The position numbers were made by a program, and so were the translations under genes. 64,000 bases of DNA from Diprion similis (Eukaryota > Arthropoda > Insecta > Hymenoptera > Diprionidae). Where the stretch lies: contig NC_060106.1 of the NCBI RefSeq assembly GCF_021155765.1, positions 11,539,501 through 11,603,500 of the forward strand, read 5' to 3'. The notes under the pieces were generated by a model, which was not told the DNA's origin, made no database searches, and saw nothing but the letters and a program-made list of their open reading frames with translations. Shown here piece after piece: positions 1 through 64,000 of the stretch. Each line of letters opens with the position of its first letter. Within the stretch, counting starts at the first letter, position 1.

Positions 1-2418
1 GAATAAGTTCCAGGGTGCGTTTAAGGGATCCGTAGAATATCGTATGAGACTACCGATGTGCAACATCCGGAAGGATGACTCCGTCCGGGAAATGAGAGCG
101 CTCTCGTGCGCACTAAGGAGTTAAGATCGCGAGAGTAAGAAGAAAATGTAGCGAACGAGGAAGCGGGAAGGGTGGAAGGGTTCGGGACCTCCGGGCGCTT
201 CACGTTAGCTGGAAGCAACTTTAGCCGAGCTCTCCGAAGATGGTGCAAGTGAAATACGCTATAATCCTATATAAGGAATCCCCGAAGTTACGGCGCCTCG
301 CGACCTTAATCGTTATTCATCCCGGTGCCTTTTGATCTCGCCTCGGTGCAAACCCTTTAAACTGTAGTCAAATCCGTTTAGATATAGAATTCGATTTTAC
401 AGGCGTTCCCGATGCCTAACACGGGAAAAAACACCGAGCTTCGCTTAGCTGGAGAAAAAGCTCTCCAGAGAGACGTAGTTATTACTGGTTCCGGGTAAAA
501 CTGCGGTCTGGCTTTGTCATCCGGATATTAAACGGACTTGGACAAAGGGCGGGGCCTGATTCGAGAGCTTAGCGAAAAGTAAGCGTGTGCGTGAAGCCGG
601 AAGCCTTTGTTACCCATATTCGAGGGTCGGTACATCGCCAAGCCTGCACGGAAAAGCTCGTTGTATACAGCTGCGCCAAGCAGCTGGTCGCTATCCCTCG
701 AAGGCAGGCAGTACGGACAGCCGATTTCCTGCATCATTAGAATTGGAAGCGAATCAAAATTACGACGTGCATTAAGGAACGTTACATGGACGTTCGAAAC
801 TTGGCTCACTTTGAATCCCGTAATTAGGTATTGATTGGTGCATCAAGAAAAGCTCTCTTCGCCCCGCGATGCATCGGTACTATGAGAGTAAACTTAAAGC
901 TGCAGTTGGTGCCGTGTGGCAAAGATCTGGCGACGAGCTTTCGCCTAACTTGATGTATAAGTCGGGGAAATTTAATGGGTATAATGTACATGCAACCATA
1001 TTTTCTGTTCGGTTTTTTCATTTTATTTCCGTATTCTTTTTTTTCACGTTCTCTTGAAATCCCGATGCGATATGCCGTGTGATTATTATTCATGGAATGT
1101 AGATAGGTACATGGCTCTACTCCGAGGCTGAAAAGTGCTGGGCAAGCTGAGTAATAAAGAGAAAAATTGCCGAGATACCACTTGCGCTGCAATTCTCGAG
1201 TGTGCAATGTTACAGCGCGGATAGCGATTCTATCCTGCCGATATAGATGTTGCAGCAAGACTAGATGGAATCTCAGGTAGAACTGAATTCCCCACGGTCC
1301 GATCTTCCTAGGTATTCTTTCATATATATCTGTATATATGTATATACCGTTTATATATATATCAAATACGAATTTTCTTTCGCTCAATTCTTTCTCCGCT
1401 AAGTGAGATCATCCTTTATTCATTCGTTTGTTAACTAGATTATTTCACAAGCCCAGGTCTACTTTGGAACTCGGGCAAAGGAAGCCTCTGGAGGAATCAG
1501 GACCCAGATGCAAATTCAGACGGTAGAAGCAGGATCGTCTATGGGTGAGAAATTTAATTAGGACTCTGTGCCAGCCGCGTGCTTCGTTTTTTCCTGTAAC
1601 AGACACAATGGCACGGCTGTAGGTAAAATCTTTATCCAACGCGACAGCCAGCCGACGAACACCGTGACAAATCTCAGTGCATCGTTAGCAATGGTAAAAA
1701 ATGTTACGGGGATCGATGAACTGGATTAACCCAGATCTTTCCACGACCGTTTGCACTGCTAAGGATTTACCGGATCGTCTGAGGTTTAGATTCGAGATTA
1801 CGGGGACGGATAGAAGTCCCGGGCTCGATCGGGAAGAACTGCACATTCGAAACTCACTCGGGGCCGGAGGTTATTCGACGATTAAGTACGAAGGGCGTTA
1901 AAAGTTGACTGTATAAAATCGTAAACTGCCGACTTGCGAAAGTCGATGGAACACGCATCGTTTCTCTTCGTGGAGAACGAAAAAAGATGGTCCGTGATAG
2001 CTAGTAAAGAAATATGAAGAGAACCGATCAATTTCAATAAATAGTTTTTTGACAAGAGTTTAAAAAATCCCGCGACAGGGTTTCCTCGGAGGCTCTCGAG
2101 GGATTACGACACGGTGAATCGATGGAAAAAGTAAGAAGCGGAAAAGAAAACCGAGGAGAAACTCTTCGCTCGTGGGACGGGGACGAAAACTTCCTCAGAG
2201 ATTTCCTGATTTATTATCACCACTCACGTAACCGCCACCATAAAGTCTTTCCACTTTTCGAACACCTTACGGATAGGCATAGATATATACACCATATACA
2301 TTACTTTATACATATACATGCTCACACATTTTTTGTTTTTATTTCGTTTTACGGATGAATTCACTGCCTGTATATCGCCAGATCGTATCTGCTTCGGTTA
2401 TTGACAGTGGGACGAGAG
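1..2418. other. No gene recognised (left edge)
   Basis: I see no exon here that I can defend. Open frames on both strands are short, overlap each other and match no family I know. An AT-rich stretch near 1318-1362 has TATA/TGTA alternations. The region is either intergenic or downstream of the minus-strand membrane-protein gene that ends at 2419. Confidence 0.5.
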
Positions 2419-5400
2419 TCAAAAATTCGGTAAAGCAGCCTGCACGCTTTCCACAAATTTTAACACCGCGTCTTCTCGACTAGGAGCCACCTGTCGCAGC
2501 AACCATTTCATGGTCGTCGGACAGACCATCACCACAGCCAAAGCGCTGATTGTCAGCGGTGCGATTAGCGTCCAGATTAACTGAGATAACAAAGAAACAG
2601 GAAAAAATATAATCGTCACGTCGTTCGATCACTGGAAAATTACAGATAAGTGTAAAAGCCGATTCTACTAACGTAACGTGATACCGTATGACTTATGGAG
2701 CGATAAGCGATGTAGAAGAACCGGAATAAAATAAAAACAACTGTAGCAGGAAATGGTGGGAGAAAAATATATATCGCTCATATCTTTAGCGGGTATCCGA
2801 CGACAGGTTTCTTTTATTTTTAAAGCTTATCAAAGTGGTACAACGCGGTATGAGGGAGAATAGAGGGTGGGCTATAAATTTTTCTCGGAAATTTCACCTC
2901 GATTCGTGCAGCCTGCGGGTCTCAAGATCCCGTAACAACTCGAGTTGGAGCGATAAAAGTGCGAAATAATAGAAGCGAGAAGAAGAAGAAAAATAAAAGG
3001 AATAAGAAGAAAAATAGGGGGAGGGGGGGAGGGGGGGGGGGAATTAAGAAATACTGAAAAAAGAAGAACGTAGGTCAAACCGAGGGGCTAGGCTTGCTTA
3101 GTCAGCGAGCGATTGTGTCCGGTGACGCAAAGCGTGAAAAAGTCTCTCCTCTCGGGCCGATTTAGGGGGTAAATCGACGCGGTGTCGTCAATCGACAAAG
3201 GCTTCTTCGCCGAGAAAGGCGGCGGTTTCACGAGCATAATCATTGCGTCGACCAACGACAGACGCGCGTTATTTCCTCTCAAATAATACCCGCCACCTTA
3301 CGACGTAGCAGAGAGAAGCGACGAGCATCCCGTGGCTATAAGGAGATCAGATATCCGATTTGATCGCGTATTCACAGCGCTGACCTCGTTCTCCGGGGGA
3401 ACAACCATTTATCACAGCACGCGGTATACCTAGATTTGCAATTTTTTAAAGCTGCAGGCTAAGGATCGCGCAGATTTCGCAAATCTCGCAGCTTCCGAGC
3501 TGCAACCCCCGGGTATATTTGCACGTAACCCTTTCCGGTCGGTCCCTCTATGCATGTCATGTTTGCCAAATGAAAACAGTCGTCAGTTGGAAATTGAATA
3601 TTCATTCAATAAACTTGCACAGGATGTGATTTGCGTGTACCTACTCTGTCCGAAAGTCACTTTCAAAGCCCGTACCAAGATCCGTTATTTCGCAATATAA
3701 CATGCCGCGATCAGGCGTATTACGCGTCTATGATCATTGGGCGAATAGCGATGCTAGATAATTAATGAGCAATTAGCATTGCAAAGGGAAAATTCTCAGT
3801 ACGTGGGATACCCAGGCGACGACGATCCATCCCAGAATCACGGTGCCGGCTGTGTTCAAATAGGACGTGTATTCCGGCCTGAGAACCGGCTGGAGGAAGG
3901 GCGCCTTGGTGCACAAATCTGCCAGCAGGGCTTCAGTCTATCCGGTAGTAAGGAAAGCATCGATTAGTCATTATCTAATTAGTACACGGAGCTCCGGATC
4001 GCAGTTGAGCCACCGCGCGGTGATTATCCCTGAGTTTAATCTTTCCCGTTCAACTTTCCGCCGCTCGACTTGTCCTTCGTTCCTTTTTATTTATGTAATC
4101 ACCCCCCACGTTTTTACAGTTTTTACACTCGCCAGAAAAGCTCGCAAATTCATCATGTTTTATTTCGCACACAACCGGAAGTGGTCGTATGGGATAGAGG
4201 CACTACGCCAAGTAGGTAGTTGCGGCCGGATTGCGGACAGCTGTGCGAACGGAACGACGCGGTCATCCTGGGAAAAAGTTATTCTCCAGCACCCCTTGTG
4301 CTTTTCCGTAATTCAACGCGAGTTTCTTGTTACGGGAACTCGTTTTGCTCGCGGCCATTTCGTTGCCAGATTTTCGGTAAACTTTGTCACTCCGCGGTTC
4401 GGTGAAAACGAGTGGAACTGACAATTCATGTCACGCGGCGAAATGGAAGCATTGTTTCCGCAAAGAGACGAACGTATACGTCGAAGATATCGTAATGTAA
4501 TATAAGTATAAGAAATAATATTTGCTGATATCGGTTTCTTCCAAAACTTACGCGAGGTGATCATCTCAAGGTATAAATTTCTAAATCATGACGCGGAAAA
4601 TGTCCGACAAGAAGGAAAATCGAGGTGGCAAAAGAAAATCAATTTTTGAATATCGACGTGGGACGTTTCGTGGAAATTTTACTGTCACCAGATGCTTGTG
4701 ACAAAATGGAGGTCAAGCTGCTCGTAAAACTCGTAATTGATCGATCAAATTATAATGAAGCAATTTTATTTTTATGATTCGATCATCCAAATCCCATTTT
4801 CAATGGGTCACGTATCCCATGTCTTCAGAGGGATTTCCCTCGGGCAAATGTACGCATATATATGCACACATAAAGCGTGAAAAGCAATCAAACAATCGCG
4901 ACTTCGTACAAAGAAGGTGAATTATATTTCGCGATCGTTAAAATTTGGATTCCGAGATCTAATCGCGACCTGTAATCTTAATTTCACAGCCTTTCGCGTA
5001 AAGTTAAAACTTCGCTTGAACGAAATATCCTGACGCGGCTTTGTGTGCAATTAATTATCGCGCATCAACCTTTGCCATCGATTGCTAATTGCTTCGTTCA
5101 ATTAAGATGCGAGCACTTTGCGTTTCCACTTAGTCGTTGTATCGACGTAGTGCTATTTTTGAGGTTATTCGGCGAGGCTGGGAGACGCGGTTTAATTACT
5201 TTTAGTACTAACAAGAGCTGATGGAATTCAAGTGGTATTGAAATCTCTGCGTTACGGAGCTCCTCCAAAGAAAAGTGTACATACTTACGTTCATATTTGG
5301 CCAGCGATGAGAACTTGTCGAACTTGAAATTTAGTTTTTTGAAGAAAAATAACGATTCAAACGAAACCTCGAGGACAGTTGAAGAGTGTCCGCTTTCAAT

Positions 5401-8400
5401 TCATCTTTCCTGTTATTTTTTCTACTGCGCTGCAATCTATTTGGGCTTCACGAAGTCCAATAAGCGTTCGGATTTTTCATGCATTCACTTCCAATGTACA
5501 AAACTCATCGACATCGTAATTATATTGCTAAGCATTCAGATGCGTACAGTAAAAAACAGTAAATATATTTAAGAAGAGAAAAGAAAAAAAAAATCACGTT
5601 GAAGCCACCACGTGAGCCTCAAAGGGAGATAACAATATCAAAAATCGAATATCAACTAATTTTAATATAATGTTCACAAATTGCCTGTGGTTATTTATTA
5701 CGTATAAAGCAGAGCTTTAATAACTGAAATGATGCCGGATATTTCCATTTTTAATTTGTAAAAGAAAATAGAATTTTATACGCAAAAATTAATCAACGCC
5801 GTTTATACTGGTGGAAACCAGATTAAACTTACCGTGCAAATAATTTTCTTCAGTTCGTTCTCCGCCGAAATTTTCCGCTGTCCCGTATAAGCATGTATGT
5901 AATCAGAGCGTATACCTAAAGTTAGGCTTTATCATCCCAAATATTTCAATCGAGGCAAAGTAAATTCTGAACGTCATCAGCTAGATTTAAATCGAATTGA
6001 TCGCGAGAATATAGGAAGACAAAAATAGAAAGTTCATAACCAAATTGTATGATATATCTAGAGAATTGAAAGAGACGCGGAAACCCAGGATTCCGACATG
6101 CATATAATACCATACAGTACATAATTAATATCTCGTGGCCTCATGGTCGAATTCACTTTTACCTGGCCTCGATTTGATTGGCAAAATGAAAAACCGTATA
6201 AACCATGCCGCGAATGACTTGGGTATAGATTCTTTACTAATCCGTTGATACGACTTCAAAACGAAATAAATAATCGTGAGCCGTATACCAAAACAAAATC
6301 GTTTTTTACTTTCATCAAAAAATAACTTGCGTTTTGTAGTTCGGTTTAAAAGTACACGTGATATGATTATAGAGTAAAAATTGTCCTCCGATGGTTTTCA
6401 AAGCTGGAAGCGAGTAGATTCGTAACGCGAAAAAAGTATTCCATCACTCCAACCACTCTATGATGTATGATTCGCCGATTTGCCTAATGGCCAGGCTATT
6501 TATATCGGTGCAATGCTTCAGGAACAGGCCAGTCCGCCACTCGGTCCATTATTCTCCGGGTATTCTTCAAGATCTAATTCATCCGGGGGAGAAAGAAGCT
6601 CGTCGATGTCGTCGACATTGGGCCGTTGGCAATTCGAGGAATCAGTCTCTTGGCAGTGAAACATTTCGCCCGTCACACGGGAACTCAGTCTGGCCGTTAA
6701 GATGATCAGGATCTGAGAGTAACCACGAGTACAAGATTAACTGGCAGAGGGCTCATCGGCCTGCCTTGTTCACAACGTGTTTTTGACGGTAAGCCTATCG
6801 CCTACTCGAATCCCTCGACTGTCCAGCTCCGCCCCGAATTTCATCCCTACAACTCGGATCGGACCGGGGTTCGAAACTGTCCTTGGAAAGCCGAGAAGCC
6901 GAGGTTTCGGGGACTCTGGATCACGAAGAATTTTCGCGACATCCGTAACGGCCATTTATTTGCAATGAAGTTGTGAATAATCAAAATTTTCAGTTTCAAC
7001 TTCGTATTATACGTACGAGGCATTTCACCCCCATTTTTTAATTTTTAACTGTGATATAGAATACAGAAAAAAAATTTCTTTCGCTGAGTTTTGGATTTTT
7101 TGGATCTCAGGTTTGATTTTCACTGCTTCCAAAAACACAAGCATCCAATTTTTTAATGAATTCCCCTAATCGATTGGCTTTTAATTTTTCTCGTGGATTC
7201 TTTGTTAATAAACGAAAATTTTTAGAGCGTGGTAGAACTGGGCAGGCTTTTAGTCCAGAGGCTACAGGCGAGACGAGTAATTGAAAAGTGAGAAAAATCG
7301 GATTAAATATAAATTCAAAAAACACAGATTTACATTTTAATCGTTTTTCCACACTTTTTTTCTAACAAATTGAATTTTCGTGTTTTTCGGAGCAGTAAAA
7401 ATCTAACCCGTAGTCTGGAAAATCTAAAACCCGTTGAAATATGCTTTTTATCTCATTTTCTCATCTCATTTGAATGTCTCATATTCACTTTTCCCTACGA
7501 TTACAAGCTTTGACGTATAGTCCATGCCTCTGACTGAACCCTTTCTAAATCTTGCCAAATTTCTGATTACCCATATTACGAGGAATATTGTTTGCACGAA
7601 GGTGAGTGTGTGTCCGTGTGTATATGTGTCATATAATATACAACATAAAGAAGAAATATCATAACGAGAAGAATGTCGCATAGTTCGCGTGCACCTCGTC
7701 CGGCCATCTGGACTCGGTTTGCATCACAATTACAGTGTACGTAGGTACGCTGAGTACATGGTGCCGGTGTAATTATGGAAATGAGCCTCATTGTTTGTTA
7801 ATCGGACAGCAGATCTCTGTGGCGAGGACGCGGCGGTTTATCTGCGTTAGCTTGAATCACGTATACCGCAAGGTACCTGCGTAATTTTGAAGCGAAAATA
7901 AGTTTCAGGCCAAGCGCCATAGAAACAGTGCGGAAGTAATGTACTTACAAATAATTAAGCGTGTGAAACTTGTTCGATCCACATCTTGACAAGGTCGAAT
8001 TAAATTACAAGTCAACTTGCTGCTATTATAATTTCAAATCAATATAGGCGTGACAGATACGGTCTGGGTGCCCATATTTCAAAACTCACATGTGCAGAAT
8101 CGAGGAAAATAGAATCATCTCGTTCTAAATGTATATGATCAGCAGTGTTGAGTGTCAAGATATGACTAATGCAACGTGTTGTGTTTATTTATGAATTTTT
8201 AAGCCTCGTTGGCAAGGTCTGTTTATACCTATAACTCCGGCTACTCTCGTCTCTCCATTTTTTTTCTTTTATCGTGTCGCAATATTCTCTTGACTATACA
8301 GTACTTTCTCCCTCCTTCGTATTTATACGGTAAACCAAATAATAATTTACTTTTGACGCATATTGTATGCCTCCATACCGAACTCGGACAAAGTTCTAAA

Positions 8401-9319
8401 TTTAACCGTAAAATCAGACGCAAACATTTATCCAGCTTGAAAAACGACAATATGTGTAGAAATAATGAATTATTTGTTTTCAAAGCATGAAATTTCCTCG
8501 TATACCGAACTCAAACACAGCTTCGAATTTAATCGTAAAATTAGGCGCAAACAAGCACGTTCGGAGAAACAGAGAAAACAGATAAAAACCACACAATTAG
8601 CGGTCAGGGCTCGGTGGGAGCTCGTTGATACGGTGACAAAAAATGGTCTGTCAATCGAAACGGATGAGAAAATGAAAACTACGGCAGTCGAAAAGTTTTC
8701 GCGACGATAAAAATCCACCAGCCGGCATTTTCCACGACGTTTAGTATTCACCTGGTTTTTATTACTCACAAGTATCAGGTCGTCCACTTGATGTAAAAAA
8801 TAATTTATCATCGGCGTGACTATCACGAATATCCACTCGGCGATGTGTGACAAAACTGACAAGGTGACGAGGAATCCAGTCAGTATGAACAATGCGGTGA
8901 GTTCCAAAACACCGACGGCAATCTGGAATGTGAAACAATATCGCAGGCCCAAAATCAAATCGTGACAACTGAAAAAATCTCCCCTCTTCAAAACTACCGT
9001 AAGCACTCATTTAGTATAGTTTATATTTTAATTTGTTATGCACAAATTTATAGAAAAAACTTTTGTTTTAATGCATATAGTATTTATTGCACAGCCGTGC
9101 GACACTCGGATAGCCGTGCAATTATCTGTAAAACGATTAGATACGAGCCTGTGATTGCGTTGGCTGTAATCCGTTAATTTCAGCCGATTTCAATCGCAAA
9201 ATATACATTCCACCACGATTAGCTGGCTAGACGGTCCAACTTCCGGCCTATCGCCGGCAAATAAATTCCCCGATGGTACAAACGCGAAAAGCTTAAATAC
9301 TCACCGTTAAAATCGTCAT
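2419..9319 (-). CDS. Small four-TM membrane protein, unrecognised, 4 exons
   Basis: I do not recognise this protein. I assembled it from four exons: 9305-9319 (MTILT), 8770-8922, 3803-3937 and 2419-2580. All junctions are phase 0 with GT-AG borders (gtgagt, gtgagt, gtactg donors), and the exon lengths are 15, 153, 135 and 162 nt, giving 154 residues. Hydrophobic stretches fit four membrane helices: one starting IAVGVLELTALFILTGFL, one around WIFVIVTPMINYFL, one around TVILGWIVVAWV in exon 3, and one around LIWTLIAPLTISALAVV in exon 4. The C-terminus is short and soluble (ends VQAALPNF). An in-frame stop lies upstream of the first ATG, which supports that start unless a further 5' exon exists. 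The second intron is about 4.8 kb and could hide another exon. No function is assigned. Hydrophobicity and phase consistency are the only support. Confidence 0.5.
3017..3041. repeat. G-rich homopolymer tract
   Basis: Runs of G broken by single A residues inside an intron of the putative membrane-protein gene. It is a low-complexity tract that could form G-quadruplexes and is prone to sequencing error. Confidence 0.8.
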
Positions 9320-11141
9320 TTCATTGCTTTCCACGCAGAGAGCGGATGGTTTTGAGGATTAGCCAGGGTGATCAGGGCCAAAAGATTGCGATATTCGGAT
9401 CCGAGAGTTTCATTTTAATTCCGCGGTGATCGTAGAGAGGCTTCTTCGTTGGGCAACATTTTGGCTTCTGGGACAGGAATTTTACCTCCGTATTTACTTG
9501 GGGATCCAGAAAGGACGAGTCAAACCTCGAACGTTAACGAAACTCTGCGGTCCGACATACGATCCATCTTTTCAGACAGATGCAAAAAAAGCAGCCGTCT
9601 GCCGATATCTTTTTGTTTGCGATACGTACACGGAGAGCGAGTGGGACGTGCAATCAGGATAATCATAGACTCTCTTCGATATGCGGCCGAACCATTTCAC
9701 CGTGAAAGATATCATTATAGCCAATCGTTGGGGGTTCATCGGCACTCAGATACACGATTAATCATGTGTCCGATCCCGTCACTGGCAGTAAACAATCAAC
9801 GAGATTTCGGCATTAGATGTTTTACGTTCAATCAAGCCTCGGATCGGTCCGTCGTCCTGCAGGAGGTGATTGGGTTGACAGATCCGAGAAGACCCTATTC
9901 ATACTCGTTGGTTCACATCGAATGTCCAACGCTTTGTTTTTTTTTTTTTTTTTCATTTCATTTTTTTTTTTCTTTTATTCATTAAGCTATAGAAGCCCCA
10001 TACAAGGTTTATCTCAGCTACACGAGATGTTGAATGGTTATTCACATGAAAGAATACACTCAGCGTTTTCCCGAAGCTGCTGTGTCCACCCTTTATACGT
10101 AAGATATAAAAGCGAAGAAAGAAGATAGAAAAGGTAAAACGAAGCGTCGATCTTGGACTGCCAGACCTGCAAGTCCGTGGATCGGAAATTGAATGGAAAA
10201 TTTTAGGATAGAGCGGGAATTGTCACGGGAATGGGCATCTCGAGTTTCGGACAAATAATGTAGCCCTGCGGCTTCTGTATTTCGAGCTCGTCGGCGGAAA
10301 GTTTCGATTCATGTCGCGTGTCTGGAGAGATAGGCGAAGGGGCGCGGGGGGCGGGCGGGAATTGAGAGGGCAACTGGACTACGTGTTTTCTCGTTTCAGC
10401 GAAGTGGCACCGAGCTGATTATTTCGAACGAGGACGCCGTTCTCCAGGTGCCAGTTTCACGACGTTCGACGGATGCAAGACGGCCTGCATCCTCCGGTTG
10501 CTTATATTTTTCCTGGACTGAGACGAGCTGCCGTTTCACAAACTGGCCTAAGCGTTGAATCGGTAATCTCAAGAATCTCATCTCAGGAGTCGTATTTGCC
10601 ATTCGAACTTGTTTTGGTTTCAGATTCAGTTTTTTTCGTTAGTCCGGCGTAACAAGTGGAGTAGAGGAATATTTAAGGATCATGCAAAACAAACCGGTTT
10701 CAAAGATATCTAGAAGCATGCCTGGCTACTCGTGAATGCGGTATTTTGATGTTTGAAATATCGGAGTTACTGGTGAGTCGTAAGTATTATTGAACTCTGG
10801 AATACAGCTTGAATTACGGAGGGGGCAGAAATTGAGAGAAGCTCTACTGTTAGGGATGAGAATGAATTTTTTTACTACAAAACTTGAATAAATGCATACG
10901 TTATGAATGAGGCCAACGCCGCGAGAACTTCCGGCTGAAAATTGAGGGGTGTAAAAAGGTGCGGTGGATTTATTTCGCTTAGAGACCTTACGTCGGCCTT
11001 TTGGGACCACTAAAAATCGGAATATAGGGAGTAGTTTCGGTAAGTGGTACGCCTGTTGGCCATTGGTGTCAGGATTTGGATACTCGAACTCGCCCTCGTT
11101 CTCTGCACAACCCTAAGAAGCGCGTGTAGTGTATAGATCGA

Positions 11142-11159
11142 TGGTGTGTGTGTGTGTGT
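11142..11159. repeat. (GT)n microsatellite
   Basis: An uninterrupted GT dinucleotide run, about eight units, in non-coding sequence. Confidence 0.8.
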
Positions 11160-12387
11160 ATTTATATTCGCATGATTGATGGTGATACAAGCCTGGCGAA
11201 AAATAGGCGCAGAATTCTTTCAAGACTAGACACCGGGGGCCGGAAGTACTCGGGCTTCGAGTCGTTAAATTCTTTGTCTACCTCTTTGTCTACCTCTCAC
11301 CCCAATGTCAAAGTCATGGCTGACATGCGTCGAGCGTCAAGTAATAATTCACCTGTTGTATAATAATACATCTGCTACTTTCCTCTATACCTACGCATAG
11401 CTCGAGTCTTGAGCTGGTAAGATTGACTAAATCAATGAGCTTTACTAGATCAATCATGGTAGTTAGCGTCGAGGTTGATTATTCCGAACTCGGCTAATTT
11501 TACAAAGCAGGGCAGAACGCGTATGACTTTCGTGGTCAACTAACTCTGTTGCCAGACTATTTTCACTATTATTGTTAAATATAAATGTAAATAATAATAA
11601 TATAAGGAAGATACAATTTGGTTAAGTATAAATCGGCATGTTGTGCCATCAGTCCGCGTTGCGAAGTGTTAAAACACCGACTGGTGGCACGAAAGCTGGA
11701 GAGATGGAGCTTCTTCGAATTCTCCGGTTCATTTTACGGAATAACCGAAGTCAACATTCGTCGAACATGTAAGGGATGAAACGGAACAAAATCATCTCTG
11801 TCTACCGATCGATCGGATATCATATCCGTGTACAGACGAACTAAAACGCAGCTGTTCCCAACGAGACACTTCATTACAGGCGGTTCTACGCACGCCATGT
11901 CACGCACGACGATAACACGTCCGCGGTTTTCTCCCTTACAGATATTTGGAGGAAGAGAAAAGTGTTTAAAAAAACGTTAGGTTCCTCGAACAATCGTCTC
12001 GCGATATTCCTGAGGATGAGAATGTTGATATAATGGAATTCAAAGCGGTTTAACCGTTCTTGACTTGTCTGATCGGATGTGTGTAATTATAAAAGAAGGT
12101 GCATGACTTGCTTGCAGGGAGTGTTTTAGAGACAATCACCTTGTATGACTGTTTTAATCAATGAGTGATATTCATCAATGTGTGAGAAAAATCTAGACAG
12201 GAGGTAGGAAGAGTGCGTTGTGACAACAGATCAGAACGGCGATACATAGCGATAATGATGGTAGGCCAGAATGTGGCATAACGACCGGGAGTGCGCGTGA
12301 AACCGAGAATCAGAAATTACGTGACGCCTGAGAAACCGGTGTTTGAATGCAGAATCGAGAGGGACGTGCGGTTCTGAACGAGCCAAC

Positions 12388-12390
<3 letters not shown>

Positions 12391-12422
<32 letters not shown>
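12391..12422. repeat. (GACGCC)n hexamer microsatellite
   Basis: Five near-perfect tandem copies of GACGCC in an otherwise non-coding stretch. On the minus strand they read as alternating Val-Gly, but the surrounding open frame resembles no known protein. Confidence 0.85.
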
Positions 12423-12423
<1 letters not shown>

Positions 12424-13923
12424 TGCAGGGTGAAAGGAAGGGTAATATATTCATACATAGTACAGTAACGTAGCGGCAATGGCCCTCTGATTGGTTATTG
12501 GAAAACGGAAGCCGTATCCTGTGACCTGTTCCGCTTCTGGCTGGACCTGCAACCCGCTATTTCATGAGTCCGCCGCTGCATGGGGATCGTTTCACATAAT
12601 CAAGGGGTACGTACTTGAGGTCAACGATAATCTGGCTGCATAAATCGCCCGTGTGTCATATTACGCGATTCGATTAAAATTTGAAACATGTCTGTATTAT
12701 GTCATGTGATAGTTACCTTAAAGAAGTTGGTCCTACTGGATGTACAGTACTAATTACTTTGTCGGTTATTACGAACTCGAGTTGCAATTAGTTGGGATTT
12801 TAATTATGTTCTAATTATATCACAGGGAGCTTGTAAGCATCTCTGGTTCGATACTTTTTTCATCCCCATTTTTATTATCTATAATTTTCGTACTTATTTT
12901 CGTATTTAATGAGTTTATTAAACCCTGTGATTACGGAGCGAAATGAAAAAATAAACGATTGTTAGCACTTGGGTAAAATTAATTTTGCTTGCGCATGAAT
13001 AATTCTTAGATAATTAACGCTGTTATACGAACAAGCAGCGAAGCGCCTAAGCGAAAGGAAAACTTTTCTTGCTGTCGCACTTGAGGCAAAAATTTCGGAC
13101 CTTAAATTCCAAGGAAAGGAGAGCTTGCACGGATTAGAAAAAAAATTAAAAAATAGGTCAAGCAAATGAAATTTCGCTGTAAGCAATGAACTGTGGAGAA
13201 TACCGTATAGAAAATACTCTCATCGTCGAGGACCGAAACAGCTTTTCGCACCGACTGATAACGATTGCTAGCCGAATGCATCGTACCGGAAATATTATTT
13301 CGGGCTGTTTTTTTCTCTTTATCCGCTCTGAAAGCTTGGTTGAAAATGAATTAAATTCGTGGGATATGACGCAGTTATATTCCATCAGATAGTGAGCCGA
13401 TCTATACAGGCTGCAGCATACTCGTAACGTACCAATCTGAATGCGAACACGTGAATTGAAAGCAATCAAGGCAGGACTTTGTCATCAACGGGCACTTCCG
13501 GTTATTACGTGCAACCTGAAATTCCACGCTTATGTAAAGTGTGCATACGGTACGTACAAATCTATGCCAAGTGCAAAGCAATGCCGTAGGACGCTTCAGG
13601 TTATCAAAATAAAAGTTCCTTTTTTTCTTTTTATTCATTTCTTTTTGCTCATTTTGTTTATCAGAATAAATGCTGTGTATTGCTACACTCGTCCATGCTT
13701 GATTAAACAATTTTTTCAACATTTACGATCAATTCTTATATTACAATAACAGGTTTTTAGCGAATTCAAAGTACATAGAAATCGTTATCAGATCAACGGA
13801 TTTAAAACAGCGTCATTAATTACTCATTAGCACAACGCACCGATGACTCCACTCATTGCCTAGTCATCTTGCGTGCCAATAAAATCTGAAGTACCGGTAA
13901 ATTTTTTTCGGTTATCATAATCA

Positions 13924-16900
13924 TCAATATTCCACGCATTCGTTATTGTTGTTTTTTTCAGTTCGCCCAGATAGTTCCATCCTTTTCAGGGTTTGCACCA
14001 ATGGCTGGTTTGGTTGAAAAAAAAGAAAAAAACAAGGTTAGCATCGCATTTTGAAAGTTAAAAAAACTTTGACATATTAGAATAAAAATAAAATTGATGC
14101 TGTTTAAATCTTGATTGACAAACGGCTTACCAGCATGTTGGATTTTATTTTATCGTTGTGCTTTTCGAGGGAGAGCTCGTGGATAACTTTGAGACTTCTC
14201 GCGAACTCCTGAATGGCCCGGAACCTTTTAGGATAGAGAGTAACGAGCCCGAGGGCGCGGCGCTGCCCGTCTATCGGACATATCATCGAGCCTTGTTTTC
14301 TCTATGGCGATAATCGTTTCACGGTCATTTACATTTGATTCGAAAACTCGATCTTCTCGCAAAGGCTTGCAAAGTATTTTGTATGTACCTTTGGATCGTA
14401 ACGCACGTTACGTTCCTCGCACAGGCTGACTAAAGTTGATCCCCCGTATTTCGCTAGCCCGTTACTGTACAACTTTCCGCTGCACATCGCGTATCTTTCC
14501 ATCGTATCGTTCGGCTTGGTCATTTTGCACGGGTCCTTAATTCGGTTTTTCTTTCCACTCGAAGATGGAATCCTGCATGAGAATAAAACCATAACTTCTT
14601 ATTTTTAGTCGGTATGATTCAGTTGGATGGAATTACAAAGTGTGACAGGAAAAAAATTTTTGGACAAATTAACGAGCCTTGTAAAAGACATTTTGGCTCA
14701 CTTTGATCGACAGAATTGGCGGGGCGATCTGACTTCGAGGCAGAACTTCACCCAGTCGGTAAAAGCGATTAGATCCGTGTAGTGTGGATCGACGTCGACG
14801 ACCCAAAACCTCCGTGTCTAATCGCAAGTTGATGTAACAAATGTGAGAATCAAATATGGCGAAGGGTGTCTGGCATTTTAGGGGTAAAACTTTGCCACAT
14901 GTTCGTGACAATTGTGTATTTTGCTGCAGGCTGCGATGAGGTAATATTCCCAGCGATGTTTTTGCTTTAGCAAGTGTTTATTATACCTCTACACGTACGT
15001 TACGCGCGAAGCTAATCCATCAGCTGGGATTTTGTACGTATATACATATACCTAAACGTAGCTAATCTAGACTTGATAATTTCCACTTGAGCGCGGTGAT
15101 GTTTCTGAAGCATCAAAAGCGCGCTCAACCGCAAGCTCCTTCCCTTATATACCCGCATGGCCGTGGGACATGCGGCACAAAGGGAATCTGCAACGTCGGG
15201 ATAGCAAAACAGCCGCGTTAACAAACGTATAAAAAGCTCACGCTGTTCGTATCCACGAAGGTAATCACGTCCAGACCGAAGTAACCGACATGTTGCCGTT
15301 CCCGAAGCTCGGTTCCCACACTGCGGGCCAAATTATCCAGAGAAGACAGCAGCCCCGCCGTCTGAGGAACGCCAAAACACAAATCGACGGCCAAATCGCC
15401 CTTCGCCTGGAAGACGTCGCCGGAAGCGCAGATCCTCGGCTCCGCCATGTCGTTCTCCAAAAACACGCCGAGACTCAGCACTCGGTAATCGGCGTGCGGA
15501 CAGGGCTGCACTAGGCCTCCTGTAAGGAGGGAATCTGGGTCTAGTGAAATCTGGTATTTCAAAAATTTTCCAAAGCGTTATGGCCGGCGAAACGCCTTCG
15601 TGTCTGAAATTTATACATTTCGTTTCGGCGATCTCTTTAAGACTCAACGTTCCCGAGGACACGACCTTGAATAATATTGATTTTGAAAACAAGCCGCCAT
15701 TGTTTGCTGAGAATCTTGTTAATGTCGTAATATGGTAATTGAGAGATACGTACGTACTTACCGTATTTTTCAAAGTCGCTAAGAAATTCTGTGTAACATT
15801 TGTAGGCACCTTTGTTGAACGATATTTCGCACGGTAAAATTTCCATCAGAAAGATCGCCAGTGTTTTTTCGCCGGTTTTAGACGGGTATTTCTCACGTGA
15901 TGTGCAACGGGCAGAGATAATCGATTAGTGAAACCGTCGTGCTTGCTGGCTTACATAAAGAGAAAAAAAAAAAAAAAACCCAGCCTTACCTTAGATGCGA
16001 TGATCTCACTCGAAGGACTCTTTTTAAAGCTGATAAATGCGGTCTGAAGTCCACAGAAACCGTAATTGATTTTTATCAACCACGTAACGTATTTCGGGAA
16101 GGCTATCATCAGATGAGCAAGCCCCTCGCAGAGCTGGATCAGGCGTAATTAAAAGTACATCAGATCAACTTAGACTTTCTTAAGTACAGTTTCATCGCCG
16201 ATCTTGCTTACCTCTGCAAAAGTACGAAGATTCGAGACGAAAGGGGGCTGCTCAACTTTCGTCTCTTGCAGAAAATTCGCAACGTTCGATTTATTCAAAA
16301 GGTAATTTTGAAAGCTGAGCGGCGGGCCTGAAACAAATTTTTTTCGTTATGAAACGCAAAATGCGGAACTGTAAGATTGGTAAAACCGAGGTGATTACTC
16401 GTGTATGATTTTATTTGACACTTACGATTTTTCTCTTGATGAAAACTGCAGCGTTTAACGATTTAGTCCGTCGAACGATCGATTACGTGCAAATTATGGA
16501 AATTTTTTTCATCCATTTGACAGATTTATTGCATTCTTAATTGCTGGACGTTGAAGAATTGAATGTACACGAGACATGATTAATGGACGAAAATAACGAC
16601 GTGCAAATCCATTATACTATAAAAACTAAACGCAACTTATCTATAAAAACCAATTCTAACACAGTCGCCTAGTACGATTCTCCACACCTTGTCTTAGACT
16701 ATGAACTGTACGAAAGAGCAAGAAATTAATGATACATCTCGTACGAGTTACGTAACGCGCGCCATGTTTTTTACTCAACTACACGAACCTCGTTCGATAT
16801 CCGTTCAACGATTTAGCCGAATGCAACGATCAAGCTACTAATTATATTCCACCTAGACTAATGACTTACTCGAAGCAACTGGAATATTCTCTACCGTCAT

Positions 16901-19489
16901 TACAATTTTTTTATGATAAGTCAGATTCATGGATTAATGAAACTAAAATGAATTCGATATCCACGCGGAAAACGACTTTTGAGTTTTTGAGTCGTAACAA
17001 TTGTTCAGAAAAAAATATGTTCCAGTCTTATTTTCCAGCCGTTTCGCGCATACAACCGGCATTGCTTTGGTATGCGTAATTCGAGCACATAGAAAATGAC
17101 TAGAACGGTTGTCCTTCGAGTTTGAAAGATTAATTACACTGATCCACGTCATTACGGTAACTCAGTTTACTTCCATTCACACCGTGGGAACAACACGCAG
17201 TGTAAAAAGATTTCGATATTTCGCCAAGCACTTTTTTTAACACCGCATTTTATATCCGCGTATTGGGAAAATATCGATCAGCCGATTTACCGCAGCTGGG
17301 TCAGCAAAACCCCCGGAGATGCGAAGTAAAAACAGTGGCCGAACACTACGCGCAGCAAAACAGATAACTGGGTATCGCATCTCTGGTTAGTATCACGCCG
17401 CACGGATCTCTCGGGAGATAATTCAGCGGCGCGTGAAGGCTGGTTAGCGTATCAATTATCGATGTGGAAGATGGCTTCCTGCAGTCTGCACACTCGACTT
17501 CCGCCCCTGCGATGCCACGTATATTCCCCAATCCATATAATATTGATCGAAGGGTGAAACGCATCAGGGGTGGAGCGGCAATATAACGCACTAACAATTA
17601 GTTTCACGCAGCAACAACGACAGCCCTTTGCTCCCCAAGATAAGAGTACGAGATAAGAGAAGAGAACGAACCATCGACTTACCCATCATGGGCGATCTCA
17701 GCTCCGCAGCAATGAGAACGTCGATTTCCTCCATGACTCCGGGCACTATGAACGCCTGGCGACCAGCGGTCAGCATTCTGACACGTCGGTAAGTTTCCGG
17801 GCTTTGAAAAAGGACTCGAGAACCATTCAAGGATCGGGACTTTGGGCTGCAAGGTATGGTGAGAAACCGGTAAATAACGAACAGCGTTAAAACTAATCGC
17901 CTGCCGAATAATGCCGGGGATTTTCTTCCTAAGCAGGCAATAGCTATGCTCTCGATGTCTCGATGTTTTTTTCGGCAATACGTTAGGGCGAGATCTGCTG
18001 GGACAATTTTTCCTCTGGTTTGTATTCCGCGAGACCGAAGCGCGGCGGAGGAATTTTAAAGAAACGGAGAACTGCTTGAACGCGGGATACAAATCAGAAG
18101 CCAAATAACGGATACGAACCATTTGGCACCGTCGGGCTGAATCACCCACAGCCTGTCTTCCGAGACGTCTGGGCGAACCTTTTTCACCAGATCACGAAGC
18201 AGCGCTATCATCTCCGGGCTTTCGTCGCTCGGGAGAATGTACAGCACTTGGGCATTCTCGTTCGCAAGCCATCCCAATCGCGTGAACTTTCGAAAGGGAA
18301 ATAGGCGGATCTGAGTTGCTTTGACACGACCAAATTGACAATTCACCGGGTTGATTCGGTTACCTGCAGATTTTGAAGAAGATTGAAACTCCTCAAGGCT
18401 CGGCCTCTGATTTCCGAAGGGTAACCCATGGACGGCAGATGAATTACGACGTGTGACTCACCGGTGACACATCGCCATCTATTAGACAGCCGACTTGACC
18501 TACAAGTTTGTACAGAATTAATGCAGACATCGGCGTCTCGTTGGTAGGAATTACCATCTGAACAACTGTCTGCAAATCGTAGCGAAGTCCTTTTTATCTA
18601 GTTGTGAAAACCTCTCGAGGTCCTCGAAGTTGTCCTTGATCCCTCTCGAGCCGATCTTCGTCTTGGCCACGAGCCGGTCGGCGACGTCGAGCTTTCCCCA
18701 CTTGCTCAACTCGTCCGATTTCCCGATATTTCCGATCTTGAAATCGAACTTGATGTCCTCCTCGCTTCCGGTAACGTGAGGATACCTCTTATATCGCTTC
18801 TCGTGTTGCAATACGACCGGCTTGCGAGACTCGCAAACACTTTGGTTCTCATATTCCGAGGGCTTTACAAGCCCGCGAACACTATCCTTGGAGAAATTTT
18901 CCGCGATACATTCGCACGTATGAGAATATCTCGCGCAAACTTTTCCCTGATCGAGAGAAACTGCACCGCGGTAAGTTTCCTCGAAGGACTCTTCGCTGCA
19001 GACTCTGGTCGAAAGCGCGGATTCACGGGCCGCAGGATCCTCACCGCAAACCGACGACCCGGCTCTTTTCCGCAGAGACGCCTTTAGCTTCCGTTCAATG
19101 ATCTCGACGAAGCGACTAATTTCTCGCTCGCTGTACCCTCTGCACTCGTCCTGCACCCCATTATCGCATAATGTTGGCGAAGAGTTTTCACACAGCTGAT
19201 GTTCTGAGGCGTTAACTTCCTCCGTTCCCCTGCAGGATAACAAGGACTCAACTTCTGATGGAAGGAAATCTTTGTCCTCGAAATCAGGGAGTTTCAGATT
19301 ATGGCAGGGCTCCGGTGAACACAGCAGCCCTCCACAGCAGGCACAACGTCGATCTCGTGAAACGCAGGCAATCCCAGTCACCACGGGCTCGCAGGTTTCG
19401 TGGGGTGGCTTTTTTCTAACCTTATTCCTTCTGCGTTTTATCGGTGGACTTTTAGGACTGGCGGATTCGTGATTAAGGCTCATAGTCAA
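13924..19489 (-). CDS. IQCH: IQCH-like protein (ATP-grasp-like), 12 exons, one frame break
   Basis: Exons are 18555-19489, 18462-18499, 18116-18363, 17683-17839, 16212-16327, 15990-16133, 15762-15891, 15242-15706, 14702-14817, 14333-14572, 14131-14299 and 13924-14004. Splice phases agree at every junction except inside exon 8. Stretches typical of IQCH are present in order: SPETYRRVRMLTAGRQAFIV (exon 4), LCEGLAHLMIAFPKYVTWLI (exon 6), GYFGLDVITFVD (exon 8), FWVVDVDPHYTDLIAF (exon 9), MERYAMCSGKL (exon 10) and ALGLVTLYPKRFRAIQEFAR (exon 11). In vertebrates IQCH is linked to sperm, and its core resembles ATP-grasp folds. The assembled protein is about 945 residues, close to the vertebrate length as I recall it. 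The first exon (about 311 residues) is poorly conserved and cysteine-rich (CACCGGLLC). I see no clear IQ motif. In exon 8 the frame shifts by one base near 15560-15567, with no GT or GC donor that could remove the conflict. The exon 7 acceptor (gtgag) is weak. Confidence 0.65.
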
Positions 19490-20460
19490 GAGAGTTATAA
19501 GTCGGCGGTTTTAGGACTTTTGTCATTTGACTTCTCGATCAATTTTCTGCACCGAGAGGATACATTTTACTCCGATGGTTTGCCGCGACATTTACATCCA
19601 GATAATTAATGCATATAACTGTCAATTAGCGCTGAACTGCTTGGTCGGAAACAAGCGAACGTGGTTGCGATCAGGTGCGATTAATATATATATGGAGTAC
19701 ATACGTCACGCAGATTTTATTCTCAGAAATCAATAGCAGTAAACATTACTACATTTGGTTTCATTGTCAGTCGAACCTTTTGCGAAATAAACCACAACAT
19801 GCAGCTTCGTTGTGGAGATACCGAGAACTGAGACTATTGTAATATTGAAAACAAATTTCAGTTGATACTTACACCAATGACGAAGATACTGAGAAGGAAT
19901 GCAACGAAAAAAAGCCTAGACACGTATGTTTCAGGAATAATTATTATATTTCAAAAAACTTACACTCTACTTTTATGTAATGTGTGTTTCTACTGGTAAG
20001 GTACGTCCCATCTGGAGTTACGTAACGGAGTAAGGCTGACCGGAGACTGGAGTGCGTGCATGTGTGAAGTAAGAGCGCAAGTGAGCGAAGTCAATAAGAG
20101 TAATGGTACTAAACTTCACTGGCCAACTCAATTACGCAATTCCCTGTGGAAATTTTGCATCGATAGACACAGTCAGCTAGTGTCTGGAAAACACGGTTAA
20201 AGAGGTGATGATCGATTTTCATACACTGTGTGCTCTGATGTAAGCTGGGAAATTGCATGATTCTCATCGCGAATTAATGAAGCTGCAGTCCATTAAACGT
20301 TAACCGACATCTGATGACGCTTGCATATTTTGTTGCACTCTCTCGCCTTGCAACCGAGCCTACCTAACGAACAGGTTTTTGTTTTCATGCCAAGCGGGTT
20401 GAGGTCACGGCAACCTCAACCTCAACTGCATAGAAAGAAACGAAGGCAAGTCCTGCTTAG
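19490..20460. other. Intergenic, divergent promoter region
   Basis: About 970 bp between the divergently transcribed IQCH-like gene (-) and CSP-A (+). Short open frames are present without any family match. The CSP-A TATA box begins at its right edge. Confidence 0.5.
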
Positions 20461-20494
20461 TATAAATAAGCGAATAACGCAGGATTCAATCAGT
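20461..20494 (+). promoter_or_regulatory. CSP-A core promoter (TATA box and initiator)
   Basis: TATAAATA starts at 20461 and an arthropod-type initiator TCAGT sits at 20490-20494, about 30 bp downstream as expected for a focused promoter. The inferred leader before the ATG at 20584 is about 92 nt. Confidence 0.6.
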
Positions 20495-20583
20495 TCGTGG
20501 CACAGCGTCGCTCAGTCAGCATCCTTACTATTCTTCTTCAATTTAGATCATCCTAACAACCCGGGGACGAAAACCAATTCAAC

Positions 20584-21670
20584 ATGAAGTGTTACTGCGT
20601 CATGGTTTTGGCTTGTATCGCCGCAGTGGCTGCAGCCGATGAATATTACAATGGGAAATGGAACAACTTGGACACGCACGCGATTGTTAATAACAATCGA
20701 CTCTTAAAGAAGTACGAGGAGTGCGTAGTGGAAGAGAAGGCAACCGGCTGCCCTCAGGACGCCTTGGAGCTAAAAAGTGAGTAACGATTCGCATGGGCAC
20801 AATTTTTCGAACTCTCTTCGTGGAGTTCTTCATGTAGACAAGCATTACCTTTGATCATAATCAGCTCAGTATTGCGTAGTTAAATCGATTTATTATATTC
20901 GCGATTTTACAAGTGTCGGCTGCAAAATGAAGGTAGACAGAAAGCGAATTGCTGAATTAAAATGTCAACACTCAGCTGGCTCAAGAGCTTAGGCAGTCGG
21001 TGTTATTAACGTACATCTGTACGCTTGTAAAACATTTTCCGAGGAGCCAGCGAAGACGTCGATAAGACGTATAAGGATAATTACATGTCCTGGAATATGT
21101 GAGAACCAGTCGAATCGCGCGAGTGTAGCATCGTCTAGTCGCCAGCTTTGAACAAACTCAAACTAAGCTTTAGCTCATTGTCAGTTACCACTCAAAGGCA
21201 AATAAGCTTGGCATGTTTTCCTATTACTTGAAGCGAAATTTTGAAGGAGACTTGGCCAAAAGGTGTCAGTTTAATTGGAAGTTAATTTCTGTGCGACAAT
21301 TCTTGTGCCATTTAGAAGGACGCTTTTGTCACAGTTTCGAATTATCGAAAGTGAGGAAAAAAAATAATCCTACAGCCATAAATCATTTGATGTAATTAAT
21401 ATACTGACAACGAATGACAGTCAATATTGACTCAAAGACGGAGATCTAACATTGTTATTTTATTCGTTTGCAGAGGTTCTTCCGGAGGCGCTGGAAACAT
21501 CATGTGCCAAGTGCTCGCCAGAACAGAAAGATAAAATCAAAGACACTCTCGGGTACTTATGCATGAAGCAGAGAGCGTCTTTCGACAGACTTCTCGCAAA
21601 GTTTGACCCGGACCAAAAATATCGCGCTGCGTTCGAAGAGAAATTTGGGAAGCTTGAGGGATGCACTTAA
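20584..21670 (+). CDS. Chemosensory protein CSP-A (OS-D family, CX8C variant)
   Basis: A secreted carrier of the insect chemosensory protein family, whose members are small helical proteins that bind hydrophobic ligands in lymph. Exon 1 is 20584-20776 and exon 2 is 21474-21670, with a phase-1 GT-AG intron at the family's conserved position, just before VLPEAL. The product is 129 residues. It has a signal peptide (MKCYCVMVLACIAAVAA), the DxY-type N-terminus, four cysteines and the KFDPDQKYRAAFEEKF C-terminal helix. The spacing is CX8C-X18-CX2C: the first pair encloses VVEEKATG where most CSPs have six residues. An AATAAA signal lies at 21807-21812. It is the first of five CSP genes in the window, next to the multicopper oxidase gene. 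Confidence 0.93.
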
Positions 21671-21806
21671 ACATCAATTTCCGGAAAACCCGAGACTTGA
21701 AATTGTATATTAATCGACGAGTCTCGCGGTAATTTTATGTTAGTTGTTCTATTTTGTTTTGTTTCGTTTGATTTTGTTTTTTCCTAAATTCGATTAATTA
21801 ATATGT

Positions 21807-21812
21807 AATAAA
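21807..21812 (+). terminator. Polyadenylation signal of CSP-A
   Basis: An AATAAA hexamer about 140 bp past the CSP-A stop, in AT-rich 3' sequence. Confidence 0.5.
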
Positions 21813-23839
21813 ATATTTTTGCTCTGATAATCATGTACATCATTACCTGTAATTTACCGAACCGTTGCGGAGTCTGAAGTGAGTGATTTACAAAGATGTT
21901 ATTTCAAGCAATTACGATCTTAAGTAATTACTTCGGAACTTTCGAATTTATAATACCGGTTAACTTGTTCGTATCTCCGCTCAGATTGATTCTAATCTCC
22001 CGAGTAATCAGATTATCCTTTATTGTTCGTTCTGAATAAGGATTAGGCAGACCTGTATTTTACACAATTCATTGCTCTTCCGTTCAACCACTCTCTTTCA
22101 AACCTCAGGGTTGTAAAATGCGTCTGGAAACGTACAGCAAATACATCCAGGTCTACACATATCATATAATATAGTTAAAAAATAAATTTCGCGAACCAGG
22201 ATTCACCGGCGCATCGCCCGATATCACTAATTCAGAATGATTAACAGGACAAAGTTCAACGGTCCTTTGTGTTTTTCCGCCTGCCCAACGTGGTTCGAGC
22301 CCATTGTCCAATTCCAGTTTTAATATACGGTGTCTGCGTGATTTTACTTGCTATTGATTCATTGTTTCGGTACGAGGGAGAAATACATGTACGTGGGTAG
22401 ACGTACTTTCATACTTATATCAGTCTGACAAACACTGTGTAATAAAATTATTCGTGCGCGATTTTCCAGGAACGGCTTCAGCGACTTTTATTTTACTAAG
22501 AATATTTCAAATTTGAACAGTTTTTAAAAAGGAGCTGAATATTTTTACAGGTTGTTCAAGCATTAATGATATGAGAAGGCATAATTCTCGGTAAGTCGGA
22601 AATAGCGGAATAGCGCAAGTTCCTTTTATCGTAAAATCGCACCGCGGACATATTTTTCATAAAACCTTCAGAGGCTTCGATCCGATTCGCAGCACAACGA
22701 CACCTCCGTTAATCCATGGCATTGTGGTGGAGAATACGACTCATTATTTACTCGGCTGTAGACTGGCTTATCTGTTGTACGTTATTTATCCTGATTGAAA
22801 AAGAAATCAGCCGTTCACGGTTTCAATTTACTGGCTTAACATTCTAAATCCAGTTCAATCAAGTCTTGTATCTTTTGTTTCCACATAATTACAGCTTGTA
22901 ATACCTTTTCGTAAAGCCGACGGCTGTAATTCTTGCGATAAATCTGATATCGCAGCTAATTAACGTCGATTTTTATATGTATATGTATATCCGTCAAGGA
23001 GTTCCAGAGACATTGTAGGAGTATAACATGATGCATCGCGGTGGAAATATGGCATACTTGAATTTGCCAAGATTGTGAAAACTAAGTATCGTTGCGAGAT
23101 AGAAACTATTGACAGTGTGAATACGCTGAATAACCAATTATGCGATTTAAATGACGCGAGTGCGGAATTGAAAAGAATACCGAGAAACAAAACGCTGAGC
23201 ATCCAACTGTCAGCGCTGCGAATTATCCATGAAGTAATAAACATATTTGTTTCGCAAGTTGCGCACCAAAGGCATTGAAGAGACACGGTCGATGCTGCTA
23301 ACGTCTCTGCCATATACAAGGAATCCAATTGTACATCGCATCGGAAGCGTTGAGATGACAATAATATGTTCTGATCCGGTCGCAGCTGTGCTTCGAGGCG
23401 TAATTAGAACGTTAAATTAATGAAATCTCATTATCTGTAAACGAGTGCAATGCAGGATAGGAGAACAGGTGAAAACATAGAGGCAATTTAGCCTGAGCGA
23501 GGTTTATTTATTTTGCGAAAAATTCTATTCTATGAAACATTATTGCAGTTTTCTAATACTTACGCTTTTCATTCAATTACATGTATTTACACTTATTGAT
23601 GATTATTGCGCAGGTAAGATCGAAAGGTAAAATATGTATAGAAGCAACGTGTTTTCTTAATAGATAAGAATTGTTATCAGGAAAAATGTTTTTATTACTT
23701 TCAAATAAACAAAATACGTTACAATATAAACTCTGCAGGATGCGGACGATGTCTAGTGCGAGGTTTTTTCGAGAGCTGTACGATTTGCTTAGAATTTTTC
23801 GTTCAGTGAGTTATATACGCAGAAGAGAGGAAAATAAAA
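21813..23839. other. Intergenic; no supportable gene
   Basis: About 2 kb between CSP-A and the multicopper oxidase. A 133-codon minus-strand frame at 22960-23361 lies opposite a 67-codon plus-strand frame at 23075-23278. Neither shows a domain, signal peptide or plausible splice partner that I recognise. Confidence 0.45.
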
Positions 23840-26800
23840 ATGGCAATTCCGTATAAATATTTACTAACGATATCTATTGTTGCCAGCTCCATCGCTCAGG
23901 GCCCTGTTATAGGTAAACTCGATATCCGCGCTCTTTCGGATTAATTTCGAATTGAAAATCCGCGTTTACGTGTCTTTATAATACCCAACTGCAATAAAAG
24001 TCATGGACGGAACTAGATCGCGTCAAATTACGCAAATGACAAACGACAGAGAAGCCGGGATAAGCTCGAATGAATTGGAATGACGAGATGACGAGGGTCA
24101 ATATTGGCTGACGCAAGGGTGAATCAATTTACAAGATTCAGAGGAGACTGTCAACAATTATGTAAACTGAGTTATAGCTGCTGATGGCGGAACTGTATGA
24201 GATTTTTCGGATATAACGCAACGGTTAAAATTTAAGGCGATTATTTCGCGTTGAAGAAAAAGAAACACACAAAGACAGTATAGATAGATTACGCACAATA
24301 TTGTGTAAAAGTGATAAACAAATGATTTATAACGAGACGATTTATGATCACCTAGAAATACCGTCCCGGGTTACCATGGATAATCTCTACTGTTGGCTCC
24401 ACGGAATGGGTGTGCAAAATTTAAACTCAACGGACTGCAACCGAACCTGCAAGGCAAACGGGACCAGCAGAGTCTGCGTTTACACATTCGTCCTCGAGCA
24501 CTACCACGCGATGGGTTCGTAAGTATAGAAAGTCCCACAAGACAAGTTCGCTACCGTTCGTGAAAAAAGTGCGGCAAAAAAATTGGCGAAAACCTCGCAA
24601 CGCCAGTAAGACGCATTTCTGATTCACCTGCCACTCACTCCGGCTACGCCTCAGGGTTCAGCAATCACTTAGCGCATACAGTCCGACCTTGATCAAGTGC
24701 AACCAATTAACCTGATGCACCTTCCTTACAGCGCGTGTGGAAACTGCTCTCGTGGCGTCCTGAAGGACTGCATGCACCCGCAGTGCATTACTGGAGACGG
24801 TACTGAGCGGGGTCTGATGTCTATCAACAGGATGGGAATCGGGCCAAGCATTCAGGTAACCGTAGCTGGGTTCGTACCCAGTGAATTATTGATCACATTA
24901 CCGCGGAGCCTCTTCATCCATTTTCCATCCGACTGGCTCCAGGTTTGCCTTGGAGACCTCGTCGCCGTCAACATCAAGAACCAAATGGGCGGCACAGAGT
25001 CGACCATCCATTGGCACGGCATACTCCAGGAGGGAACCCAGTGGATGGATGGAGTGCCGAAAATCACTCAGTGCGGCATACCTGAGAGCAGCAGTTTTAG
25101 ATACGTTTTTTTCGTCAACGAGTCCGGCACCTACTTCTATCACAGTCACTCAGGTGAGTGTTTCGACGTTCAGAACCGTCCGAGCTGCTGCTGCTTGCTT
25201 ATTAACGCGGTGCTTTTACCAAGGCTTCCAGAAAACCAACGGCCACAACGGAGCGCTGATAGTCAGGCGGCCGATCCGTGATGAACCTGCCAGGAAATTG
25301 TACTCCGAGGATAAACCCAGTCACGTCATAGTCTTGACGGACTACATGCACGAGTATGCCGAATTGTTCTTCCCGGGGCTTTTAACGAGAAATCCGGGAA
25401 TAGCACCGGCTAGCTTTCTGATCAACGGTCTTGGTCGATGGCGTGATGTAAGATATGATTTCTCGTGGAAAGCGAGCTGCATGATCTACCAACAATTCAC
25501 TGCGAAACAATTTTTACCTAGTGCATGAGGCTTGAATCTTTTCCCCTTCGAGATGAAATCCGACTTGTTTAATCAGGAACGATTTCACCACGTCAAATTT
25601 TACCTTCTGTCATTCAAATTTTAGCCGGAAACGAATCGGACGACCCAGACACCCTTGGCTACTTTTCACGTTCAGACCGGAAAGTCTTACCGTATAAGGA
25701 TCATCAACGCCGCCAGTTTGATTTGCCCGATGCAATTCCAGATCGAAAATCACACTATGACCGTCATCGCTACCGATGGAAGTGACGTCCATCCTAAAAC
25801 CGTCGACGCGTTGGTTTCCCAATCGGGTGAACGTTTCGACGTCATAGTCAACGCTAGTCGAAAATCCGGTGCCTACTGGATCTATGTCAGGGGACTGTTC
25901 GTCTGCGACGACGTCGATCGCGTTGACCAGGTCAGCGACTCGCGATAGCTGGATGTCGATACCACTCGTTTCGAGGCTAGCAGCTTTGCGTTAGCTTGAT
26001 ATTCGGCTTGAAATTCAGTTATAAGTGGCCGAAGGTCGCTTGGATATCGGAGCATCGATATCATCGCGAAAGGAAACGTTGTTTCAAAGCTCAATACCAG
26101 AATGCCACAAGTTATTACAATTTGTAGAATTACTCGCGAAAATAATTCCACCAATCCAACGAAATAAGGGGCTGGTTAAAAGCCTAATTGAAACGTGCCT
26201 TGCAGGTTGGAGTTTTGTCCTATGGTACCGCAGATGGTGCCACGGGGATTTATCCTGACACACCGGAGCCCACGCAGGATAATCCTCTTCCATTCAAAAT
26301 TCGTCTTAATTACCCGAACGCGTCATGCGTGGCGTCAGCGTCTGAAATTTGCGTGAGCGAATTGCAGGGATACAAAGCCTCGTCGTCGTCAGATGTCCTG
26401 GGCAAAGCGGACATCACTCGGATGAACGTTACCTTCGGATACTGGGAATGGACAGTGGAAACGTTGCACGGGACAGTCAGTAATCCAACAACGGAGTTCA
26501 ACCCATTTCAACGTAGGTGCAACCGAGAAGTTTTTACAATTTTCTTTATTAAAGTTGATTTCAATCATTGAAAAAGTAAACCTCCTCACGAAATGTCACC
26601 TACAGTGAGGCCTCCGTTGATATTGGAAACCGGAATAGTGAACGGCATCACGAACGAATTTCCCGACACTGTAATGATGCTGAATAGAAGCTCAAACGCG
26701 ACCTTCTGCAACGCGCAGAACAAACCCTCCAAGTGTGCCAATGGCAGCTTTTGCATCTGCACCCACGTCATAGAATTACCTTACAAGGCTAACATAGAAT

Positions 26801-27245
26801 TGGTCTTGATGGATATAAATCCACGTAAGTCTTCCGAGTGTAGAAAACGATGCTTTGTCGCTAAGAATAACGTTTTGCTTCTGTATTTCCAGCTACTTAT
26901 CCACCGCTGTCTCACCCCTTTCATTTACACGGCTACAAATTTTACGTTATGGAAATAGCGCGTAGCAACGAATCGCTGCGGATGTCGGGCTCGCAAAGTC
27001 ATAATAAAATCCCCCCACTTAAGGACACGGTTTCTATACCCCAAAACGGTTCGACGAGAATTCGATTTTATACCGGAAATCCTGGTGACTGGCTCTTCCA
27101 CTGCCATTTCGAGTGGCATATGTCAATCGGAATGTCGGTTGTCTTCAGAGTTCATGGGTTCGTTCCCCCACCCCCTAAGAACTTCCCGAGATGCGAGAGC
27201 TTCGATCCAATTGCTCAATGTAATCAGAACTGCTCCTACAACTAG
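23840..27245 (+). CDS. Secreted laccase-like multicopper oxidase, 9 exons
   Basis: Oxidises phenolic or similar substrates while reducing oxygen to water; insect members act outside the cell. Exons are 23840-23912, 24284-24518, 24732-24855, 24943-25153, 25224-25447, 25625-25930, 26206-26512, 26606-26824 and 26893-27245. All junctions are GT-AG with matching phases, giving 683 residues. A signal peptide is present (MAIPYKYLLTISIVASS). A cysteine-rich segment follows, ending ACGNC, as in insect laccases. The copper-binding motifs are all visible: HWHG and YHSHSG in domain 1, HPFHLHG and HCHFEWHMSIGM in domain 3. The residue four after the last ligand histidine is Met, the possible axial position of the type 1 copper. 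Domain 2 carries GKSYRIRIINAA. It lies between CSP-A and CSP-B. The substrate is unknown; cuticle tanning, detoxification and odorant clearance are all possible. Confidence 0.92.
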
Positions 27246-27714
27246 ACAAGGTCCCCAATTTATCAACGACTGGTTTATTACCTGCATCTGAATCCCGTGA
27301 GGTTCTTGATACTGGACCAATTTTTGATTCCGGATCGATTGAAATACTCAAGGTAACTTGAATAGTATGAAGGTCGCTGATAATAACACCTGGAGAGTAT
27401 TCGTCAAGGAGTCTTCACCGACCGATTCATCAACTTGACATACGTTCAACGATTCTGGGGATATTCTCAGTCTAAATATACTTGAGAGTAAGAAAAAAAA
27501 ATCATTTTAGGATGGGAGTCAAAGTTTGGTGAAAAAACTTAATAATGGAAAAAAAAAAAATAGGTTTGAGAAAAAGGTTGTATAAATATTCTACATATCT
27601 AAATATAAAAATAAAAATGGCATGTACATGACAGGTGCGCAAGTGACGCGCAGAGGAAAGAAAAAGCGAATATTCAAAAAATTAAGGAACCACTTGTAAA
27701 ATAGGTAACAACTT
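27246..27714. other. Short convergent intergenic region
   Basis: AT-rich sequence with A runs between the convergent 3' ends of the multicopper oxidase (+) and CSP-B (-). No gene is seen. Confidence 0.6.
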
Positions 27715-27870
27715 TCAAGCCGTGTTGTTATCCGGAGATGGTTCGATGTATTTTTGACGATACTTCCCGTCCGGATCGTACTTTTCACAAAGCTGCTCCC
27801 AATCGTCCTGCCGGTTTTCCCTGAAATTCAAATAAGCAGCATCAATAGAGAATTTCCTTCCTCCTTTTCC

Positions 27871-27909
<39 letters not shown>

Positions 27910-30900
27910 ACACACATACACATACATGCTGTTATTCCCTCATGCATTTCGTGGCATTCACTTCTGACTTGTAAATCTGTCAAAAATTATTGCAGTTCAT
28001 ATATTACTTGGTAAAATTTGTTTTTGCATTAACAATCAAGCTACAAGACTGTAAAGATTGATTGTCGTGTCATAGGTTCAAGGTGAACCCACTGAACTCT
28101 GCACGCATTCTGGACTTTTCGGTTTTGCGTGGCACTACCTAACTGATTATTCCTGAGACTGGAGCTGGAGCGATGACACGTTTATCGGCATGACTTAAAA
28201 AATAAAACAGATGAAAAAAAAATTGGTTTACACGTTTTAAGTTTTCCAAATTACTCCGGCCTGATGAACAGCCTTGAAGTTCTTTTCATATAAATCGTTG
28301 TTTAATGCAAATATGTAAATTTGAATTCGGAACAGTAATCAAAAAACCTGTTTTTTTTAGAAGATGTACTATTACACACGTGAATTGCTTTCACCAATTC
28401 AACGATATATAATGCATGTTTCTTCGCGAAAAAAAAAAATATGTTAAAAAAACAACCTACAACATTATCGTACGTAATACTATAATTCAACCGTTTGTAA
28501 AGAACCCATTTCATGCATCTATTTAATCCCAAATAATAATGATAACGGTAACAGGAAATACGGAGCAATTGTCCTTGATTTGAGAATTAGGTAACGTTTG
28601 CGAAAAATACAAGCCTCAAACGGAACAACAAAAACTTGTTTTCTTATAGTAAAAACAGCAAGTTGCCAGATTGGCTGTCTCTTCAAAATTTAATGGAATC
28701 ATTCGGATTTCACGATATATGTTATATCTACAGCATGACACGAAACAAATACGGCTAAATTATTATAACGATAATCCTTGTTGATATCAGGCCGAAAGGC
28801 CGACGGCATAAGTCCTATAAGGTGGTGTGACGTCTATGATTCCGCAAAATTTCCATCAGCGTCTTTACTGTCTGGCATTTATAGCCCGCGGTGAGATAAA
28901 CGGCTAAACACATTCGCCACATTTCGCCGCAGTGAATTGGGAATCTTCAGAAATCATTAAAAGTATTGTAGATTGTTATTAAAAAGTGTAAAGATTTAAT
29001 GCCTGGTCAGAGGTCGGACTGATCATCACAAGTAGCGTGAATGTACGTGCCGTGTGACTCGTAAGTATGCGACTGCCTTGCATAACGCCGGAAATGATTT
29101 TTTGCAGATTCCTATCACGCACATCTCGAGATCCAATCTCAGACAATGTAATCCGCGTGCAAGCCGAGGAATCCTTCCACTCATACAGCATAACAAATCA
29201 GGCTTTTCGAATACGTGGGTGCCTGGAGAATGACGCAATGCTGAATTAATTATGACCAATTACACGCGAATCATTATTCCCGGTCTGTAAACAAACCTAT
29301 CTCATCATTCTCACCTTGCAAATATCTTTAAATTTTCTTTTTTTCTATATCGTTAATATCGCTATTAGACGGAGAAATTACTCCGACGTTTCTTCGTATG
29401 ATGCTTAAGAGCAGATTTTTTTTCTTCGAAGGGGAAGAGGGGAGGGGGGGGGGGCAGACTCACCTCAAAAATCCTATCACCTTGGCCGCTCCTTCCATTT
29501 GACTCTTGGTGCATTTCGCGCAGGCCGTTTCCAAGGCTTCCGGCAGCACCCCTGAAACCAAGAAAAGTGAAAAGTCACTACCAGTTTCGCAGGTAAAGAA
29601 AGGAATCGTGCAGAAACACGAGATTCTTCAACGCCCGGAAATTAACGGTCTACATTTGTAGGAACGTCAAACAGAGCGATAGTTCGTGCCTCCAAGACAA
29701 GGTGTGGTTCGCTACTGAGAAATGACAAAACGCTCCCGGAATATGAAGCGAGGTTTAGCGATTACGTATAGAGCTTATCGCCTCCTTGCGTGCAGAAACT
29801 AACGATTCGCTCGGAGGTTTAAGCGGCGAGCATCAGGTAATCATCTCCCCTCGGGTATCGCCCGGACTTTTATGAAACTCCTCTGTCGTCGGCTTGGTTC
29901 ATAGAACGAGGCCATGAGTACCGCAAAGCATGCATTGCAATGATAATTTTGAAAAAATGATTGAATTTTTGATTGAAAAAGTTTTCGAAGGAAAATATTT
30001 GGAACGTGTCAAAAATTGAAAAGACGAATCAGGTCTGTTGTACTTGGAGAAACTTGCTACCAAAGAACGGACACGAGGTTCGTTGATCTTGCGATTTCAT
30101 CAGAAGTCCATCACCTTGACGAAGGTCAGGCTGGAAATCCAGATTCAGAGACGCTCGTATGAAACGTTCCCTTTCTTTTTCAGATCACAAGTCTTGTCCG
30201 TATAATGTGAGTGAACAATCACTTCTGACATTATTACGTTTCACGTATTCCGAACATTCACCTTCATTGAAATGTATGAAGAAAATCAATGGTACGTGCA
30301 ACGATTTAATTTTTGTTCGTAAAAAGTCTCTCTGTGTGTATTACATTTTTTCACAGGGTATAACATTCATTCAAGAGTTACTGAGAGGAAATTTAAGAAC
30401 GAATCTGATATTGCGATGGCGATCGATTCGATTTCGATAATGGGTCAGCGGATTATTGATGTTTTCTTGCTCACTCTCTCTATCTTTCTCTCTCTCTCCC
30501 GCTGGTAAGGATGTGTATTACTTAAGTAATGGATGCGAGTACTTGATTAATGACTGCCACACGCACTTAGCACAGTGCATTGAGTGAGCGACCGAAATTA
30601 TCATCCCCGACACTGCCTTACTGGGAATAACTCGGTTACATTGAATGACATATATTGCAGGTGTTGTGACAGGGTGATTGGCACCAAATTTAAAAGTGAA
30701 TGCATCAATTACGTCCCCACGCCGAAAGTCCATCACAGTGAACCACAGTCGGATACCTCCAAGGTCAAGAAGTGAAAATAATGTTAGCAAAACTGGCACA
30801 GTAGAATAATTTCTACTTCCGCATTGCTAATGAGGTTTGATTTGTTAACTGTGTCTAGTATCGTGCCTCTGAATTTCGTAAATTTACTTGCAGAATGGTT

Positions 30901-31872
30901 AATGATTCGTCTTACTTGCGAATCCGGAATGCCGAAGAGTCTATCTCCATTGCCACGTTTAAGAAGACTAATAATTTGAGTGCCGAACTCTGATTTCTGA
31001 ATAATCTTATTGTTTAAAAGTTTAAAAATCGATCGAATACGGTCAAAAAACTCTTTGCATGGGTTTTCGGGGTCCCCAATTGGATTCGCTATGCCGAATT
31101 TTCAAAATCTGATTTCAGATTCGTAATCAGTGACCCCAAACACTTGTAATTAAAAAAATTAGCTTTCTCAAAAATGAATTAATCCTTCAATTTTTACGAT
31201 TTTTCTCAATCAGTTTGTTTCTTACAATAACAATTCACATTATTTCGCAATAATTTCTCTCGAGTGTTGAAAACCTGTTAGTATGCCATCAGAAATAGCA
31301 AAAAAAAAACCGGAAAGAAGTATATCGAAAAGTTCTTTAAATATACAAAAAGTGGATATTAAACAGGTTGGAAGAAAGCTCACCAGTATGGCTCAAAGCG
31401 TCGAGTAAAGTCTATAAATCATTGCCTTTAATGGAATCGAGTATAAGAAAGATGAGAATGAAGTATCTTGTTCAAGAATGGTACCGGTAAATCATCCTCA
31501 CCCCATCAGCGTGCACTCGGGTACGTCAAACGTACGTTATACTTTGCTAATAAGCACGAGCCGTAAACCGCAAAACCGCAAAACCGCAAAACGAGCAGGA
31601 TGGAAATTGAGACGCGTCTGTTGAATGGAAATTAGATGATGAGGAAACTCACTCTTAAGCTCCTGGCCGTCAGGAGGGCATGGACCAGTTCCCATCAAGC
31701 ACTTGAAATAGTACCGCAGAAGTCGCTTGCTGTCGAGGATGTCGTCGATGTTGACCTTATCCCATCGGGTCGAATAGGTGTTCTGCTTCGGCCAAATATA
31801 TCCGTGAACTTCCGTCGAGGCGACGATCACCAGGAAGCACACCACTGTCAGGGCGAGCACTCTGGAGGCCAT
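27715..31872 (-). CDS. Chemosensory protein CSP-B (OS-D family) with an extra intron
   Basis: A secreted CSP-family carrier. Exon 1 is 31653-31872 (signal peptide MASRVLALTVVCFLVIVAS, then WDKVNIDDIL and CLMGTGPC). Exon 2 is 29464-29551 (VLPEALETACAKC through VIGFL). Exon 3 is 27715-27820 (ENRQDDWEQLCEKYDPDGKY to NNTA). The first intron is at the usual conserved phase-1 place. The second is phase 2 and splits the helix before the RxDDW motif, where most CSP genes have no intron. All borders are GT-AG (gtgagt donors). The four cysteines fit CX6C-X18-CX2C, and a fifth cysteine lies in exon 3 (EQLCEKY). The product is 137 residues. The introns are about 2.1 and 1.6 kb and hold a (CT)n tract and a poly-G tract. 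The TATA box is close to the ATG, implying a very short leader. Confidence 0.87.
27874..27907. repeat. (CT)n microsatellite in a CSP-B intron
   Basis: About 15 CT units followed by a CA-rich tail, inside the second intron of CSP-B and about 55 bp upstream of the exon 3 acceptor in minus-strand order. On that strand it reads (GA)n, so it does not form a pyrimidine tract for splicing. Confidence 0.85.
29430..29456. repeat. G-rich homopolymer tract next to a CSP-B donor
   Basis: A run of G broken by A, directly beside the exon 2 splice donor of CSP-B (donor at about 29463). On the transcript it is C-rich. It may cause assembly or sequencing error. Confidence 0.8.
31060..31140. repeat. Possible dispersed repeat fragment (intronic)
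   Basis: The segment reads like a consensus unit: a GGGGTC/GACCCC pair brackets AAAATCTGATTTCAGATTCG, with short internal mirror symmetry. I believe similar units recur in insect genomes, but I cannot search for it here. It lies in the first intron of CSP-B. Confidence 0.3.
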
Positions 31873-31911
31873 GTTGAACCGGAGTACGCGAAATGGAATA
31901 TTCAACCTTGG

Positions 31912-31918
31912 TTTTATA
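31912..31918 (-). promoter_or_regulatory. CSP-B TATA box
   Basis: TATAAAA on the minus strand, about 40 bp before the ATG at 31872. A start site some 30 bp downstream would leave a leader of roughly 10-16 nt. No clear TCAGT initiator is seen. Confidence 0.45.
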
Positions 31919-34900
31919 GGTGGCTCTCGCCCGATCCAACGCAGTAGCTTGCATCGAAGTTGGCCCCCTTCAGGCGAGCCTTTATTCTGGCCAGATTTCA
32001 TGCCGTGCCCGTTTATATATATATGAGCGAACCGCGGTGTGGGTAAGAGGGACGTTTTTTCGCCAGAAGGTGGCCACTGGTCGTTCAGGTGATGAACAGG
32101 CGATGAACCATGTGTGCACATCGCAAGGATTTTGATCAGTAGTAATCACTCATGTGGTAAGGATCATTTTTTTGTACATGAAAACCGAAAGCTATCAACC
32201 ACAGCCACCTCACCATAATGTGCTTTCAAATTTTACGGATGAGCTTCATCAATTCATTGCTTTATATACCCATCCTTCTCATTCATTTAACCGGCAATAT
32301 TTGTATTCGAACTGTATCTGATCAAAATAAGAACAACTGGTTATGTAAACCCTCGAAACATTTTTCCAGGCGATTTTTTTTAAATAGAACTAACGGTCTT
32401 TACATCTTTTTCCAAATGCGATTTCAGGAGGTTTTCATAAGTTTTTAACATATTCCTTCACTAACAGTATCAGACATATATATAGATAAAAGCTTTATAG
32501 AATTGACTTCCGTATATAAGTATCAATCATCATCGTTATTCAGAGATCTTATAGCGACCGTAGCAGATATCGGACCAACGCAAAAACAACTATTAGCGTT
32601 TTAATAACACGGTAACCAGCGTCAGGATTCGGTCTGGAACATTCTTGCGCATATTTCTTGAACCATCGGTTCTCAGTGTTTTTCGAATTACGCGCATTAT
32701 CGAGGGAACCGCGAATAGCAATAAATGCGATAGCTCAATAATTGGGCAATTTTTTTTTTTTGGGTCTTCCCGAAATTTATCCGAGGCCAGAACACCGTTG
32801 CACAAAATTTGCCGACTTCTACCTATTAATTTGATTGCCGAATAGCTATTCATAACGCGATACTTTAGAAAAATTTTAAAGATACTTTACACTGTCTCTT
32901 CGTATCTCGAAATGTTTGAATTGAAATAAGTGTAGATCAAAGTTTTCATGATTTTGAAGTAATACAATCCTATTGTGGTCAGTGTTTGAAGAGTTTGAAC
33001 TCGATGCCAATAGAAGTGCAGAATTTAAAATGTAGACTGACAGGTTTGACTACGACGCATAGTTTTCAGGTGAAACGGGTTACTTGACAGTCTTATCATT
33101 CTCTAATGAAGTATGTTACCTAGATAAACTGGTTTTGATCTTTTTCTTTTATTTTTCGAACAGTCGATAACTCCACATGATTTTATAAATGTCAGAAAGT
33201 TATACGGGATATCGGCACTTCGGTAGCTCATCGGATTAAAAATCAATACCTGTTTTGTATCGATTGCCCGAAGACACAATCCACCGCTACATCGCAATAA
33301 AAATTCTTCAAACCTATCTCAGATGTTACCATAAATAATTGACAAAAAAAATTATTCAAACTACTGCGCACTTACTCACTGTATGAAACCGCAAATCGGT
33401 GTTCTGAATCTATAAGTCGGATTGACGTACGTACGTTTATAAATCGGTGAAAAATGCCTCCGTGATTGAAAGGAAACTGTCGATGGCGTCGGTCTGCAGA
33501 TAAGGTATTGTTTATATGGTTCGCAATGTCCCGTTACGATGCGCGGGCATTCAACTTGCCAAATCTAGTTGCAAACCATGCTCGAAATCAACCTCTCAAT
33601 CATTACACGTACCACGTGTCGTTAGCACGCATTTGCAGTGATCACGTATTTTATGTCAATATCGCATAATGCTCATGCTCAATGCTCGTGTAGGTATATG
33701 AGAATTCGAAACGGACAAAGAGCTTATTGTTAGAGAAAGGATGTTTTGAATATTTCGAAAGATCCACGAGATAGAATATGTCAACTACAATTGCCGAAAA
33801 TTCTACTTTGAGATTCAGTAATGATGACTCGTATATGTTCTTGAAAGATACTTTGAGATTTCATTGGTGAATCGAAAATACTAAATCTCCAAGCTTAAGT
33901 CACTGGATCTGAGTGACGATTTCAGAATTCAAATTACATTGCCTATAATTGCGATGTCTGTTTATACGCGTTGAACTCGCAAGAATGCGGGTGTGTCAAA
34001 AAGTCGTTGATACGTGACCAGGCTGATTTCGCAAACTCAAATTGCACGAGGTTATAATAGCAGTTCCCGGTTACATTTACTGGATCAGAAGCGTCACTGA
34101 GTCCTCATTAAAGCCTGGCATCAAATGTGACAAGAGACTACCGTTTTGTAAAGTTTCGATGAAACAAACGTATAACTGCGTATGTTTTCCAAGCTACAAT
34201 AAACTCAAACAAGATTTCCCATCTTTTCATTCCCACACATATAATTTATTGGAGCTGTCAAGTAATCTTACTTACTTCGCATAAATTATACACGCGAATT
34301 CCTTGTTGATGCTTACGAACGAAAATGAGAGGAAAAAAAAGGTTGAAATGATATTTCTTAGTTAAGATCTGTGATCTCTAATCACAAATAAATTAGCATG
34401 ATTTTCCAAAGTCAATAATAACATCATAGGAACAGCTGAAACGCGATGTAGGTTAACGGTTGCGAAAGTGTACCAGAGCTTGTGCAGTAAAACGGCAACG
34501 ATATTTTATCTCACCACGGTGTATATAACGTATATAATGCATGCATGTATACATGTATACATTTATCCTGACTTGTGGGATTTGTTGACATTCGAGTAAA
34601 CGAAACGGTATTTCACATTGCAGGAAGGGGGAGAAATTGTATGTTTACATCTCTGCAGTGCCGTAACACCTCCGATATCCGTAAAACGCGTTCATCTCTT
34701 TTCTATTGAATGATCTTGATGATGGATTTCGATCACGAGGATGATCTGTGCCTCAGAAACTGGCTGTAGATAACTACAACCGGTTGAACCTCGGACCAAG
34801 ACGACTAGTCATGATGTTTACATTTCTGGTTCCGTTTCGAGTGAAATACCTGATTCGTACAACTTTCGCGTGACCTGCATTTTGCCCGATTGTATAGAGT

Positions 34901-37550
34901 GCGTGTGCGTGTAATGACAAGGCCGGTCGTTGCTCGATTGTCGATAATTGATCTTTGCTTTTTAATTGCTACTATAATCACGCGTGCGGATAATGCAAAA
35001 CGGATGATGCGTGGCAAAAAGAGCAGGTATCATTCTATTGGCAGTGATGAAAAATACACTGTTTAGAGGCCTTAAAGATCAGGAAACAAACAAATGTTCG
35101 GAGTCAAATGTTCCGACCAGTTCGTCATGATCTTTTTTTTTTTATAAAAACGATGTAAACGCAAAAACCAGAAAAGTTTTACATGCGTTATAGAGTATAT
35201 TTTATACATCTAAGCTGGAGCGAAAGATTCGATCTAATAAAAAGCACGTTGTATGCGGTTCTCTCTTTCCTCCCGAAACGTTAAGCTGTTTCAGCATTCA
35301 ACTTAATCTCACTGTCAATTGTGCTTATTCGGACAATTTTTACACCAAATTAAACGAGAGGCTACAGGCATATCGTGTCGTCCGAATTTCGAACTGTCCG
35401 GCATTTTTCTGGAATACTCGTATATTCTGATCGATGGAAGTCCGACAAGTTGAACCGCTGATCGATCGACAGAAGTCTAGAAAGTACCGGCTAACGATCT
35501 TTGTATCGCGCTTTACTGTCAGACGGCAATGATACCTGCAGGTGATCGCGAGGTCTGCAGAAACCTTTTTACCACAGTCTTCATACCGCCAAGCCTTCTA
35601 CCTACGATCGACTAAATAGGAGCTGACTAGATCATTCCTGTTTTTCGTCGTGACACGGGTAATGCAGATTTCTAATCGCTGTACTGCGATTTATAGTCTA
35701 TAGCCGTATGTAGATTAGACAGATTAGGGAAGATTCAATCTTGGGATGTAAATTTTCTTACCCAAATGCATGTAGTGATAACATTTTTTCGTATTTCGCA
35801 TTGGATTTTGGTAAAAAAGCTCCGCCGATTAAAAACCATTATACAATTGTAATTTTCTAACCGGATTACACATGAAACCGTATACTGGTTTTATTTATTC
35901 AGCATTTGCAATTCTACAACTCGGCGGTGTGAGCACTGTTGAATTATTATTGTTCAATAAATGTAATTTTATTTTTTTTAACAGATTACCGAGTCGTCTA
36001 CCGTGTGGAAGAAAAAATGTTTTTATCGTCATGCAAATCGATTCGACGTCAGTGTATTTAGATAAGTGATTTTCATCACCCATAATGAGGATTTGATTTG
36101 TGAAAAAAAACAAAGTTTACACTGAATTAGGTGTGATATTCTAATGAATATATTGAGAAGCTTGAATCGAGTTATGCATTAACGGATGTTGCCTACCCAT
36201 TGGATTGTGTATAATGTCGTGACAGCATCTTATTGTAATTAGTTACATACGCTAAATCGGAGTTACGCAATTGTTGCATTTCTTGAACATTCAATACATT
36301 CACTAAACCCGGAAGCCTTAGCCGATAAAAAACACTCATAATCTAATCAATATATCTGCCAACTCAAAGATCGAGCAATTTTCGACGGCAAAACCGGTAA
36401 AAAATTGACGTTTGCAATTAGTCTTTAGAGTTCAATGCGGGAGAGTTGGAACGCGCTAAAGCCTGCCAATCGTTTAAATTGTATCAACAAAAAATTGCCG
36501 ATCACAAAAACAGTGGAGGTCAGAAATGCGATGGTAGAGTTGTAGGAAAGGATATATTTAACTATTTTCGTGATAAACCGCCGCATTATTTTAACCATTG
36601 TTCCGCATACAATATTAAAGTTTAGCACACAGTGAAAATAATCATCTTAACTATAAAATTCGGATGTCCTCACAGGAATCTGTATTCTTCACTGGATGTA
36701 GGATTGAAAAAATCGTTGCCGTTACTCTCAACGCTGTTTCGCGACTGAAAGTGCTGTGAAACGTCACTGTAGCAGAATAAAGCAACGAAAATTAATATGC
36801 AGAGAATTATTTGTTGGAATCAAAAAAATTCTACCTATCTCGCCATAATATTTGACCCTGGTAAAATTTGGTTGATTGCAGCGATTGCAGCGGTTTCTAT
36901 CTGTCATTTCAATCAATAAATCTTTTCTCTGTGACTTGCCAAATTTTAGCGATTCCACATGTCCTTCACCATATGTCGAAGATTTATTTTCATATTCAAA
37001 TAAATGTTTGTGCATTTGTGGATGGACATATCTAATCGTAAGCGGCAGAATTATTAAATGCTGTCCGCTTTACGCATTACGAAGCATCGTGCAAATGACG
37101 AGTCCTTTAAACATGCAATGTGCTTTGAAATAATTTCCCCGTGTAATTCACTGTGATCGGCAGTAATTGACAGTAGTCGGTGGCCATTTTCAAAGCTTGT
37201 CATTATCTGAAATCTCTGTAATGACTTGCGATATGATACAACAATTTCATGCAATTTTTTAGAATTGACGGTTTAGTCGTGTGCAAACATGAAATTTACA
37301 ATATCGGTGGTCAACTCCTCGCAACAGTTCCTGCGTTTCATCAGTCCACGGTATAAGGCGACATAAAGCCTTTTGCGAATGATAAAACGCGGCAAGCACC
37401 GCAGGAATGATCACAGCCCGAAGTGCACACCTGCGGTCATTACCGGGCTGTAAGTTATAATTCCATACCGTATCTCCCCTGGGTGACAAGGGTTGGCAAG
37501 GAGGTGGAGGTTGATTGCACGTCTATTAACTCAGCAAAGCACTTCCGCAC
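31919..37550. other. Large intergenic region without a gene
   Basis: About 5.6 kb, AT-rich. Short open frames occur on both strands, but none shows a signal peptide, conserved cysteines or the splice structure of the flanking families. A self-complementary TGTATACATGTATACA stretch lies near 34547-34562. I see nothing else to annotate. Confidence 0.5.
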
Positions 37551-37597
37551 GTTAAATAACCGTATAAATATTAGGGGTTATCGAGTCGTCGGAGTTA
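37551..37597 (+). promoter_or_regulatory. CSP-C core promoter, block shared with CSP-D
   Basis: TATAAATA at 37563-37570 with TTAGT (initiator-like) about 30 bp downstream. The surrounding block, gttaaataaccgtataaata, is identical to the one before CSP-D, so the tandem copies keep the same core promoter. Confidence 0.6.
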
Positions 37598-37636
37598 GTC
37601 TAACGTGAAACGTTATCTCGACATCTACTGTCAACG

Positions 37637-38442
37637 ATGTTTCGAATCACCCTTGTCGCCGGTTTCCTTATCGCCGCTCTGGCGATGGTTTCAGCCGAGG
37701 AACTCTACTCCGACATACACGACGACATTGACGTGATGGGAATTCTCGAAAACCCTGAGGTTCGCAGGAAATATTACGAGTGCTTCATGGATTTGGGACC
37801 ATGCCTTACCGAGGACGCGAAATTCTTCAAAGGAACGTATCTGTCCTTAACTTTAAATCGAGTTACCGAGAGGATTAAGTTCGTTTTAATAAATACGCGA
37901 AATTCTAATCAAAGTTGTACACCTCGAGTCGCTGCAAGTAAATTTTCAAATATAAATCTTACTCGAAGGATACATGTTGAGTTGTCCTTTCGAATACGCA
38001 ACAAAACTATCTTCAACCAATATTCACCTGATATTTTCAACCCTCATGGATAATAAATTATAACAGGTTTCGATGGTTATGAGTAAACAGTAGTGCGTAT
38101 GGTGAATATATTTTCTACCTGGATTATAAATCATCAAGACATTAGTTTGAAAAAAAGAATTATGCAATGTTTCTTACAAAAGCACATTTCCTCGTTATAA
38201 ATTTGACCGAAATTTTTCCCAAACGTCACTAATTTGCCGTACAGAGTTTCGCATCTAACCGCTAATTCACGTTTATCGAAACAGGACATTTTCCGGATGC
38301 AGTAGCCAGTCACTGCCGTAGATGCACGGATAAGCAGAGGGAGCATTTCGACACCGTGGCTGTATGGTACACCGAAAACGAACCGGAAGAGTGGAAATCT
38401 CTGATCGCTAAGGGCATCGCGGATGCCCACGCCGGGAAATAA
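37637..38442 (+). CDS. Chemosensory protein CSP-C (OS-D family), unusual splice
   Basis: A secreted CSP-family carrier. The first coding part is 37637 to about 37832: signal peptide MFRITLVAGFLIAALAMVSA, then YECFMDLGPC (CX6C). The second is 38285-38442: HFPDAVASHCRRC, then WYTENEPEEWKSL, ending AHAGK. Exon 2 needs a phase-1 partner. The only nearby GT in exon 1 (GGAAC|GTATCT) is phase 2 and would break the frame. Keeping frame at the family position implies that the exon ends after AAA-G with a GA dinucleotide at the donor, or that another donor is used, such as GCAA|GTAAAT near 37937, which adds about 36 residues. CSP-D has the same layout. With the GA donor the third spacing is X19 rather than X18, and the product is 117 residues. 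It is a tandem paralogue of CSP-D. AATAAA lies at 38683. Confidence 0.8.
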
Positions 38443-38682
38443 GGCAGAGGCTGAAGGAACATCGATCCTAGAATGCCGACCATTGAGTGAAAACTCCTGG
38501 ATACCCAATATTAATTACTACATCTTGGTATTTCAATTGTATATGCTTGTAATATCAAAATTCTGTATGCGTATTTCGTTATTGTTGTTGAAATTCTTGT
38601 GAAAGCACATTATTGTTCCGACGTACAATCATGGATGTTCAATGCAATATTTCTTGTTCAAAGCTTTGCTCAAAAGTATTTA

Positions 38683-38688
38683 AATAAA
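38683..38688 (+). terminator. Polyadenylation signal of CSP-C
   Basis: An AATAAA hexamer about 240 bp past the CSP-C stop. Confidence 0.4.
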
Positions 38689-39667
38689 AATTTTATCTGC
38701 ACGTCAGGCCAACATATCAAAATAAAGATACTTCGCGATACAGAAAAAGAAAAAAATATTCAACAACGAAAAAAAATTCAGTAGTGGTAATTCCGGAACT
38801 CGGGTATACCGAGAATTAAAAATTATCGAACAGGAATTTCAATTCCTTTTTTCATATATGTTGTTGACAGGCTGTATGTAAGTATAGCGAGTTTGATTTA
38901 ATTTAAAACTGACGTAGAATACGGTGAGAAACCAATAACAAAGATTTAATTGCGTTTAAGTCGTGCAGTTCTAACTGATATATTAATCACATAACAGATA
39001 ATTATTATGCTTTCGTAACAGCATCCAATTGAATTCCACAATAATATTGCAGGCGTCCAATTATTGCGTTATCCTTCGAACGACCGACCATTTAATACCT
39101 CTACGACACAGCAAACTTTTTCTATAGGAAGAGACTGATCATTACCCAGAATATTTTTTACTTGCCGAAAGGTCGATGAATTCACGTTCATGAGATCGGA
39201 AAAAAAGTTTCAACCACAAACGGTGTCAAGGTCTAGACATAGTATTCATTGCCAGAGCTTTCTAGAGCCTGCTAGGCAAATAAATTGTACGAGAAAGATA
39301 AAACCGTGGGAACAGGACTCCAAATGGTTAAAATAACGGGATCATCGTATTTTTATAGTGTCAGAAGACTGAAGAACGTCTTCAACATAGTAAGAAAAAG
39401 TTGCATATCCTTGTAATTATAGACAAAATTTTTTGCATTTTGTCATACCTACTTTTAACACATCAGCATCTCAGATTCAGACCACGGTTGTAACTCCTGG
39501 TGTACAGCGTTTGCGTTTTATTGGCACGGCGCGAAAAAAAATAATAAATAAAAAAGAAAAAAAAAACATATGCAAATCTTAAAAGTGAACAAGATACGCA
39601 GTACCAATCACAACCTTATCTGCACACTAGGAATTAGACATCACCTGACAGGAGTTTGTAATGGCAT
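38689..39667. other. Intergenic between CSP-C and CSP-D
   Basis: AT-rich spacer with A runs near 39533-39565. No gene is recognised. Confidence 0.55.
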
Positions 39668-39680
39668 GTTTATCCGCATT
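39668..39680 (+). promoter_or_regulatory. Upstream motif shared by CSP-D and CSP-E
   Basis: TTTATCCGCATT followed by a GTGGCA-like stretch lies about 95 bp before the CSP-D TATA box. The same string occurs on the minus strand upstream of CSP-E. It is a candidate regulatory element inferred only from this recurrence. Confidence 0.35.
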
Positions 39681-39751
39681 AAGTGGCATGACGGGCGAGG
39701 AGGGGATGGTGATTGCATAAGCATCAGCTCACCGAAGGATCTCCCTCGCGT

Positions 39752-39800
39752 GTTAAATAACCGTATAAATATCGGGGCTTAACCGGTAATCGGTGTCAGT
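39752..39800 (+). promoter_or_regulatory. CSP-D core promoter (TATA box and initiator)
   Basis: TATAAATA at 39764-39771 with TCAGT at 39796-39800, about 33 bp apart. The block around the TATA box matches CSP-C over 21 bases. Confidence 0.65.
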
Positions 39801-39833
39801 GTGATGTGAAAGATTATTTCGACACTATCAACA

Positions 39834-40653
39834 ATGCTCCGCTTCACGTTTGTTGTCGGCTTTGCTCTCGCCATTTTGGGGATCGTCGCAACCGAGGAAT
39901 TGTACCCCGACAAGTACGACGGGATTGACCCGTTAGGAATTGTTGAAAACGATCGCCTCCGTAAGCAGTACTACAAATGCTTCATGGACGCGGGACCTTG
40001 CGTTACCGCTGATGCGCAATTCTTCAAAGGAACGTATTTTTCTGAATTTAACTTACCTAATTTATTTCGTATTTTAATTGTGAGAGATAATATTCATACT
40101 ATATTTCACACCTCGAATCCATGCAAAATCTATAGAACGCAGATAATTTTGAAATCCCGAATCTGGCTCGGAAGTCTCATCGATATGTGTAAATCGCATG
40201 TAAAATCGTTATTTCAAGTTTAGAATCGATTTAATCCCAAAATTTTTCCACCGTTGCAACTATTGAATCATAACAGGTGTCGATCATCGTAAGTAAACAG
40301 TAGTGATCGTGGTAAATATATCATCAGTGGAACTTTTGGTGAAAAACACAATGTCGGGATTGTTACAATAATACGAGTTAAATATCCTGCAAAAGCACAT
40401 TTTATCAAAGAAAAGATTTCAAGTTTCACGCCAAACGCAATTTTTTCGTGTAGAGACTCCTACCTGACCCGTCGCTTTATTTATTAAAATAGGTTTCTTT
40501 CCGGAAGCAGTATTGACGAAGTGCCGTAAATGTACAGAAAAGCAAAAGGAGAGTTTGGATATTTTGGTGGCATGGTACGTCGAACATCAGCCGGATGACT
40601 GGAACACCCTGGTCAAGCATTTTCTTGAAAATGCCCAGAAGCAGAAACATTGA
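39834..40653 (+). CDS. Chemosensory protein CSP-D (OS-D family), unusual splice
   Basis: A secreted CSP-family carrier. The first coding part is 39834 to about 40029: signal peptide MLRFTFVVGFALAILGIVAT, then YKCFMDAGPC (CX6C). The second is 40493-40653: FFPEAVLTKCRKC, then WYVEHQPDDWNTL, ending NAQKQKH. As in CSP-C, exon 2 requires a phase-1 partner while the local GT (AAAGGAAC|GTATTT) is phase 2. Both genes share the string AAAGGAACGTAT there, and both first exons measure 196 nt to the inferred AAA-G end. The last base pair of the intron is AG (aaaatag). With that boundary the product is 118 residues. It is the closest paralogue of CSP-C by sequence, structure and promoter. AATAAA lies at 40851. 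Confidence 0.8.
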
Positions 40654-40850
40654 GAAAGCACATTTACTCAATGAGGGAAATGCACGCGAATGCTGAAGAA
40701 ACATCGATTCGCGATGGATGTTGACTAAGCGATAACGTGGCATTTCTGTCCCGAATCTCAGTCGTTTTTAGAACACACATGTACATTTTGTTATTACTGT
40801 TGAATTGTTTGTTATTATGATTTTATTAAAACGTACGATACTATAAATAT

Positions 40851-40856
40851 AATAAA
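40851..40856 (+). terminator. Polyadenylation signal of CSP-D
   Basis: An AATAAA hexamer about 200 bp past the CSP-D stop. Confidence 0.4.
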
Positions 40857-41630
40857 CAAAATACTTACCTACGGAAAGTTCTGGTGAAAAATAATCCAAC
40901 AGAAGTCTTATTGCGTCGGATAAATTTGAAAAAATAAGCATACAAAACCTAACAAAATACGTAACGGATCTGAGTCTAAAACTGCGATTGCACAGTGCTG
41001 ATTTGCCTGATAGCTGATTTCGAATATCTCGAAGAATGGCGGAGTTAGTAGCCGCTGTTTCGATACCGGAAATGTGGTGGGGCCCAAAATCTTATATCGG
41101 CAGTGCTTCTGGATAAGAACAGTAAATTTCATCCAAATCGGTTTAATGGTTCGACTGGAACTCTAACCGCAAGACATGTGTGCTCGCATAAATCAACTTT
41201 AGAAAATATCTGCCAAATCTTTTTTGGGTGAAAATCGTGTTTCCCTGGTAATTTTATGATTCGTCTCGATCCGACGTTTGTTCGCAATGACAAATATACG
41301 AGGCACGCCATTTTTATGCTAACGATCGTGCTAGAGTTATAACTTATTCAAAACGTTGTTTTTGTTGAGTGAAACTATGACGAAGGAAAGTTACGCAACG
41401 ATGAATATTAATGTTTTTGAATCATTCGAATGAAACGATGAGTTGTTATTTATTTATTCGAAAAAGTGAGTTTTTCTTATTTTACTCAACAATTCCTTAT
41501 GCCGCACAGTAATAAAAGTATAATATTCAATTATATAATTCTAGTAAAATAAACTTATCGACGAATAGCCTTAAGTGAAGATTTCGAGATTCAGATCGGA
41601 AATCGTGATACAGTTCATATCACATGTCGT
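40857..41630. other. Convergent intergenic region, possible repeat
   Basis: The stretch 40965-41320 is less AT-rich than its surroundings and reads like a dispersed repeat, but I cannot identify the element. The rest is AT-rich spacer between the convergent CSP-D and CSP-E genes. Confidence 0.35.
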
Positions 41631-42441
41631 CTAGCTCTGTTCGTTCAGAAAACGTGAGAAAGATTGTCTGTATTTCCCATCACTGTCATATTTCTTAACA
41701 AACTTAGCCCAGTCGTCGGGTCTCCGCTCCATAATGTGGTTCGACACCTTTCGAACATTACCCTTCATTTTGTCCGTACACTTAGCACAGTTCGTAGCGA
41801 GTGCATCGGGTAGAACAGCTGAAGAAAGCAGAAATAAATTTTCGTTAATAAATATAACTGGGCAAAAAATCATAAGTTAGCAATTTTGTTTCTCAGTCCC
41901 TTTCGAATTTCAATTTCATCAAATTTTCCGAAACTGCTTCAAACCATACTGAAATAATATACATATAAAAGAGTCAATATTTGTGCCTCGTGTACTTTTG
42001 CACGAATCAGTTCTGTTCAAATATCAGTTAATCATTGTGTTTGCAAATAATATTTGAACTGGTAAACGAAAAAGTCGAAATTATCACTCGTACTTTTACT
42101 GCCGCAAACATATAAGCTTAATAAATGCAGGCCACGTGCAAACATAATAAATTCTGGATGAAAAAAATCGACAACAGCAGTGACCTTCCAAATAAACCGT
42201 TTTGACAGTCGCTTGTAAATTTGTAATACTCACTTCGGAAATATCTTCCGTCCGGAGAGCAAGGTCCCTTGTCCAAGACGCAGGCTATGTATTGCTTTAA
42301 GAGTCGTTCACTGTTGAGGATGAGGTCTATGTTAACGTCGTCGTATTTGTTGGAATACGTTGGAGTCTCAAGGGACACTGTCGATCCCAAGGTAAAGAGC
42401 ACAACAACCAGTGCCGGTAATACCATCATCGTTGATTGCAT
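41631..42441 (-). CDS. Chemosensory protein CSP-E (OS-D family)
   Basis: A secreted CSP-family carrier with canonical structure. Coding exons are 42234-42441 and 41631-41818, joined by the conserved phase-1 GT-AG intron (gtgagt donor, ttcttcag acceptor). The product is 131 residues: hydrophobic leader MQSTMMVLPALVVVLFTLGS, YDDVNIDLIL, CVLDKGPC (CX6C), VLPDALATNCAKC (X18, CX2C) and RRPDDWAKFVKKYDSDGKYR. A non-coding first exon at about 42749-42802 is spliced (gtaagt donor) to an acceptor two bases before the ATG. It is the mirror-image end of the CSP block and the last CSP before the receptor genes. Confidence 0.93.
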
Positions 42442-42748
42442 GCCTGAACAATGAATATGCATAGAAGTTGGATAATCAACGATCAATGACATCAATTTTT
42501 GGGAAAAAAATAAATGAAAATAAACAAAAAAGAGCTGATGCTCATTGATCCTATAAATTGGACTCCCTAGTATTCATACAATTGTATCAAGATAACGCAA
42601 TTAGGACAAGAATCTCAATTTTACTACAATAACATTGCAGATCACTGCAGAAATTGACTATGAATTGTCCTTAAGCAATTCGTGACGATATTATTCGATG
42701 CACAATAATCAATTAATCACAGTGCAGCGCCTTTTAATTGCCACTTAC

Positions 42749-42829
42749 CGAAATCACTTTCGCTGCAGAAGACTATCGACAAGACAAAGCAAAGTGAAAA
42801 CTGAGGGCAATTGCAGGTGAGTATTATAC
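42749..42829 (-). promoter_or_regulatory. CSP-E promoter and 5' UTR exon
   Basis: On the minus strand TATAATA lies at 42822-42829. TCAGT follows about 27 bp downstream (42800-42804). A leader exon then ends at 42749 with a gtaagt donor whose acceptor lies just before the ATG at 42441. Confidence 0.6.
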
Positions 42830-42879
42830 CCTGCCATGAGTTTATCCCCCACTTAACCTAAAGGTCGTGGTGCCACCCA

Positions 42880-42891
42880 AATGCGGATAAA
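42880..42891 (-). promoter_or_regulatory. Upstream motif shared by CSP-E and CSP-D
   Basis: TTTATCCGCATT on the minus strand followed by GGGTGGCA, about 50 bp before the CSP-E TATA box. It matches the string before CSP-D. Confidence 0.35.
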
Positions 42892-43490
42892 TATGTGAAC
42901 GTTTCATTTGAATGCAGCACGAATTCATCCCGTATACTCCGCTAGTGCTTTTTCCTTGTGTCACTATTCTTCTTGAGGGGCAATAATACATTAGCACGTG
43001 GCATTGATGCTCGCAAACGATCCATCTGTACTAAAAAATTCATCCTAATGGATAATATCTGCTCCGACTTTACAATGAGCCAGGATCTTTTTCCTCAAAT
43101 ATAATGTGCCTGCAAGATGTTTTCCGCATTGTTATAAATAGTTAGAGTTATAAAAATGCGTTATTTACTTGTACAATTAACGATATATCACAGACGAGAA
43201 AAGATTGAAATCCAAACGAACGAGGGAATTGCATCGATGATGCTCTTGATTCGCAGGCCTTCAGAAGTTGATGGTGAACAATAACTAACGTGTTTCGTTG
43301 CTTCAAACCGGATTTTTATTTAGTATGCAAGTAACGTGCGGGTATAAATATATCGTGTGCGCGATACATGACGAGGAAAATGATATTGATATGCTGTGTC
43401 ATTTACACAAAACTACATTAAATGTATGAGAACGGAGACAGCGCCAAAACCTTCGGTCATTTTGTGACGGTCGACAAGGACACGAGCCCA
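42892..43490. other. Intergenic between CSP-E and receptor IR-A
   Basis: AT-rich sequence containing the upstream flank of CSP-E and the 3' flank of IR-A. No gene is recognised. Confidence 0.55.
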
Positions 43491-46386
43491 TCAGTGACTT
43501 GAATACGAGATGCGCTGATTAACCGTGGTTGGATCTCGTTGTTTTCCAACTCTGAATTTTTTTCCGCCGATGACGCCTTGAGGCTTGGCTACAATGAAAC
43601 AAATTACCATAACCAGCATGATCTTCACAAAATTTGGGTCATCGGTCGTATTTTTTACCCAAACTGATCGCAAGTATTCATTTACGAATAAATTTCGTTT
43701 CACAAACTGTGCCGCCTTGCTACAGATGTTGGGTAAAAGGTGGGAATGTGGTAGAAAAAAAAATGCATTTCTCCACCTCTTTTCTTCCAATGAATGGTGT
43801 GCGAGCTCCAGAGCGAATATGAAAACTGCAGCAAAAATTCCACACAGAAGTCCCAGAAATGCCGGTGCTACATCGTTCAACGTGATGCTGTTAAGAACTG
43901 CAGTGCTACCGAGGCATTCCGGTTTTGGAGCAAACCAACGCCTGTGTTCCCTGACCAGGATTCCGACTTCCTCCAGACGCCGATGTCTGTGCCGTGTCAG
44001 AATTCAAAAGTGCATAAATTTTGCTTGCATTTTACGAAGCTGTCGTCCTTGTCTTGCCTTGTATATGCTCACATGATCTTTAGATGCTCTCTGTAAGGAT
44101 TCTCCCGCGAAGCCCACATCGCAAGCACCGACTTCTTAATGAAGGGGATCTCGGCCAAGCTGCAGATCTCAGGCTGAGCGAATTCGTGGGCAATCTCCTC
44201 ATAAGCGTCAGCAGGGGTGGTGTGATAGGCGAATCCTCCTTCCTTAACCCTTCGGATACCTTCAGAGCGGGGAAGAATCTTTGGTTTCCCTTTATCCAGC
44301 AGCTTCTTCTCGTAGAACATCCTTTCCGATGATACAGTTGATATCTATACTCATTGGAAAGCCCGAGAAAGTTAAACCAAGTAAAACTGCATCCGGTGTA
44401 ACTCGGCTGCGATCGAGCAGCAAGAAGAAATACACCTACTTTGAAATAGTGTGGAACATACGAAGCATTCTCGTAGGCAGATGGCATTCCAAAATTCAGC
44501 AAGTCCCCAATCGTACGAATGTTTTGCGGGGGGTCCGAGAGGAGCGACGAAACAACAGAAGCGCTGTAAAAATTGTATAGCAGCATGCTGAAGAGCGTAA
44601 AAACTACGAAGAGTATGTGCCCGCTGTGACCAGGGAGAGAGCTGTGCCACCCTGAGAACAGTTGGAATTTGAGATATCGAGGGGTTTGAAATCACGATCC
44701 GCAACAACGATGGCTTCTCAAATCTGCACCTTGCTGGAAGAGTGTCGCCAGTGTCGAATAGATCCCAAAGGACCAAGGATTCTCATATTCTTTCCTGTGA
44801 TAGCGCGACGCGATACTCATAATGACGATGACAAGAAGAGACAAGACAACCACTGCGTTCCACGAAGAAGGCGACAACGGTTCCAGGAAAACATTCCTGA
44901 CAGAATGGCTGGCGGGATGTTTGAACAGGAAACCAGTCCTGTAAGTCGTTTCATTTAAGTGATTTTTGGAATCAATCTCGCGCATTAATCAAAGTAGTGA
45001 CTGAAAGCATTGCTCGCCAAAAGGGGTAGTTCTGCACGATTGGAGTGCAATACTCCAACCGTTCTTGCGTCATAACGGTACCACCAAGGGTAAAGTCGGC
45101 CTCCCTGCGTCCCAAGGCACCCATCATCCCGAAGAAGGGGGTCCCATTCCAGCGTCCACCGAAGTCGGACCACGTGGATACTTCCACTCTGTGGTAAGAA
45201 GTTTTCTCAGCGTCCGTATACCATGTATTCACTCGGTTATGGGCTGTTCGAATAGTCAAACCAGTTGAACTTACGAATAGTTGAAAAAATCTCGAGGGAT
45301 TACACCCAGGGCGTAATTGACCTTGGAGATGGCGTCGTAGGTTCTGTTCGCAGGGTTGGAAAGGTACTTGATCGGATCATCTTCCTTCGGATCCATATAC
45401 ATGGTCTGCAAGTGAGTAATACGGTCAGTAGCTACCTTTGTAAAATCAATCGAGGTAGACTGACAGTTGGAGTGCAAAAAGGGGATAAATGCGTGGTCGC
45501 GATGGTCTCACCACGGCAGCAAATTTTAGAGTTATCCCGGTGAGGTTTTGGCGCCGATAAACCGGGCTCTGAAGTTTGATGATGTTCAAACGAGGAGACA
45601 ACGACCGCCAGGTGCCAATAAATGTCGCGTTCAATGTCCCGTTTCGATCACTTCCGGTGTTAAATATATCGTATAATCTAACGGTTTCCTCAGCTGTGAT
45701 TGCCAATACGACGTCGGTATCAACGCTCAGGTTCAACCCTTCCATGAACTCTAGAGCGTCGCTCTTATTATTGCTAGTCAAAAGCCAGGAATAGGAATAG
45801 TTGAACATATTACCAGCCGAAATCTGGAAAGTAAACAAGTCTGCTATATTCATATCACCATTAACCTAAAATCAACTTTCGAACTCTACATTCACATGAG
45901 TACGCAATGTTACCCCAATCAGCAGTTCCTTGCTCCTGTCGCAATCAAGGTCTGTTATGATATTTATACTATGATAATTATAGCGAAGGAGATTCTCCAG
46001 CGGTTCTTTATCGTCGCAGATTTTCAATGAATTAAAAATTGCCGCGCTAATCGAGGCATTCATGATCCTGCGGCTCAGTGAAACCGAGTCTGTGAATGAA
46101 AGAACGAAGATATCGATAATATTTAATTGTACCTACTAAAAATGACAGATTGTACTAAAATGTCACTAAAAAACCCTAAAAAAAAGTTGGTTGAAATGTA
46201 CCTACTGTGGATGGAAAAATCAATGTTCTTACCAAGATCTCGTAGACAAAGGAATGCTGAAATCAAACGACTGGCATTTTTGTAATTAACGTAGTCGATG
46301 ATTAAATTGCTTAGCTCGTTCCGATCTATCGAGGCCGTTACACCGGCCAACAGTAGTGCGAAGGTCAGAAAAATGGAAAGATGCAT
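43491..46386 (-). CDS. Ionotropic receptor IR-A, Ir75-like, with a splice defect
   Basis: A divergent ionotropic glutamate receptor-type chemosensory channel. Exons are 46233-46386, 45914-46089, 45512-45823, 45275-45405, 45188 to about 45017, 44730-44938, 44440-44651, 44073-44344 and 43491-43986. It has a signal peptide (MHLSIFLTFALLLAGVTAS), the ligand-binding halves, M1 around VVVLSLLVIVIMSIA, the LFQQG junction, M2/pore region LLYNFYSASVVSSLL and M3 around LGLLCGIFAAVFIFALE. The order and several exon sizes (312 and 212 nt) match the neighbouring IR-B exactly. Between exon 5 (ends YPFW) and exon 6 (starts TGFLFKHP) no phase-2 GT donor exists: the sequence at the expected site is TGGCGAGCAATG, whereas IR-B has GCGAG|GTTGAA. 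Either a non-canonical donor plus a base error is involved, or the gene is damaged. All other junctions are intact. Confidence 0.82.
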
Positions 46387-47546
46387 ATCTTCCAGAAGCA
46401 GAAACCATTTGTCAGGTATAACTGTAAGAGATCACATCTGGATATAACTGTTTTTTGACATCGAAAGAAAGGCTAAAGCATTGCAGATGTGTGAAATGTT
46501 AGGCACACTCCCATTTACGTTAGTCATTTATTGAACTATAAAGCGTGAAATGCTACGTGATCAGCACTCGTTACATTTTATGAGTTTGACTTTAGTGTTA
46601 GAAGTAAGGTCAAGCGTCAAGAGGACCACTTCTCGACAATCAAATAAATTTTGGAACCTGCTGGCCGTGAGCACAGTTTGGCCAACAATTCAACGCTTTC
46701 ACTGCAAAAAAAATCTTAAGAAAAAACTTGATTATTCCAAGTGAATAACAACGAACCTTGAATTAAATGTACCTATAAAAATTTAAAGGCGTGGATTATC
46801 TTTGTATGTCTGACTGCTCGAGTATTGCATTTTTTAATTCCAACGAATCTCTTGCGTTAACCAAGTATTTAAAGCTTGAGCATTAGCTTGGAACGATTAC
46901 GTGCGACTGATACCTACTCTTATTGCCATTGATTCCGTGCTATACTATCTACATATTTTTATTGCTTCTGGTCTCAACTTTGAATCAATACACATAAATG
47001 TATGCACAATCTACTCGAACACGTTTCAATATCTAAGACACGGACACGTTACCTTGGGGCTAAAAGAAACCCAAACATCACGTTACGTTCATTCCTTAAA
47101 TCGAAGGGGATATGTGGGGTGAATTTCAACGAGTCTCTCAACTACCTAGATAGATACTGAAAGACCTCTCATGCATCTATTACCTTTTCACGAGAATCCT
47201 TTGATCATTTTCCTGCTTTGGCGTGACGACAGTTTACACGCGGAAATATCCCTTTACCCGAACTGTCATACCTTTCTGAATACCTCAACGAGACATTTAC
47301 GACATGACCGCCTATCCTCCATACTCGATACTACGTGTCTTATCATATCATTATCTTATCATATTCATATTCTTTACAGTCATCTGCTGTGCAAGAATAA
47401 TTATGGGTTCACTCATCAGTGTATACGGCTAGAAGCCATGCTCATCAAGAATCGTATAAGAAAACAAAAAGGATTTAGGAAAAAACCTGCAGTATTGTAG
47501 AACAATATTTTGCACCCGAGAGTAAGTATAAGCGAATGGTGATGAG
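46387..47546. other. Spacer between the two receptor genes
   Basis: About 1.16 kb of AT-rich sequence between IR-A and IR-B. Short plus-strand frames have no recognisable content. Confidence 0.55.
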
Positions 47547-50500
47547 CTAACATGTCACGAAAAAGTGCCGTTTCTTTTTTAAAGCGTTTTGGCGCTTGGC
47601 GTATTTCTCGACGTACACAAGAGCGCCAGCCAGCGTCATACCCATCGAGAGCAAAAATAAGGCTGGCGAAAATTCTTCAAGGGACACAGGGACCGGGATC
47701 GCACTGTGACTCTCTGGACAAATCGGCTTCCGGTAGTGCCAAACGTGCCGCAGACGTTCGGCCATCCCTCGTTCGATGATTTTCCGCATCCTGTGCAAGA
47801 AAAAAAAATAACTCTAAAGACTTTTGTGGTTTCGAGGTATTTCCACAAGCAAGAAGCCTCACTTACCCGTAAGTGACCATTTTTTTGAACGGCGAATGCT
47901 TACTCGTAACTGTAGCCGTATGTTTCGGAGGAAACAATTGGATTTCTACGAGATCGCATATTTCGTCCTCGGCAAAAGTGTCCTGAAAATTGGGAACGTG
48001 GTAAGTGAATTCCGGAAGTAGATCAGGCGACTATTGAAAGGTTACCGTGATTATCTTGTAGGCAGTGGCAACGTCGACGTGAAACGCAAACCCGCCCTTT
48101 TGCACGCGGCGAAGACCCTCGCGAGGGCTGTAATACGCTGGCTGTTTCCGGTTCCTGGCAGGTGCTACTTTTTTCTTGTAGAGCCGTAGCGCCACTGGAT
48201 CAGTGGTCGTCTGCCATCAGATCGAAAGTTTACGGATAAAAAGGCGAATACGAAATCAGAAGGATGAGGCAAGAGGCCAGCTTTACCGCAAAAAAATCGT
48301 AGTTGTAGGCGATATCCTCGATTCCTACTCGCAGATCACTATCCAGGAGGTCCTTCAGGGTGTTTATATACCTAGGGTGCTGAGCGAGTAAGGAACCCAC
48401 GATACTCGCTGAGTAAAACTGATACAGAAGCAGGCCCCAGATGAAGAGGAAGATGAAGACGACACGCCCGGAGATCAACTGCGGTCCATCCGTCAGACCT
48501 GGAAATTACGTACCTCTGATAGGTCATTCTTCAGTAAAATCAGTGAAAAGTGATATCCTGCTTCAACAGTGAGTTTCAAAAATCTGAAAAAGCTCTCTCA
48601 GTTTTCCTAACCAGAATTGATTGATCAAATATTGTAAAACATTGGCAAAGTTAAGGTAACATTCGCCCGGAACGACCTATTAGGGGTATATACACACCCA
48701 AGGTGAAGTAAACAATTCCGAATCAAAACAAAACAGTATTGAGCTCATTCGGCTCGCTTGACGACTCGCAGTCACGTCGCGTATCTCCGACGAGAAGGTG
48801 ACGCAGAAAAGTTTAGTGGCGTACAGATATTGGCATCTTTGTACAGTGAATAAAGTCTACGATCAAGTTTACATAAAGATGATTCCGGAGCAGGTGAAAA
48901 CCTTGGCAATTTACCTTGCTGGCACAAAGAAGCGGCAACGATCAGAGCAGTCTCCGAAGCAGCGTGAATGTCGAGGGTAGTTTTGGCAGCACGGTGAGTC
49001 AAACGAGGTTCTACCTTGACTATAATGTACAATAGAAACCAGCACACTAAGGCCGTCAACATCGTGAGCATCCAAACGTCGGGGGCGAAGGGCCGAAGAA
49101 AACCGTTGCGAACTGTGCTTTTCTTTGGGTGGCGAAATATGAAGCAGGGTCTGTTCGTAAGCAAAGAACCGAATTAATCAATGTTACGTATATTTGCCTA
49201 GATTTTCAAGGTTCCATTACGCTACGTATTTGCTTATTTTGCAATAGAGTTGGAAATTAACTTCTTTGTCAAGCGATTATCTGGGTTCTTTATTCCTGAG
49301 TATATTGGACACGGATTCCGCTTCTGGAGAAACCCAAATTCCGTGATTTGAATGTTGTTTTCATAATATAACAATAATAATTTCAACCTCGCCAGCCAAG
49401 TTTGAACAGTGAATTCGGCGACGTCGATTCGTTCTTCCTTGAACTGCAGAGGCGTTGCGCCGATATCAACTCTGCCGGCAATCATGTCACCAAGCATTCC
49501 ATTAAACGAACCGTTATCCAACAGATATCCCCACGAAGTGGCTCTCATTAAATTCATCCTAAAGAAGCACACGTTAATCGCGACATAAGTCTGGCAGTAA
49601 ATTAGCGGGGCGTGCTTTGGACCATTAAAGGGGGGGATTTACTTTTTTTCATTGCTCATCATTTCAATCATTTTCAATTTTTTTGTGAACAGAGATAAAT
49701 AAATCCACATGCCGAATTTCGCCTTGATCCGTTGCATAATTTCTTCACCAGAAAATTAGAAAAAGGAGATAAATTTACCGATAAAAAGTGAAATCCCTTT
49801 TAATAAAGTCCGTTGAACGTTGAGCGTGTTATGTCCCACAACTAGTTGCACCGTGACTTGACAAGTGCATGTTTTTTTTTCTCTGAATCAGTGCGAAATA
49901 TTCTGGAATAAAATTGGAATAAATATGTGTAAGAGTTACTTGAAATTGTAAGAGTCACGTAGCTGACAAACCAGGGCGTAATTGAAACGGTGCATCGTAT
50001 CCAGGTGCCGGTTAATGGGATACGAGATGTATGTCATGAAGTCTGGAGCAGGAGTATGAGTTATCTAAAAACAAAATCGAATTGTTACTGAAATTATTGA
50101 GGCTGGTGAGTTGGATTTGAAAAAAAAATAACGATCAACAAATCAGTGCATTTGCAGCGTACAGCGATCGAGACGTTGAGGGAAAGTCCGCGAAGATCGC
50201 CACGTCTTTGGTACTTGTACTGAGTCAAATTGACGGTCAGACCTTGTTGAATATTCCATTTCCCCATGTAAGTCACGTTTAGATCACCCCCGTGTCGATA
50301 ACTCGGGTTGTAAACATCGTAGAGTTCGAAAGTGTCGTCGGCTACGAGAAGAGCAACGACTAACTCGGTTTCGATGGTAAGAGGCAACGTGCTCAGTAAA
50401 GTCCTCGGCATCGTCTCGTTGGTGACGAGTAACCAAGAGTAGGACTCGTTGAAGGGGATATTTTGTTCTGTAAACTATAGAAATATTTCGTTCGCGTTAT

Positions 50501-51217
50501 GGATTTCATTCAACGTTTTCTGTGCGTGAGAAGTGAAAAGGGTGGAAATTGTTACATTGCGAAAACCTTCCGAAATGGAAAGCCTAACTGATACTTCACC
50601 TGATCAAGAACCAAGTGGCTCCCCGGACAGTCCAAGTCCAAGACAACGCCGAGCTTGTAATAGTTGACAGTCAAAATTTGGCGCATATTCAAATTCCTGT
50701 TGGGAACGTAGACGAATCCGGTTTTTATACCAGAGTTCATCAGGTCTCGATTGAATGCCGCTGCTTCTGTTATGGATGATTAAAACCCTGTTCAGTTTTC
50801 AATGTGGCGCAGATCTTGAGCGGTTCAATATTGATAGCAATGAAGAAAAAAATGTGCGAAAAATAGTGTTCAACGAAGAAACATAATGTGCTGTTTTTAA
50901 TCGGACAAACAAGTTGAGGTACATATTAAACTCGTTCAAATCAATCTAATCTTTGCTTCGATCTCAGCCTTAAATCAGCTATTAAGCCGTAATCTGATTG
51001 TGAAAAAAATTATGCATTTAATTGTGCGTAAGTTGCTAATTCGGGACAACTGCCTTTGGATGAACCTACCAAAATTATTCCAACAGGCAAAAACAGTGAC
51101 CTGGTGAACGTATTTCTGTTGAAAAAAATCCTCGATCAAATGACCAGTGACGATCCGTTCCGTTCTTACGAATTCGCAAACCGTCGCCAAACACAGCACG
51201 ATAAAAAGAGGCTGCAT
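47547..51217 (-). CDS. Ionotropic receptor IR-B, Ir75-like, intact, 10 exons
   Basis: A chemosensory ionotropic receptor on sensory-neuron membranes; Ir75-type receptors in other insects respond to acids and amines with a co-receptor. Exons are 51070-51217, 50600-50766, 50163-50474, 49940-50064, 49388-49558, 48915-49150, 48287-48498, 48046-48210, 47867-47982 and 47547-47790. Phases agree throughout and the lengths sum to 631 residues. Features in order: signal peptide MQPLFIVLCLATVCEFVRT, the YDVYNP and YQRRGDLRGL stretches usual in this group, the GMLGDMIAGRVDIGATPL S1 segment, M1 (WMLTMLTALVCWFLLYIIV), CQQG, M2/pore FIWGLLLYQFYSASIVGSLL, S2 with GGFAFHVD, and M3 (PALFLLSMGMTLAGALVYVE). IR-A's exon 8 corresponds to exons 8 and 9 here, so an intron was gained or lost. 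It is a tandem duplicate of IR-A. Confidence 0.9.
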
Positions 51218-54200
51218 TTTCGACCCCGAAAACAGTCAGACAGAAAATTTCTTGACGATCCAATGACCGATGTAAGCCTTTTGCTTGTAAGTATGGAAAT
51301 TTCCTATCCCACATCGAGATCTACCGTTATGCAACACTATTTCCACCCATAGATAAGCATAAGTAATGCATATCTGCATAAATGCACCCCAGGGTATGAT
51401 GCACACTTGTTAGTTTCTCCGTTGCATAATTTCAATGTGCACCCTCAATGCACTGAGTGATTATTGCGCATCGTGTATCGACCGATCAACTCTTGTCTTA
51501 AACAATGTGATTCAGCCGCAGAATTTAACCGTGCAAACCCTGAAGAAAACTACTCAGGTTCCTGTCTGTCAAACGAGCGAACGGAATCTGCGTTTCCCCC
51601 ATTTTTTCACGTGTCATTTATAGATTTGAAATTGCAGCCAACTACAGGTTTTATCAAGCGTAATGTCGCCTATTCGGATAGAAAAATTACACGTAACGCA
51701 CGTCTATGACAGTCTTTTCGCGTAAAAGTTGGATATATCTAATGAACGTGCGTGTTTGGTTGTCAGCCAATTGCCAAAATTTACGTTTTTACGACTCGCA
51801 GCACAACCTCGTTCATGTATGTGGTTACTTTGATAGTTGAGTGAAATTTGCATAAGGTATCCTTACCTGTTTACTATATCGTAGAACGATATTTACTTAC
51901 AATTAGCCATTGCATCATTTTTCGACCACGAATTTCCCCATCCAAAATTCGCTAGAGATTCCCAAGCATAATTATCCGAATCGTTATATGTACCTGAAAT
52001 TCCGCGATGGAATTACAAGTTCCAACTAAACATATCACGCAATAGTCGGAAATTTCCTTTTCTACGTAGATACCAAGATAATCGGATATAATCAATATAA
52101 TGTGACCGACAGTCACGCCATACACTCATTGCATTCTGCATATTAATTTTCGCATCAAATCGATGAAATTATAGTTTTGTACCCATACCTATACTTATAG
52201 CTCGTAACCTGCAGTAAAACGTGTTTTGATCGGTAATTTTATCGTTTTCCTATTATACCTGCGTAAAAAAAATGATAATATATAACACCGCCGAAGGTGT
52301 TTGCTTAAGAAAACAGGCTCCTGCTGTACATTTTTTAATTACTCATATCCGTATAATCATTTTTTCAAGGAGAAAATAAAGACCTCAATTAAGTATCAGT
52401 ACTGTCGCGTCTAACGACTGCTACTGTGCCAGTGTCAAGATCAGATTCTACATTAGCATTCCAATAAATATTTAGGAAAAACGCGTTTTGAACGCTGATC
52501 GTGCACCTTATACCTGTATTCTGCGAGTGATCGGTTTTCTGCGGATTGTGGAATGGAATTTTAAAAAGTCGGTAAAATAATTTGAAAAGGTATTTTAATC
52601 TTATTATTTTGCGCCGTTTATGTGATACATGCATCGTTTCTAATTTCGAAGTTTATACATTTTCATTTTGGCACTCATTAGTACGTATACTTAAAAATAT
52701 GGTTGATGTCCCGATATGTACGCACCTTATACTCTATAGCTTATATTCTATTAGCTTTTCGGTGACCTTTAGTCTTATGCAAATTGAATATGCAAGCCGT
52801 GTACTTGATCAGCTGATATTCCAGCCTCGAACACCGGTGTATAAATTCTAAAAACGCGGTAGATTGGTTATAAATGAACGTCGCATCATACAGAGTTTTG
52901 AGTAGGTTGAGCGCCTTTGGGAGCGCTTTATTGATCATGGCAAATAACTCGAACGAGGTTTATAAAATTATGCATAAGGTTTCAAATGAGTAAGCGTGGC
53001 AATGAACAAATCATAATTTTTATTTTCACCGTGTTTGTAAGCAGCCGCTGAACATTTCAGTCAACGGTACAATATAATCCATTAGTTTTCATTTTTAATT
53101 AAACTATGAAAATTACAGTATAATAATGTGATGTGCTGATTACTGAGAATCCGTTCAACTTTACAACCACCGGAATGAAATAGCAATAATAGTAAGGGAC
53201 ATTTTTTAATCAGGGTATAAAAATAATATTAAACTAATATAATACAATAATATTTAACAATGCATTAAAAAATCTATGCGGGAATAACTTTAGTCCTGAT
53301 TCCATTAAATATTACATATTTACAACTTTTATTATTTTTCACCTGATAAATGTTTCAAAAATTACTATTTTGGATGGAAATTTGTTAGAGTATGTTTCAC
53401 TAATCTTTTTTCCCTGCAAATATTGGTAAACATTAGAGCATATCTACTTTCTGCGCCAATTGTGCTAGAAGAATTTGAAGTATGTTTTTTATGTTGAAAA
53501 TTGCATAAATGTAACTTTAAACGACTAGCGCGTAATTTTACTTGTTTGTTAGTTCGAATACGTATAATCCATGTTGGTAGAAAAAACCTCTGTACAGTAT
53601 AGTTAGGAATGCAGGCCAAATCACAATAATTTCAAAAGTATCGCTGTGATAAATTCATTCCTCGTTGCTGCCGAAACTCTGAAAAAATACATTTTTGCAG
53701 ATGAGTCGGAGTTTTCATATATCCAATTCATTTTAAGTTACGTGCTTCAGTGACTTTATGAATGGCTCAGATGAATTATTAATTTTCAGCGAATAATCAA
53801 AGAACCAAGTTTCTAAATTGAATTTACGGAACTTTCAAGTGTACCTAAAATTTGCAATACAGCAGAAAGAAGAACAACACGCTGCTGTTTACAGAACATT
53901 GAACGAATAATGTGTATCATATTTATTATCACACAATTACATATTCTGTATAATAGAATACTGAAAATTATATTTGGATGAGTATAATCTTATACGTAAT
54001 ATTATAAAGCTTGGGCGCGCAGATAATTGTGCGTATACATATGTCATTTGCAACTATAAAATACATAGAATGCACAGGATAATAGGATATAGATGTATAG
54101 GTAAGTTTCACAGTTTTGTCCGCTTATCACGTGGAAAAGTGAGACTTGCATTTTCGAACGTATGGAAGTTAAGACCACCTATTCGGGTCCGTAATCCTTG

Positions 54201-54643
54201 ACTAGTTTCACTCTTTTTCCTATTTCAACATAGTCTCTATAGTAAATAGATCTATGAAACGATTGTACTGGGAAGAATTGATTCTGTATATTTCTCACTG
54301 GAAGACTATTAGCGAAAGCTAAGATCGTTTTGGCAATTCGCCACTTTTTTGCAACGAGCATGAAATTTTCATCAATTTGAAACAAGTGCGAAAGTTATGG
54401 CGTAACAGATAGGGAATGAAATATATAATGATACAAAAAAATGGGAATGGTAAGACTGCGAGTACAGATATGTACATCAAAAATCAGAAATAAAAATAGT
54501 ATGTTATAATACTGTAATAAAAAAAATATTTATTTCGTTAATGATCTGAAGAAAAAATCTATGAAAGCTTCGATTAGGTTCGCTATATACGTATAATGGG
54601 GGATGATCATTGGAAAAATATGAAATTGTGACGCATTTTATAT
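51218..54643. other. AT-rich intergenic region, no gene
   Basis: About 3.4 kb of AT-rich sequence upstream of IR-B and downstream of the aldehyde dehydrogenase. A 68-codon minus-strand frame at 54179-54385 has no known domain. It could at most be an alternative last exon of the aldehyde dehydrogenase. Nothing else is supportable. Confidence 0.5.
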
Positions 54644-57807
<3,164 letters not shown>

Positions 57808-60800
57808 AGTTGGTGGTGCTGTTCCGTTCGCTTGGGCTGTAAACAAGGAAAAATAATGTTAGAAAATAGATAAAACATTTGTAGTGATTGCCACAAATTA
57901 CATGCAGTGCGAGAATTAACAAACAGTTTATGAAACGCGTAGTCGTTAAAAAATTTCTGAGACTTTATTCCAGCTTTACAAAACAATTGCGATTCAGAAA
58001 TCAACTGCAGGAATCGTTTCCCGAGTAGCTGTCATTGGAGAAGTAACAATAGTCAATGTAACCCTAATTGTAAGATTCAAACAATTTTTCAGATGCAATT
58101 CAAGAAAGGTTCAAGCGTAACATTCAAATAAAGTATAGTTGCATAGTTCTGAGAAAGTGAGAAATCGAACTTGTCATTACCGCGAAATATCTTCCCCTCG
58201 TCTTCAATTGTTTCGTCAATCAGCTGATCAGTGAGCTCAGGAGCTGCCTCGAATGAGAATGCAAACCGAAGCTAACTTCACAGCTGACTCACTGCGCACG
58301 CGCGATCAGCGGGGTTCCCCTTCTTAAAACTAATTTTCAAACCACGAAATTAAAGCCCCTGATCAACAAAGGCCGTTACCGACAGCGGTGGCAGCGTAAC
58401 CGAGATAAAACAGGTCTGTCCTCGTTTATTATCTTAATTTCGTGACAACATTCTGCACGTCGTTATCACCGGGTATTTATTTACAAACAATGGGTATTCA
58501 AAATCCGAAAACATTGACAAACTATTGAATCATTTCTGCGAATGGTTTGTAGGTACAGTTTTGAAATTTATTTTCATTTAGGTTACTAAGACCCAAAATG
58601 GTGAGGGTGACGGTAAGACCATAGTCAAATTGACCTAAAATACCCCATAAGTATGTATATCAAGTTTTTACGCGTGCAGGCACTGATGCTATACATTTTA
58701 CTGTATATATATATATAAATACGTGTATAGTTATCCTCAGGGATCGATGGTAATCATTAAAATGAACAAATTAAGATTTCTCAGGAGAAAGATGCAAATT
58801 TTACTAACTCCAAGAACTAGAGACCTTCGTCTATTCTTATACGATGTACAGCACCATGGTTCGATTTTTATACGTCTTAAAGGTTTGGAAAGATTTTCTC
58901 ATGCATTTAAAATATGATTGGGCATTTCGGCGAGTAAATATTGTAGGCTTCTAATATCGACGTATATCTTCTCGAAGGACAAAGAGACGTTATCATTCAC
59001 TTACTGCTGGGTAATATTCGAAAGGGTTTCGTTTAAAATAGGCATTTAATATGTAAATGGCATTTTACATTTAACATTCTAAATGTTCTCAATGTAACCA
59101 TTTATATTCAGCCATTTCAATTATGTTATTGAAAAAATTTTCCATTCTTCATTTCAAATGGATCTATTGACGCCTTTTATCCAGCAGTGTGCATTCACTC
59201 ACATGCAACCTAATGATACTTGGAGAATGATTAACGATACATGAATTTTATGGCCTGTTCCACTTTGCTCAATATTAGGTCTATTGATAATAGAAGATAC
59301 CGACACTATCGTAAATTAATAATTTAAAAGAAATCAGTAGAATATTCTATCACGTATAATTCTTTCAGGCTGTCTCAAACATATTACTGTATAATTACGC
59401 ATAAGATTATATTTCAGCCGGATCCTACTTGTTTTTCGTCTTCATTCGGTGAAATAGGAAAAATTCGGTGTCAGTCGCTAATCGTTTCTTCCGAAGTCCA
59501 CTAATCTTTACGTTTTTAGAGCTCTAGTATCCCCAAAACAGGTTTTGAGAATAATGTCAGTCTGTCCTGACGATCTCAAAAATGTCTCGATTAAAAAATC
59601 AAAAATTCAAACCACTTTACATTCAATAGCAATAAAATTATTAATGTAATAGGAAACAACTTTATGGAAAAAAGACAGTTTTAACGACATAAGATTTTAA
59701 CCATACTTGATGGTACTCCTAGTAATTGAATTGTTTTGTAAAATGATGAAAACTATATAAAAAAATGACTATTTTTACGACTAGTTTTGATAAAACCATC
59801 TGTGGACTGGTTTAGAAATTGATTTATTAAAAATCGATTACGGAAGGTGCTAAACAATATTAGAGCTTGATCGTCAATCATCAAATATATTATAACCTTG
59901 TAAAATATTGGAGTAAAAAATATTTCTTGTCAATGTCCTGAAAACATGTATTTTAAGGCAGAAGTTTGTGATGACTGGGTATATTGTAATATTGTCACGC
60001 AATCATAGAGGTATTGCAAAACCGCAGGAGGTCATTTGTACAATTCGTTTATCGCAATTCATTGCATTTGTTCCCATGGTAACATCAACCGATGAGCCAA
60101 AGTTAGACCTTTAAAATAACATTTATTATCTTGTCCCAATTAACCAATACAGCGTATATTGATCCGTTTTCAATGCCAACAACTTTTTCCCGCGACCCTG
60201 CATTGTATGGGTATAATATTGTAATTTCTTACAGGTACCACACGCTTCAACGCGCGTATCACCAAGCTAAAATATTTTATTTCCTTTTAACCTTTGAAAG
60301 TAATGCACTATAATATAATATGCTACTGATGCGAAACCCTTCGTTTTAATATGACGATAAATTGACGATTGCGTGCCTGACTAAAACACGAAGAGATTGT
60401 GAACGTGCGGATTGAATGTTTACAATATGAAACGTGTTAATCTTTTATAAAACCACAGCTCGGATTTCACGATAAGGAAATCACTCGCTAATCGGAAAAC
60501 GAGTCCAATTACCCTAGTGTAACAAAAGAATTGTCGAACCGCAAAGAAAATTCCAGAAAGCATTCCCATCCTCGCAATCAGATCCAGTTTGTATGTAAAT
60601 TTATGCTGTCAGAGGCCATGGTCAGGAAGGTGTGATCCAATCGGCACGAAGCGATTGCGTCGATACCGGTCACAAAATACGCCTCGGGCGTTTTTACTGT
60701 ATACAACTAACATGGCGTTATTGCTGGGTAAATTGGTTTTAAAAATATAGTCGATAATGTTTTTACAGGTGTCGCAGGTGACGTCAATTTGTAGAATTTC

Positions 60801-62016
60801 TTGTTCAAAAACGCGAGTCATTTATGGCAACAGATTTTCTCATTACCTGCACGAGAGAGAAACATTATAATGAGTAAAAGAGCTTTAGATGCTTGCAGTT
60901 ATGCGCAGTATAGGTATGATGCATCATTCTTCGCACGTATCTTCGTATTGGTGTAGGTATTTATAATACACGTGACACTAATATTATTCGTAATCTCTTA
61001 CGGCGTGCACGATATTTTAATTGCTGTCGCGATTTAATCGTCGGAATATCGTACCATGAATTGGCGAAGATTCATTTTGATACGGCGATGGTTCTACGAG
61101 AATCTTGACAGAGTTTTGCGACTCCCTAGAGCCTGTTTCTGTGAGGATTTCAGTCAGCACTCCGGAGGATTTGACCGAGTCGAGTGATCCGGTTCGGAAA
61201 ACAATTTCTGCCGACATAATTTATATCAACAGATTTTCAACTTCGATAATTATTAATTTCGTTTGGCGATAAAAAGCACAAATGTAGACGGAAAAATAGT
61301 GATACAAATTGAATAGAACGATGGATTAATCCCAGACGACTGCAATATTTATTAGCGATACATCTGCGTCACTAAATTCGGAGTCCGTCGTCCAAGGTTA
61401 GGTATTAAATTGATGCGATTTCTCTTCATTCAATTTATCCAGTCACTGTATAAACTTATGGCCTTTAGAAATCTCTGGCAAAAGTCGAATCTTGAGTCTG
61501 GTGATATGGGTCTAACAATAAATAACTGGTCTTGATTTTCAATTTGGGAACGTCCACCTTTTAGTTTTATCGGGATCGTTATAAGTACAACACTTCACAC
61601 ACAAATTAGAACTAGTGACTAGATTAGACTAGCAAATCTACAACCGCAATTTACTACACATGCGTACACGTGTAAAAGGTTAAATTATTCACGTGAGAGA
61701 AGGGTGGTTATACGCACCTGCGTAAACGGGGTTCTATTTGGTCACGCAAAACGCTAACCGTAAATTGCCGGGATAATTCACATTTTTTACATGCTACGAA
61801 TAGATAACTCATGTATTTTAGTATAGGCTACACATATCTGCTCCGAATACCCGTGCTTGATTACACAGGTCAACAAAAAAAAATGAAATTTTTATTGAAT
61901 TTATACTGAAAGAAAGAAATTTTGATTCTATACATCGAATAATTAATAACAAAAGTCTTCATTTATTACTTCTAAAGTTTGCTTTTGTCTTTTTTACGTT
62001 GTTAAATAATCACCGA
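57808..62016. other. Intergenic region with weak open frames
   Basis: About 4.2 kb. Its first part (to about 58260) holds a likely 5' UTR intron and leader exon of the aldehyde dehydrogenase. Minus-strand frames at 60609-60821 and 61017-61217 both begin with ATG and have fairly even codon use. Neither has a recognisable domain, and I could not join them by in-frame splice sites, so I do not call a gene. Confidence 0.4.
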
Positions 62017-62393
62017 TCAAGATGAATTTTGAGTCTGGGTTCTATAGATGTCAAATTTTAATTTCTTCTGCGTAACTAGTAACTAATAAAATAAAAAACA
62101 TTTTCATTAGGTGAAGTTTGACTTTGTAAAAACCTGAACGATATTTTGTATTTTAAGAAAATTTACCTATTTTCTCAAATATTTGGTGTAAATAACAATT
62201 AAACAAATTTCAGTCTCGCACTTAAATTTTTTAATAAAAGTGATTTAAATACGAAACTGAAGTTTGTTTAATTGTTATTTACAATAAATGTTTGAAAAAA
62301 TAGGTAATCTTTCTTAAAACCCGAACTTTTATCAGTTACGTGGAAGAAATGAAAATTTGACATCTAGAACTCGGCATCAAAATTCGTGTTGAC
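62017..62393. repeat. Long imperfect inverted repeat (foldback/MITE or hairpin)
   Basis: The left arm (about 62020-62215) and right arm (about 62257-62393) are near reverse complements. TAGATGTCAAATTTTAATTT pairs with AAATGAAAATTTGACATCTA, and GTAAATAACAATTAAACAAA pairs with TTTGTTTAATTGTTATTTAC. The left arm has about 50 extra bases, and the loop is about 40 bases. The transcript of either strand would fold into a hairpin well over 100 bp long. It has no coding capacity. Most likely a non-autonomous DNA element; a hairpin-RNA source is an alternative. Confidence 0.75.
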
Positions 62394-64000
62394 GTTATTA
62401 AATTCATATTGTGTTAAAACTACTTGTATTAAAGTTACTGACCAACGTGTATGACACATATATTCACAGGAATATGTCGCACAGCAAGGAATTATTCGAA
62501 CTGTACTGGAATTTTCCTCAGTCACATTCTCTGGCTACATTATAATCCCTATTTAAAAGTATGATTGTTCTTTAATGATTTTCATACCGAAGTCAGAGGA
62601 AGTAAGTAACGTATTACACTTTGAAAGTCAATTAACTTATTCCGTTGAATCATTAACTCGGTACATTTTTTCTCAAAGAATTTCGAAAACAGTACGAAAC
62701 ACAGCGATCAACGAATGCCAAGTTTTTAAAATATTTTTCGATTCAATTCAAACCAGGAATTCACCTCGTTAGACAGAAAGTACGAAAAATCGCAATGAAC
62801 CTCGCAACGTGTGTACCATCGAATTGGCGCCAAGATTTCCATCCACAACTATGATCTGTCTTCTTATGAACTCAATACACTTCGTTTATCTCTATCTGTG
62901 AACACTCGGGACGGCTGAGACTGCCGATAAGTCTCTCGTGCAGAAATGAAAGTGATCTTTAAAACCAGAAAACACTCTACGCACGCATGGCTATTGTCAT
63001 AAAATGAAACCTGCACAACTCGCATATTAATCACAACATACTCGATATAATCGATCTCACCTGTTATCAATTGTTGCGCCTAGTCAGTTGACGGCCAGAC
63101 TGGAGTTAGTGTGGGTACGAAAGCGAGGACGTGACTCTCAAAAAAAGAAAACTCGTCGACTGGCCATCGGAGGGGCCGATTACTTACGAATTATGTCACT
63201 GGCGTACAGCAGAGAGTCCGAAGTACCACGAGTCACTCAAAGTATCTCCAACTCGGCCGGTACTCGCGAGTGTTGATAAGTCAGCGTTGTGCGATTTTTT
63301 GAGCAATGTCAAATCTTTGCCTGCGCTTAACTATATATGCACTGTAGTTGCCAAAAGATTTACAGCTATAGTATGTGCGTAAGAATATACACGATGCACG
63401 TGATCGCTATATGCTGTTTTATGCAGCATTCATGTGTATATCGGTATTCACACCTATAAAGCGTCAGATTAGCATACCCGGTGTCTGTACAGGGTTAGTA
63501 AAAATCGTTGAATCAAAAAAAGTATGTTTCACAGTCAACCGAACGGTTATAGGTGATGAAGCAAATATCTGGTTGATACAACAATCTGTAAATTTTTCAG
63601 CCTATTTGTAGCAATTGCTATAAGTACCTTTCACACGTGCAAATTGGGTTTAATTGATCGCAAATCTAATAAAACGCATTATGAGTTTCCGAAAACACGT
63701 GGCGCACTTATTTAATACCTATAATGCTACCTAGTCGAAAATCTCTGTATTTACGCGGAAGTTGGACAATTGCATGTTTGAAAGTTCTAGTGTGACAATT
63801 ATCTACCCTGCATTGTTATTTGGAATCGATGTAATGGAAAATATTTCAATGTTTTATAACTAACGTACCTACCTGTAATCTTATGCTTATCGGTACAAAT
63901 ACAGTAGTTGTTCGATAATCCCCCCCCCTTATGAATATATTGGCCGTGAAATTACGACTCGCGTGTTATACAGAAGCAGGACTGTCGTGGAAATCGAACA
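62394..64000. other. Right-edge region, no gene recognised
   Basis: A plus-strand open region around 63088-63380 is GC-richer than its surroundings and encodes a charged stretch (KKRKLVDWPSEGPITYELCH), but it resembles no family I know. A C tract lies near 63920-63927. The rest is AT-rich. Confidence 0.4.

Follow-up and report, generated by a model that had tools for sequence, protein, structure and literature searches.

CSP-C and CSP-D, two tandem insect chemosensory-protein (CSP, OS-D) genes of Diprion similis, carry GA at the point where the conserved K45 intron of related genes begins with GT. Reading from the sequence, we favour, with moderate confidence, an inherited and functional GA-AG intron at this position in both genes. 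Of the frame-keeping joins GA-AG is the simplest; it yields a CSP of normal length, and its splicing would most likely be carried out by the ordinary U2-type spliceosome. Confidence is held at this level despite the good site because the prior for a GA-AG intron in any one gene is low. The preliminary description had left several explanations side by side (GA-AG, GT-GG, an unusual downstream donor and paired loss of function); of these, GA-AG has the best support, short of proof.

The CSP cluster and the K45 junction

A tblastn search of the window, the whole 64,000-nt stretch of DNA analysed here, revealed five CSP genes, A to E (Table 1). The K45 introns of CSP-A (AAA/GTGAGT, the slash marking the cut), CSP-B (AGA/GTGAGT) and CSP-E (GAA/GTGAGT) have ordinary phase-1 donors. 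CSP-C and CSP-D both read AAA-G/GAACGTAT at their phase-1 intron, with GA at the exact place of the GT in A, B and E, and the assembly sequence at the site, AAAGGAACGTAT, is the same in the two genes. The split codon needs two bases from exon 2, whose acceptors are AG/GA CAT TTT CCG in CSP-C (AG at 38283-38284) and AG/GT TTC TTT CCG in CSP-D (AG at 40491-40492). The GA-AG junction is predicted as AAAG-GACATTTTCC in CSP-C and AAAG-GTTTCTTTCC in CSP-D. The intron so delimited has a GA 5' end and an AG 3' end, with the junction set by frame and family, and in both genes AG precedes the GA and A follows it.

The nearest GT lies four bases downstream (AAC/GT at 37837 in CSP-C and 40034 in CSP-D). 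Joining the exons directly at this GT shifts the frame and brings a stop in exon 2 about 12 residues on, in both genes. The preliminary description had claimed both a phase-1 K45 intron lacking an in-phase GT and a nearby GT that would put exon 2 out of frame; the coordinates and sequence of the former are borne out, and so is the frameshift.

Table 1. Positions of the CSP genes, their K45 introns and the intronic features within the window
Feature	Position	Strand	Remarks
CSP-A	20584-21670	+	CSP gene
CSP-B	31872-27715	-	CSP gene with second intron
CSP-C	37637-38442	+	CSP gene with GA in place of the K45 GT
CSP-D	39834-40653	+	CSP gene with GA in place of the K45 GT
CSP-E	42441-41631	-	CSP gene
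CSP-C exon 1 (GA-AG model)	37637..37832	+	Ends AAA-G, phase 1; spliced protein matches Pfam OS-D
CSP-C intron, GA...AG in favoured model	37833..38284	+	From sequence, frame and site scores
CSP-C exon 2	38285..38442	+	Stop TAA
CSP-D exon 1 (GA-AG model)	39834..40029	+	Ends AAA-G, phase 1; spliced protein matches Pfam OS-D
CSP-D intron, GA...AG in favoured model	40030..40492	+	From sequence, frame and site scores
CSP-D exon 2	40493..40653	+	Stop TGA
Best-conserved intronic block, CSP-C	38034..38111	+	Pairs with 40244-40321; ungapped score 34
Best-conserved intronic block, CSP-D	40244..40321	+	Pairs with CSP-C block 38034-38111
Candidate 11-nt microexon, CSP-C, TAGTGCGTATG	38091..38101	+	Frame restored, weak acceptor
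Candidate 11-nt microexon, CSP-D, TAGTGATCGTG	40301..40311	+	Frame restored, weak acceptor

The predicted GA-AG products are complete CSPs of 117 (C) and 118 (D) residues, matching Pfam OS-D (PF03392) at 90.1 and 98.3 bits, respectively, against a curated cut-off of 25 bits. Their cysteines align with those of CSP-A, -B and -E. Comparison of CSP-D with the PDB matched CSP chains, comprising seven distinct sequences, with Chemosensory protein 3 as the best match (9iw4, E 2.1e-18). Upstream, CGTATAAATAT is present at both CSP-C and CSP-D, and an initiator-like TCAGT is clear in CSP-D and less clear in CSP-C; the promoter and initiator labels are our own, and the core promoters earlier described as intact are only loosely supported. 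Intron number differs within the cluster, with CSP-B possessing a second intron at 29463-27821 (-) in its C-terminal half.

Strength of the GA site and the neighbouring donors

Splice sites were scored against 27 GT donors and 29 AG acceptors delimited by eye within the window. The introns come from CSP-A, -B and -E, a laccase, an aldehyde dehydrogenase and two ionotropic receptor genes, the non-CSP names being read off translations rather than taken from a search. All of these sites are canonical by construction because they were chosen as frame-keeping GT-AG sites. The set omits introns without clear limits, several of them in the second receptor gene, as well as a presumptive GC donor of the first receptor gene, and it includes one uncertain laccase donor (CAG/GTCAGC).

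With the +1/+2 columns omitted, the GA site reaches a context score of 4.81 in both genes, beating 22 of the 27 donors; only 0.6% of the 4190 GA dinucleotides on the + strand of the window score as well. The nearby GT scores -0.39 in CSP-C and -3.85 in CSP-D, below 24 and 26 of the 27 donors, respectively, and lacks both the G at -1 and the G at +5, a double lack seen in none of the reference donors. The GA site, AAGGAACGTAT, matches the U1 complement (CAGGTAAGTAT) at 8 of 11 positions and the nearby GT site at 6 of 11; at least eight matches are found in six of the 27 donors and in 0.16% of + strand 11-mers in the window. By context and U1 matches, the GA site is a good donor in all but its second base. 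The calculated U1 duplex counts against it: at -3.0 kcal/mol it is weaker than the duplex of any of the 27 donors (weakest -3.2 kcal/mol), though stronger than that of the nearby GT (-1.5 kcal/mol). The exon-2 acceptors also speak against the GA-AG reading, scoring low, below 25 (C) and 26 (D) of the 29. No other GA donor is known in the window, whose other introns were delimited by GT-AG sites only.

In the proposed history, position +2 of the K45 donor would have turned to A in the common ancestor of CSP-C and CSP-D. The remaining donor bases, namely AAG before the cut and A at +3, G at +5, T at +6 and AT at +7/+8, would have stayed similar enough to the U1 complement for the site to be recognised. 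Cutting at AAAG/GAAC and joining to the exon-2 AG would give a phase-1 codon (Gly) and a CSP of normal length.

The neighbouring GT could be used without a frameshift in a GT-GG intron, in which AAC/GT is paired with an acceptor one base beyond the AG of exon 2 (CAGG/A in CSP-C, TAGG/T in CSP-D), linking AAAGGAAC to ACATTT (C) or TTTCTT (D) and adding one residue. By reading, this join keeps the frame in both genes, as the preliminary description had supposed, and six GT-GG introns are annotated in flies, five of them reported with a similar alternative splice (PMC4528330). It requires the weak GT donor and a non-AG acceptor, skipping a proper AG one base away, and we regard it as highly improbable. 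A U12-type reading of GTATCT was dropped by reasoning alone because the frame problem would remain.

Donors further downstream fare no better. Scanned to the first in-frame stop, CSP-C has in-phase GT sites at 37914, 37917 and 37938 and CSP-D at 40069, 40174 and 40189. No offset is common to the two genes, and all six were rejected on this ground, leaving the unusual downstream donor proposed earlier without a shared candidate. One of them, CAA/GTAAAT at 37938 in CSP-C, is good-looking, with the frame open that far; it has no counterpart at the matching place in CSP-D and would insert 35 residues. An assembly or sequencing error would need identical hits at two diverged loci, 2.2 kb apart and different at half of their synonymous sites, in keeping with the earlier judgement that such an error is unlikely. 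Taken together, error and other exon structures (a downstream donor or an alternative first exon) make up a quite unlikely explanation.

Selection on the gene pair and a conserved intronic block

Comparison of CSP-C with CSP-D over both exons gives dS 0.82, dN 0.37 and dN/dS 0.45, with a Fisher test on rounded substitution counts yielding p 0.0007. By exon, dN/dS is 0.37 in exon 1 and 0.54 in exon 2; the test covers the two exons together. The coding exons are otherwise intact, as first described, with no internal stop in either gene; a neutral copy is expected to gather about 3.5 stops, and the probability of none is 0.025 per copy (simulated from the CSP-C sequence). Protein alignments of exon 1 and exon 2 show no internal gap, whereas the intron alignment, with 377 aligned bases, is broken by 39 gap runs, and 32 of these runs have a length not divisible by 3; the intron identity of 0.777 of aligned columns is inflated by this gap-rich alignment. 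The last ~40 bases of exon 2 are too diverged for certainty on this point, and a base-level alignment sets several small gaps there.

Because the two genes have diverged and yet are free of internal stops, the shared GA is probably old and CSP-C and CSP-D are probably not dead genes, in which case some in-frame splice very probably works in both. Since the GA is present in both copies, it is most simply older than the duplication, gene conversion being the alternative. Paired loss of function, raised in the preliminary description, would have the mutated donor leave both genes with frameshifted, truncated proteins. The frameshift that follows from joining at the existing GT and the weaker constraint in exon 2 alone would agree with such a loss. 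The dN/dS over both exons, the missing stops, the gapless exon proteins beside a gap-ridden intron and a GA older than the duplication, unless spread by gene conversion, all speak against it and make it improbable.

The best-conserved intronic block of the pair (Table 1) scores 34 without gaps, whereas 100 shuffles reach at most 16. It contains ATAACAGGT and AGTAAACAGTAGTG and is far better kept than the rest of the intron. The GA-AG model gives the block no role, and a microexon candidate in the correct frame lies within it, which counts against that model; the block's conservation is explained only if it is a microexon or a splicing element. A splicing enhancer supporting the GA donor is possible. 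A non-coding RNA was rejected as the cause, with no Rfam hit within the introns (37500-40900 searched, E up to 1). The single hit in that range, CrcZ at 40771-40824 (21.3 bits against a gathering threshold of 95, E 0.0066), lies outside the introns and is taken as chance. A two-sequence fold of the block gives four pairs at -2.3 kcal/mol. A second conserved intronic stretch, CAAAAGCACATTT, is located at 38172-38189 in CSP-C and 40385-40402 in CSP-D, and AAAGCACATT is seen again by eye 3' of the stop codon in both genes, near 38602 and 40655.

The microexon, absent from the preliminary description and found in the follow-up analysis, is the serious alternative to GA-AG. Here the AAC/GT donor would be followed by an 11-nt exon and then exon 2, with every junction GT-AG (AAAGGAAC-TAGTGCGTATG-GACATT in CSP-C, AAAGGAAC-TAGTGATCGTG-GTTTCT in CSP-D) and the small exon flanked by CAG upstream and by GTGAAT (C) or GTAAAT (D) downstream. 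With the 4 + 11 nt included, the protein would gain five residues after K45, and both genes would be back in frame without an internal stop. Besides an 8-nt version starting from the next AG of CAGTAG, no other candidate exon of 3-40 nt occupies corresponding positions in the two genes, and the 11-nt one lies inside the best-conserved block. The donor that follows it is of fair quality, ranking below 12 (C) and 8 (D) of the 27, with 7/11 and 8/11 U1 matches, respectively. In 3000 column-Markov simulations, an in-frame candidate common to the two genes, with YAG and GTRA in each, appears in 0.6%, but the YAG/GTRA criterion was set post hoc, and any shared candidate arises in 19.5% of the 3000. 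A 35-nt exon from the block's upstream AG has the right length; by eye, a stop interrupts its frame in CSP-C and CSP-D alike, and the stop-filtered candidate lists do not include it.

Against the microexon stand its first donor, the same weak GT, and its acceptor, which falls below 26 (C) and 28 (D) of the 29 and resembles a random AG, with 61% (C) and 77% (D) of 3373 + strand AG sites scoring at least as high. Only five pyrimidines occupy positions -15 to -3, fewer than in any of the 29 acceptors. The 8-nt version does no better, below 26 of 29 in both genes with four pyrimidines. The acceptor score alone does not decide against the microexon because the exon-2 acceptors of CSP-C and CSP-D are weak too. 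The microexon also stretches C2-C3 from 19 to 24 residues (hand count) and costs ~9 Pfam bits, its products scoring 80.6 (C) and 89.6 (D) bits. On balance we consider it unlikely. Use of both sites in a splice switch, with the GA donor giving the standard CSP and the GT plus microexon an isoform with five more residues beside K45, is very unlikely; if true, both paralogues would have kept a two-state switch made up of a tandem GA/GT donor and a microexon of matching length.

Relation to known GA-AG introns

Annotation 6.04 of Drosophila melanogaster includes 12 GA-AG introns, with 60,223 introns counted in release 6.03 (PMC4528330). All 12 are reported with RNA-seq support and eight lie in coding sequence; five are recorded with a similar alternative splice and seven without (PMC4528330). 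This very low frequency, about 0.02% of introns, counts against a GA-AG reading. The CSP-C and CSP-D introns share the GA donor and AG acceptor of the fly set and differ from it in being deduced from sequence alone, in belonging to CSP genes and in being common to two tandem paralogues.

The copepod Eurytemora affinis and the tunicate Oikopleura dioica are reported to have GA-AG introns in the thousands, the GA being preceded by a conserved AG and followed by A; in that survey, read support extends to only 19-23% of the GA-AG introns annotated (PMC7072748). CSP-C and CSP-D resemble them in the AG before and the A after the GA. This abundance may be due to a U1 variant, proposed for Eurytemora, with A/GATAAGT as its expected binding site (PMC7072748), a motif absent from the CSP-C and CSP-D sites, where this variant gives -0.7 kcal/mol in the duplex model, worse than the -3.0 kcal/mol of ordinary U1. 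Efficient GA-AG splicing has also been reported for a GA 5' splice site of human FGFR (cited in PMC7072748). Its use reportedly requires a canonical site located six nt upstream; the nearest GT in CSP-C and CSP-D is four nt downstream.

According to reviews, the single CSP intron is always at the K45 position (PMC7230875, PMC12940638). CSP-C and CSP-D are like insect CSP/OS-D genes in this position, in phase 1 and in their four cysteines, and unlike them in the donor dinucleotide. Compared with CSP-A, -B and -E, both have an additional residue in the C2-K45 interval and a shorter C-terminus, in which the KYR-type tail of the other three is absent. Among the literature matches listed, covering titles and abstract openings, none describes a CSP gene with a GA-AG intron or with a microexon, and FFKG-type peptide strings matched only work on Chlamydia or PX domains. 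Pattern searches with CSP-D gave five matches in viral contigs, and those with the CSP-C/CSP-D alignment gave 91 in genome contigs; neither set included a relative.

The pair is most likely an addition, at an unusual place, to a rare but already known intron class. If the GA-AG reading is true, the donor change survived duplication to considerable divergence in two functional paralogues. Gene finders mostly assume GT-AG, and standard annotation would then probably cut such genes short or overlook them. The pair also offers a clean test of GA-AG splicing versus a microexon.

Elsewhere in the window, a receptor-like gene at 45008-44939 (-) reads AAT/GCTTTC (W-R-A-M/T-G-F) at its paralogue's intron place, with no in-phase GT seen by eye at this site. 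It has either a GC-AG intron in very poor context (score -12.4) or is a damaged gene. The paralogue reads GAG/GTTGAA near 49390 (W-L-A-R/P-C-F).
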